From Haliotis asinina (taxonomy: Eukaryota; Mollusca; Gastropoda; Lepetellida; Haliotidae), in contig NC_090295.1 in assembly GCF_037392515.1 (NCBI RefSeq), positions 20,724,001 to 20,788,000 of the forward strand: a stretch of 64,000 nucleotides of DNA, read 5' to 3'. Positions 1 to 64,000 of the stretch are shown here, one piece after another (the first letter of the stretch is position 1; each line of letters opens with the position of its first letter). Below the pieces are notes generated by a model. The model saw nothing but the letters and a program-made list of their open reading frames with translations, searched no databases and had not been told where the DNA came from. Made by a program: the position numbers and the translations under genes.

Positions 1-1867
1 CGGCCATATCAGCTTATGTATGGATAAAAATATGCAAGATACGGTAGGAAAACAATCAGAAAACGTAGCAGATACGCACCACAGCAATGGTGTCTTAGAT
101 TCATTTACAGACGTTTTTACCTGAAAAAGTTTTGCTTTATTGTTTATTGACCTGCTTACACGAGAGCAACAATGCTGTGGTGCATATATGAAATGAAACC
201 TGAGATTACTTACACACCATTAAATTCCTTTCTGTACTTTTCCCAGTACTCTTATATTGAAAATATATACATACTCCTCATGTTAAAAAATTATCTGGAG
301 CCCTGTTCATTTGGTATGATGCATCCAGATGTCGTACAGATATTTAGAGGACACAAATTCCTGCATCATATACACATTAAACTGACAATGGATGCGACAC
401 AATCTGTAAGAGCATCCATCGCATCGACAGGATGTAAATATCGTAAATATCCCAATCAAGTAACAACTCGTTATCACTGAGTTTGTTCATGATACACAAT
501 ACAATAACAGTGTCTTCTTTTTTCCTTTTTTCAGTATACACCTGTAAATAGCTGGTGTGATTGGTTGGTGACTGGTAAATTGAAAGCCAGCCAGACACTG
601 TGTCCAGTATATCAGCAGCGTTCCCAGTGTTTTTGAAAATTGAAAGTGGCCTATGCCGACAGGGTCTGAAAATTCCGGCTGAACCAGTTTTATACGGAGA
701 GAAAGTAATCAGTATTTATAACGAAATACTGACACTAAATGTGTTGCAGGGTGTGTTGTGTGTTGCTTGTTGCTTGAGAATATGTTCATTAGACCTACAT
801 TAAATACAATTATGGATTCAATGCCAAGCTGAGGCAACCACTGAATGAGAAAATGATTTCAAGCGGTCAAACTACATTCAATAAATGTGTTCAGAATGTC
901 ATTAAATAAATTGATTAAACTGATGAATAAAATCAACAACAGCACTCATAAAAGTTGTCCGACGTACATAAAAATTACTCCATCCTTTTGTGAGATCGTG
1001 TAATGTAAGTCTAGTCACTGGCATCTCCGCTTTCGCCATCTCAGTCTTTACGTTCAGACTCGATGTTTAATGAAGAAAACGTGCATGAAGTACATTTGTC
1101 ACAGGTCATAACGCAGCATGATACGTCCAGTAGGTTCCATAATTTACATATGGATAGCAATTCTTTGCTTAATGCGTTGAAAATGTCATTATTTTACCAA
1201 AAATGTTTGTCTAAATCTAAAAATTTTCGTTTAAGCTGACAACATTACTGTATTGTGACTGGCTGCCTTGGGTCACGTGCCTCATTTTGGTCAATCACAG
1301 TCCCTATAACAGACTGTCAAAAACACGTCATTAGAAACCAATTTTTATTCAATAAAATCACTTCCTACAACTGTGAAAATACTCTCAGCAAGTTTACAGT
1401 CAATCGCAGATTTCAAACGATACCCGCCATGAAAAGAATCGCCCTGCATGTTATTCATACAAAGCTTATAAAACGGAGGTATTTTCCACTATGTTAGCGA
1501 GTGGAAAGCTTCTGATAACGGAAAATGGCCAACTATTACATATACTATTTAAGATATCTTTTTATGACAATTTTCCGATTACGTAAATATGACAAAATAA
1601 AAGAAAAGGCATGGGGCTGTTATGACATGTCACAATTGGAAAAAACATTGCCATATTTTTCCTTACCCTTAAACACTGGATAAAATGTTTGACTTTTATT
1701 TTGCAGTGTACGCTGTTCCTTTTAACTACTGGAAGACATTTTTTTCACTACGCATGCAATGATTACCACGTGCTACAGTCAACCACATGGCATGGCTTGA
1801 TCTGCATATGCGCAATGTGCTAAAATCTATATCTAGATGTGCCAAGACGTTTTTAACTGCAATTATA
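1..1867. other. No gene or repeat recognised
   Basis: AT-rich DNA with only short open frames of random character. No splice-consistent coding segment seen. Confidence 0.6.
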
Positions 1868-1871
1868 TTAA

Positions 1872-3148
1872 AGGTCACATGCAACGTAAAACACAACTTT
1901 GCAGATTCTGGTACCTTTAGGTATGCACTTACCGAAACAAATCATAAAAAATGCCAATTCAACCTATAAAGTTGAAAAAAATGCGATGAAAAAAAAGCCA
2001 GCAAAATCGGAGTTCAAACGTTTCACTAAATTCCCCCCAGCGCTGGGGGGAAAACTGGTTTCAACAGCTGTGCTGCGCTGCGTCCATAACGCATGCGCAG
2101 TGAATAGGTTCACGGAGCTTGAAACAGTATCCATGCCCAGCGTCTGAGGTCGTGAGCAGTAGTCTAATCTTGGTTGTGTACACAAACGAGTAATTAATCT
2201 ACTCGTTACGTAAAACAACTTGTTGATTGTAGTAAGCAGTTTCTGTCACAGAGAAAGCTCATTGTCTGGTATATTCACACCTATATGTCTGTCTGCCTGT
2301 CTGCCTGTCTCCTAAAGACAACATGCAATACACAGCTTCAATCATTGACCACGTGCAATTTGAACTCAACACCTATCAGACTATACGACATAAAGAAAAT
2401 AAGTTGATTTATGACTCGTGCCACCGAGTCCCGTGTCTGCCAGATCATGTAATTAGGCACGTGTGATACACACGACATGTTTTTATGTCTGTGGGTTGCA
2501 AACAAAACACATTCATTTTTTTCGGATGACTGGATCTGACGGAAACTCGTACAAACTCTTGTCTCTTTCAAGTCCTGCTTTGTACTTGGACGAATGACAG
2601 TAGTTTACTATCTCTACTGAAATGATTTTTTATTGGATCCAGCACAAATTCTGAGAACATGTATTTTCCAAACCCAGCATCTCTATATACATTCTTCATG
2701 GATAACGACTTCTTTTAGTGTACATGATTTTGTTTGACAACAGTATATGAATCCTTACTGAAACGACGCATCAAGTACACAAAAAGAAGTTGTTATCCAT
2801 AAAGAATCTTACTTTCTTGTGACTGGTTATACTTCTAAAATGCCCATCAAACAGATCATCTTTCTGTACACACAAGGAGCTCTCAGCATATCAGCAAAAG
2901 GAGCAGCCAATCGGAAGCCGTCGTTACACTTGAGTGCATATCCACCCGCTATGACTGGGTTCGGTCTCCCGAGCGCTTCGTTTCGGGGAAAGTAAGCCCA
3001 AGTACAAAATATTGCACTTTTGAATCGCGATTGTACGCTTATAATTTTGTTTATTTGTTTTTTTCAAAAGCATCAATGTATATTATATGTCATGAATAAG
3101 TGATAAATGTGTTTTAGTTATGTTTGATTTTTTGATTGCATGTGACCT
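1872..3148 (+). mobile_element. TTAA-flanked TIR element (AGGTCACATGCAA family), long copy
   Basis: TIRs AGGTCACATGCAA are exact at both ends, with TTAA at 1868-1871 and 3149-3152. Both end regions match the shorter copy at 26385-27127 in inverted orientation. The centre (about 2290-2885) is absent there and carries a nested MITE (2697-2799). No transposase seen. Confidence 0.88.
2697..2799. mobile_element. Small MITE nested in the TTAA element
   Basis: About 30-bp imperfect inverted repeats, GGATAACGACTTCTTTTAGT and its partner AAAAAGAAGTTGTTATCC, flank a 45-bp centre. Confidence 0.8.
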
Positions 3149-3906
3149 TTAAATTTACCAACAGCAGCTACCAATGGCAGTTGAAAATACTGGATCATCC
3201 CAACTTTTATCAGTAAAAAAGTGGTAATTACCAGAGAACGGGAATACTGATATAAGCATGTATTAAAACAATAAAAAAATACATGAGTAAGCGATATGAC
3301 AGTCTTGGCTGTGCTTTCATGGTCACGAAAACTGTTATGTTTTGGAAATACCCAGGCTAACAAAAACTTTAAAATGACAGTCTATCCGACACCTTGGTCA
3401 GAGTAATCAGTTCAAATATCATGATTATCAGTACCTCAAATTGTAGTTTTGCACATAATGAACTTGAGAAAGCCAAAGTTTTTCAGATTGTCTAACCACA
3501 TGCCAAAATGGCTCAAAGACAGGCAGTGCTTTCAAATTTCACATAGTCATCCCTTGCTATAACATGTGTTTAGGAGTCAATGGATGACCTGTTATGCTGC
3601 CTGTTATTCAACTAAGCTGGAAATAGCGATCAGCTGTGCAACAATGTTTTGGTCCAATACATGTACAGGTGATTCAGTTAGAAACGATCTGATAATATAA
3701 CATCAATATTCCATTGTCAGAGTAATTTATATGTTAATCAGTTATATTCACACAGGTATTACATCTTGCTATTGCATTAGTATAATGCATCTATGCTACG
3801 AAAATATTTAAAATCATAATTAACATACCAGAATGAGCACTTTGGGTTACCTGGCTAGATATGTCTTACATAGGAAACATATCACTGCTGACTTCCTATC
3901 ACTCAT

Positions 3907-4226
3907 TGAGTGAGTGAGTCAGTGAGTGAGTGAGTCAGTGAGTGAGTGAGTCAGTGAGTGAGTGAGTGAGTCAGTGAGTGAGTGAGTGAGTGTAGTTTTA
4001 CGCCACACTCAGTAATATTCCAGCTATATGGTGGCTGTCTGTAAATAATCGAGTCAATCCAGTGATCAACAACATAGCATCGATCTGCACAATTTGACAA
4101 GTGTCAACCAAATCAGCGAGCCTGACCAACCAACCCCGTTAGTCGCCTCTTACGACAAGCATGGTCAGCTTTTATGGCAAGCATGGGTTGCTGAAGGCCT
4201 ATTCTACCACGGGACCTTCACAGGTC
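3907..4226 (-). mobile_element. SINE-A copy with long expanded tail
   Basis: The minus-strand tail is about 85 bp of (ACTC)n with regular GACT variants. The body from 3993 to 4226 is near full length and ends at CACAGGTC, matching the family head. Confidence 0.92.
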
Positions 4227-6024
4227 CCACTTTGATTGTAAAAACAAAATGTTGGAATGAGGTTATACCATTTCACTCGCTGTTTCTCTGTTGCTACTGT
4301 AGACAGTTATAATGAATAAAAATGGGATTGAATTTAATCAAATAAAAAGTGTTTTCTAATATCATACATTCTCGGATGGCAGTGTATACTTGTGCTAAAA
4401 CAGTGTTGCATCACAGCAAATACTGTAAGTATTTGGCTGATGGCACGATTTTTTGATAAAGCTGTCTTTTATAAGTTATTACGGTGTTTTGCTGTTCGTC
4501 GGATTATCTGAAGCATCTGAAAAACCATGAATATATATATGAAAAACACTGTTAATTGCAATCGGCACTGAATTTCACTAGTTTATAATGTGCTTAGCCC
4601 TCTGGGTGCCACAGGTACACACATGTCGTTGCTCGACCCTCACTTTGAAGTTCAATAAAATCATAAATATATCACACAAATCAATACACTTCAGAGTTTT
4701 GAATTCTTCAGGAAATTCCCTGTTTATTGACACCCTCCAATCTTATCTCAGACAAAATCAAAGTGCTTAAAATAACCTCTCAAAATTGACTTCATTGTAA
4801 ATGTCGCCATTTTTAGCACAATACAAAATCACGATCCATAGCATTATTTGCGCTATGTTTCAAAATGTGAAAATCAGATAAATACTGTAAGCATTGAATT
4901 TCAAAAACAGCATATTAATGAGTATCATGTTTTCATTTTCATGTAACCAGTAACAACAATTCTGAAACGTCACCGATGAGCCCAGTATTGGTTGGGATGT
5001 TTTCGAAAATATACTTACATGAACACAGAAGTGCGCTTTCCGCCATACTGGACAGTATTTACAAAACCAAGTTTCATAAGGCCGGTTTGAGATACCAATT
5101 ACATCATGTATATTTCATATTCAGCTGCTGCAGCTGAATCATTGATTTCCCCATACATCTTATTATCAAATTACAAATGGTCTTTTTCACCAACTGTCTA
5201 GATAAAGCGAAATGAAAGTTATTCAGTGTTAGACTAACACTGTACTCGAAAGCTGTGCATGTTTGATATCAAAAAGAAAAATTCTGATTTTACACTACAT
5301 AGCATTTTCCAAAATTTTTAGACATCCAGCCATCTCATCATTTTTTACAATGGTTCATTATATTTAGAATGTGAAGGGGAAGAATAAAAATAATAATCCT
5401 TTATAATAAGAAATAGCAAATTAAAAATTGATACAATGCAATGATTTGATAATTCACAAGAAACTGTAAGTGTTTCCGTGCAGCATGACACCATGACTGA
5501 TGCAAAATCACGCAGAACGACAACGGTACTTAGCAGCAGTTCTGGATTCTTCCGTCATTTACAATGTAAACGATAAAAAAATATAACAACACACAGATGG
5601 TCAGAATCATTCTGATTACTTACATCACATATTTATGCACATTAATCCCTGAATAAAGAGAAGAGTCCTTGCAAAATCCTGTGAACCCTTGTTGGCAAAG
5701 CCACCATTATGAAACAAATCGGTCATCGGTAGTGATGTCACACGTCAATATTGTTGCACATATTAGGCAATTTCTTTGAGGCAAAGGTCAGTTGAACAAG
5801 AGTAAACACAATCACCCTATCATTCCGACTACATTTTCAGTATTATGATGTATATCCTTTGCAAAACAAATTTCAGTATCTACATTTAGCCTTGTTCAAC
5901 ATCCTATCATATGTGGGCATAGGGTATGCGATTTTATTCTTTGAAATTTTTTGATTTTGCGTATAATATTTACAAAGGAAATTCACACATTTGTGTAGGA
6001 TACCACATTTTAAGCCCTAACACA
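4227..6024. other. No feature recognised
   Basis: AT-rich, without supported coding sequence or clear terminal repeats. Confidence 0.55.
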
Positions 6025-6168
6025 GACCCGTGAAGGTCCCGGGATAGAACAGGCCTTCAGCATGCTCATGCTTGCCATAAAAGGCGACCATGCTTGTCGT
6101 AAGAGGCGACTAACGGGATCAGGTGGTCAGGGTCGCTGACTTTGTTGACACATGTCAACTTGCGCATA
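6025..6168 (+). mobile_element. SINE-A copy, 3' truncated
   Basis: Begins GACCCGTGAAGGTCCCGGGA and stays similar to the family up to about CATGTCAACTTGCGCA, after which the remainder is absent. Confidence 0.9.
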
Positions 6169-7489
6169 TATCAAGCTGTATTTTCTTCACTCACACTTTC
6201 CATGAAGATGTCAAATTAAAAAAAATCACTGAGTGTATTTATCAGTGCATGATAAGAAACAGAGAAATTTGCTGTTTTTCTAAGGCATACAAAAGTTTTG
6301 GACAACATCTAGAAGTATCTATTTCTCAAACACCTGTGGTATTCGCACTTGTATTTATAACAAAGAATAGGAAATTTAATATTCTAAATGTCTGTGTAAT
6401 TTTATAGCCGTACACAGATTCCAGACCATGCAAATGCAATTCTCACACATTGTTCACTTTTCAAACCTTATGAAAATGAAAAAAAAAACCTCAGCATCCA
6501 TGGGGTTCACCAGAGCTTAACAGCAGACTTGTTGATATGCTATTTTCAATGACATGAAAGGGTGTGATCGCTGAGCAACTTCAGCGAAAACACTGAATAA
6601 CATATTTAAGTGTCCGGGACCCCCATTTTGTTGTCCAGGACCCCTGAAAATTAAGACTAAGAGCATGAGTCAAATTTAGGACTCAAGGCAATCCTTGATT
6701 GGACCCGTGACCTCCACTTGATGCATGGTTCAGTATAAATGTTTGTGAAAGTGGAATCAATGAAGAATGTCTTATAAGATCATTGTATTTCACTTCGTAA
6801 AATCTCTTGACATGGACAGTAACCTTCACTTAAGTATGTCGTTCACAAATATTGGAGTCCCTGCAAACGCCCATTTATTAATTCTAAGGGTCCTTGCTGT
6901 CACAAGAAGTGTCCTGTGACAAAGTGGTGTAGAGATCTGTATGTTTTGATAATTACTTAAGAGCCAGGAATAAATCATTGGTTATGTGGAGTGATGGACA
7001 AAATGATGCATGTAACTTATGTTGAAGAAAGCTACCAAACACTTGACATAGCTATGTTGTGGACACAGTCAATAATGCAGTAATTTACTTTCTGATTCCA
7101 TACTCTACATTTGTTATTAATGGACACACATTTGAGTGCCGCATCAAACTGTCATGTAGTAAAATGCGAGATCATGTCTTGCAATCAGCCATATCATGTT
7201 ATCACATACCAGTACATATCTAGCAACATACTGAATAATGTGATACATGGACTAACAGATTACGTTTTAGTTATCTGTCTCATGTTATATGTAATACATC
7301 AGACTGTTTAATGCTATGCTGGTCCTCACAATATGTAGACCAATAATTAGATAAGGAAGATACTTTCTGAAGTTTAATTTAATGTTGCATTTCTATGAAT
7401 GATGCAAAGAAATGATTAAATGACTGATTATTCGATCAATCAATATCAGACCATGAAAACGTCATGACAGTTTTCTTTCTTTGTCTGCG

Positions 7490-7617
7490 GTTGAATGCTG
7501 CACTCAGCAATATTACAGCTATGTGGAGCTGCATGTAAATAATCAAGTCTGTACCATACAGGCCAGTGATCAACTGCATGAGCATCCATCCATGCATCTG
7601 ACAATATGACACAACCA
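7490..7617 (-). mobile_element. SINE-A fragment (3' half)
   Basis: Matches the tail-side half of the family (CACTCAGCAATATTACAGC, TGTAAATAATCAAGTCTG, CCAGTGATCAACTGCATGAG). It is diverged and has no tetramer tail. Confidence 0.85.
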
Positions 7618-7828
7618 GAAATCAAACAGCAATAATTGCTGGTGATTTTTTCAAACCTACTTTCCCAACAGAATCTGTATATTTGATCAGGCTTTACACA
7701 TACTCAATAATGTACATAATTAATTTGTTATATAACATGTTGTTATGTTTTGAAACTCTGTCTCAAGGACATGACTGGTGTGGTGACCCTTGTTTCTATG
7801 CATTGTCACACTCCATTCTTTGTCTAAC

Positions 7829-8093
7829 TGCCTGTGAAGGTCCCAGGGTAGAATAGGCCTTCAGCAACCCATGCTTGCCATAAAAGGCAACTATGCTTGT
7901 TGTAAGAGGTGACTTACGGGATCGGGTTGTCAGGCTTGCTGACTTGGTTGGCACATGTCATCGGTTCCCAATTGTGCATATCGATGCTCATTTTGCTGAT
8001 CACTGGATTGTCTGGTCCAGACTCAATTATTTACAGACCGCCGCCAGATAGCTGTAATATTGCTGAGTGCGGCGTAAAACTAAACTCACTCAC
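7829..8093 (+). mobile_element. SINE-A copy, full length, with perfect 12-bp target duplication
   Basis: Flanked by TCTTTGTCTAAC at 7817-7828 and 8094-8105. The body starts CCTGTGAAGGTCCCAGGGTAG after two bases and ends GCGGCGTAAAACTAAACTC plus tail. Confidence 0.94.
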
Positions 8094-9199
8094 TCTTTGT
8101 CTAACAATACTCAAAAGCCACAATTAAGTAAAGCCCTTCAGGTCAAGGATCAAAATACTCAGATTTCAAGCAACAAGACTCAGGAGATGTTATCTTCTGC
8201 ATAAAAGAGAAGACATTGGTTGCTTGGTTGCTTGGTTGGTTGCTTGGTTGAGTTAGGTTGGGTGGCTGAGTGATTCTGTGAGAATGAGTCACACGCTTTA
8301 AGCAATATTACAGTGATATCACGGCAATGGACTCCAGTGAGTGATTAAGTGAGTGAGTGATATTGGTGGCAATGTTACTTGCATTTTGAAGTCAAAATAG
8401 AAACAGCATTTATAACATGCATTTATACCATCTAAGCTCTGTCCAGTTGTTGTAAAAACAAAGTAAAGCAATCGAGCCTGAAGACAAAAAGTGGTTCCTA
8501 TCACCTGACCAACACTTGAATTCTGATGCTAAACCTACTTCTTTTTAGCGTTATGAATAAAATAAGCTTTCAGATACCATTGTGTTTTTACTAGCACTGA
8601 TGGACATTGGTCATTCTGATTGAGAAAGTCAACTTGATTGAATAAACAAGCACACATTGAGAAATCTATTATTACTTCGTACAATACATCCATAAAAAAT
8701 GTAAACAAAAAAACTCCCACCTACCTGACCTAAATATTTAAGAGGTCCCCAAATCTCAGTAATATGCAAATGTAAATTTTTGTAAGCTATCAGGTTTACA
8801 CGAAAAAAAAAATGGCTTGCTACATTCATTGTCAACATGGTTAACAAAAACATGGCCGCTATTTCCATGATTTCGTTGTCCACTGTGTGTGTATCCAATG
8901 TGATTCTTTGTAAATACTAATCTTTGACCACAATGTCAACAGAGATTTATACATGTAGGCTACAAAAAAAACCAGAAATCATTATTTACAGGAAAGATAT
9001 GGAGAATTCAACCTGGGTCTTTGGTGTGATGAGCAAACTCCTTAACCAGTAGGCTACTCTAGTGCCAACCTATTATTTTTATGAGGAACATGACCTATTA
9101 TTAACAATAGTTTGATTGACTGCAACTTAATCTCTGAAAACACATGACTTATTTTCATGGATTTTGTTTAAGTTTCATTAATTACATCAACTTTTAATC

Positions 9200-9331
9200 T
9201 ATACTGGATAAATTAAATGAGGGATAGTTGTATTTTAGGGTTCATATTTTATCAGCATGCTAATGAATGAATAGATCAATTTTCATAATTTCAAAATTTA
9301 TACATATCCCTAACTATTTTTGACCAGTATA
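9200..9331. mobile_element. MITE, mariner-like ends
   Basis: TATACTGG at the left faces CCAGTATA at the right, and the inverted similarity continues inward (AGGGATAGTT against AACTATTTT, ATATCCCTAA). TA on both sides fits a Tc1/mariner target. Confidence 0.75.
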
Positions 9332-9500
9332 TTTTCAAAAGGCCCAAACGGCTTATTACACTGATTATGCTATTTTCACTATCTGTCTCATGATATTCAC
9401 TTCTCTACTAACTTCACAAGCCTAACAATGTGCTGCAAGGAGTGAATGAAATTGTTTTACACTGCTTTTTGGCAATGTACCTTCAATATCAGCACAGGTA

Positions 9501-9597
9501 ACACGAGAAATGGGCTTCACAAGTACCCATGTGGGGAATCAAACCCTGGTCATCAGATGAATGGGCGAACACTTTAAGCACTAGGCTAACCCAACTT
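9501..9597 (-). mobile_element. SINE-B head fragment
   Basis: The complement reads TTAGCCTAGTGCTTAAAGTG and GGGTTTGATTCCCCACATGG, i.e. tRNA-like A and B boxes followed by the family body. Confidence 0.8.
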
Positions 9598-11066
9598 CTC
9601 CATCTGTGGTACTAAGAAGTGAACTGAATAATTTGAAATTTGTTGCTTAATGTCTGCCGAGGATAGTCTTGACTGCAATGGTGGCTAAATCCCTGAAGCA
9701 TGGATGAATGTGTGACCATCTCAAATTCGGTCATAATACCACATTTGTATTCAGATTACATCATGGTATATCAACTTTTATGCACCAGTTCACATGTAAA
9801 AGATGCCGAGAAACCTTGAACTGCAATCAGGACAGGTCCTAAACTCACATTCCCAGGCTACTAGCATGCCTTACAGGTGCATCTAAGGGACACCCGGCCA
9901 ACCATGTCAAAAAGGTCAGTGATCGAGTCACTGTCCCCAAGATTTGAAGAGACATGGAGAAGACCTTGACATTGCTCTTTCTTCCACTATGTAGGCTTAA
10001 GATGGAAATCGCTTCTGAGAGTTGAAAAACCATTCACGAAAAACGAAAGGCCCTAGTCACTAATGTAAATCCATGAAAAAATGCAAGATGCTGGATAATG
10101 CAAAAAATGTGGCTGTATCTGAAGCACATTAATGTATCTTGCATTATGATATTGCCATTTGCACTTGATTTCATTATAACAAGTATTTTGGTCATGATAA
10201 TCCAGTGAACACAAAAAGATCAAAATTACATTTTAGTAAATTACATTTCATGATCTATGAAGAAAGATTGATCACTAATTATTTAAGTTATATTACTGAA
10301 CAGAATAAACAGTCTTTGAAGTACTAGTTTACTTTGACCTCACTGAACCAGGTCCAGCAGAACTGGCAACTGCCATCCATGTAAGAATCTGTTAGTGTTT
10401 CTGCTTACCTTTTAAAGCCGTCTTTGATCCAAATGCCCATGAGTTTAGGGGGATTCAGATGTTTATACTAGAGTAAAATTAATTATATTTCCCAAGTTGA
10501 GTGAGTGTAGTCATTACTCATTAGTGAGCAAGGCCTGACTTCGTGCTTTCTTACTTGCACTGGAGCACCACAATATAACAAACTGTAACCAAGTTATTAG
10601 TTTAAATTTCACAAGGTGCAAGTCCACTTTTGAATGGGTAAACTTCTGAATAAATAATCTAGATAAATCAAAAGAATATTTCTTTCACTGCACACTGAAA
10701 TATGAGCAGTGCATCAGGAACATGGCAGGTGCGACTAGGTTTTTATCTCAGGTTGCACCTGGTGCCAAGTTGGTTAACATCTTGTAAATCAAGTCCTGGT
10801 GAGTGTTGTCATTCTGGTCAACCTTGTCCTGATTTAATGGACACATTTTCGTTTTGAGGTTTACACGCATTATTTTGTTGTTTTAGAGCATTTATTGCTT
10901 TTTGCAACTGTCAGTAATATTCCTGCCTGTAAATAATGAAAATGATCTACATATTCCATTGATTGCTAACATGTGCAGCAGTCATAAAGTTTTTGATTCT
11001 CTTTAAAGGATTAAAAAAACCCAGACCTGATACAAGGTCGGATTCAGAAATTGTGCCATGAACCAG

Positions 11067-11343
11067 CGGTCTAAGTAAACTTAGCCTCAGTACTTTTTGT
11101 TACACTCCACTACTGACAACGGTGAGTAAACAGTTGCTGAAAATAGTGTATTTTTGCAATATTCAAGGATGTCATCTAGCGGAAATATTAGCTAATGGTA
11201 ACCATGTCAACAGAAACCCGCGCGTTTGATTGGACGGTCATGGGTCGCTCAAAGGTTACCTGACGTGACCTTCTACTACGGTTTTTTATACTCAGTATTG
11301 GAGTGTAACAAATAACACTGATACTAAGTTTACTTAGACTGCT
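11067..11343. mobile_element. MITE with long TIRs and 8-bp direct repeats
   Basis: Inverted ends of about 50 bp (GTCTAAGTAAACTTAG and TTGTTACACTCCACTACTGA on the left, complements on the right). TGAACCAG occurs at 11059-11066 and 11344-11351, a probable target duplication of the hAT length. Confidence 0.85.
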
Positions 11344-14149
11344 TGAACCAGTAACATTCAATGAAAGGAGTCCTTCTCCACTAGAACTTGTAGAAGATGT
11401 TTAAGATAATGAATATTTACGATTCTTTTTGATGAATTGTATTTTACTGGAACTCTTATCTCCTTTTCCAAAGCGAGATATAAAAGAATTGCCTTGCCGT
11501 AGCACAAATAATGCTAGTTTGCGGAGGTTGTGCTTGGTACCATCGATGATAACTAGTACATACCAAATTTGAGTGGCATGAGATAAATAGTTATTGCTGT
11601 GACAATTTACACTGTTAACATGGGTATTCCACATCGTGCATCAATCACTTACCTATAATTTTGTATTCGTGAATAATTAATTGTATTCACTGCCCAATAT
11701 TCATGATGCATAAAGTATTTGTTGCAGCCCTACTCTCAATGCATCCAAACTTTTCTGTTTCTACCATTGATTAATTGCTATCAGAGACTCAACAATTACA
11801 GTTCATCAAGAGCTACAGCCCAAATGTGATCGATTTTACCTGTTTTATGATAATGTTCTTTACAGATGGATCAGTCAATTAAGGTTTGTATACAATGATG
11901 TTTAGATACTGCAAATTAAGTAAAAGTTTACTAAATAGGACTCCTAAATATTATTCCAACAGAGATAGTTCTTGAATATGTTGATTTAAGTGACAATGCA
12001 TTTATTATATACTATTTGGAACATTGCAATGATGTTTCATTAGAACTGTTCTAGACACCTTCAGAAATCTTTAATATGTGTGCAACACTGAACACTTTTT
12101 ACTTATGTTTATATATAATTAAACCCAAAGAAGACAAAACATGAAAAAAGTCAGAAAAAAACTTTTGACTATGTGGGTATGATATCCATACTTTTTAAAC
12201 ACTTTTTGCAACCCATAATATTTTTTTATTTACTTAAAATAACGAGTTCAAGAGGTGGATCATTTTTGTATTTAATGATAGAAATAAGACATAATCCTCC
12301 AGGTTAACCAATAATGATAAATTATAGCTAAAAGCTAATATGGCTTTATCTACTTGTTCTGTATGAAATATGTGCCATCTACAGAGATATCATCAACTCA
12401 ATCTGATTGTGAAACACAGCACTTGTCTATAAACTTATCCAACAGTTCTCTAATGAAATAGTTTTCTAATTGTAGTGTAGAAAAATAAATATGTTACTTT
12501 GAGAGTGTTTAAGCTTTCAACCACATTTGCTCAACATTATGAATTGTCTGGAGGAAAAATTTGGAGATATAAAAACTTCTGGTTAATTTCGACTGGCTTG
12601 AACTGATACGATATGCAACATGACTTTGATGTATTGGGCATATTTTGCAATTGTGAAAATCATAAATATTTAGTGTTGTTTCACACACTTGCATTCATAT
12701 TTCTTACGTATTTCAACTTTTGTACAGTGTGCTATACGCAGATATGCAGCTTATCTGGAGCTCAGATGAAAACGTTTAACACTTTGATGAACCTGCGAGT
12801 ACATGTACGGTTATCACAAACCAAGACACATAACTGAGCAAATCTTTGATTCAAATATACAACTGCATGTTTGTGGCTTCCCCATGGGAACAGACCCTTC
12901 CCTTGGTTGAAGGTGAATCAGCTGCACAAACCTTAACAAATCTGCACGACTAAAAGGAGTTCCATTGTATAGTAGTTTTGAAAAGCATGAATAATGGAGG
13001 ACAAGCACATACCTGACAGTAACCCTGACCTAATTTCTATTGAATCACAATTCACATGAGCAGGTTTGTGTGATCAGTGAAAGCTGTTCCAAACATGTAA
13101 GTTAGGCGTTCTTATATAAATTATAGAATATAATATTTATCTTTTAAACTTGGGTGGTTTGAGGTAGATTATGTCAACAAAGTTATATTGCATCTGCTTT
13201 TTGGAAGTATTTTCTTTCTTTTTTTTTTAAAGCATGCTGTCTCATATGAATACTTGATTTAGGGGAAGAGTTCTTACATTCTGACATACGGTTAACCTAT
13301 GAACTTGTGACCTGACATTACAGAGTGAAGATTATTATAGACATTCACCTTTGCACAAGGCTCAGAATGTTTATGTTTTTTTTAATCACTCATTCCCATT
13401 TCAGAGTTGGCCAGAATGGGGCCAAAATATATTTCTTAGTACACCAACTAAACTAACAAAGAATCTTAGAATATTTGGCTGAATAATCTTCTGTCCATAT
13501 TGTCACTTGGTTTCTGTATATTGTATTCACGAATACGCACCCTTCCACATGGCCATATATAAAGTCATGCGTGGCTCATCGTGCTTAGAATCTCTTCGAT
13601 ACGTGACGAAACCTGTTTACGCTCAGCGTGTTAAAAACTGACACCACGGACGTAAACGAATGAATACACAGATGATATATGTTCCACAATAAAGACAATA
13701 TGTGATAATGAAAGAACCTTACCCATGTTTTCGTCTTTCCTTGGTCGTTGAAATTACCTTGTTTGGATGCTACCTCCGCGCCATAACTATGAACTATAAG
13801 ATGACCTGTTCGGCATGTAACGTCATTGTTGATTGGTTCAGAGGACTGTCACGTGATCGATACACATGTATTTCGTCTGCTAGTTATGCATGTTCCGTGT
13901 AAGTGGAGGCGCGTGTGCCCTGTGGAGTTACTTTACGTGAGTTTACGTCATTTCTGACATGCGTACAGCGTGTATGTGTGTTGTCCAGTCATCAAGTTCC
14001 CATGATTAAAAGAGAATGGCCAGTCAGTTAATGTCTCAAACTTAGCAGGGAGTGTGAACAGGGTGCAGCAGTACAACATAATTAGGTCAAACTGCGCCAC
14101 TGCAAGTACAACACTTACATGGGTGGGAAAACAAAACAGTTACCGTAAT

Positions 14150-14255
14150 ATGGGCGGATCCAGGAATTTTGAAAGAGGGGAGGTCCAGGGTGATTGAACC
14201 CTTTGACACCCCACCCACCCCTCCCTGTGGCTCCGCCAACGCAAAAAAAAAAAAA
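14150..14255. mobile_element. MITE fragment (GGGCGGATCCAGG type) with poly-A
   Basis: GGGCGGATCCAGGAATTTTG is a common MITE end in animal genomes (from memory). It is followed by C-rich sequence and a 13-base A run. The other end is not clear. Confidence 0.4.
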
Positions 14256-14449
14256 TATTTATGTGGTCTTACTAATTAGGCTGGGGGGAGTTCAGAACAT
14301 GCGTAGCCTAATGAAACCTAAGATGAACAAACATTTGTAACCGACGAGAAATGCCTGACATACACCAGAGGATATGTAATTGTACAATCAAATTGTACTA
14401 CCACGAGTACAATCAACAAATAGCATGCGAAAGTTTGTGTTCGGGTTGT

Positions 14450-14450
14450 A

Positions 14451-14490
<40 letters not shown>

Positions 14491-14491
14491 C
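14450..14491. repeat. (ACGC)n microsatellite
   Basis: Ten uninterrupted ACGC tetramers. Confidence 0.97.
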
Positions 14492-15361
14492 ATGTATCAA
14501 ATAACGGACGTAACACGTGCATTCAAATAAAATACTCATTTGTATTTTTTTCTGATATGATCACCAAAAATAAACAACCCAAAGTTTAGGCCTCGCTTAA
14601 AGCGCTCACAATATGTTATGTTTATATATGTACATATGATCGAGTATGAATTTCTCCACTAACTTGGGAAAACCAACTGTTGACTTTATGTAGATAAACT
14701 GAACGATGGTCATGCATCAAACTGCTTAAAAGCAAGTGCAAATATCATGCATGTGAACAGCTGGGTTTGGGTATTAATTTGGTTACGAACTTACCAATTT
14801 TCAATGACATTCATTAGTACAGAACTAATGACAATAAATACATCAATATATTTTGCAAAATCTAGTATTTTAGGGCTTGTCATATATGTTAAAGATATGT
14901 CAAGTTCGGTCTGTTTCACTGCTATACCATGCATGAAATACACATTTACAGCCTAAACTTTTCAACCGAGCAGCTGTGCAAACTGGTATGACACAGGTGT
15001 TCAGACATTGGATGTCAACGCAGTAAAAGTACTATCCCACTGTGTGTTGCGCTCACTTTGCGTATTTGCGTATGCGTGAGCGGGTCACGTGTAGGTGCGT
15101 GTGGTACTCTCATTGTTCAGAGAATGCTCCATGCATACGGACATAAAACCAACACTTTGCAAACACTCGACGTCACAAGGTTAATTCAGTTAATCCCTGC
15201 AAGAATGGTTGGACACAATCATCGACCATACTAGACACATAATCCGTACACATTTCATCACTGTAAATTTTCATGTGTCAGATTATAGATTTGTAAATTT
15301 TTTGTGTGAAATCCTGGTCTAATATACTAGTACCAGCTGTATTCACGAGTCCTTTAGTTGG

Positions 15362-15560
15362 AGAGAATGGATCTTCAGTAACCCATATGTTTATGGTAAG
15401 ACGCTACTAACGCCGGATCGGGTGGTCAGTCGGACACGTCATCGTATCCCAGTATCGCAGATCGACGCTCATATTGTTGATCGTTGGATCGTCCGGTCCT
15501 GATTATTTACAGACCACCACCACGTCCTGGAATATTGTTGAGTGCGGCGAAAAACTGTGG
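15362..15560 (+). mobile_element. SINE-A copy, diverged
   Basis: Recognisable parts are GGATCTTCAGTAACCCATA, GGATCGGGTGGTCAG, GATCGACGCTCATATTGTTG and GGAATATTGTTGAGTGCGGC. The head is partly lost and the tail is absent. Confidence 0.85.
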
Positions 15561-16233
15561 ATAAGTCTTTTTAAATCTTTCCCCCATAACGTTCCGGGAA
15601 TTTACCTTCACCAGGTTCGAGTTGACGCAGAAACCTGCGTTCTTCACGCAAAAAAATGTAGAAGATCCGCGTCGTGTTATTATTTGGGAAACTACTTGAA
15701 AAATGCACGGATTATGCGTTTTTAACTGTTGCACTGCCCGCTGTATTGAACCATACACTTGTTGCGTTCATGTATTACAGAAACTAACAAGGGTATCACT
15801 TTTTCTCGAGCACAGCTCTGAGGATTATAATGTTAACATAGCGAGGCTGTTTCATCCGATAACGCAGAAGAAATCCAAGAGAATAAATGAACTAGGAGTC
15901 CATCTAAAGTCTAGATTGCCTCAGCTCTCGGAATATAAGGCTCATCCTGTCCTACATTTGAATTTGTTTTATAGACGAATAAAGCTTTTTTTTTATTTTT
16001 TAGGACTAAATGACAGTCGAAGTAAAACTGACCTTATGGTATTATCTGTATTGGTCACACATGCAGAAGAGACACTCCTTGTCGTAATTATTTGTAAACG
16101 ACGTTTAATGAATAAGTAATTATACTACTGAATAATTAGCTGGAGGAAGTCCTGTAAACTATCATAATCTGAAAATAATAATATTATGTTTCGTGTAAAA
16201 CATAATATGTCCAGCTGAAATGTTTCGAAGGCA

Positions 16234-16238
<5 letters not shown>
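15561..16238. other. No supported gene
   Basis: A plus-strand open frame of 138 codons (15703-16119) lies here. Its composition is not convincing, it has no recognisable domain and no splice context. I do not call it a gene. Confidence 0.45.

Positions 16239-16279
<41 letters not shown>
16239..16279. repeat. (AG)n microsatellite
   Basis: About twenty AG dinucleotides. It directly abuts a SINE-A fragment at the position where the tetramer tail would be. Confidence 0.97.
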
Positions 16280-16280
<1 letters not shown>

Positions 16281-16283
<3 letters not shown>

Positions 16284-16405
16284 GGTATGTTTATTATCGG
16301 ATCTGCACCAGGCAATCCGGTGGTCAACAGGATGAGCATCCACCTACGCCGATGGGATGAGGTGACATATTTCAACCAAAGCAGCAAGCCATTCGGTCAT
16401 GAAGC
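16281..16405 (-). mobile_element. SINE-A fragment, strongly diverged
   Basis: Keeps ATGGCGGTATGTTTATTATC, CAGGCAATCCGGTGGTCAAC and AGGATGAGCATC. Internal order matches the family. Confidence 0.65.
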
Positions 16406-17053
16406 TTGAACACATCGGTGGAGAGCCCAAGGAGTACGCACGATGGATAAAACGCTGAGGCGTTAGTATAAATGTACACTTATGTAAGTTATGCATATCA
16501 AAATCATTAGAAAACGCTTTCACTATGTTCAGACAGCAACAACTCACTGTTGTGATGATAAAGCTTTGAATGTGGCCAGTCACGCGACATACTTTCTCCA
16601 CGTAGCCGTATGTAGCAGCGACAGAATGATAAGACTGCATAAAAAAATAGTAAATGTGTCTCGGGCACATTATGTTTTTTCAAACGTGAAGAGGGCGTTA
16701 GGATTTATTTTAAATTTGTTGGTAGAAAAAAATGTGACGAGGGCGGACCACATTTTTATTTTTATTTTTAACTTTTTTTTATCAGAAATGAAGCTTTGAA
16801 AGTGTATAAACACGTGTTGATGAGTTGAGGATTCCGTCACACTCGTTCTTACAGACACTCATTCTTATCGTGGACAATTGTATGATAAGGACGCAGCAAA
16901 GTCATTTTTTAAAAAGGCAATAAAAAATTGTTACACGCACAAGTAAAAGTGATGCCCGACATACATTTCTTTTTTAATTATTTAGTCTAATTACATTAAA
17001 TGGAATGGTTCAATGAAAACTGAATTTTCAACCTTATTACCCCAACCATGTAT

Positions 17054-17262
17054 GAACCCGTGAAGATCCGGGGAAAGAACCGATCTTCAACAACCCACGC
17101 TTGTCCTAAGAGGCGACTATCATGGGGTCAGGCTCATTGACTTGTGTGACACGTTATTTTATCCCACCTGCGTAGATCGATACTCATGCTATTGATTACT
17201 GAATTGTCTGGTCCAAACTCGATTACTCACAGACCTCTGCCAAATAGCCGGATGTGTTACTT
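17054..17262 (+). mobile_element. SINE-A copy in a duplicated block (copy 1)
   Basis: Starts GAACCCGTGAAGATCCGGGG. The 55-70 bp before it also match the DNA before the copy at 17976, so a larger block was duplicated. Confidence 0.88.
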
Positions 17263-17975
17263 AAAACAATAAACAAATAATTTGTTTATTTTGGTGACGC
17301 ATGTTGTCAACGCCTGTAGATTTGACGAACACGACACATTTCGACAAACAGATACAGCTCTCTGACCACAGCTGGTGACTTTCTCATCTCTGTTGAGAAT
17401 GCAGTGTCGCTGGCATTAAAAACGAAGCACGAATATCGGGATTCCTGATTAATGAAAATCGCTGCATGCATGCGTATATTTTAGTTTAAAATACGCCATT
17501 GCGGAAATACGGAATGTTACTTACAGTTAGGACCAACAAATGTGTGGTTCGCTTCTCAACAAATATCCCTTTTGCAAGCGATAAACATTTTTAGTCACGT
17601 GGTTAAAATGCGATTAAAGATAGGATGTCAGGTGGCTGGAAACAGGTTATATTTAACAGTGTGCTCATCTCGAACTTGGTCAGGAGGAACGTCTGTGCTT
17701 TTTTTAGTCCTCACAGTCTGTAATTATAATGCACTCAAAATTTATGTACCGATCGACTGATAATGATTGCGAAAACAATATACTGAGGAACAATAGTTAA
17801 AAAACTGAAACTTGGCATAGCTGTTGTTGAATCTGATTATGTTCGATTCACCGTAGGTAGAAACTGATAAGTCGGTCAGTAAGTATATTTAACAGTGGCT
17901 CGCAGTCTGATTTTACATTGAATAGATTGGATCAAAGAAAACTGAACATTCAACCTTATTACCCCAGTCTTGTAT

Positions 17976-18190
17976 GAACCCGTGAAGATCCGTGGAAAAA
18001 CTGATGTGCACTAACCCATGCTTCTTGTAGGAGACGACTATCGGGTGGTCAGGCTCGCTGACGTGATTGACACGTCATTCCAAGATGCTCATGCTGTTGA
18101 TCAGTGGATTGTCAGGTCCAGACTCGATTATTTACAGACCCTCATACAGCTGAAATATTGCTAATTGCGGCGTAAAACTAAACTCACTCA
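17976..18190 (+). mobile_element. SINE-A copy in a duplicated block (copy 2)
   Basis: Starts GAACCCGTGAAGATCCGTGG and ends GCGGCGTAAAACTAAACTCA. Shares upstream flank (CAACCTTATTACCCCA) with the copy at 17054. Confidence 0.9.
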
Positions 18191-18732
18191 ATCGTTCGTT
18201 GTGTCGAAAACGAAAGGGCCAACATGTACACTTCGTGTTATCCAAGTATTGACTTCAACCCCACATTGTGACTAACTTAGGAGTAAGATGGGGTAAAAGT
18301 GTATTTCACGACAGTTCCCGTAGGTTCGTCACTAATGAGTAAATATACACCAAGAATTAAAAAAAGGCAATTAGCATATTGTAAGGCTGTTTTTCCAGTA
18401 CTTTCAAACACGGAAATGCATGACATTTTGCAGAAGGCAGTGATGGACAGTGTCTTTTTGAGTGAATTCATGGGTTACTGAAAACAAATTTTAAGCCGTA
18501 CCTCACGGGTAGATGAGTAACATGATCAGCAAAGTAAGAACAGACTTCACAATAACCATGAGACATGAAATTGACGAATACGAGAAGACGTTAGGCGCCA
18601 CATTGAACTCGATTAAATATATTCATTCTTTTTAATACCCATTAACTGTTCACAGGTCAGTGTTCAGGTGAAAAGACAATTCGCGACCCAGAGAGATGCG
18701 CATCCAACTGCATTCTTGTTTTACAAGACACT

Positions 18733-18800
18733 ATTATGGATGACAACTTCTTTAAGTCTTTAAACGCGACGTTTCAAGGCTAATTCTTGCCCCGTCATCG
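18733..18800. mobile_element. MITE fragment related to GGATAAC(G/A)ACTTCTTT elements
   Basis: GGATGACAACTTCTTTAAGT with AACGCGACGTTTCAAGGC resembles the nested MITE end at 2699. No matching right end. Confidence 0.45.
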
Positions 18801-19211
18801 GGTGGATAATGCATTCTTGTTTGTTTCTGAATGTTCCCAGTATATATGTTCGTGCATGAAGTATGTAGCAGGAGGATGATTATCACGTGATGTGTGACGC
18901 ATACAGAGCGCCCTCTATATGAGGTTATTGTCCGCTCCCTGATGCAAATAATTCGATGATATCATTATTCAGGGTCCGTTTGAAATTTGATATGATTAAT
19001 CCGATCAGACCCAGTGGGCTATGTTATTCGGCGATGCGGTTTTGTGTCACGTTCTGCTCTTATAAGCTTTGCGGTTCTGTTCATCGTAAACTGTGAGAGT
19101 TCGAGAACTTTGGGTGCACATGTGCATGTGCGTGTGATCGTATGCTTTTTTTTTTTTTTTTTTTTGTAAGGCTTCAAAATGCAAAAAAATATGATATTAA
19201 ACTAATTTAAT

Positions 19212-19485
19212 ATGGAAAGACAAAATATAAAGACGTACATTGACTTCGTTATTTTTCAGTCCTAACAGTTTTTGCCACTGGCAGATGACTAAACTTCAAA
19301 GTTGTTTCATTTGTTTTCGTAATAAAGAAGTTAAAATGACTATACGTAATCAGTTGAGCATGCGGATGGCGCAGCAGAGGTTACAAACCAGTCGTGAATT
19401 CTGGGATGTCATCCGGGTACTCACGGGAATGATCAATAAAAAAGCAACAAGCAGTCCACGTAAATTGTTCTGAATCAGTGCCACT
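19212..19485 (+). mobile_element. Fragment of the AGGGGCACTGATGCGGAGC element (right end)
   Basis: Matches 23190-23496 (GACTTCGTTATTTTTC, ACCACTGGCAGATGA-type, TCATCCGGGTACTCACGGGA) and ends in a decayed terminus CAGTGCCACT before TTAA. Confidence 0.85.
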
Positions 19486-19638
19486 TTAAGTGTGGACCCC
19501 ACATTCGTGTGATCGTTATCTCTCCTCTGATCAGCAAATGTATTATCTGATGTAACTGACATTCGAGTAAGTAACGCAGACATGATAAAAAGGTCTCACA
19601 AAAGATACCATTAGTGTGACTAAACACCATTATAGGCC

Positions 19639-20755
19639 GGGATAATCTACAGCTTGCAGTGAATTCGTAGACCAGACTGGTTCGTAGACGTGGAAATCCG
19701 GTGGATTCGTAGACGTTAGTAAATTGATGTTGGTAAATGTTAGTTTGGTATTGTTATAAAATACGACATTGGTATAAACGAAAAGTGTTTGAGTTTGGTG
19801 AAATAAAACATTGTATGTGTGAAAGAAGTTCGACCAAGACAACATGCTATCCAGTGTGACAGCTGTGACCAGTGGCAGCATCGTCTTTGTGACACCGGTA
19901 TCAACATCTCAACTTATCGGCAGATGACGAAAGGCCACCTATAGGTAGACTTCATGTGTAAGCAATGTTCACTGCCTCCGCCCTCACCACGTTCTCCTCG
20001 TCCGACACCTCTGTCCCCGACCGACCCGACCTTGCCACTATCTCCACCTTCCTCCCCGTATGCGACGTCTCCAACATCACCCGTGGACTCATCGTTTGAA
20101 TTAACAGCAGACACCATACTCGCACCAGATGACGTACTAGAGGAGTGAGTAACATTAATTTCTTGCCTTGAGTGATCGAGTGAGATAACAGGTGATTAGG
20201 TTTTTTCACAATCAATCAATTGATCTACTGTTAAAAGAAAGTATTAACTTCAGTATAAACCATCAATATTTGTATTCATAATATTATAATCTATTTATTT
20301 TCTAGATTCGTCAAGAAGTTGATGGGCCTTCAGTTTTTAGATGCGGCTCATATCAAGCCCGCGTTCCGGAAAGTAAAACAGCAGGCTGTGACGCCGGGTC
20401 CAGTAGCCTTCTGCACCTACTTCGAGACCACTTGGATCGATAGCAGCATTTGATCTGTCTCGAATTGGAGCGTTTTCGGAACAGCTATCAGGACAAACAA
20501 TGACTTGGAAAGCTGGCATAAGCGGTTGAATCAGCGCTCTGGACGGAGACACTTGCCTTTTAACCCCCTCCTATTCAAGGAAGCTGACCTTCTGCCACTT
20601 CAGATCCGACTTGTGTTGTATCTAAATTATATGCTTGCAGAATAATATTATTCAAATAGTTATACACGTCTACGAAATCACCGTCTACGAAACAGTCTGG
20701 GTTACGAAATCACTGCGTCTACGAACTGGCTCAGTCTACGAAAACACTGTATCCC
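19639..20755 (+). mobile_element. MULE-like DNA transposon with repeat-built ends
   Basis: Both ends carry several copies of TTCGTAGAC in inverted orientation (left about 19665-19710, right about 20665-20745), with GGGATA/TATCCC outermost. Between them lies a decayed transposase coding remnant. A 9-bp target duplication was not evident. Confidence 0.75.
19840..20645 (+). pseudogene. MULE-type transposase, C-terminal remnant, two exons
   Basis: Exon 1 (about 19840-20144) encodes a C-x-x-C, W-x-H-x-x-C zinc motif (IQCDSCDQWQHRLCDTGI) followed by CKQC and a proline-serine-rich stretch. A GTGAGT donor follows. Exon 2 (20306-20645) continues in phase with FVKKLMGLQFLDAAHIKPAF, TYFETTWIDSS, NWSVFGTAIRTNNDLESWH and LPLQIRLV, which I recognise as the C-terminal part of MULE-type transposases common in invertebrates. 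There is an in-frame TAG near 19944 and a TGA replacing an expected Trp near 20451. The catalytic N-terminal part is missing, so it is inactive. Confidence 0.75.
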
Positions 20756-21689
20756 TAATCTACAATATGTATATAGTCTTCCTGATATAGGTAATACGTG
20801 ATGGGAAACGAGAACATGTTTATGTTGTCTAAATCAATACCAGATATCACGCTTGCACCATTTAGTTTGGAAAACAAAATCCAAAAACGACCATAAAGGA
20901 TTCGAACGGTTCAAATTTGTGTTGCAGTGAATTCATGAGCAAGTACGAGGGAACGTAGAGTTACTCCCCTTTGCATATAAAACCATGTTCTATTTAGAAC
21001 GAAGTTTGATTCATAATTTCATCAATGTTGAATACTGAGTTCGTCACGAAATTGTTGAACACTTTAGATAAACATTAGAATATAAGTGCCAGCATATATA
21101 ATCACAAACAGAAAACTAGACAATTTGTATTAAGGAACATGTATATTTCGAATCAGAGAACATTCACATTTTGGAATTCAGCAATTTGGGGAAACCCCAG
21201 GAAATCATCATCAAAATATCGACAAGTGACCTATGTGACAATAACAAAGGCAAGTCGTCAAAATCAAAACTTTCATTTATCGTATTTTAATCTGTTGTTT
21301 GATAATATGAAATCACATATCCTCTTTTTTGAGAGATACGTCCTCTAAGAGCTCGTGCCTGTGATATTTTCAGTTTTGTCAAGATGCTTAGGATTTGTAC
21401 GATGTATACATCCTTCCCAGAAGCAGGGATTTGACCTGTATCCATCTAATTTAGCACTGCCTAGTAACGAAAGGTCATATTAGGACACGTTATTGCGCAC
21501 AACTTATTCTCAGGAAACACACCGTCTTGCCATATACCTGTTCGTATTCACTCGTCAGAACAGTGCAAGGGCCAATTCTGAAAACGTCAAAGGGCCTAAA
21601 CTGAACAAGTCAAATAACCAATTAAAAGTCAAAGGACCATAGATAAAATGGCTAGAATGCGGATTACCGTGCGCAGCACCCTTTACGAT

Positions 21690-21812
21690 TCTTGATTTTA
21701 GGGTTGAGGTTAGGCATCTTTTACGATCCTTGGGGTTAGGTTTTGGGGTTAAGGTTAGGCACCTTTTACGATCCTTAGGGTTAGGGTTTCCGGTTAGACA
21801 CCTATTATAATG
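21690..21812. repeat. Telomere-like degenerate minisatellite
   Basis: Three units of about 50 bp carry CTTTTACGATTCTT/CCTT followed by GGGTTAGG, GGTTAAGGTTAGG and similar, i.e. diverged TTAGGG-type words. Confidence 0.75.
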
Positions 21813-21828
21813 AATTATCCCTGAACCA

Positions 21829-21872
21829 GGCTAGCTAATCTCGAAACGTTCATAGCCCTATGAACGTCTTAA
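21829..21872 (+). mobile_element. Left half of the split palindromic MITE
   Basis: CTAGCTAATCTCGAAACG and TTCATAGCC correspond to the start of the intact relative at 32351. The right half continues at 23497-23560. Confidence 0.88.
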
Positions 21873-23496
21873 AGGGGCACTGATGCGGAGCGAATAATGT
21901 TTCTCGCCAACGGTCTAATTATGAAACCAAACCGCAAATTGGTCAGCGCCCGCTCCTTCGACCGTGACGGACAAAGGAACTGGACTCCTGTCCATATTAG
22001 CAGAATTTCTTCAGCTAAACAGTTGGGAGGCCGGATGCCCATCATATGCCATTTGTTTAAAAATATCCATGGTGTTCCTTGTCTGATTGTAACCAAATAC
22101 ACAAGTACACAGCAAATGCCCGTTTGTATTCCTTATGTAACGAAATTCTCTTGGTATCCTCAAAACAGTTTCGGCTCATAAGTGTTTTCAGGCTGCATGC
22201 GACACAGAGATTACATCTTCCTTGCTGTAACTCGCGATGGTGTAAACCTACACATGTTATTTGTCATCATTCTCTGGATGGTCAATTAATGAAATTATAA
22301 CAGGTATAATTAGTAGTAACACCACTTCGGTTACTCAACAAAGGTTCCCATTTGACATTTCTCCTGTCTGAAGTAAATACTCAACATTATAAATTAAGGT
22401 CTGTAATGGCAAATGTATTGTATGTTATGTAATATGTGCATGTAAGTGATGCAAGAGGGTTTATCAGCTGAGTTACAAAAACAAACATCGATCAAAGGAT
22501 TAACCGATAACTCACTGATTGATTAATTACTTTTATCTTCTAGCGGATTTGTCAAAAGGCAGTGTGTGTAGATGACTACACCCTGTTGTAAAGTGTAAGT
22601 GCAAAAACAACATCCTCCCTTCAAAGAATTAACCACCCTTGCGTTGATTGATTGATTGCTCATTATTGTTAACTAAATTACTTAGAACAGTGGACATCAT
22701 ACAATTAGTTGCCAGGTGTGCTATCTTGGGAGACCAATGAGAGGTTTACCTGGTTTTCACCAATGAAAGACGTGAAACGATGTGTTACTTTTTCGCAAAT
22801 GAGACAGTTGTAAGACACGCGACACAGAGCAGGATTATTTACCAGCTGCAGATGAATGAAATACGATTTCTTTTACGTGGATATTGATGGATACATTCCT
22901 GAACAAGGTAATAGCCTGACATCGTTGCTATAAAATTAGTCTGTTTTACGTTCATTTTTTGCATTTTGCTTTAATTTATTTGTTGTAGCATTCAGCAGAA
23001 TCTGTATGACAGAAAAAACACACTAGATCGCGTATGTGTGTGAAATAGGATCCACATTGGCATTCTATACAATGTATAAATGTTGCTGTTATGTTAGAAA
23101 TTTACTATGAGTATAAGCAGATCGTGTGCTCTTTTATTAATTTTCAGAATCATACAAGTATGACAATAAACTAACTAGGGTTATGAGACAAAATATAGAG
23201 ATGTACATTGGCTTCGTTATTTTTCCGTCCTAATAGTTTTTGACCATTTCTACCACTGGCAGATGATTAACCTTCAAAGTGTTTCATTTGTTTTCATAAT
23301 ACATTTGTAATGAAGTAAAAATGACTTCACCTCAGTTGATCTGTCTATAATTAAACTATCAACTGCGCTTACGGACTGCGCAGCAGAGGTCTCGAACCAG
23401 TCACGAATTCTGGGATATCATCCGGGTACTCACGGGAGAAAAACAATAACAAAGGTTTACACCAGTCCACAGAAATTGCTCCGCATCAGTGCCCCT
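21873..23496. mobile_element. TTAA-inserted TIR element (AGGGGCACTGATGCGGAGC family)
   Basis: The 19-bp TIR AGGGGCACTGATGCGGAGC is exact at both ends. TTAA lies on each side (21869-21872 and 23497-23500). The element is 1624 bp and splits an older palindromic MITE whose uninterrupted relative is at 32357-32461. No transposase was recognised. Consistent with piggyBac or Kolobok, unresolved. Confidence 0.92.
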
Positions 23497-23560
23497 TTAA
23501 GCCCATTGTTAACACATTGGCTACAAACGTTTTGAGAATAAGGGCCCTGCCCCTGATATA
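23497..23560 (+). mobile_element. Right half of the split palindromic MITE
   Basis: TTAAGCCCATTGTTAACACA and CGTTTTGAGAATAAGGG correspond to the second half of 32357-32461, with a 23-bp internal difference. Confidence 0.88.
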
Positions 23561-24734
23561 TGACCCGAACTGGCCCCGAGAAGTAAACATTTCTATGCTG
23601 ACATATAAATTAAAGTTCCTTTAAGATAAATGTCGAAATATATATTGTTCCTATGGCTTTACATGTAATGTTGATGTTTGAAAATATATTTGTGAAAATT
23701 AGTGTCAGTAAGAGGTGAGTGAAGATGCAAGTGCTGCATAGCTGAAAACACCTCCTGCCCTTAAGGCCATTTAACAACATTATGAAGACTGCACCATTAT
23801 TATCAGTTTAAGTCCAAGAAACTTCACTTGGTAGCCATCATCATCAATCTGGATGTGTTCAGTTTTCCTTTATTAACGTTTGAAGTCTGAGTGCGCATGT
23901 TCAATATTATGTGGGGAGAGGCATTAATATAGGCAATTTTGCCAGTTTGACAATCTCCCAAGACCTTGTCCATTGTAAAGTTATACAGATCAGAAAATGA
24001 ATTATGTTTAAACCAAAACAAATTGTCCATGTTTAATATATAAGGAACAGGGGCCAGTTTGGGTTAAACATCCAGGGGACAATTTGGGCCAGTTTGGGTG
24101 TTTCCGGTTACATCATTAGGGTTATGCCTTGGGGGTTAGGGTTGGAGCACAAAATTAATCTGAAAAAGTGCGTCCGGTAAACTGCAGTACTCCCGAAAAA
24201 ATTCAAATAAGTACACACCATCCATTTAACTCTTTTGCTGTCCTGTGTTCGTTTTCATTTCCTCTTCAATTTAGTTTCACATTCAAAATCATCATGTTTT
24301 GACTTTCACATTTGAAGAAAATGCTATTTATTTAATTTTCTAACTAGTTTTGGGATAAAACATTAAATGTCTTAAATTCACAATATAATGTAACCATGTC
24401 ATTGATTTTATTGATGATGGTGCCTGTTGGAAAGGACCATTTCTTTTATAAACTATTGTATCACATGATATCATATTAAGCATATTACACAAGAATAGAT
24501 TGTTGGAGCTTTCACTCTGGAGTTTTAACTTGTACTATATTCTTAGAGCAGTCTAATACACTGGAAGTTTTCAGAGAAACCAGTTTGGTTTACTTTGCCT
24601 TGACTGATCAAGTTTCAGGGAACATTTCTCTTTCATACAGAGTTTATTTCTATAATTTTTGTACACCTATGAATGAGTGACTTTTGTTTAATGTTGCACT
24701 CTGCTTTTTCATACACAAAGGTGTGGGATTCAAC
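23561..24734. other. No gene recognised upstream of the IMD-like gene
   Basis: AT-rich DNA with short GGCCAGTTTGGGTTA repeats near 24050-24150. No kinase-like exon (HRD, DFG motifs) was found. Confidence 0.5.
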
Positions 24735-24990
24735 ATATTTCGCTTATATGGAGATGTGCATGCATGTGTATACTAGCCAAGACTTAAGCTCATTTTATAG
24801 AACTCACTCTCTGATTACCCCAGTCGGACACTTTATACCAACACAGAAATGAGCAATCCTTGTTGTGTCAATTAATGCTGAGTACCAGACAGAGACCTAC
24901 AAGTACCATATCTTTTAAAGTCTTTGGTATGACTTGCACAGGAATCGAACCCATGGACCCCTACACCATGGATGTGATCTATACACCAAG
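24735..24990 (-). mobile_element. SINE-C copy (a third dispersed family)
   Basis: Shares GACCTACAAGTACCATAT, CTTTGGTATGAC, GGAATCGAACCCATG and ATGTGCATGCATGTGTAT with 48955-49255. The complement of GGAATCGAACCC fits a Pol III B box. Confidence 0.75.
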
Positions 24991-25059
24991 GTATGAAAAT
25001 CTTGATGTAACCGTTTTTAGAATATGCTTGAACTTTATTCACAGTTCACTTTTTTCCAG

Positions 25060-25216
25060 GAAATTCAAAACAGTGGATGGGATGTCCCATCTCTGAAGGA
25101 TATATTGTGTGGACCAAATCAAGTCTTACTAGAAACCCAAGATGTCTCGTTACCGTGGTGTCAGAAGAGTCCAAGGGACTGGCCACCCAATATCTGTCAA
25201 TGGAATACTCACTGAT
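25060..25216 (+). other. Candidate first exon (5' UTR plus codons 1-25) of the IMD-like gene
   Basis: A pyrimidine tract and AG at 25058-25059 could be an acceptor, so this exon may be preceded by a further untranslated exon. The ATG at 25142 opens 25 codons ending at a phase-0 donor, and exon 2 also begins in phase 0. The other two frames of this exon cannot be joined to exon 2 without a stop. Short upstream reading frames start at 25077 and 25082. The donor is weak (T at -1, T at +3), so this exon is a proposal. Confidence 0.45.
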
Positions 25217-28200
25217 GTTAGTCTTATCTGTTTATTTTTTAAACAAAGCAAGGATATAATGAATGATGGAACCATTATCATAATTGTCCATGATCCAGTG
25301 GCAGGACATATCTGTAGACTTCTTAAATTGTTCTCAATGCAGTTCCACATTATTGATAGCACATATTGTAATGATACTTTTTAAATCTTTATTTCTGTGT
25401 AATTTGTGTACGTCTTGATTGAAGAATAGATATGATAAAGGTACATAATGTGAGGTATCCATTAAAAATATTTAGAATCTATAGAATATTCTGAAATTAA
25501 TATGATGATGAATTAAATTAGGATGATGATTTTGATGATCAAAACTTAATATATTAGAATTATTACCATGGTAATCCTTTATGATTATGTGAAGTATATA
25601 TTTTTCCTTTTAAGCTACAGATTTTCCTTATTCATTCATGCCTTTCCTGTAAAGGTGGTTATGACCTTGTTTGTTTGTTAGGCGATGAGGGCAGTAAATG
25701 ATGCACAGCGTGCCGTTGCACAGATACAGAAAATCTCCAACATAGACCCAGTTCCCCCTTATGTCTCTCCTGACACCCCTCTGGTGAACCCAAGAACTGG
25801 GGAGACAATACCTGCCTCTGGAGCCTCTGCATCAGTTCCTGTTGCCAGGCAACCAGGTATGTTGGATGAAGTTTGGTTGAAAGGGGGAATCAGGCAAGCG
25901 ATAGCAAGTGATGGGTATTGGTGATGTGAGAAGAAGGGGATGTTAGGAGATGGGGTACATGGGTGATAGGGACCATGGGTGATAGGGTACATGGGTGATA
26001 GGGGTGAGTGAGCATGTAGGTGGGGTGGACAGGTGAGATGACACAGTGAATGATGTTAATAATGATAAATAATAATAATGTGTCCTTTTATATAACACCA
26101 CACCTCACACTGAGTATGCTCACAGTGCTAACAGCATGGTCATAGAGCATACAGTTTATCATTAACCTGGATAATCCAAGTTGCACTAGACGGTTATAGT
26201 CAAGTGATTTATCCCACTGGGTGTCCATTTTCTGGTGGGTGAACAGAGGCAGTTTGGACAGACTCACTTGCATAAGGTGGAATGGCACATGCTTCATTGG
26301 ACAGAAGTTCTAGAAACTCTCAGGAGTCAAGCTGTCACAGGGTTACCCATCCAAGGACTCTGAGCTCAACATTGCTTAACTTAAAAGTCACATGCAACCA
26401 AGAAATCAAACATGATTAAAACACAGTTATCACTTGTTCATGATTTATAAAATGCATTGGTGATTGTGAAGAAACAAATAAAACAGAATTATAAGCATAT
26501 AATTGCAAATCAAAAGTACAAGATTATGTCCTTCGGTTTACCTCCCTCAAAACTAAGCAACCGCGATACCGAACCCAGTCAGTACCGCTGACTGTGCAGT
26601 CAAGTGTAACAGGGCTTTTTCATTGGCCACTGGTTCATTTGCCAATACGCTTAACCGGCTCTTGTTATTCCAATTGCAAATGGTCAGTAATTGAAGTTAC
26701 GCATTGCATATTGTCATCAGCAGACAGACAGGCAGACATATAGCCGTCAATGAATGAGACATTGAGTTTTCTCTGTGACAGAGTCTCCTTTTCACAATCA
26801 ACATGTTTTTTATATAATGAGTAGATTATTTGCTTGTTTATGTATACAACCAAGATTAGACAACTACTCACGACCCATTCTAAGGGGCAGGCATGCAGTT
26901 TCAAGCTCCACGAACCTACTCCTTGTGTGTGCGTTATGAGCGCAGCGCAGCATAGCTGTTGAAACAATTTTTTTTCCCAGCGCTGGAGATTCGATTTCGC
27001 AGGCTATATTTCATCGTGTTTTTTTTTTTAACCTTATAGGTTGAATTGACATTTTTGATGATTTGTTTTGGTAAGTCCATACCAAAAGATATCGGAATCT
27101 GCAAAGTTGTATTTTATGTTGTGACCTTTAAACTGATTTGTGACCTGAGTTTTATGGGTAAGATGGAAGAGATCAGTGAGTGAGAGTGTGGTTGGGTCAA
27201 CAGGTGAGACTTTAATATTGAGTAGGGGCAGGTAATTGTTTCCAAAGTTCTTATTGATATTTCAGTGATCAAAGACAACTCAGCAATCAAAATGTCAGAT
27301 GGTACTTTGATCAACATTGTGAACAGTCAGAATATACAAATCGGCAACTTCAATAGGATGTTTGTCCTGCAAGGCCGCCAGCAGTATCAGGAGATGGAAG
27401 AGGAGGACTCATCCTCTGATTCTGATAACTTCGATGCTGAGGAAGATCTGCAGGAACAGGTGCGTCAACGACGTCTTGCTGATGAGGAGACAGCCGAAAT
27501 ACTTAGAGGTGAGTTTCTTACTTAAGGGTTAATTTCTGATGATGAGATGGCTGAAATACATAGGGATGAGTTTCTGCTGGTGAGGAGACATCTTACTTAA
27601 GGGGTAATTTCTGATGATGAGATGGATGAAATACTTAGGGATGAGTTTCTGCTGGTGAGGAGACATCTTACTTAAGGGGTAATTTCTGATGATGAGATGG
27701 ATGAAATACTTAAGGATGAGTTTCTGCTGATGAGGAGACATCTTACTTAAGGGGTAATTTCTGATGATGAGATGGATGAAATACTTAGGGATGAGTTTCT
27801 GCTGGTGAGGAGACATCTTACTTAAGGGGTAATTTCTGATGATGAGATGGATGAAATACTTAGGGATGAGTTTGTGCTGGTGAGGAGACATCTTACTTAA
27901 GGGGTAATTTCTGATGATGAGATGGATGAAATACTTAGGGATGAGTTTCTGCTGGTGAGGAGACATCTTACTTAAGGGGTAATTTCTGATGATGAGATGG
28001 ATGAAATACTTAGGGATGAGTTTGTGCTGGTGAGGAGACATCTTACTTAAGGGGTAATTTCTGATGATGAGATGGATGAAATACTTAGGGATGAGTTTCT
28101 GCTGGTGAGGAGACATCTTACTTAAGGGGTAATTTCTGATGATGAGATGGATGAAATACTTAGGGATGAGTTTCTGCTGGTGAGGAGACATCTTACTTAA

Positions 28201-31200
28201 GGGGTAATTTCTGATGATGAGATGGATGAAATACTTAGGGATGAGTTTCTGCTGGTGAGGAGACATCTTACTTAAGGGGTAATTTCTGATGATGAGATGG
28301 ATGAAATACTTAGGGATGAGTTTCTGCTGGTGAGGAGACATCTTACTTAAGAGGTAATTTCTGATGATGAGATGGATGAAATACTTAGGGATGAGTTTCT
28401 GCTGATGAGGAGACATCTTACTTAAGGGGTAATTTCTGATGATGAGATGGATGAAATACTTAGGGATGAGTTTCTGCTGGTGAGGAGACATCTTACTTAA
28501 GGGGTAATTTCTGATGATGAGATGGATGAAATACTTAGGGATGAGTTTCTGCTGGTGAGGAGACATCTTACTTAAGGGGTAATTTCTGATGATGAGATGG
28601 ATGAAATACTTAGGGATGAGTTTCTGCTGGTGAGGAGACATCTTACTTAAGGGGTAATTTCTGATGATGAGATGGATGAAATACTTAGGGATGAGTTTGT
28701 GCTGGTGAGGAGACATCTTACTTAAGGGGTAATTTCTGATGATGAGATGGATGAAATACTTAGGGATGAGTTTCTGCTGGTGAGGAGACATCTTACTTAA
28801 GGGGTAATTTCTGATGATGAGATGGATGAAATACTTAGGGATGAGTTTGTGCTGGTGAGGAGACATCTTACTTAAGGGGTAATTTCTGATGATGAGATGG
28901 ATGAAATACTTAGGGATGAGTTTCTGCTGGTGAGGAGACATCTTACTTAAGGGGTAATTTCTGATGATGAGATGGATGAAATACTTAGGGATGAGTTTCT
29001 GCTGGTGAGGAGACATCTTACTTAAGGGGTAATTTCTGATGATGAGATGGATGAAATACTTAGGGATGAGTTTCTGCTGGTGAGGAGACATCTTACTTAA
29101 GGGGTAATTTCTGATGATGAGATGGATGAAATACTTAGGGATGAGTTTCTGCTGGTGAGGAGACATCTTACTTAAGGGGTAATTTCTGATGATGAGATGG
29201 ATGAAATACTTAGGGATGAGTTTCTGCTGGTGAGGAGACATCTTACTTAAGAGGTAATTTCTGATGATGAGATGGATGAAATACTTTGGGATGAGTTTCT
29301 GCTGGTGAGGAGACATCTTACTTAAGGGGTAATTTCTGATGATGAGATGGATGAAATACTTAGGGATGAGTTTGTGCTGATGAGGAGACATCTTACTTAA
29401 GGGGTAATTTCTGATGATGAGATGGATGAAATACTTAGGGATGAGTTTGTGCTGGTGAGGAGACATCTTACTTAAGGGGTAATTTCTGATGATGAGATGG
29501 ATGAAATACATAGGGATGAGTTTGTGCTGGTGAGGAGACATCTTACTTAAGGGGTAATTTCTGATGATGAGATGGATGAAATACTTAGGGATGAGTTTCT
29601 GCTGGTGAGGAGACATCTTACTTAAGGGGTAATTTCTGATGATGAGATGGATGAAATACTTAGGGATGAGTTTGTGCTGGTGAGGAGACATCTTACTTAA
29701 GGGGTAATTTCTGATGATGAGATGGATGAAATACTTAGGGATGAGTTTGTGCTGGTGAGGAGACATCTTACTTAAGGGGTAATTTCTGATGATGAGATGG
29801 ATGAAATACTTAGGGATGAGTTTCTGCTGGTGAGGAGACATCTTACTTAAGGGGTAATTTCTGATGATGAGATGGATGAAATACTTAGGGATGAGTTTCT
29901 GCTGGTGAGGAGACATCTTACTTAAGAGGTAATTTCTGATGATGAGATGGATGAAATACTTAGGGATGAGTTTCTGCTGGTGAGGAGACATCTTACTTAA
30001 GGGGTAATTTCTGATGATGAGATGGATGAAATACTTAGGGATGAGTTTCTGCTGGTGAGGAGACATCTTACTTAAGGGGTAATTTCTGATGATGAGATGG
30101 ATGAAATACTTAGGGATGAGTTTCTGGTGGTGAGGAGACATCTTACTTAAGGGGTAATTTCTGATGATGAGATGGATGAAATACTTAGGGATGAGTTTCT
30201 GCTGGTGAGGAGACATCTTACTTAAGGGGTAATTTCTGATGATGAGATGGATGAAATACTTAGGGATGAGTTTCTGCTGGTGAGGAGACATCTTACTTAA
30301 GGGGTAATTTCTGATGATGAGATGGATGAAATACTTAGGGATGAGTTTCTGCTGGTGAGGAGACATCTTACTTAAGGGGTAATTTCTGATGATGAGATGG
30401 ATGAAATACTTAGGGATGAGTTTGTGCTGGTGAGGAGACATCTTACTTAAGGGGTAATTTCTGATGATGAGATGGATGAAATACTTAGGGATGAGTTTCT
30501 GCTGGTGAGGAGACATCTTACTTAAGGGGTAATTTCTGATGATGAGATGGATGAAATACTTAGGGATGAGTTTGTGCTGGTGAGGAGACATCTTACTTAA
30601 GGGGTAATTTCTGATGATGAGATGGATGAAATACTTAGGGATGAGTTTGTGCTGGTGAGGAGACATCTTACTTAAGGGGTAATTTCTGATGATGAGATGG
30701 ATGAAATACTTAGGGATGAGTTTGTGCTGGTGAGGAGACATCTTACTTAAGGGGTAATTTCTGATGATGAGATGGATGAAATACTTAGGGATGAGTTTCT
30801 GCTGGTGAGGAGACATCTTACTTAAGGGGTAATTTCTGATGATGAGATGGATGAAATACTTAGGGATGAGTTTCTGCTGGTGAGGAGACATCTTACTTAA
30901 GGGGTAATTTCTGATGATGAGATGGATGAAATACTTAGGGATGAGTTTCTGCTGGTGAGGAGACATCTTACTTAAGGGGTAATTTCTGATGATGAGATGG
31001 ATGAAATACTTAGGGATGAGTTTGTGCTGGTGAGGAGACATCTTACTTAAGGGGTAATTTCTGATGATGAGATGGATGAAATACTTAGGGATGAGTTTGT
31101 GCTGGTGAGGAGACATCTTACTTAAGGGGTAATTTCTGATGATGAGATGGATGAAATACTTAGGGATGAGTTTCTGCTGGTGAGGAGACATCTTACTTAA

Positions 31201-33580
31201 GGGGTAATTTCTGATGATGAGATGGATGAAATACTTAGGGATGAGTTTGTGCTGGTGAGGAGACATCTTACTTAAGGGGTAATTTCTGATGATGAGATGG
31301 ATGAAATACTTAGGGATGAGTTTCTGGTGGTGAGGAGACATCTTACTTAAGGGGTAATTTCTGATGATGAGATGGATGAAATACTTAGGGATGAGTTTCT
31401 GCTGGTGAGGAGACATCTTACTTAAGGGGTAATTTCTGATGATGAGATGGATGAAATACTTAGGGATGAGTTTCTGCTGGTGAGGAGACATCTTACTTAA
31501 GGGGTAATTTCTGATGATGAGATGGATGAAATACTTAGGGATGAGTTTGTGCTGGTGAGGAGACATCTTACTTAAGGGGTAATTTCTGATGATGAGATGG
31601 ATGAAATACTTAGGGATGAGTTTCTGCTGGTGAGGAGACATCTTACTTAAGGGGTAATTTCTGATGATGAGATGGATGAAATACTTAGGGATGAGTTTCT
31701 GGTGATGAGGAGACATCTTACTTAAGGGGTAATTTCTGATGATGAGATGGATGAAATACTTAGGGATGAGTTTGTGCTGGTGAGGAGACATCTTACTTAA
31801 GGGGTAATTTCTGATGATGAGATGGATGAAATACTTAGGGATGAGTTTCTGCTGGTGAGGAGACATCTTACTTAAGAGGTAATTTCTGATGATGAGATGG
31901 ATGAAATACTTAGGGATGAGTTTCTGCTGGTGAGGAGACATCTTACTTAAGGGGTAATTTCTGATGATGAGATGGATGAAATACTTAGGGATGAGTTTCT
32001 GGTGATGAGGAGACATCTTACTTAAGGGGTAATTTCTGATGATGAGATGGATGAAATACTTAGGGATGAGTTTGTGCTGGTGAGGAGACATCTGAAATAT
32101 TTAAAGGGTATGAGTCATGGGTTGCTGAAGAAGCAGGATAGTAGATAGTGTCTCAGATAGAATGGTGATTCTTCAGGGATTAGTTTGATTTATCACACAA
32201 TGAACATGGAGATAAAAGGCAAACATTCGTGTTTTAGATTCGCATCGCCAGGTCTCGGATGCAGAGCTTCAGCGATTGTCTCGTCACATTGGTGGATCGT
32301 GGAGGAGACTAAGTAAGTGGGCTGCCATAAACACAAAAGCAGTGATATGGCTAGCTATTCTCGAAACGTTCGTAGCCGTACGAAGTTCTTAAGCCCATTC
32401 GTAACACATTGGCTACGATCAAAGTTAAGAATTCTGAGGGCTACGAACGTTTTGAGAATAAGGGATATGGATGATTATTTTATACTTAGTGCTGTTTGGG
32501 GTGATACTGAAGACCTGGTCTCAATTCCCCAGATGGATACAATGCGTGAAGCCAATATCTGGTGTCCCCTCAGTGATCTTGATGGAATATTGTTTAAAGT
32601 GTTGTGAAAATAATCTCACTCACTCACTCCATTTCTGGTGTCCCCTGCTGTGATGTTGCTGGAATATTGCTAAAAGCAGCATAAAACCAAACTCACTCAT
32701 AATACTGTTTGATGAGAGCAGCATATTTGTGAAACCATGGAATTTAAGCATCAGTCGCACATTTTTGTACATGTTGATTATTTTTATTTCTTTCCCATTT
32801 TTTGCCAGTTAATAATAACTTTTCCTGAAAAATTTATGGGTATTTTCTCTGTGGTCTCAAGATGACTGCCTTTAATCTTGTATGTATGGCCAGACTTTGG
32901 GCCCAAACTGCATGTGAAGAGGTCAATTTTTGAAAAAGTTCAAATTTTAAGTTTAATATTTAATCAAAAGTGCTGAAAGAAACATATAGGAGTTATCTCC
33001 CTTTCATTAAATATCTGAGTCTTTACTGAATGCCTCTATCCACAGTTCAACTGTAGTCTAAAATGTTGCAGCAACTTGTGATCATCATCACACAAAGTAC
33101 ATCTCTTGCTGTCTGTGGGGCATGGGGGTAACCCAGTGGTTAAAATGTTCGGTCATCATGTGGAAGGTCCAGGTTCAATTCCCCACATGGGTACAATGTG
33201 CAAAGCCCATTTCTGTTGTCCCCCACCATGATGTTGCTTTAATATTGCATAAAGATGTGTAAAACTAAACTCACTCTCGCATTTTCTGTCTGTATCAACA
33301 GTTTTATTGTAAGATTCACTAAGATGTATCTGGTACCTTAATTTCGACGTTGCCACACAGCCTGTCACTTATGTCTGTGTCCACAGTTCGGCTGCTGGGG
33401 ATTGAAGAGTCAGATGTGGACTACATTTTCCACACCCACCAGAGCGATGGTCTGGAGGAGGTGATATACCAGCTGCTGAAGAAATGGAAGATCGAAAACA
33501 ATAACCCCACTGTTGGTGATCTCATCACGGCGCTGGAGAGAGCCGAGATGGGTCGGTTATTAAAACATCTGAAGCCTTGA
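25142..33580 (+). CDS. IMD/RIPK1-like adaptor with RHIM and C-terminal death domain (5 exons)
   Basis: Proposed coding exons are 25142-25216, 25682-25856, 27266-27508, 32238-32312 and 33387-33580, giving 253 residues. Reading phases agree at all four junctions (0, 1, 1, 1). Residues 107-115, IQIGNFNRM, match the RHIM core (I/V-Q-I/V-G-x-x-N-x-M) of RIPK1 and IMD. An acidic serine-rich linker follows (about 126-150). Residues 170-250 form a death domain with LSRHIGGSW, RLLGIEESDVDYI, GLEEVIYQLLKKW and TVGDLITAL, the order seen in RIPK1. No kinase exon was found upstream, so length and layout fit Drosophila IMD (about 270 residues) better than RIPK1. Known relatives assemble amyloid-like signalling platforms leading to NF-kB. 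Exon 1 is the weakest part: its donor is GAT/GTTAGT and upstream ATGs precede it. Translation could instead start at the ATG at 25685. Exons 3-5 are secure. Confidence 0.82.
26385..27127 (-). mobile_element. TTAA-flanked TIR element (AGGTCACATGCAA family), short copy in intron 2 of the IMD-like gene
   Basis: The ends are inverted (AAGTCACATGCAAC and its complement at GTGACCT) with TTAA on both sides (26381-26384 and 27128-27131). The body is the reverse complement of large parts of 1872-3148: 26385-26650 matches about 2885-3148, and 26680-27127 matches about 1872-2290. No transposase is seen, so it is non-autonomous. TTAA targets are used by the piggyBac and Kolobok superfamilies; the terminal bases do not decide between them. 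Confidence 0.85.
27509..32091. repeat. 75-bp minisatellite, about 60 copies, in intron 3 of the IMD-like gene
   Basis: Units of 75 bp run almost without length change from about 27530 to 32091. Most differences are single-base variants such as TTTCTG/TTTGTG, GGTGAGG/GATGAGG and GGGGT/GAGGT. The first unit begins a few bases after the splice donor of exon 3. Each unit contains a degraded copy of the exon 3 end: exon GAAATACTTAGAGGTGAG against unit GAAATACTTAGGGATGAG. The donor GT is AT in every copy, so the copies do not offer the authentic splice site. All plus-strand frames carry stops. Because 75 is a multiple of 3, one minus-strand frame stays open for about 1520 codons, which I regard as an artefact. 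Confidence 0.98.
32357..32461. mobile_element. Palindromic MITE (TTCTCGAAACGTTCGTAGCC ends), intron 4 of the IMD-like gene
   Basis: 20-bp ends TTCTCGAAACGTTCGTAGCC and GGCTACGAACGTTTTGAGAA are near-perfect inverted repeats. This copy is the unoccupied counterpart of the site filled at 21873-23496. Confidence 0.88.
32512..32693 (+). mobile_element. SINE-B copy, head-truncated, with a second tail unit
   Basis: Has TCTCAATTCCCCAGATGG then two successive tails: a diverged one ending CTCACTCACTCACTCC, and a second, better one ending GCATAAAACCAAACTCACTC. Lies in intron 4 of the IMD-like gene. Confidence 0.8.
33113..33275 (+). mobile_element. SINE-B copy (tRNA-derived head), in intron 4 of the IMD-like gene
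   Basis: The head is tRNA-like: TAACCCAGTGGTTA fits an A box and GGTTCAATTCCCC fits a B box. The body is CATGGGTACAATGTGCAAAG, and the tail GTGTAAAACTAAACTCACTC is shared with SINE-A. Confidence 0.88.
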
Positions 33581-35683
33581 AGTTTTTCTGGTTTGTCCTG
33601 TATTTCTTGAAATAACCACACACTTTTCCAAAAAGGCTATGATTTTGTTTTGTCAGTGATTTGTTTGTCAGTGTAAATTAATGCATCGCCCACCTTAAAT
33701 TGTTGAAAAGGGGTTTCCCTTCTGTACTAGTCTCCTGATAGTGTCATCACAGTTGATGTGTTTGAAGCCCATTTTATGTTTGGGGGTGAGTGCTAATTTC
33801 AGGAAATATGGTATAAGATAAGTTTGTGAAATGGAATACTTTGGAAGGAAATAATCAGATCTTGTTCCCTATTGAGATTAAGTTGTTGAAAAAACATAGA
33901 AGTTAAAAACTGTCATTTTGGTTACCATGGTTATTTATGTGTGCGTAGATCATATGAATGGAATGATTTGATAAGGCTTCAGAGAGTGAAATTATTTCAC
34001 AAAGATGCAAGACAACTCAGCATTATTGTTGTTATTGTTTGTTTGAATTAAGGAGGTAATTATTGACATTGTGAATGTTCTAAACTTGAATTGCCTGGTA
34101 TCTTATGTTCTTCATATTAAATATTTTGATGTTTCTTGTTATGTCCCTTTCTGATATTGGCTTCATGTTCCTTCAAGAGTGTGAGTCCTTCATGGCCCTG
34201 TATCATTGCTGCCACAAGCAGAATGCAGTACTGTGAGGAGCTGTGACTGATGACAGCACTTGTATACTGAGCTCCACAAATTTAGTCACTGTGAGAAGCT
34301 TGTGCTGCTTCTCTACTTAAAACATATATGCTCAAGGTGATATGTTGATTTTGGATTTGTTTGTGTTTATTTGTTTGAAATGTCTTGTTCGAACCAGCCT
34401 ACATCAAAGTGTTCTGTCAGGAATATGATAATTAATAACAAAAGGATGAGGATTTTTATTCCCCTAAAATTATGCATGCAGCAAAGGTCTGATTGTCCTC
34501 GAAACTTGAGATCAAAGATACCTGCTCCCCAATGCTTTTGCTACAAAATAACGCCAACACATTAAAACTGACTTCCAGCTTTGCATTGTGGGTCAGTCAA
34601 TGTTTTGCAAGTTCGGCGAGAGAATTGATGCAGTGATCATATCACTTGGCAGTTAGATCAGTTTTGGATCTTAAGTATCAAACCAGTGTTGTGGCTTTCA
34701 CTACAGCATTTTTTTTTAAAAAGTCAAGAAAGACATCAAGAAAGTAACTTGTCCCGACTAATTTTCCACTTGCCCTGATGTTATGACACAATGTTTGATG
34801 GTAATGTCTACTGGACTATTTGTCGAAGAGTGATGCATTTCCAAGAATGATAGCTCTACTTTATTATTATAGCGAAATTTATTATTTATAATAGCTACAT
34901 TATAAGCAGATATGAAATGAAATCCACATTTATTTGCAGTTTGAAACCATAAGTGGAAACTATCTAGTAGTCCAAGGAAAAGTAAGATACTATTATTTAA
35001 TTGCCCTTAAAACTGACTTGTCTATGAGACGGTAACTGTTACACCAGTTTTGTCTGTGAGATGTATGATAACTGTTTGAACCAGTTTTGTCTGTGAGAGG
35101 AATGATACGTGTGTGGCAAGCTTAGTCTTTGAAATGTATGACAAGTGTGTGGACAAGCTTAGTATGTGAGACATTTGATAAGTGTTTTAACCACTTTTGT
35201 CTGTGAGATGCATGATAACTGATAACCAGTTTTGTCTGTGAGACAAACAATAACTGTTTGAACCAATTTTGTCTGTGAGACATACAATAACTGTTTGAAC
35301 CAGTTTTGCCTTTGAGATGTATGATAACTGTTTTAACCAGTTTGTGAGACATACGATAACTGTTTGAACCAGTTTTGTCTGAGGGACATATGATAACTGT
35401 TTGAATTCGTTTTGCCTGTGAGATGTATGATAACTGTTCTAACAAGTTTTGTCTGAGGGACACACAATAACTGTTTGAACCGGTTTTGCCTGTGAGATGT
35501 ATGATAACTGTTTGAACCAGCTTATTTTGTGGTGTGACTGCCACTGTATGAACCAGCTTTGTCTGTGAGACATTAATTCATGACTGTAAATACCCAAGGT
35601 GTCTGCTTGTTTTGTTATTGTTAGCTTTTTGTAGTATAGTCTTTTCCCTTTTGAGAAACCTTGTTATCTCAAGCTCTAATAAA
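33581..35683 (+). other. Putative 3' UTR of the IMD-like gene
   Basis: The stretch after the stop codon is AT-rich and holds no supported coding region. Candidate polyadenylation hexamers are ATTAAA at 34116-34121 and AATAAA at 35678-35683; the sequence alone does not say which is used. If the later one is used, the UTR includes the 37-bp minisatellite at 35030-35565. Confidence 0.35.
35030..35565. repeat. 37-bp minisatellite (TAACTGTTTGAACCAGTTTT type)
   Basis: About fourteen degenerate units of 36-37 bp carry the shared core TAACTGTTTGAACCAG followed by TTTTGTCTGTGAGA. Units differ by substitutions and small deletions. An open minus-strand frame of 140 codons across it is a by-product of the repeat. 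Confidence 0.95.
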
Positions 35684-38321
35684 TTTAGTTATTTATTGTC
35701 CTAGGCCACACATAAATGGTCGCTTTCTGATTGGCTGAGCTCTCTTCTATTATTTTCCATGTACCCTGCTTACACGCGAGGTGCATTGTAATGCACCCCA
35801 TTGCCAATGGCAACTCATTCGGTACTTTGTAGTTGTACATTGGGTAATGAATACAAATAATTAATCACAAATATAATATTGTAGTTAAACGACTCATGCA
35901 CAATATGGAACCCCATGTTGACTGTTAATTTATTGTAGTAATAACTGGTGATCAGACATGACACTCAAATGTGGTATGTAATAGACTAATAGGTATAGTC
36001 CACACAGTACCATGTGCAGCCATTGCAAACTAACATGACTTGCACTACTGCAATACTTGTACATGTTCCATTCTTGAATATCTCACTTTAATAAGGGCTC
36101 AAGTAAAACATGCTGAGATAAAAATTTTCAAATGTTTATTCATATTTGGTTCTGGTGACCACAAAAAACGAATTGTATTTATGATGGGCTACGGTTAAAT
36201 TCACCACATATGTGAGTGAATCTTAACAGCCCATGAAAGGATGTTTTGCGATTTCAAGTCGATGGAAGGGAGATAACTCAAAATCTATTTTGTCTTGTGT
36301 CGGCTGCAAAACTAGAGATGGCTACAAAAAGATTTGCCTCGTTTTTTGATAAAACATTCAAATTTAGTCTGTGTGAATACTAAGAAGAGAAATTACTCAG
36401 CAGCAACTTGACTAAGACAACACCTGCAGGGAAACACAGCAAGATGCAAGATTCACTGAAGTGTATGCTCCGATACCTGTGCTTAAAACAGTTCAAAATG
36501 AACATGGAGGTGTTTTGTAAGATAAAATGTCGTTAGGAGGCCATAGGTCCCCATGGGATGATGTACCCTCAATGTTTGTGTATGTTCCCTGAGCCCAGGT
36601 ACATCAACCCATGGTCCCCTTCTGACCAGTGACCAACAGTGCTATGTATGTCTGGGTTATTGTAGCTCTTGGTATGGATATATACCTTTCAGGACACCAA
36701 AAATCAATTGTGTTGATGAGGTGTCCTTGTACAACAGAAACTGGCACTTACCTGTCAACTCCAAATTTCATTCCGATTGTATGCTTATAATTTTGTTAAA
36801 AAGGGTTGTTTTTTTCATTTTCAGCAATGTACATGTATATCATATGTCATGAGTAAATGATAACTGTGTTTTAGTTATGTTTATTGTTTGCATCTAAGCT
36901 GGGGAAGTAGTATTAGTATATTATGGCGGAGTTAAAACATGACTGACAACATAAATGTCCTTACCCATAGTCTCACGTGGATTAACGTCAGTGTGTTCGT
37001 GCTTGAGTAAAACTAAAAACCCTCGGTGCAGAAAAGAATTTTGTGCCACATGTGCGAGTTGGCAGATCTGTTAACAAAGACCTGAACAACTCTTTGCCTC
37101 TGTGAGCAGTATTTGGTTAGTTTGTTGTCTTAGTTAATGTGGTATTTGTTTGACGTCAGTACATACCTTATTGCAATTTTTCCCTTTTCTGTTGATTTTC
37201 TGTTATTTTTCCTGAATGAATATTTTATTTAACTTCGATGCATTGAATTTTTGGTGTTGTGTAAATAGCTTCAGCTGTGAAGATGGGGAAATGTCTTAAT
37301 ATTGAAAATAGTTACTGAATTGTTAAGCATTGTCTGTAGTGCTGTAAGTAAAGCTTGGCCACTGATCAGTAGTAGGATCATGTGTGGCGTCATCCAAAAG
37401 ACATTAAAATATGGAACATGATGCCCTGTTTTTTAGGCCAGCCTAATACAAGTGGGCAGCGGGATGGACAGACACATGTCGCTAAATATGTGTCATAAAC
37501 TTTGAACTTAACTTAACCTCCCCTCATATTCTCACTTGCATAAGAAATTACTGCTTGTATATATCTATGTAAATAAAATCTGTATCAGTATATGTGCTTG
37601 TGGTCTTTGGTAGATAATTATGCAGTCACAACTAATGGCTATAAACTCCTAAATGTAGAGAAAGCCTCAGGTAATACACCTTGCCTAGTCACCCATACTG
37701 TAGGTTTTGACCATGTTGAACACCAGTGCTTGTCACAGTCTATTAGACCATGTGGTCAATACTCTTTTAGTTGGTCTGTGAACATGTGGATTCTGTTTCA
37801 GGTGTGGGTAAACCATGTTTGTTTTTACTAATTTTAGTAACCTGATACATTCTTTGACAAGTTCCAAATCAATAAGATACTTGGAGGGTGGAGTGCCATA
37901 CTAAATACTGGTTCACCTTTTCCACTGCTGAGAGATCCTAAAAACAGGGACTCTGCTTGCATCTGGCCAACTCTTTGTTTTTAGTAACCTGATACATGCT
38001 GTGGTTAGTTCCTCAAAAACAAGAATTTCTGGAGAATAGGAGGTGTCGTACTAATTACTGGATAAAACTTTTACTGCCTTTCTAGTATTTTCATTGTTCA
38101 TGCTTTCTGATGAACAAGGAAGGGAGATTTTACAAGTGCTACAAACAATGCTGAATTTACACAAATTCAGGCTTGAAGCTAATTTACATGTGAGACTTTG
38201 TTTCCTCTCCCGTGTGGGTCTTCTACAGCACAATAACTCCCTATGTGAACTGGATATGCCCTCACAATATTTTTTGACGTGTCACAACTAGACCTCTTAT
38301 CACACTCCGTGGTATAACTGA
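35684..38321. other. Intergenic, nothing supported except an element fragment
   Basis: Holds the TIR-element fragment at 36775-36895. A plus-strand frame near 38094-38220 (LSDEQGREILQVLQTMLNLH) has a coding-like look but no clear splice sites or family match. Confidence 0.45.
36775..36895 (+). mobile_element. Fragment of the AGGTCACATGCAA element family
   Basis: Matches 3026-3138: GATTGTATGCTTATAATTTT, CATATGTCATGAGTAAATGA and GTGTTTTAGTTATGTTT. The terminal repeat is missing. Confidence 0.8.
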
Positions 38322-38470
38322 ATCCAAAGATCTTTGCCCACAAAGATCTTTCCCCAAAGGACCTTTGCCCACAAGAACCTTTGCCCACAAGGATATTTCC
38401 CCGAAGGACCTTTGCCCACAAGGATCTTTCTCCAGAAGGACCTTTGCCCACAAGGATCTTAGCCCATCAC
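38322..38470. repeat. Minisatellite, TTTGCCCACAAGGA(T/C)C units
   Basis: About nine units of 16-18 bp alternate between TTTGCCCACAAGGATC and TTTCCCCGAAGGACC forms. It is the inverted relative of the array at 38868-38990. Confidence 0.93.
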
Positions 38471-38867
38471 AGTTTTATAGGGAAGGACCTTTGCTTAAAA
38501 GATACATTTCTGCCTACCCTATACATCTCACTGCTCAGTATATATTGTTTCACAAGAATTGAAACACTGCTTTGTATTTCTTTTGTAATTTTATGTTAAT
38601 TCCAATTAATACTCACCTTACCACTCAAACACACTTTGCTCAGGATATGTTGTGAAAGAGATCAAACAAACTGCACTTCACCAAACCTTCTTTGCTGCTT
38701 TGTATTTCATTTTCTAATCACTTTTAATTCTCTCCATAGTACTCATCCACCATTTTGACTCTCCCAGTATGCTGTATGCTGTTTCTATGTTGTTCAATAA
38801 AATAATACATACTTTTTATATAATGTTGTGTTATTATGGTGGGCAAAATTCCTATCCAGTACATATT

Positions 38868-38990
38868 GTGGTGGGCTAACGTCTTGTGGGCAGAGTTCCT
38901 TGTAGGCAAAGTTCCTTGTGGGCAGAGTTACTTGTAGGCAAAGTTCCTTGTGGGCAAGGTTCCATTTAGGCCAGTTCCTATGCGCAAACA
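38868..38990. repeat. Minisatellite, inverted relative of 38322-38470
   Basis: Units AGTTCCTTGTGGGCA and AGTTCCTTGTAGGCA of 16-17 bp are the complement of TGCCCACAAGGAACT, close to the other array's unit. Confidence 0.93.
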
Positions 38991-40841
38991 CTGGTGTGAC
39001 TGATGGTTTCAAAGCTAGGGCTACAATGATTCACCCAGACTTCGATTGGATTTGATTTTCAATACTGGATCTTCAATTCCATCATTTTTGATTCAATTCT
39101 TCACACACATTTAACTCTCATAGTCTTTTTTTTTCATGTGAAATCAATTGTCGCCCTAGCGATGTCTACTAACATGTTGGGCCACATTTCAGTGTTCAAA
39201 CCAGACCAGTTTTTATACTGTATAAATATATTTCTGAGCATATCGCACCCCTAACATACGTTATATTTGGTTTGACAATTTCAAAGGAAAGTTTAGATTC
39301 TTGTACTTTTTGGTGGGTTTAGTCTCACCTGGGATTCAAACCCACACCATCAGAGTCACCTAATCACAAGCATACAGAGTCAGCTGTCTAACCTGCTCAA
39401 CCACAACTTCTACAAACCTCGAAGTTTGACAACTGGTAATCTAGATTGCTGACTCGTGTACCCCTCTCATAAGTGTAAATTGGTACAGATACTGGGCAAA
39501 AGCTATGCCATTTAGAAAGTGCTCAAATGTAACATAGATTATATTTGGGGTTACACTTTCTTAATAAAGCACAGATTCTTGTACTTTTTTGGGTTGAGTT
39601 CATCAAAGAAAGTGTAGAGACTTTCTAAATGGCATTGTGTAATCATATCACACCTGTTGCTCTGAAGACATTTTGGATAAACAGCTTGCCTTAAAACACC
39701 TGGTGCAAAGTGGTTGTATTGCAAGAATACACCTGGAGATGGGTGTGACTGCTCATGAAATGCAAGGTAGTTTGGGGTAGTCAACAATACATGATCATTC
39801 GTCGCTATTCGTCCGTTGATGCTCTAAGTTCACATCTATGTTTAGGCATTTAGATTAGGAACGATTTCGTCGCTAAATTATTAGGTTCAATTGACTAACG
39901 TGTTGAACTTGGATTAGTGTGTTTAAAATTTAAACAATTTGCAGTATTCTGGGTTAGTTTCCATAGTTTATTTATTCACATTAAGAGAATCAACTTTAGT
40001 TCCTCATAAATCATCCCGTTTTCTCAGTTATAATAGTTGCCACATTTAGTTCCTTGTTTAAGCCAATTTCAGTAGTTGATTAGGTTTTCAATTACATTTG
40101 TCAAAAGCTCTGCAGAACATTTATTTCCACTGCGCAACAAAGATAAAGAGCTTCATTAAAACATGTTGGTCATTTGATGCAACTTGCTTTACTGGATGGT
40201 CAAGCTCAGTGGTTGGGAAGATGCATGTTATGGTATCCCAAACAAGTAGATAGATGCTCTTGATGTCAATCACTGGATTGTTTCATGAAGGTTTGAAAAT
40301 TTACTGTCCACTCTACTTTGAATACTGAGGAGTAGTATTATACCTGTACAAAGGAAACACTAAATACCTGCAATTTCTTTCAATCACCATTTGGCTGAAA
40401 TATTGTGATGCCAAATATTAACACACATGCTCACTTTCAGACATCATTTTTCCTTCTCAGCTAAAAATGTACAAACACAACAAAATGGCACTTCAGGAAA
40501 CTTAAAATATTGTTGTCACATCAACAAAAATTTCAAATGCAGTCAAACAGCATTGTGTTGAAGTTGAATGGACCTACATATATACTTTGAGTTATCCAAT
40601 GTTTGAAACAAATGCAAACAGTAGACTAGGCTCAGACCACACCTTTTACTTCATTCCCTGCTATACTGAGTCTAACAAACATCAGTAGAAGGTTGCATTA
40701 CCATTGTGCAGTCTGTGACCATCAAATCAAACGCAAGACAGCCAAACAGATTTAACCAGTCAGCAGCTACCGTTTAGGGTTCCATCATAACATGACCCAT
40801 CCAACACTATCTTCTCCCAGGTAGGATGGTATTTATGCCTT
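38991..40841. other. Intergenic, no gene recognised
   Basis: Around 39310-39410 a tRNA-like B-box complement (GGGATTCAAACCCACACC) suggests a decayed SINE. Otherwise nothing supported. Confidence 0.5.
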
Positions 40842-40853
40842 CCATTTAGCAGG

Positions 40854-41104
40854 GACTCGTGATGGTCCCGGGGTAGAATGGGTCTTCAGCAACCCAAGCT
40901 TGCCATAAATGGCGACAATTCTTGTTGTAAGAGGCAACTAACGGGATCGGGTGGTCAGGCTTGTTGACTTGGTTGACACGTCATCGGTTCCAAAATGTGC
41001 AGATCGATGCTCATGTCATTGATCACTGGATTGTCTGGTCCAGACGTGATTATTTACAGACTGCCGCCATACAGTGTGGCGTAAAACTAAACTCACTCAC
41101 TCAC
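40854..41104 (+). mobile_element. SINE-A copy, full length, with perfect 12-bp target duplication
   Basis: The element runs from GACTCGTGATGGTCCCGGGG to an (ACTC)n tail. CCATTTAGCAGG occurs exactly at both sides (40842-40853 and 41105-41116). Such long direct repeats are the mark of target-primed reverse transcription. Confidence 0.95.
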
Positions 41105-42064
41105 CCATTTAGCAGGATGTTAGGCAGTAGATGGTTTGGGATTTTGTTGGACCAGAACATTTCAAAATCTTTCAGAGGCTTTTGATGTGAAATATGTACA
41201 GCTTGCTGATGTCGTCCTCTGTCATTCTCCAGCATTCTCAAGTGTTCTGACTGGTTAACTGAAACAGGTAGCTGATGCAACCTTCGACAAGGCTTTGATA
41301 GATTCAGTGAAAGCAGTGTAACAAACAATACTGAGCAAAATTTTGCTTAGGTTGCATTTACTTTACGCCATAAGTATGACACGTCAGTGGAATCTAAAGT
41401 TCACTCAATGTTGTTTGACTGCATGTTCAAAAACTCATTTGCCACAGGAAAATCTTTTGGCTAAAATGTGATTGAACAAATTTTAAAACAAATATACTAA
41501 AAACATGGACCAAGGGATCATTCATATTTTATGACATGAGGGGGTGGGGTGATGATGATTCAAGGACGGTCAGGGTGCTTTTTGCTCTTGGGAGGTAAAG
41601 GAGAGTGAGGGTACATTGATTTTGATCATGACATCCAAGAGGTGAGTGGGTGTAACTGATTTTCTACATAAATTTTAGGGAGATCGTCCACATTATACAT
41701 GCTCCTCATAAAATTTTTATTACACCCTCCCCTAGCCATGAAATATGAATGGTCGCTAAGTCCTTAGACATTTCCTAACTTCAAAGAGTCTGAGGTCTCT
41801 GAAAGGCATTTAGAGGATAGCCTAAAATAAACACATGACACATTTTTTACCTGATGAAGAGGCAAGACATTGCTCTTAAATGTTGTAACAAAGAAACAAG
41901 CTGTTATCTGTAAAAATGAATTATGTATTCAACTACAGACTTGTCAATAATAAAGGTTTCCTTTAACTATAGAAGGCTTTTCACTAACTTGACAACCATT
42001 TACAAGCAACATGAATTCTATTTATGTCTTAATTCCTTTTCTGATAAGCTATTTTCTTCATAAG

Positions 42065-42815
42065 GAGGGTTGGTGGTGGATGGTGGAACACAGGATGGTG
42101 GTGGGTGGGTGGGTATACAAAGGATGGTGGTGGGTGTGTGGGTTTACACGTTATGGGGTTGGGAGGTGCTACACAGGATGGTGGTGGGGTGAATGGGTTT
42201 ACACAGGATGGTGGTGGGTGGTGCTACACCCGGTGGGGTGGGTGGAGGGCTTTACACAGGATAATTGCGTGGTGTGTGGGTTTACACATTATGGTGGTGG
42301 GTGGTGCTACACAGGATGGTTGGTGGGGTGGATGGTTTACACAGGATGGTGGTGGGTGGTGCTACACAGGGTGGGGGTGGGGTGGAGGGGTTTGCACAGG
42401 ATGGTGGTGGGGTGTGTGGGTCTACACATTATGGTGGTGGGTGGTGCTACACAGGATGGTGGTGGGGTGGATGGGTTTACACAGGATGGTGGTACACAGG
42501 ATGGTGGTAGGGTGTGTGGGTTTACACATTATGGTGGTGGGTGGTGCAACACAGGATGGTGGTGGGGTGGATGGGTTTACACAGGATGGTTGTGGGTGGT
42601 GGTACACAGGATGGTGGTGGGGTGGAGGGGTTTACACTGGATGGGGATGGGGTGGGTGGGTCTACAGAGGATGGTGGTAGGGTGGGTGGGTGTACACAGG
42701 ATGGTTGAGTGAGTGGTGGTGGTGGTGTGTGTGTGTGGGGGGTGATACACAGGAGAATGGTGCAAACTGTGTGCGAGTGCACAGGATGGTGGTGGGATGG
42801 GGGCAACTACAGAGG
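42065..42815. repeat. G-rich minisatellite (TACACAGGATGGTGGTGGGT)
   Basis: About 25 irregular units of 25-35 bp with strong strand asymmetry: G and T on plus, C and A on minus. Long open frames in several frames (up to 233 codons of Trp, Gly, Val) are repeat artefacts. Runs of GGTGG and GGGTGG could form G-quadruplexes. Confidence 0.95.
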
Positions 42816-42859
42816 ATGGTGATTTGATCTTTTCCTCATTTAAAGGCTTTTCATTACAG

Positions 42860-42912
42860 AGAGGGCTGTGGGGATGTGGAAGAAGCTCAGTGAGCTTGAC
42901 AATAATATTTAG
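42860..42912 (+). other. Orphan last-exon candidate
   Basis: TTTTCATTACAG is followed by an in-phase run (phase 1) encoding RAVGMWKKLSELDNNI and a TAG stop. The composition is coding-like and the acceptor is good. No partner exon was recognised upstream, where the G-rich minisatellite lies, so the gene is unknown and this may be chance. Confidence 0.25.
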
Positions 42913-43552
42913 GGTATCAGGATTTCAGAATCCAAATAATGTGATCACTGGTAAAAGAGATCAGTTGGACAAACATTGAAATATAGTCAGCAATGTCCCT
43001 TTATAACACTGGATTTGAAAATACAACATACTAAACTGAAATATACTAATAGAAAAAACAAACATCTTTGTGGAAAGAATATGGTTGCTTTGGGACACAC
43101 AAAAACTGATTAATCATGATATGTAAATGTATAAAACAGGATAAAATGCTCAAGTATCACCATGGAAACTTGAGCAAATACATTCAACCTTCTAAATATA
43201 AAACATACTTTCTTGGAAAAGAAACAAACACAACAAACAGGTAGATTCATGCAACATCCCACGAATAAGTTTAACAACTTTGTATTCTAAATGATTCAAC
43301 AAATTAAATATTCTAATAATATTTTCATATTAATGCACTAAAATATAGTTTAAATACTATAAGAAAAATTTGAAAATAAGCAGTTTCTTAAGAATTCAAA
43401 ACAATTGTGAGGACATTGTAATATCTACTATACTTGAATGTAGCTTAACATAAGCTATCCATGTTTCACAGCATCAAAAAACAAAACAAGCAAGAAATGG
43501 CTACACAGTGGTCAATTACAAGTATTTGGTATCTGGCATAAATTTTCGAAGG

Positions 43553-43993
43553 TACTGTATATCACCATGTATAAGCTGAATTTTGAGGACCAAAAAAAGC
43601 AATCTACAGAAGGGGGGTCATCTTATCTATGAGTTCACGAAAGTATTTTTCAGATCGTCAGTGCCCTGTCGGGAGGGTGATTTTACAGTTTAGCGGTTTA
43701 TAATTCTAATTCTGTCAGGTTAACATATTATTGTGGATATAGAAACGAAAACAAACACAGATTTACAGAATAATGGTCAGTATAATCTTTATCAGATATT
43801 ATTCTCACTTAGCATGTTTACGTTTTACATCCAAGACTGCAACTGCCAGATGTCTCCTGGTGTGAGAAGAACTGCGACCCATCATTGGGGGTTGGCTTAT
43901 GCATGAAACATAGCATTTTGACAATGATTTTAGGGGTCATGTTTGGGGGTCAGCTTTTCTATGGGGCCGGCTTATCCATGGTAATACATGGTA
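43553..43993. mobile_element. MITE with 24-bp TIRs and TA target
   Basis: Left TACTGTATATCACCATGTAT plus AAGC and the complement of the right end TACCATGTATTACCATGGAT plus AAGC agree at most positions. Length 441 bp with TA at both limits. The termini suggest the pogo/Tigger type. Confidence 0.75.
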
Positions 43994-44574
43994 ATGTTAA
44001 TGTATGGCACTTAACACGATCTTAACAGGAGTTTTTAGAAAATTTAGGTCTAAGTATGTCCTCTCAGACTAATAATGTTTTGATACCATTTATAATGTTT
44101 AAGACAAATCAGTGTTGCAAAAGTGTATTTTCTTTTGCCAAGTATTTTTTAAGTATCACAAGCATTTTCAATACTTCAAAGGTTTGCATAAAACAACAAT
44201 AACAACAATGGTAATAAATAGAATCATAAAATGATAAATAGAGCCAACCAACCTTGCTCTTCCCTCAGTCTTTTACATTTATCAATTGTAATGGAGTAAC
44301 ATGGTTTGATTAACATGGAGGCTCTTCACGAAATAATTTTATGGGGCTTTTCTAAAGCAAACTCACGATGAAAACAAGGCATTATCCTAAAAGAGCCAAG
44401 GATGTTGGATACAATCTTGATGTCAATGTTGATGGATCTGTTTTGCTAGATGGTACAGAAATGACTGCCAACCAAGCAAAGTGCTATATCAAATTGTCAT
44501 AGACTCAGATTTTTCAACTGAATACTCTCTGAACGAAGTGCAACCTTTGAGTCCTTCACTTGAATGAGCAAGTA

Positions 44575-44660
44575 TGGTTTAACGCCATCTTTAGCAATAT
44601 TCTAGCAATATCACAGCACGGATCATCAGAAATGGGCTTTACACACTGTACCCATTCCTT
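44575..44660 (-). mobile_element. SINE-B 3' fragment
   Basis: On the plus strand GGTTTAACGCCATCTTTAGC, AATATCACAGCA and AGAAATGGGCTTTACACACT follow the reversed family order. Confidence 0.75.
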
Positions 44661-45421
44661 GGCCTGAAAAGTGAAACAGAAAGCTTTCTGTCTGCTGCTC
44701 AGGACTGATTTCTTCCCTCTTGTATCCATCAATGAGCATTTGAAATACCTGCCTGTCCGACCACCCAGAATGGGTTATTTTCAACACTGACTAGCACATT
44801 TTCAAATTCACCTGCCTGAAGGTCGGATTAAAATTTAGACATGTATATATACTTATGGGAACAAATAAGGCAACACATGAAAAAACAAGTGTTCCTTTAA
44901 ACTTTTCCAGAGTTTCACCCACTGTTCAATACAAACCTTGTGCAGAAATCTAGAAAAGAATCAAGGAACACTTGTACTTTCATATACAATAATTAGTATA
45001 TTTAGACATTTTGTGGTCATTTTGTGGTCAGGACTGGCAGGTTTTACATCTAAACAGCCCTGTGGTCTGAAATTTTGGGAGTTTCATACTTTGTGTGATC
45101 AATGTGTGATTTTGTGTTGGCACAAAAACAGTATCTTAAACGACATGACTAGGTATTTTCAGTACCATTTTCGCCATGGTTGTGGGTTTGACTGGAAGGT
45201 CCATCCTCGGTCTGGCCCAATTTATGTACAGGGTGTCAGGGACAGCCTCACACACACCCAGCAAACAAACCAGACTATATCATTTTTTATAAAACCAAGG
45301 AGAATTTAACTAGTTGAATTTCCCATCCCTTTTGACACTGATGCAATTGACAAGATTCAAGAAAAACAAACTGCAAAATATGCAGATCTTGAATTTCAAA
45401 ATAACACATTTCCATCCTGAG

Positions 45422-45500
45422 CACCAAGTTATCCCAAGTACCAAGTTATCCCAAGTACCAAGTTATCCCAAGTACCAAGTTATCCCAAGCACCAAGTCGT
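45422..45500. repeat. 17-bp minisatellite
   Basis: Nearly perfect units of ATCCCAAGTACCAAGTT, about 4.5 copies. Confidence 0.95.
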
Positions 45501-45735
45501 CAAAATACCTATTGTCCTTGGTGGCCTATTTTTGATACCTCCCAAAATCTGGACTGAAGTTGGTGGGTCCTGAGCTGGTGATGACCTCAGCCAGCCTGAC
45601 TATGCCAGGATCATCTGCAACCCATCTGTTGCATATTGTTTTAATCTGTAAAACATATTTGAATTACACCATCCTTTCCCAATCTTTTCCCTTTAATATT
45701 TACTTTGAACTTAATGACTCATTCTTGGAGTGGAC

Positions 45736-45862
45736 TTTCTTGGAGTGGGGCAGCGCGCTCGTCTCATTCGATTCCCCACATGGGTACAAAGTGTGAAGCC
45801 CATTTCTGCCCACTGTGATATTGCTGGAATACTGCTAAAAGCAGCAAAAAACCCTTTCTCAG
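45736..45862 (+). mobile_element. SINE-B copy
   Basis: Contains TTCGATTCCCCACATGGGTA, GTGAAGCCCATTTCTG and GATATTGCTGGAATACTGCT in family order. The 5' head is partly lost. Confidence 0.85.
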
Positions 45863-46676
45863 TCACTGTGAGTGGACCCATGTAACTAAAAGACACATGC
45901 TCTACATCTCAAAGATCTTGTTTGTTGTGGATTTTCATAGTTAATCCTAGGCCCCGAGAAAAGGTACTGAGGCACTGGAGCTCACCTGAATCTGTAGTCA
46001 ACAAATTTAAAACATCAACAAATATAGACGCTTAACCAACGTTTGTGTTAGCCTCAATTCTCAAAAATACTGAAGGAAATGAATACAGGAAGACCACTTC
46101 ATGACCACGTTCCTCTATATATTTTCAGAGCTTCACCCACAATACAATACAAATCTTCCAAAAAACATTGAAAGGATTTAAGTAACATTAGTGCTTTCAT
46201 ATGTTCCCTTATTTCTTTCCTTCAGTATCAAATCAAATGGGTCAGATGACATTGTGAGAAGGAGTTCCACTCCAACTTCAGGCAATTTCAGAGAGGACGT
46301 TTAGGATGTTTACATAACTAAATACATTATATTTTGGCCTTAGGTGGATTTTATACATATAATTACATGACATACAGATTCACTAACCAAAAGGTCTACT
46401 AAAAAGAATGCATAACACTTTGATGTAATTAAAACCAGGGGAAAATAGACCTTCATTCCAAAAACTTAGGCAGATAGTATTATATCCAGTTTGGCATTAT
46501 AACCAAATTATTACAAATTCGAGAAAAACAGGGCATTATGTCTAAGGTAACATTTTAAGAAGGGTGCACTGTATATCATTTGGGAGAATTCAGGAGCATG
46601 GTCAAGTGCAAAATGAATAATGCTGTAGAAACATATTAGTAAAATCTAAATATTTTTTTTATATTTGTATACTTAT

Positions 46677-46968
46677 CCTGCACTACTTACTGCCACAAGA
46701 TTTGACGCAGGTGAATCTGGATCATTTGGACCATTTAACAACAACGATGATGTGGCAAGGCTAGGCGATTACCGACCTTCGTAAACACCTTCGCGCTGCA
46801 TGTGTGTGTCATTCGTCGACAGGGTGTTCTCTCCTTTTCAACGTGGGACACTGAGTTTCAAAGGAAGTTGTTTCACCAGCCCTGGTCATCATTTATGATT
46901 TTCAATAAAGCCATTCATGATCGGGATTCACCTCCGTCAAATCTTGTGCTGGAAGTATGTAGTGCAGG
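46677..46968. mobile_element. 292-bp MITE with about 50-bp TIRs
   Basis: Left CCTGCACTACTTACTGCC, then ACAAGATTTGACGCAGGTGA. The complement of the right end is CCTGCACTACATACTTCCAG, then CACAAGATTTGACGGAGG. No coding capacity recognised; a 74-codon open frame inside is incidental. Confidence 0.88.
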
Positions 46969-47792
46969 ACTAGTTAAAAATATCTATATGTTGACTCCTA
47001 CTGAATACATGTGGTACCACCCCTAAATATACATCAATTAAAAAATCTATTGAACAGAAAAAGAAGATTCTGATTAAATAAATTCATTAATTTCTTCCTG
47101 TTATGTCTGTACTTCAAAACTATAGTAAAGAAAACAATACAAGTCAGTATATATAAAGGAAAAGAATCCTTTGACCTTTGCTGGTCATGTTTTCGTCTCC
47201 AAACATTTGAGTTTAAGAGATCATTAAAGTTATGCAAATAAATTATCTACAATACACACCATAACAACGACAAAAATGTACACAAGTAAATTTTTTAGTC
47301 AGCTTTTGTTAGATGTAGGAAACATACACGATAAGTTCTTTCATGAAAACATAAAACTCTTCAGTAATGTTGTACTGTATAGTTTTAAAATTTCAAAGAA
47401 TCCAATGGTCCTGGGTTACTAATTACTGATCCAAAACTAACTATGGAGTAAATACAACCTTAATATAGATGTACTTTCTCAGAATTCATCTCTGTTTTTA
47501 GATGCTTTAAGATATTATCATATGTTGTAGTCAATGCAACATGTACTTTGTACTAATATTGCACCGAACATTTTTTAAAACCATCATGCTCTTATGGTAT
47601 TCAATTAATTTCCCAGGTCCTTTATTTGAGTAGTTACTAGTAGTTATACAACCCTTTTACATTGCCATTACCTGTAGGAAACCTGTAATACATACATGTG
47701 CGGTAAATATGGAATGTAGTGTTATTATATACATCTTCGGTTGTGGTTGGGTTTACTTACAAAGATTACTTAGGAACTTAGACTTAACAAAA

Positions 47793-47902
47793 CAGGGTCC
47801 TATTCCTCAAGGCACTCACTGTACTGAGGTGAACGTAACTATATCTTAACATAAACTCCCAACTGTCGTAGTGCTATGTTCGCTTTGTGGAATGGGACCC
47901 TG
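47793..47902. mobile_element. 110-bp MITE, hAT-like ends
   Basis: CAGGGTCCTATTCCTCAAGG and the complement of the right end CAGGGTCCCATTCCACAAAG form the TIRs. No clear 8-bp target duplication. Confidence 0.7.
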
Positions 47903-48954
47903 GGAGCTTTTTGTGGTGAATACTGTATATACGAATCCTACAGCACTGTTACCATCCAACTATATAAACATACAACTCCACAAAAGATAAACCTTGCTGT
48001 CTCTTGAATAGACATCATGTTGTGCCTGGGGTAATTTGTGTCCCCAGTAACCATGGCAATTCTTGTTAGAATAAGTTACAAGCTACAAGAGATGTCTGAG
48101 ACTTGGTTGATTGTGTGTGTATGTCCTGTTGCTCATATTATCAATCACTGGATGCCTGGAATACTGAAGACTGACACTTCTAACAGATGAAAAAAACAAC
48201 AAAATGAGGCAGGTGTCAATGTGTGCATACAGTGAGACCTCAGATATGCAGACACATTCGTTTCTGCATAAATTGCCTGGGTAACTGAATATATGGATGT
48301 CTGGATTTCTGTTAACCACGCTTCACTTTTGAAACGGCAGTGAGCATACACTTCTTGGTTAAAATCAATGTCATAAGAGCATGTTTTCATTTGCCAAATC
48401 CAATTCAGTCAGTGCCAGACTGGCCTACTCATCACCACCAATACCCTGGTGATCAGTCTTTAGTCTGGATTATCAGACCTTGTCAAAAAAGATATGGACA
48501 CTTGCGCTTCACTCTCACACAGTCAGTAGTAGATCAAAATTCAGGCAGATTAGTGAATCAATTTTGTGTTGATTTAGCGGGTTGGTTTGTAAATTATACT
48601 GTCTGGTAATGGAAACCGAATATCCGTTACAGACTGTCACTTTAATGGCATAAGAAATTGGGTTTTTTTCAGGGAATTAACCAGGAGTGGTTTCCAAATA
48701 TTTGAGGTGAATGACCTATTATCCACAGCTGGGAATATCATAAACACAGCTTTAAAATCTGCAATATGAATGTTTTGGTGAACTCTTGACATTATATGAC
48801 CTTGACCTTAACCTGACCTCAGATGTAACTTTTAACATGTCTAAGGATTGTACAAGTAGAAGCAAAATCTTCATTTGAATCATTCAACCAATGACCTTGA
48901 CCTTTACAAATGCTATTGTCTCTATGCAGGTGTTCGTCAAGAGGTGATGTGAAA

Positions 48955-49255
48955 TGAGGTTTAACGTCGCACTTAAGAATATTTTGCTCATATGACGATG
49001 TGCACATGTGTGTATGTGTGGCTGCTTATACTTGCCCAGGTTTAAGCTGGTTTTATAGTACTAGCTCACTGAGATAACATGCCAAGTTTAGCATGAACAC
49101 CCAACTTGGGCACACTGGCTCCAAGCCAACTAGTCCTTCTTGTACCTATTAATGCAGAGTGCCAGACAGGGACCTACAAGTACCATATTTTAAGGTTTTT
49201 TTGGTATGACACAGACAGGGATCAAATCCATGACCTTCTACACTCCAAGCAGACA
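48955..49255 (-). mobile_element. SINE-C copy
   Basis: Shares CAGACAGGGACCTACAAGTA, TTTTTGGTATGAC and GGGATCAAATCCATGACC with 24735-24990. Its plus-strand start GGTTTAACGTCGCACTTAAG resembles the reversed tail of SINE-B. Confidence 0.75.
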
Positions 49256-49287
49256 TTTGTAAAGATACATGGAAATGTTACCACATT

Positions 49288-49345
49288 GTTACTATGTGTG
49301 AAGACCATTTCCCCATTGTGATATTGCTGGATTATTGCTTAAAAC
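49288..49345 (+). mobile_element. SINE-B tail fragment
   Basis: GTGTGAAGACCATTTCCCCA followed by GATATTGCTGGATTATTGCT. Confidence 0.7.
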
Positions 49346-49691
49346 AAGGTAGAACGGTACTGTATTATGCACAATTGGCCTAAAACTAACAAGGTACAAT
49401 GGAAGCTGTCAAAATTGGCTTTTGTCCAATCCAGCAAGTTGTCAACACTGGCATAAAATCTCAGTCCTTTCCATGACTTGTACATTTATCATCATCTTTA
49501 CAATCCAGCACATTGTCTAAACCAGATTATTTCTTCAATCCCAACGAGTGCCAGTTTAGACAGCGTCCAAACAATTATGCTTCAGAACAAATGTACAAAT
49601 AAAATACCATCTGCCACTAAAAAAATAACATTTGTTTCCCGGCTACAGTTATGATACTGCTTAGTTTAGCAACAAACACACACAAAACATA

Positions 49692-52600
49692 TCAATATCT
49701 CATATAGGTTGGCCTCCGTCGAACTTGTTTTCGTGTTCCTGTTCGTCTGTTCTTTTGTTGAAACTTTGAAAAATGAAGTCTGTAGAGGCTGGTTCCAACC
49801 CTGAAGTCAACATGACTGTTTCGATCTCGACTAAATGTTCGCTCGATGAAGTCACTGTCGATGTCCGGTCTTTGACCTCCTGATCCCTAACAACAACAAA
49901 CTATATGTTAATTGTTATTACTTTATTTAAACATATAAAAAAAGTTTCACAAAAAATATCATTCCATAATTTTGTCATCATGAAGGAATCAAGAAAATGA
50001 ACATTTTCTTAAAAAAAATAGACAAACTCTTAAATCCTTTCAACTACTGCAAACATTGTTTTGATTTCTGAAATTTGTTTCCAAATAAAATGGATGAATC
50101 AAAACTATTCCTAAAGTGAGTGAGTGAGTGAGTGAGTGAGTGAGTGAGTGAAAGTGAGTGCATCCTCCCAGGTGTGTTCGGTACATTATCTTTACTTGAT
50201 AAAATTCTATTAGTCAGTGAGCTGAGTTTTCCACTTTTTTTCAGCAATATCAAGGCAGGCGACACCTGAACACATTTCACACATTGTACCCATTTGGCTA
50301 CCCCACTGGCCCTCAAAACATTTAATTGTTTTGTTCAGTATTCACATTCAACTGTGTTCCAGAAATCAGAGCCAAACAAGGTCATAAATTACTCAGGTCT
50401 ACCTAAATTTTGTTTTCAGTTTTAGTGAATTTGTGAAAGAAAGTGAGAGAGTATGGTTGTATGTGTATATCTATGTGGGCAATCGAACCTGGTGAGTGAA
50501 CACTTTACCTACTAGGCTTCCCTTCATCGTTTACCAACTTGTGCCCATCGTAGAATGGAGTTCTATTGGAAAAGAGGCTATCAGTCCACGACACAGTAGT
50601 AGCATTACACAATATCATACAAACATACATCATGCATACAGGTTTCTGCATCGCTGGTTGACATCACTGTGTAAATTGGGAGAGAGGGTGTAGTATTCCA
50701 GCCATATCACAACAGGGGGATGCAATGTACACATGAAGGGAATTGAACCCTGAGAGTTCGGTGTGATGAGCAGACACTTTAACCACTCAGCTACCCTACC
50801 TCCCCCTTAGCAAAGGAAGATTACAATTGGTGCCATTACCACATTTCCATACTGCCTCCATTCCTCCAATCGATCGTCAAACCAGTACCAGATCCATCTG
50901 GTCACCTGACCCACAAAACTCCTTGCGATGTGAGGAGGCAATGTTGCATGGGATGCTGTACCTAGACGCCGCACACTTAATTGTCTCTCCTTAGAGGTAG
51001 CCGTCATGTTGATGAAGTCAACAGTGATCCCATCTTCATCGTCATCTTCATCGTCCTCACTGTCAGACTCTCTGTTTAAGAGTAAAGGAGAGAGAGAGTG
51101 AATGGTGTTTTATGCCAAAGTTCAGCATGGTGACAGTTTATATAACAGCATTATTCTCTGCAAACCAGCAAACTGTCACGTTTGAGCCAGGCAATTCAGT
51201 GACTTGAAAAAGATGATGCATGATGTTTGCTGGTGGCATGTAATATCACAGCTTCTTGAGGTCAGAATGTAAATGATAGTCTGTAACATATTAAGTAATG
51301 CTTAAATTTGTCATTTTAGGACTTAATCAACATTGTTACAGCCATATAAGGTCTATCTATCAATAACAGTCTGTAACATATTTAATATTGTTTAAATTTG
51401 TCATTTTAGGACACATTATGAACATTGTTCCAGCCATATAAGGTGAATCTATCAATAACTGTCTGTAACATATTAAATAATGTTTATCATTTTAGGACAC
51501 AGTAATCACTATATCAATGAGTGAATTCAGTTTTATGCTGCTGAATTTAGGAACTTCCCATCAGTATCACTGTAGGGGGACATGGAACTGGGCTTTACAC
51601 ATTGTACCCATGTACTCTCGTTTCAGAGCTGCAACTGGTTCAACGAAATCGGGACCCATGTAGGTCCTGGGGTAGAATAGGCCTTCAGCAACCCATGCTT
51701 GCCATAAAAGTCGATTATGCTTGGTGAAAGAGCCAACTAACAGGATCGGGTGGTCAGGCTAGATGACTTGGTTGACACGTCATTGGTTCCCAATTGCGCA
51801 GATCAATGCTCATGTTGTTGATCACTGGATTGTCTGGTCCAGATTCAATTATTTACAGACCGCCGCCATATAGCTGGAATATTGCTGAGGGCAGTGTAAA
51901 ACTAAAGTCACTCACTCACTCAACTAAATCGGGCTTGCGATATGTCGTGCTTCCTCTTCATCTCCAGAATGGACACATGACCCAACTGGATCTAGGTGTT
52001 GATAAAATCTACACTGACTTTCATTCAAAACTTATGTTCCCCTTCACAATTTACTGCTGTTAGTTGTTTAATGTGACACTCTGAAATATTCCAGGCTACC
52101 CTAAGTCACCTTGAACACAGAATATAGATGCACTTTGTCAAGATAGTGACTTGTGAACAAATTCTTCAGCAGGAATGTAATAGTATTTTGGGTTCAAGTA
52201 CCTGGTATTTCATGCAATATCATGTTTAATGACAGCTACAAGAAAAATCACAAGTAACAAGTTTTTGCATTTCTTTCTGACTATGCACAAATTCCTTGTA
52301 AATAAATATAAAATGTCTGAGTAAAAACAGATTCCCAGTCAGTTTCAGTGAATACAAGATCAGATCATTACATATGTGCATGTTTTCATCAAGGCTCCAG
52401 TAAACAATTATCAGATGGGCATCAGTGAATATCTGAGTCCTGTGAAGCAAGGAGGAATTCGCTACCCATCTGGTAAAAAAGCCCAGGTTATCAAACTGAA
52501 CTTGTCCCAGCCCAAGTATTTGTTTGTTTGTCTGTTGTTTATTGCCACACTCAGCAATATTCCAGCCACATAGTGTCAGTCTGTAAATAATCAAGTCTGA

Positions 52601-54193
52601 CCAGACAATCCAGTGACCAACATCATGACTATGCAGTTAGGATACAATGTCATGTGTCAACCAAATCAGCAAGTCTGACCACCTGATGCAGTTAGCTGCC
52701 TCTTACGACATGCATGGGTTACTGAAGACCAATTCTAACCTGGATCTTCATGGATTCTGGGTTTTCACGCATAGGACACAGAGCTCACTAATTTCTAAAA
52801 TGCAGACAGAGCTCACTCATTTATAAAATGTGGACGAGTCACTCATTTCTAAAATGTAGACGGAGCTCACTCATTTCTAAAATGTGGATGGAGCTCATTC
52901 ATTTCTAAAATGTGGATGGAGCCACTCATTTCTAAAATGTGGACGAGTCACTCATTTCCAAAATGTGGATGGAGCTTACTCATTTCTAAAATGTGGATGG
53001 AGCTCATTCATTTCTAAAATGTGGACGAGTCACTCATTTCTAAAATGTGGATGGAGCCACTCATTTCTAAAATGTGGATACCTTAATTACCTATCTGCAA
53101 ACGGAGATGAATGTATTACTTACTCAGACAGAACTGTGCATTCAGACCGTTCAACAGTACAAAATGCTTTTTCCAGCTTTTCATCGACATAATCCTCAAA
53201 ATCCACCCAATCACTGTCTGTCTTTCCACAGTATTGCCACTGGAATGTCTTAGTCTTATGAAATTTTATGCAAGAATTCTGAAATGAGCAGCCACGTCCT
53301 CCTCGAAGATGATACATACAGATTTCATCTGAGTTTGGATCTGCTTCCGTATCCAGACTTTCACTGACTCTGTTTGGTCTGTACCAGTGGTGCGATGAGA
53401 GGGAACTTTGATTTCCAAGCATCGGCACAGAACTGAACCTTCCCAATGGTTGTTGCTGTAGATTAGAGTTATCCACCCTTTCTGTCATTTTTCTGATATC
53501 CTCAATAATGTCCTTAGGTCTACGATCAATGCTGACTCCAAACTTTAACAAAATTTTTTTGATTTGATAGTCAATATCATGGTTCCTTCTGCAACCAGTG
53601 CCAAATTTACAGGTTCCCTTAACGTAGAATTCACAAATGTGCAGATGCTGACAGACACTTTTTTTTGAGCATCCTTTAACATGGTTATAAAATCTGCAAA
53701 TCTGTGGGATGGTGGTTACTCCACGACTACTCTTGCTTTGGAATAATCGTTGTATTTCTACATCTGTGAGTTCGTCCAACAGGTTCTGTTGAAGTATCGA
53801 CTTGTTGTGGTCAGAATCCAGATCATGACCAAACTGACATTGAATACCATTACTGCTGAAACGACAGTTTGAGAGAAGAAAAAATTTGCAGATATGGAGT
53901 TTCTCACAGTAATCATCCCCACAATACCCATCCCTCTTGCAGTGTTTGGGGCACAGCTGTAGGTTTGTGAAAGCTTTGACGCTGTTACCTTCTTGGATAA
54001 AGTTATTTCTGTAGTCTTGTAGAAGCCCCAGGAGGTTTTTTGGAACTCTTTGACCATTTCGTTGAAAAGTTCTCTGCAGGGTAGTGAGGTCAACAGAGCA
54101 ATCATGATAGCGACACAGAACCTTCAGTATTGCTCTCACATTGTTGTCTGCCTCGTTAAAAGCGTAATTGTCCTGTGGGAAAGCTTCAGCCAT
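49692..54193 (-). CDS. ZAP/PARP12-like CCCH zinc-finger and WWE protein lacking the PARP domain (3 coding exons)
   Basis: Minus-strand exons are 54193-53124, 51071-50840 and 49886-49692, joined in phases 2 and 0, giving 498 residues. The start ATG lies in CCATCATGG. Residues 15-75 resemble the winged-helix N-terminus of ZAP. CCCH fingers use C85-C91-C96-H100, C102-C110-C119-H123, C166-C175-C181-H185, C187-C195-C201-H205 and C292-C302-C308-H312. The first four, and the segment KFGVSIDRRPKDIIEDI after them, follow the RNA-binding head of vertebrate ZAP. WWE1 spans about 313-400 (FQWQYC to LSVRR) across the first intron. WWE2 spans about 413-495 (WIWYWFDDRLEEW to KQVRRRP) across the second. Translation stops four residues after WWE2, and no catalytic PARP exon was seen further along the strand. 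This is the layout of the short ZAP isoform. Known relatives bind CpG-rich viral RNA and ADP-ribose-type ligands; function here is inferred. Confidence 0.88.
50115..50151. repeat. (GTGA)n microsatellite
   Basis: Nine GTGA tetramers in intron 2 of the ZAP-like gene, followed by AAGTGAGTG. This is the same tetramer as the SINE tails in the window and may be a remnant of one. Confidence 0.95.
50700..50802 (-). mobile_element. SINE-B copy (head and body), intron 2 of the ZAP-like gene
   Basis: The complement reads GGTAGCTGAGTGGTTAAAGT and GGGTTCAATTCCCTTCATGT, with a B box close to consensus. Confidence 0.82.
51512..51605 (-). mobile_element. SINE-B 3' fragment
   Basis: GAGTGAATTCAGTTTTATGC, then CATCAGTATCAC and GGGCTTTACACATTGTACCC, in reversed family order. 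Confidence 0.75.
51654..51920 (+). mobile_element. SINE-A copy, full length, with 13-bp target duplication
   Basis: The element runs from ACCCATGTAGGTCC to the CTCACTCACTCA tail. It is flanked by CAACGAAATCGGG (51641-51653) and CAACTAAATCGGG (51921-51933), identical at 12 of 13 positions. It lies in intron 1 of the ZAP-like gene, antisense to it. Confidence 0.93.
52540..52752 (-). mobile_element. SINE-A copy without tail
   Basis: Contains CACACTCAGCAATATTCCAG, CTGTAAATAATCAAGTCTG and ATGTGTCAACCAAATCAGC in family order. The tetramer tail is replaced by TTTGTTTGTCTGTTG. It lies in intron 1 of the ZAP-like gene. Confidence 0.9.
52776..53085. repeat. Minisatellite (CTCATTTCTAAAATGTGGA type) in intron 1 of the ZAP-like gene
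   Basis: About eleven units of 25-30 bp share CACTCATTTCTAAAATGTGGA, with variable joining pieces (GAGC, TGAG). It ends about 40 bp from the splice donor of the first coding exon, whose exon boundary is at 53124. Confidence 0.95.
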
Positions 54194-54207
54194 GATGGGA
54201 CGAAAAC
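54194..54207 (-). other. 5' UTR part of the first coding exon, with splice acceptor
   Basis: On the minus strand a CTTTTTGCAG acceptor ends at 54208, so the exon starts at 54207, 14 nt before the ATG. This implies at least one untranslated exon upstream. Confidence 0.7.
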
Positions 54208-54244
54208 CTGCAAAAAGTCAACAAATACACACACTACACAGTAT

Positions 54245-54505
54245 CGCTATACAGGTGTGTATGAGGTGTCACAGTGGAGGTGTGTGATGTAGAAGTGTGT
54301 GAAGTGTTACAGTAGAGGTGTGTTATCTGCAGGTGAGGTGTCACAGTAGATGTGTGAAGTGTCACTGTAGAGGTATGTGAGGTGTCACTATAGAGGTGAG
54401 TAAGGTGTCACTGTACAGGTGTGTGAGGTGTCAATGTAGAGATGTGAGGTATCACTGTAGAGGTGTGTTAGGTGTCACTATATAGGTGTGTGAGGTGTCA
54501 CTCTG
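54245..54505. repeat. Minisatellite (AGGTGTGTGAGGTGTCACTG type)
   Basis: Roughly ten degenerate units of 25-30 bp carry GTGTGAGGTGTCACTGTAGAG. It starts about 40 bp from the acceptor of the first coding exon of the ZAP-like gene, on the intron side. Confidence 0.9.
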
Positions 54506-54719
54506 AAAAAGTTGTCCTGTTTAGATCTATGTGCCACACAACAGAAAACATTTATAAATATCCAGATTCTCCTTTCTCGACAGCCATCAACATTATCATT
54601 AGGTATGATATGTAAAGTATGACTATTTTATGCTGCTTTTAATCAAAACTTGTAAGCTTGGGAACCAAGAAATCGCCAATTGTTGGACTGGCAGCTATAC
54701 TACAGAGGACACTACCCAA

Positions 54720-54811
54720 CATGAATGAATGAATGAATGAATGAATGAATGAATGAATGAATGAATGAATGAATGAATGAATGCATGAATGAATGAATGA
54801 ATGAATGAATG
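54720..54811. repeat. (GAAT)n microsatellite
   Basis: About 22 repeats of ATGA/GAAT with one interruption (ATGCATGA) lie inside the 5' UTR intron of the ZAP-like gene. A shorter impure tract of the same motif occurs at 55124-55165. Confidence 0.97.
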
Positions 54812-55573
54812 TTCACTGTGGTATGCCTATCAGGGATAATGAACGAACAAGTAGCTATGGACAATGATCATTGATAAAAATCATTCACATCAACTCACAA
54901 ACAAGCAATGATTGACATCTGTCAATCAATCAGATTCATGCTTTTGGTCACAATGAAAAAGAAGGTTTCATGAAACACATCACATGAAAAATCAAAAGAA
55001 ATAAAAGGATGAAAATAACTTCGTGTGTACAATCATGAAGGAAAGAATGAATGAAAAGGAATCAAATATAACGAAATAAAGGGATGAGTGAAACTCTTTT
55101 TATGTGAATAAAATCACTGTAGGAATGAATGAATGAATGAATGAATAAATGAATGAATATATGAATGAAAAGGAATGAAATCAAAAGAAATAAATAAATG
55201 AGTAAAACAAACTTTACATGAAAAAATAACTGTCAGGATAAATGAGAAAAACTCCCATTACATATAGAATCACAATCAACATAAACAAATGTTACCTGTT
55301 CACATAAGGGGAAGTAAGAGAAGACTAGCCAGTGAGCATATCGTGTTCAGCGTTCTAGTCATACTGCATATACTGGAACGAGTTGAAGGTAGATCTGATA
55401 CTATCATGAGATCAACAGCCACAATCTGACACAATAGTGACACATTTGCTGATTTCATAGAAGTGAAACCAAAAGTATACTCTTTGAAACAGAAGGGAAG
55501 CTGAACTTTCAATTTGGATAGCAAGTATTACCTTTGAGAAACTCTTCAAACACATCTCATAAACACACCACCA

Positions 55574-55575
<2 letters not shown>

Positions 55576-55608
<33 letters not shown>

Positions 55609-55609
55609 T
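55576..55609. repeat. (ATC)n microsatellite
   Basis: Eleven ATC triplets without interruption. Confidence 0.97.
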
Positions 55610-56428
55610 ATATACTCAATTCTATTCTCAATTCATCTTGTTCTCGATTTTAACAGTTTTCATGAAGGTGCAATAATCACTATAGACTATAAAGTTTGAA
55701 AATCATCTTGCATTACACAGTTGTTAGTGTTTGTTTCTTGTCGTTGCTGAAGTGAAAGTGGTGATGCACTCTCAAAAGACTCATTATCATCATATCAACT
55801 GATTGACTGATATATCTCAAACTTTTTTTCAATCATAAATTAGACATGATGTTTCCCTACTTTTGTAAGATTATAACATGTATAAGAAAACTCAAACTTA
55901 TTTTGAAATTTGATTTTTTTCTCCTTTATACATTGGCATATTTAGTTCGAGAGGTAACACTTTCTCTGAGAGGGTGATTTGAGCACAGATTTTTGGAACC
56001 CAGAATTACATTTCTCTTGTTGGTGGACTGCAATGGAAACCCCTGGATTGGATGATTTGGTGTGTGTTCTAAATGTACACTTGTGTCTCTATGCTCCGGA
56101 GAGCTCACTTGTTTTTTTTGACAGAAAACCTGCATATATGACTCCTAAAAACCCCAAAACATGTCCACGGCTCACTCTCATGACACCAGGGAGTCACCAT
56201 GACTCCTAACTTTCTAAGCCAAGGTCAAACGCTGAGTAAAGTTGACTCCCAAAACCATGTTCAGGACTCCCTCTCATGATACCTGGGAGTCCTGATTATT
56301 ATGCCAAAGGCATACAGTGAATGGGCTTGAGATTTCATTCAGGGCCTACAGATTTCATTCAGGGCCTACAGATTTTAAAGCCTGCAGGTGGCAGCAGGCC
56401 TAGATGGCCAAGTGGCAAATTAAAGTAT

Positions 56429-56693
56429 TGAGTGAGTGAGTTTAGTTTTATGCTGAAGTCAGCAATATTCCAGCTACATGGCAGTAGTCTGTAAACAATC
56501 GAGGCTGGACTAGACGATCCAGTGATGAACAGCATGAGCATCGATCTGCGCATTTGGGAACCTATGACATGTGTCAACCAAGTCAGTGAGCCTGACCACT
56601 TGATCCCGTTAGTTGCCTCTTACGACAAGCATGGTCGCCTTTATGGCAAGCATGGGTTGCTGCAGACCTATTCTACCCGGATCGTCATGTGTC
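56429..56693 (-). mobile_element. SINE-A copy, full length, with perfect 11-bp target duplication
   Basis: Flanked by AATTAAAGTAT at 56418-56428 and 56694-56704. On the minus strand it starts GACACATGACGATCC and ends with ACTCACTC. Confidence 0.94.
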
Positions 56694-57042
56694 AATTAAA
56701 GTATGGCAAACACTGATTGACTAATGTCAAGTATTTGGTGTTGAATTAATTCAAGATAGTGTTTTTAGTGTCCTGTACAATGACAAAGACCTGGCTCAGT
56801 TAATCAATATGTGTTTGATGCTTGTAGGTGCATGTATCAACATGCAATAGCTTTTGAATGATGATTAAAACATATATTTTAGTATTTCCCGGAGGTTTAA
56901 ATAGTGTGGCTTTGACAGTTGTGTTCTACCTTATAAATTAAGTAATCTAGGTAAAATAAATACCCAGACACATTTCAAACAAAATACACCCCTTACACCC
57001 CTTACACCCCCAACCTCAACCCCTATTTTCACCTGTGCATAC

Positions 57043-57084
57043 CTTGTTGAGAAGACGACGTTTAGCTGGCTGAACTATAGAAAA
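57043..57084 (-). other. Candidate 42-nt 5' UTR exon of the ZAP-like gene
   Basis: On the minus strand TTGTTATTTCAG is followed by 42 nt and then AACAAG/GTATGC, a strong donor. It contains no ATG and would splice to the acceptor at 54208. It is 42 nt in one open frame, but no coding continuation was found, so an untranslated exon is the simpler reading. Confidence 0.5.
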
Positions 57085-57153
57085 CTGAAATAACAAAAAA
57101 ATCATTTCTACCCCTACCCCTTAATTTTACTTTGAACTTCTTGCTCTACAAAC

Positions 57154-57350
57154 CTGTTCAAACACTTGTGTACCGGTGTATCCTTGATCTCTTCAAAGGC
57201 GTAGAACAAACCATTGAAAATTGCGATGACACCTATGTCGTTTGAAATACTCACGTATGCTTTAAACATTCACGGTCTCACGGCAATTCTTATTCTATTA
57301 GCAACACTCCCAAATCCTGTCAAGGTCGTTGTTATATTGTGGATTCGGAT
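57154..57350 (-). other. Candidate first (untranslated) exon of the ZAP-like gene; 5' end uncertain
   Basis: A minus-strand donor GAACAG/GTTTGT lies at 57153. The sequence before it holds a short upstream reading frame (MVCSTPLKRSRIHRYTSV) ending just before the donor. The 5' end is not defined by sequence; 57350 is only a plausible limit below the promoter motifs. Confidence 0.4.
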
Positions 57351-57418
57351 ACTGTCGCGTGATACGTGCGATCAGTTAGGCTCTGAAGAGTTGACATGTT
57401 TCCATCGCCCCGAGACGG

Positions 57419-57464
57419 CACTTCCGGGTATAAAAGTCAAACCGAAAGTACCGGGAAATTTTCC
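57419..57464. promoter_or_regulatory. ETS, IRF-like and NF-kB-like motif cluster upstream of the ZAP-like gene
   Basis: Within 46 bp lie CACTTCCGG (57419-57427, ETS core on the minus strand), TATAAAA on the plus strand (57429-57435), AACCGAAA (57440-57447, fits the IRF core AANNGAAA) and GGGAAATTTTCC (57453-57464, NF-kB-like). The cluster is about 260-310 bp upstream of the candidate first donor on the minus strand. The surroundings are richer in CpG than neighbouring DNA. Function is inferred. Confidence 0.5.
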
Positions 57465-57560
57465 TCGACTATTTCCGTTGATTCTCGGAAATATTGGCAT
57501 TAACAATAGCATAATTTTATGAACAATTGTGAGACGACGCAATATCTGAGCCTTGTAGTG

Positions 57561-57574
57561 ATGGCTGCCATGAG
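57561..57574 (+). other. Possible divergent first coding exon end (ATG plus donor)
   Basis: ATGGCTGCCATGA is followed by GTAAGTG, and a plus-strand TATAAAA lies about 130 bp upstream. This could be the first codons of a gene running rightwards, but no downstream plus-strand exon was recognised in the window. Confidence 0.15.
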
Positions 57575-58064
57575 TAAGTGTCAGCCCACAGTGCCACGCC
57601 CACTGGCTGTCGTAATTTGTTTATCTTTTGGGCTTTGTTTATACTGCTGGCAACACCTGGGTCACGGTGACCTGTGTCACTGCTGGGTCAAGATGGATAG
57701 GTGGCAGCACTTGAGGTGAATTACTGAATTGCAGAGAACGTATACGGCCAGACGCACTGATGTTCCTGCCTGTGGGTCACCACGATATGCTGAAATCTAT
57801 TGTTGCGACCTCAGGAATCCAGAATATACTTGGGATATATCTGGAAAACAGAGCCGTGCTTTGCTTTCTGCAGACCCAATGGTAATGATGTAATATTTCT
57901 GTTAGCATGTCTTCGTTATATAGTTCAGCCTCGCACATAGACCCCGAAACAAATATATTCAATACTGATCGCGCAAATTAATAATTTGAGGTAGGTCTCA
58001 CTTTCAGCAGTCTGAAAATGAAGAAAGTCTCTGAGCCCCCTTTTTATTACGATTCATTGAACCC

Positions 58065-58285
58065 GTTTAAAACATTTTCTGTAATATTACTGACTCTATT
58101 CAGACCTGGTATAAATTTAATATTGCTGACTATATGCCCGCCTCGGTATAAATATAACATTGGTGACTTTATGTCCGCCCTGATGTAAATGTAATATTGC
58201 TGACTATGCAGCCCCTGTATGAATATGATATTGCTGGCTACAGCCAGTATATGCTCGCCCTTGTATAAATGTAACATCACTGTGT
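58065..58285. repeat. 37-bp-type minisatellite, left part
   Basis: Six degenerate units built on GGTATAAATGTAATATTGCT followed by GACTATATGC. They match the diverged outer units at 60520-60650, on the other side of the hAT remnant. Confidence 0.88.
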
Positions 58286-58342
58286 CAAGCCTCTCTGATG
58301 CCAGCCTGTTTCTGTGTGATATCAGAGAGCCTATATAGAGAG

Positions 58343-59900
58343 TTATAGAGTATCCCTGGTGATATTTTGAACACTGAAACCCCTCTCAACAGTTGCTGTT
58401 TGGAGGGGCAACAGGACAGCCACTTGTGCAATCTTGCACAGACTTGGGAAAGTATCAGGGTGTCTTGACGACAGTATCTGCCATAACTGACAGATACTTG
58501 TACAAGGATAATGGTGTTGATGAACCATATCCTTGCACAATGCCCATTCTCTGATGGTCTCCTCAGCGTCTACAAAGGTGTTCTCACAATGACTGTAGAA
58601 GTCAATGATGTTTTGGAGTTGTTCTGCACCCCAGTGTTTTCTAGCATCTGCAAGAGCAAATGAATGTCTAGAAAAAACTAACTCCGGCCATTTGCACATC
58701 AGTTTTGAAATGTTTGTATCATCACAATGTGAAAATAATCTTACTTTCATAAAGTAGACTGAAAATGATTAAATATGCTTAAAATGAATCTACAGTCTAT
58801 TGTAAAATTGGGTATTTTATGTATATATTTTCTTAAAATATAATGTAGCGTAATGAAGCTTTGTCTGCTTTCATCAGATTAGCCAAACTGATAACACATT
58901 TTACAGTTATTATATTACCTTCAGACAAGAAAGACAGTCCTCTAAGTGACAGGACTGACATGCATGTGACAACGTCATTAGTCACAGCTGGGAGTCTGCA
59001 CTCAAGCTCGCTCATGAGGTTTTGTGGGAAAGCAGCCCTAACATTTGAGAACTGCTTCTCAACGCCAGCCTCTGATGTTATTGGAACACCATCAAACTCG
59101 CAGCTTCCCTTCGGACACAGACTTTCAAACTGGAGAAGTGCTGGTCCATTTTCATCCTTCAAATACTGTAGTTGCTAGAACAGAGTAACATGCAAAGTGA
59201 GACTTTAGAATAAATTATCAATAAAGCGGTATTTATCTTATTATCTTGAGTAAGAATCTAGTAAGTGAGTAACTGCTGTTTCAAATTTGAAGAAAACTTT
59301 GCTTAAGATATTGTTTTGGTTGGAACTTATTACAAACATATAGCTTTGTGATACCTGTATAACAGCATCAACGGATGGCCTCATTGCAGCATGGTCTATG
59401 TCCTCCTTCTGAAACTGTATGTGACATTTTCACACTCAAGCACCTCCTCTAGTACAAAAAGACGTTTCCTTCGGACAGAGGATTTCTTGAAGAAGTAGAA
59501 GATGTCTGACAATGTCTCTTGAAATTTCTTCAGATAGGGAACATTTTCAGTAGCCTGGCTAGTAACCAGGGCAAGACGATGATTCCATCAATGCAGCACA
59601 TTTTGATGAGGCAATTTGCTCCTTTGCCAGAAGTATATATTCAGCATTGCAGATTGAACTGCACATTCCTTGTCATTCAACACTTTGGAGACAACTGTAG
59701 ACATGTTCTGTCTCAGAAATGTAGCTTGAGTAGCAGAATTGTGGTCATCAGCCTGCATGTGCTTGACCAGAGTGTAATGCCTATAATTATGGCAGCCAAC
59801 CGTAAATGCATTGTTCTTGCTTTCAGAAATACAGACATGGCAAGTCATGCCAAGTGATCTCTCAAATCCTAACCAGTTGTACTTTGTAAGCCAGCCACTT
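58343..59900 (-). pseudogene. hAT-superfamily (ZNF862-like) transposase, decayed
   Basis: Minus-strand pieces in order are: a TTF/BED-like zinc region with WLTKYNWLGFERS, then TCHVCIS and HMQADDHNSA (59870-59588); RLALVTSQATENVPYLKKF with LSDIFYFFKKSSVRRKRLF (59570-59430); SELECRLPAV to SLRGLSFLSEG (59162-58915); and a C-terminal dimerisation block with HPDTFPSLCKIAQVAVLLPL and TVERGFS (58460-58343). Frames change between blocks and the catalytic middle is largely missing. The C-terminal block is the most intact. Either a dead transposon or, less likely, fragments of a domesticated gene. Confidence 0.82.
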
Positions 59901-60156
59901 TGAAATCACTTTTCCACTTTTTGTTTCTTTTGCAAAGGTTCGTTTTCTGTGTCATATTATTCACCAGTTTTCTCATATGGTAAAGATTTTTGAGCGGTAG
60001 TATTGACTAAACTTGCCTTAATACGATGGCTTGTCATCGCCGCCGCTGTCAAATTTACGCAAACGTAGTAAACGACTTCCTTATAAGGAAGTGCCGTATT
60101 TCACGGAACAATTTAAATAACCAACTTTCCCGGGCGATGATTATATATTCACTCAC

Positions 60157-60376
60157 TCTGACGAATTCTAAGAGAAAAAGCACAACAAATCTGTTGTAGA
60201 ATATCAAAATACTTAGAGTCTATAAAAGAAAAACAACGCCCATATTCAAGTTTATATTTGTTCGTTACCCCGTTCTGACAAACGGAACAAACAAACGGAA
60301 GAGTTAATGAACCGGAAACATTTATAAACATTTCACAGTCGTCTTTGACATGAAGTAACCCAGGACATGTACACAC
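60157..60376 (-). other. Unrecognised open frame ending at a splice donor
   Basis: Minus-strand frame of 73 codons (starting MCTCPGLLHVKDDCEMF), ending in CAGA/GTGAGT. It contains two C-x-x-C pairs (MCTCPG is C-x-C, FVCSVCQ is C-x-x-C). It lies upstream of the hAT remnant and could be its 5' exon. The product is not recognised. Confidence 0.3.
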
Positions 60377-60519
60377 ATATGTACGTCTTTGATTTGTGAT
60401 AGGAAATTAATACTGCTCGAGTCAATGCGTCCAAAAGACCCACACATGTTACGCTGGTGCGTTCAAACTCCTATATGTGCGTCCAAGACGCAAAAACGCG
60501 CTCTTCAGCCAACACTGCT

Positions 60520-61915
60520 GGCATAAATGTGATATTGCTGACTTTGTGCCACCCTGGTATAAGTGGACTATATGCAGCTGTGGTATAATATAATATTGGT
60601 GACTTAAAGCAGCCTTGGTATTAACGTAATACTGCTGATTATGTGCATGCAGTTGTATAAATGTAATATTTTTGGCTATATGCATGCAGTTGTATAAATG
60701 TAATATTTTTGGCTATATGCATGCAGTTGTATAAATGTAATATTTTTGGCTATATGCATGCAGTTGTATAAATGTAATATTTTTGGCTATATGCATGCAG
60801 TTGTATAAATGTAATATTTTTGGCTATATGCATGCAGTTGTATAAATGTAATATTTTTGGCTATGTGCATGCAGTTGTATAAATGTAATATTTTTGGCTA
60901 TATGCATGCAGTTGTATAAATGTATTATTTGCTATATGCATGCAGTTGTATAAATGTAATATTTTTGGCTATATGCATGCAGTTGTATAAATGTATTTTT
61001 TTGCTATATGCATGCAGTTGTATAAATGTAATATTTTTGGCTATGTGCATGCAGTTGTATAAATGTAGTATTTTTGGTCATATGCATGCAGTTGTGGTAT
61101 ATGTAATCTTGCTGACTTTATACAGTCCTGCTGTAAATGTAATATTTTTGGCTATATGCATGCAGTTGTATAAATGTAATATTTTTGGCTATGTGCATGC
61201 AGTTGTATAAATGTAATATTTTTGGCTATATGCATGCAGTTGTATAAATGTATTTTTTGCTATATGCATGCAGTTGTATAAATGTAATATTTTTGGCTAT
61301 ATGCATGCAGTTGTATAAATGTATTTTTTTGCTATATGCATGCAGTTGTATAAATGTAATATTTTTGGCTATGTGCATGCAGTTGTATAAATGTAATATT
61401 TTTGGCTATATGCATGCAGTTGTATAAATGTAATATTTTTGGCTATATGCATGCAGTTGTATAAATGTAATATTTTTGGCTATATGCATGCAGTTGTATA
61501 AATGTAATATTTTTGGCTATATGCATGCAGTTGTATAAATGTAATATTTTTGGCTATATGCATGCAGTTGTATAAATGTAATATTTTTGGCTATGTGCAT
61601 GCAGTTGTATAAATGTAATATTTTTGGCTATATGCATGCAGTTGTATAAATGTATTATTTGCTATATGCATGCAGTTGTATAAATGTAATATTTTTGGCT
61701 ATATGCATGCAGTTGTATAAATGTATTTTTTTGCTATATGCATGCAGTTGTATAAATGTAATATTTTTGGCTATGTGCATGCAGTTGTATAAATGTAGTA
61801 TTTTTGGTCATATGCATGCAGTTGTGGTATATGTAATCTTGCTGACTTTATACAGTCCTGCTGTAAATGTAATATTGCTGACTACTGCCCACTGTGGTAT
61901 AAATGTAATATTGCT
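60520..61915. repeat. 37-bp minisatellite with higher-order repeat
   Basis: About 37 units of 36-38 bp, core TTGTATAAATGTAATATTTT then TGGCTATATGCATGCAG. Outer units are diverged and inner ones nearly identical. A block at about 60840-61145 recurs at about 61570-61875, offset 730 bp, including the same odd units (TGTATTATTTGC, GTGGTATATGTAATCTTGCT). Confidence 0.95.
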
Positions 61916-62744
61916 GGAGTTAATACATCATATAATGAAAACTATAACATGAGCATTTTGTATTTAAACAAAATTTATTGGCATGATAGATGTCAAAAGG
62001 GTTATGCAAATTATACGTAAAGAGCACATTACAGTTCAAAATTTTGAAACAAAATCCGTTGAAATGAGGCATGCTGTCAACAAGGTTACACACTCTACTT
62101 CAGGACGGTTACTCTCGGCTGCTCAAGTTGAACGTAATGTCAGGCATGGAAAAGTGCTGTTTTACACAAATTAGTTTAAGAGTCACTATGTTTGGCAAGG
62201 TGGTTAGTGAGTGGGTATGGTTTTACGCCGCTTTTAAGAATATTCCACCAATTTCACAGTGGACAACACCGGAAATTGGCTGCACACTTTTCAGTCATGT
62301 GGGAATCGAACGCGTCAAGCGCGAATTAATAACACTTTTCTCGCCTTAACTAGAGAATCGAGCGAGCCATGAATATGGCACTGAAGAGTCCCGTCACCGA
62401 ATGCCAACCCCGGCCCACATGGCCACTGTAGCACTGAGACAGTCAGTCGTAAGTCTGTGTTAATGAATGGATTAACGGATCACCTCAGCGCTACTGTTGT
62501 CTTGTAGAACGGGGCTCTTCATACTTGATCAGATAAATTGCGCAAACAACAAACGTATCTTACCGCTTTAGCACAACAATAATCGGACAATACGTCGGGC
62601 TTGTTATGATCAACATAATATGATATACACGTAACAGAAATGTCCAATGAAAAGTTGTGTAAACTCTCTTCTCTGTTTATATTAACAACTTAGTAGCGGA
62701 AATCAATGACTTGAATGTTAGACTGTGTTAATAAGTGGAGTTCA
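61916..62744. other. Gene-free stretch
   Basis: Holds the SINE-B copy at 62204-62318. No coding segment recognised. Confidence 0.5.
62204..62318 (-). mobile_element. SINE-B copy
   Basis: GTTAGTGAGTGGGTATGG, TTTTACGCCGCTTTTAAGAA, TTTCACAGTGGACAACACC and GTGGGAATCGAACG give tail, body and B box in reversed order. Confidence 0.82.
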
Positions 62745-63835
62745 AGGTGGAGATTTCCGCCCTGGAGGACATAATAGGTCAGAGACCAATTTTACAATTG
62801 GCACCGATGATGTCATACACCCATGCCTATAGATATCTCGGAATATAGTTTCAGGAAAATCTTGACATAAATTTCACAGCTGGTGAAATTTCAAAATCTG
62901 CTAATCGTGCTCTTGGAGTTATTATCTGTAAATGTAAAGCACCTGGAGGAATGAAGTTTGAAGTATTCAACACCCTGTATGAAAATCTTGTCTAACCAAT
63001 TCTATCTTACGGAGCTGGAATATGGGGAATAAAACTGCAGCAATGTAATACAAAATAAAGCATGTCGGTTCTTCCTTGGTGTAGGAAGCAAGTCTCCAAC
63101 TCTGGCCGTACGAGGGGATATGGGATGGACATCCACATTAACAAAACAGAAGTTAGACATAGTACGATTATGTCGTGTTATCAGTAACACTGACAGCGAT
63201 CGAAACATTCATAAAATTTACACATGGTCTGACAGATTTCGTAAGTCATGGATTTACAGAGTAATCACAGCTATCCGATCCTGGCATTTACCCGTGACTG
63301 ATGTGTTTAATATAACTCAAAATGAAATGGATTCTGTAAAACATTGACTGTATTTATTGCATCAGTATGACTGGTTGAATCAATTATGGAACGACAGAGG
63401 ACTCATTAATGGCAACAAACGCCGCACATACCGTCAGTATAAACACTCACTTAACACAGAAACCTGTGTTAAATCTGCTGTTAGCCGGAGTGCTTTCGCT
63501 AAACTTAGGTGTGGGACATTACCTTTGGCTATCGAGACTGGACGGTACTCTCGCCCAATCGTGCCATTAGCAAACAGATTTTGTATTTTTTTGTGATAAA
63601 AATGAAATTAAAAATGAAACTCATTTCCTAACATGTTGTAATTTCTACAGTGACTTAAGATATGACCTATGGGCCTTTGCTGAATCTCTTCACCCATCTT
63701 TCTGTGAACAGGAACCCTCAAGCCAGCTATATATACTGATGAACAATCAACTCCATAATGCAACTCCATAACTGCACTTGTAAATAAGATGTACAAACGC
63801 CGAATGGCACATATGTATGGATAATTGTATGTAGT
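62745..63835 (+). mobile_element. LINE (non-LTR retrotransposon), 5'-truncated 3' end, decayed
   Basis: Broken frames encode the post-palm and C-terminal part of a LINE reverse transcriptase: YRYLGI, ANRALGVIICKCKAPGGM, ILSYGAGIWG, then KLRCGTLPLAIETGRYSR, LANRFC and NETHFLTCCNFYSDLRYDLW, a C-terminal Cys/His knuckle. Several stops and shifts separate these. Everything upstream, including the catalytic core, is absent. The clade is not decided. Confidence 0.88.
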
Positions 63836-64000
63836 ATTAAGTAGCTAATGTAATGTAATATAATGTATGTAAGTAATGTATGTATGTAGGGTATGCAGTA
63901 TATGTAATGTATGCAATGTATGTGTATGCAGTGTAGTTAGTGCATGTAATGTATGTTGTGTATGCGTGTAATTAGTGCATGTAATGTATGTTGTGTATGC
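63835..64000. repeat. Short-repeat tail after the LINE
   Basis: Impure ATGTAATGTATGT repeats reach the window end. CR1/L2-type LINEs commonly end in such short tandem repeats, so it is probably the element's 3' tail, later expanded. Confidence 0.8.

Follow-up and report, generated by a model that had tools for sequence, protein, structure and literature searches.

Four coding exons of a single gene lie on the + strand of the window (the whole stretch of 64,000 nucleotides that was analysed), at 25682-25856, 27266-27508, 32238-32312 and 33387-33580. All have AG/GT borders and, when joined, they form one reading frame. The exon numbering used here is that of the initial annotation, in which the earliest exon identified (25682-25856) is exon 2. 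Domain searches place a RHIM-like motif in exon 3 (27266-27508), the start of a Death domain in the following 75-nt exon, and the remainder of this domain, with the stop codon, in the last coding exon found. In the joined protein, the Death domain scores 53.0 bits (cut-off 22.6) and the RHIM-like motif 15.7 bits, under the Pfam cut-off of 20. The closest solved relatives, identified with a query containing one wrong residue at the last join, are RIPK1 Death domains. A simple pattern scan of the window in all six frames detected no kinase catalytic motif, although an intron interrupting the motif could have hidden it from such a scan. Judging from its predicted product, the host gene (25682-33580) looks like an adaptor of the Imd/RIPK1 type. 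Two papers report that the Imd adaptor had not been found in molluscs (PMC9835746, published in 2023) and that RIPKs were not found in Aplysia (PMC9334734).

Elsewhere in the genome, RHIM-like matches above the Pfam cut-off occur at C9:37569355-37569414 (21.8 bits), where the match carries INIVNCKHVQIG, and at C16:18134745-18134786 (23.5 bits). Two clusters of kinase-domain matches, each match in a single open frame and scoring almost the same as its neighbours, lie at C5:13406869-13423781 (seven matches) and C10:35563368-35605462 (six); they are perhaps recent tandem gene families. Within the host gene, the words CTCACTCACTC and ATGTTGCT, at 32558-32699 and about 33120-33290, resemble the tails of tRNA-type SINEs.

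The intron that follows exon 3 is 4729 bp long, and 96.7% of it is a tandem array. TRF delimits a 75-bp repeat present 61 times at 27516-32093 (98% matches), and cutting the sequence in register yields 61 units on the + strand (27516-32090), bearing out the annotated 4.6-kb minisatellite of about 60 copies. Searching the 1.14-Gb genome with the unit returned at least 61 matches, all inside this array. Rfam gave no match at gathering thresholds, and a search for relatives in viral contigs gave 14 pattern matches, none of them confirmed. A 27-bp abalone intron repeat, as printed in PMC6905558, is absent from the genome at up to 3 mismatches. The minus strand of the array contains an open frame of 1523 amino acids (27529-32100), which was considered as a gene and rejected: 77.9% of shuffled 75-mers are also open, and the frame is probably due to chance. 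Other sizeable tandem arrays detected by TRF in the window are located at 60640-61837 (37 bp x 32.8), 42071-42705 (a composite of 55-138 bp) and 35033-35570 (37 bp x 14.5).

The initial annotation had recognised the end of exon 3 in the units and had called for an alignment against shuffled controls. When this was done, the exon end (27475-27514) matched the unit at 32 of 40 bases, ungapped, with a score of 40, far above anything obtained by dinucleotide shuffling: none of 5000 shuffles on each side reached this value, the best scores being 26 with the exon end shuffled and 28 with the unit shuffled. Likewise, 6228 real 76-nt stretches taken from the window all stayed below 40 (best, 25), and four other exon pieces of the host gene scored 15-18 against the unit. 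A 23-mer spanning the junction is found with no more than 3 mismatches in 60 of the 61 units and with 4 in the remaining one; in the rest of the window, beyond the array region, every 23-mer has more than 6 mismatches to it. Both sequences are purine-rich and abound in GAT and GAG words, but these shuffles, real stretches and 23-mer counts leave a chance resemblance with next to no probability. A further match in the initial annotation, that of TTTCTTACTTAAGGG to CATCTTACTTAAGGGG, is trivial as evidence, the stretch in question being simply the start of unit 1 (27516).

Three versions of the junction could be aligned. The first, M0 (27477-27514), comprises the exon end and the true donor and is the source-like copy. 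The second, A, is a full junction copy, located at 27534-27571 in unit 1 and carried by 61 of 61 units, in which the donor GT has become AT. The third, T (32075-32115), sits at the 3' edge of the array and shares 33 of 38 bases with the exon end, apart from a 3-nt insertion; none of 2000 shuffles did as well. Both A and T match the exon side as well as the donor of 27477-27514; tandem copies that take in both sides of a splice boundary are also a feature of the repeats termed "mirages" in amphioxus (see below). T also retains a GAAA that is absent from the inner units at the corresponding place. The B half of the unit resembles M0 too (0 of 2000 shuffles as good), and the resemblance between the A and B halves is weak (27 of 5000 shuffles as good). 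A candidate copy termed B0 was discarded, as 233 of 5000 shuffles matched as well. The first unit had been described as an intermediate between exon and later units; this rests on one base, as the three differences of unit 1 comprise one toward the exon (column 36), one away from it (column 45, common to unit 27) and one that is not comparable. The far-edge copy T, at 33/38, is the better intermediate.

The units are strikingly alike, each being identical to the consensus at 72 to 75 of 75 positions. Altogether, there are 38 differences in 4575 bases, confined to 9 variable columns; unit 1 has the most (3/75) and the remaining units have 0-2. Any two units differ on average at 1.03 positions per 75 bp and neighbouring units at 1.00, so that neighbours are hardly closer to each other than any pair. 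No higher-order structure is claimed: the largest lag z is 2.1 (lag 9), and the observed block repeat was reached by 500 of 500 shuffles. Unlike the array edges, the inner units are nearly uniform, and T, as an edge copy, has diverged from them; homogenised inner units and excluded edge units are again found in mirages. Arrays of this length are prone to assembly error, and the count of 61 comes from one assembly. Nonetheless, a number produced by collapse or over-extension appears very improbable, since unit variants of several kinds are scattered through the array with no block repeats and unique sequence is present at both edges. Such an error would, in any case, touch the length of the array and not its origin.

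From the loss of the donor GT in every copy, the array had been called splice-silent. The first part of this statement holds for A, whose donor-homologous site is of the GGATGAGT type, with AT, in 61/61 units. The second part is unsupported, having been deduced from that one site: 56 of 61 units contain a strong candidate donor, GTGAGG, elsewhere in the unit, and a weaker GGTAATT site is present in 60 of 61. Candidate sites were scored with a weight matrix. By this measure, the true 5' splice site, GTGAGT (27509-27514), scores 11.6 and the donors of exons 2 and 4 score 9.7 and 6.4, respectively. The candidate CTG/GTGAGG, at 27577-27585 in unit 1 and recurring every 75 bp, occurs in 54 units (score 10.0), and GTG/GTGAGG in 2 (8.9); of the 3830 other + strand GTs in the window, 0.3% score 10.0 or more. 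The candidate lies within exon-derived sequence (GATGAGG in the exon, GGTGAGG in the unit), away from the old donor position. Its first G belongs to the more variable columns and is lost in 5 of 61 units; the donor thus shows no sign of upkeep.

Being the strongest site and the first to be reached, the true donor probably remains in use, with the RHIM exon still spliced to the Death-domain exon. Should the true donor go unused, translation would read through ...LRGEFLT into an in-frame TAA (27523-27525, hand-counted position), which comes before the Death domain. Transcripts spliced from the array donors instead would run into this codon and encode a RHIM-only product, which would probably be degraded. 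One can then conceive of the array as a selected ladder of splice sites, in which the GTGAGG donors bind U1 and set the amount of intron-retaining or RHIM-only product. The presence of these donors in 56 units, their score of 10.0 (two donors of the gene itself score 9.7 and 6.4), the position of the TAA and the series of acceptors found in a paralogue (see below) would all fit. We nevertheless regard selection of this kind as decidedly unlikely, given the variability of the donor's first G. Furthermore, there is one strong site per unit, repeated 61-fold only because the unit is, and in amphioxus arrays of this kind left regular splicing undisturbed by the authors' RT-PCR, as reported in PMC3087553 and PMC3902484.

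The direction of copying was assessed by comparing M0, A and T over 38 columns, the 3-nt insertion of T being dropped. Twenty-six columns are the same in all three; of the rest, 7 changes are private to A, 4 to T and 1 to M0. The lone change in M0 is synonymous (alanine codon, third base); of the other 11, codon positions 1, 2 and 3 account for 3, 4 and 3, and the first base of the donor for one (both by hand count). A preponderance of changes in A and T is what a constrained exon and two free copies would be predicted to yield. The exon is thus the least changed of the three copies, which favours it as the putative source, although the comparison rests on 12 sites within one genome and, under an equal split, M0 would have one change or none with a probability of about 5% (hand calculation). 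Under the reverse scenario, the repeat would have arisen first, in the intron, and the exon would have grown into the outermost copy through a shift of the donor. Such shifts could be tolerated here, as the exon end sits in a linker ahead of the Death domain match. The scenario is, however, unlikely: besides the distribution of private changes and the synonymous nature of the one in M0, the corresponding exon of the paralogue also closes with a similar ...ILELR and a same-phase donor, and has no array there.

Taken together, these data make it likely that the array is a junction-derived intronic minisatellite of the mirage kind, formed in two steps and most likely a by-product without selected function. 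In the first step, tandem copying would have placed some 38 bp of exon end and donor in the intron, as A and T, next to M0. Released from coding, A and T would have drifted, the donor of A turning into AT. In the second step, a 75-bp intronic stretch lying between two TCT trinucleotides, and made up of intron sequence, A and the first half of T, would have been duplicated; the duplicated stretch would then have grown to 61 copies through slippage or unequal exchange, leaving M0 to the left of the array and the remainder of T to its right. The first step is reconstructed from the edge copies; the second can be read from the junctions, which are GTTTCT/TACTT on the left, ACATCT/TACTT inside and ACATCT/GAAAT on the right. 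This is the pattern predicted by one tandem duplication between the TCTs, suggesting that A and T were already in place before the 61-fold growth. The microhomology common to the duplication edges is short (TCT, 3 bases). Two steps are invoked because the unit, whose start is 7 bp into the intron, combines intron sequence with an older junction copy in full and half of another. M0 directly adjoins the array, but the distance from M0 to the A of unit 1 is 57 bp as against a period of 75, and one further event is needed to account for it. Thus, of the original proposal that a splice-junction duplication expanded into the array, the junction origin is well supported, by T and the three-way comparison more than by unit 1; the process appears to have involved two steps, however, and the unit that expanded is intronic.

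A protein search of the genome yielded 8 matches, three of which are the host-gene exons and one a clear paralogue (C16:37.5 Mb; L017 6470-8507, equivalent to C16:37535469-37537506). Its RHIM-like and Death exons follow the same order, the middle exon is 75 nt as in the host, the intron phase is the same and the last exon is 44% identical. The homologous intron (1113 bp) harbors a 58-bp array of 9.6 copies that extends into and across the middle exon's acceptor. With the register kept, the first 35 bases of this exon match the unit better than all 17086 real 35-mers and 5000 shuffles. When the 3 exon bases already within the TRF array are left out, 9 of 17104 real stretches do as well, and a local search with the first 46 exon bases alone, not tied to the register, gives a weaker result (116 of 16314 stretches and 27 of 5000 shuffles as good). 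At the acceptor position, six upstream units read CACAG and one CATAG. As the units of host and paralogue are not alike (score 13), the two arrays look like separate events. A small second array (21 bp x 2.8; L017 7877-7934) starts 22 bp after the middle exon of the paralogue and does not contain the junction.

The frequency of such arrangements was estimated from control genes, for which match ends served as approximate splice sites. A junction array was found at none of 60 match ends in chaperonin controls (30 of 52 matches) and none of 40 in kinase controls (20 of 138 matches), i.e., at 0 of 100 exon ends in this small combined control. Two arrays near a kinase match end proved, on reading, not to contain the junction. 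Six Death/RHIM fragments gave 0 of 12 ends. The host gene and paralogue, with 12 borders, have two junction arrays, the 21-bp array on the 3' side of the paralogue's middle exon being one more, without the junction. The coincidence of two junction arrays in one homologous intron is suggestive, but was noticed after the fact. We consider it doubtful that RHIM-Death adaptor genes have, at this position, an intron that readily grows splice-site ladders or in which such ladders are favoured (56 candidate donors on the 5' side in one gene, acceptors on the 3' side in the paralogue). If it were, array length would set the frequency of a RHIM-only or otherwise truncated adaptor.

Interpreted as a junction-derived minisatellite, the locus belongs to an already known type of event, first described in amphioxus. 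PMC3087553 and PMC3902484 describe mirages as tandem repeats spanning exon-intron boundaries, at either end of an intron, and cite as examples Adh3, the globins BflGb6 and BflGb9, troponin C and PGBD5. In the literature located on the topic, "mirage" in this sense was found for amphioxus in these two papers; the word itself also occurs once in PMC12030637. The present array resembles the amphioxus cases in the tandem arrangement of an exon-intron boundary, the presence of some splice signals and the homogenisation of inner but not edge units. It differs from the BflGb6 mirage, for which PMC3087553 gives 6 and 3 units in two haplotypes, in having 61 units, and from amphioxus mirages as described there in that the expanded unit is a second-step segment starting inside the intron. 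The human IFI6 (6-16) minisatellite (Turri 1995), as cited in a later paper, likewise lies at a donor and offers a series of donors, comparable to the plausible GTGAGG sites carried by 56/61 units here. The citing paper states that mRNAs make use of the repeat donors in IFI6; those described here are known from DNA, and the strong site lies away from the old donor position. Internal tandem repeats in human paralogues provide another parallel: as stated in PMC2812944, growth of minisatellites at exon-intron borders can alter gene structure and create introns. Those repeats have, on average, 30-bp units x 4 and occur in recent duplicates, as compared to 75 bp x 61 and a distant paralogue (44% in the last exon) in this case. 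A role for junction minisatellites as raw material in the birth of new introns has also been put forward (PMC3087553). To these precedents the locus adds a long array, a two-step history and, in the homologous intron of the paralogue, a mirror case. Source, edge copies, duplication breakpoint and expansion are all still readable in one sequence, and the effect on splicing of 56 near-consensus candidate donors in series becomes a testable question.
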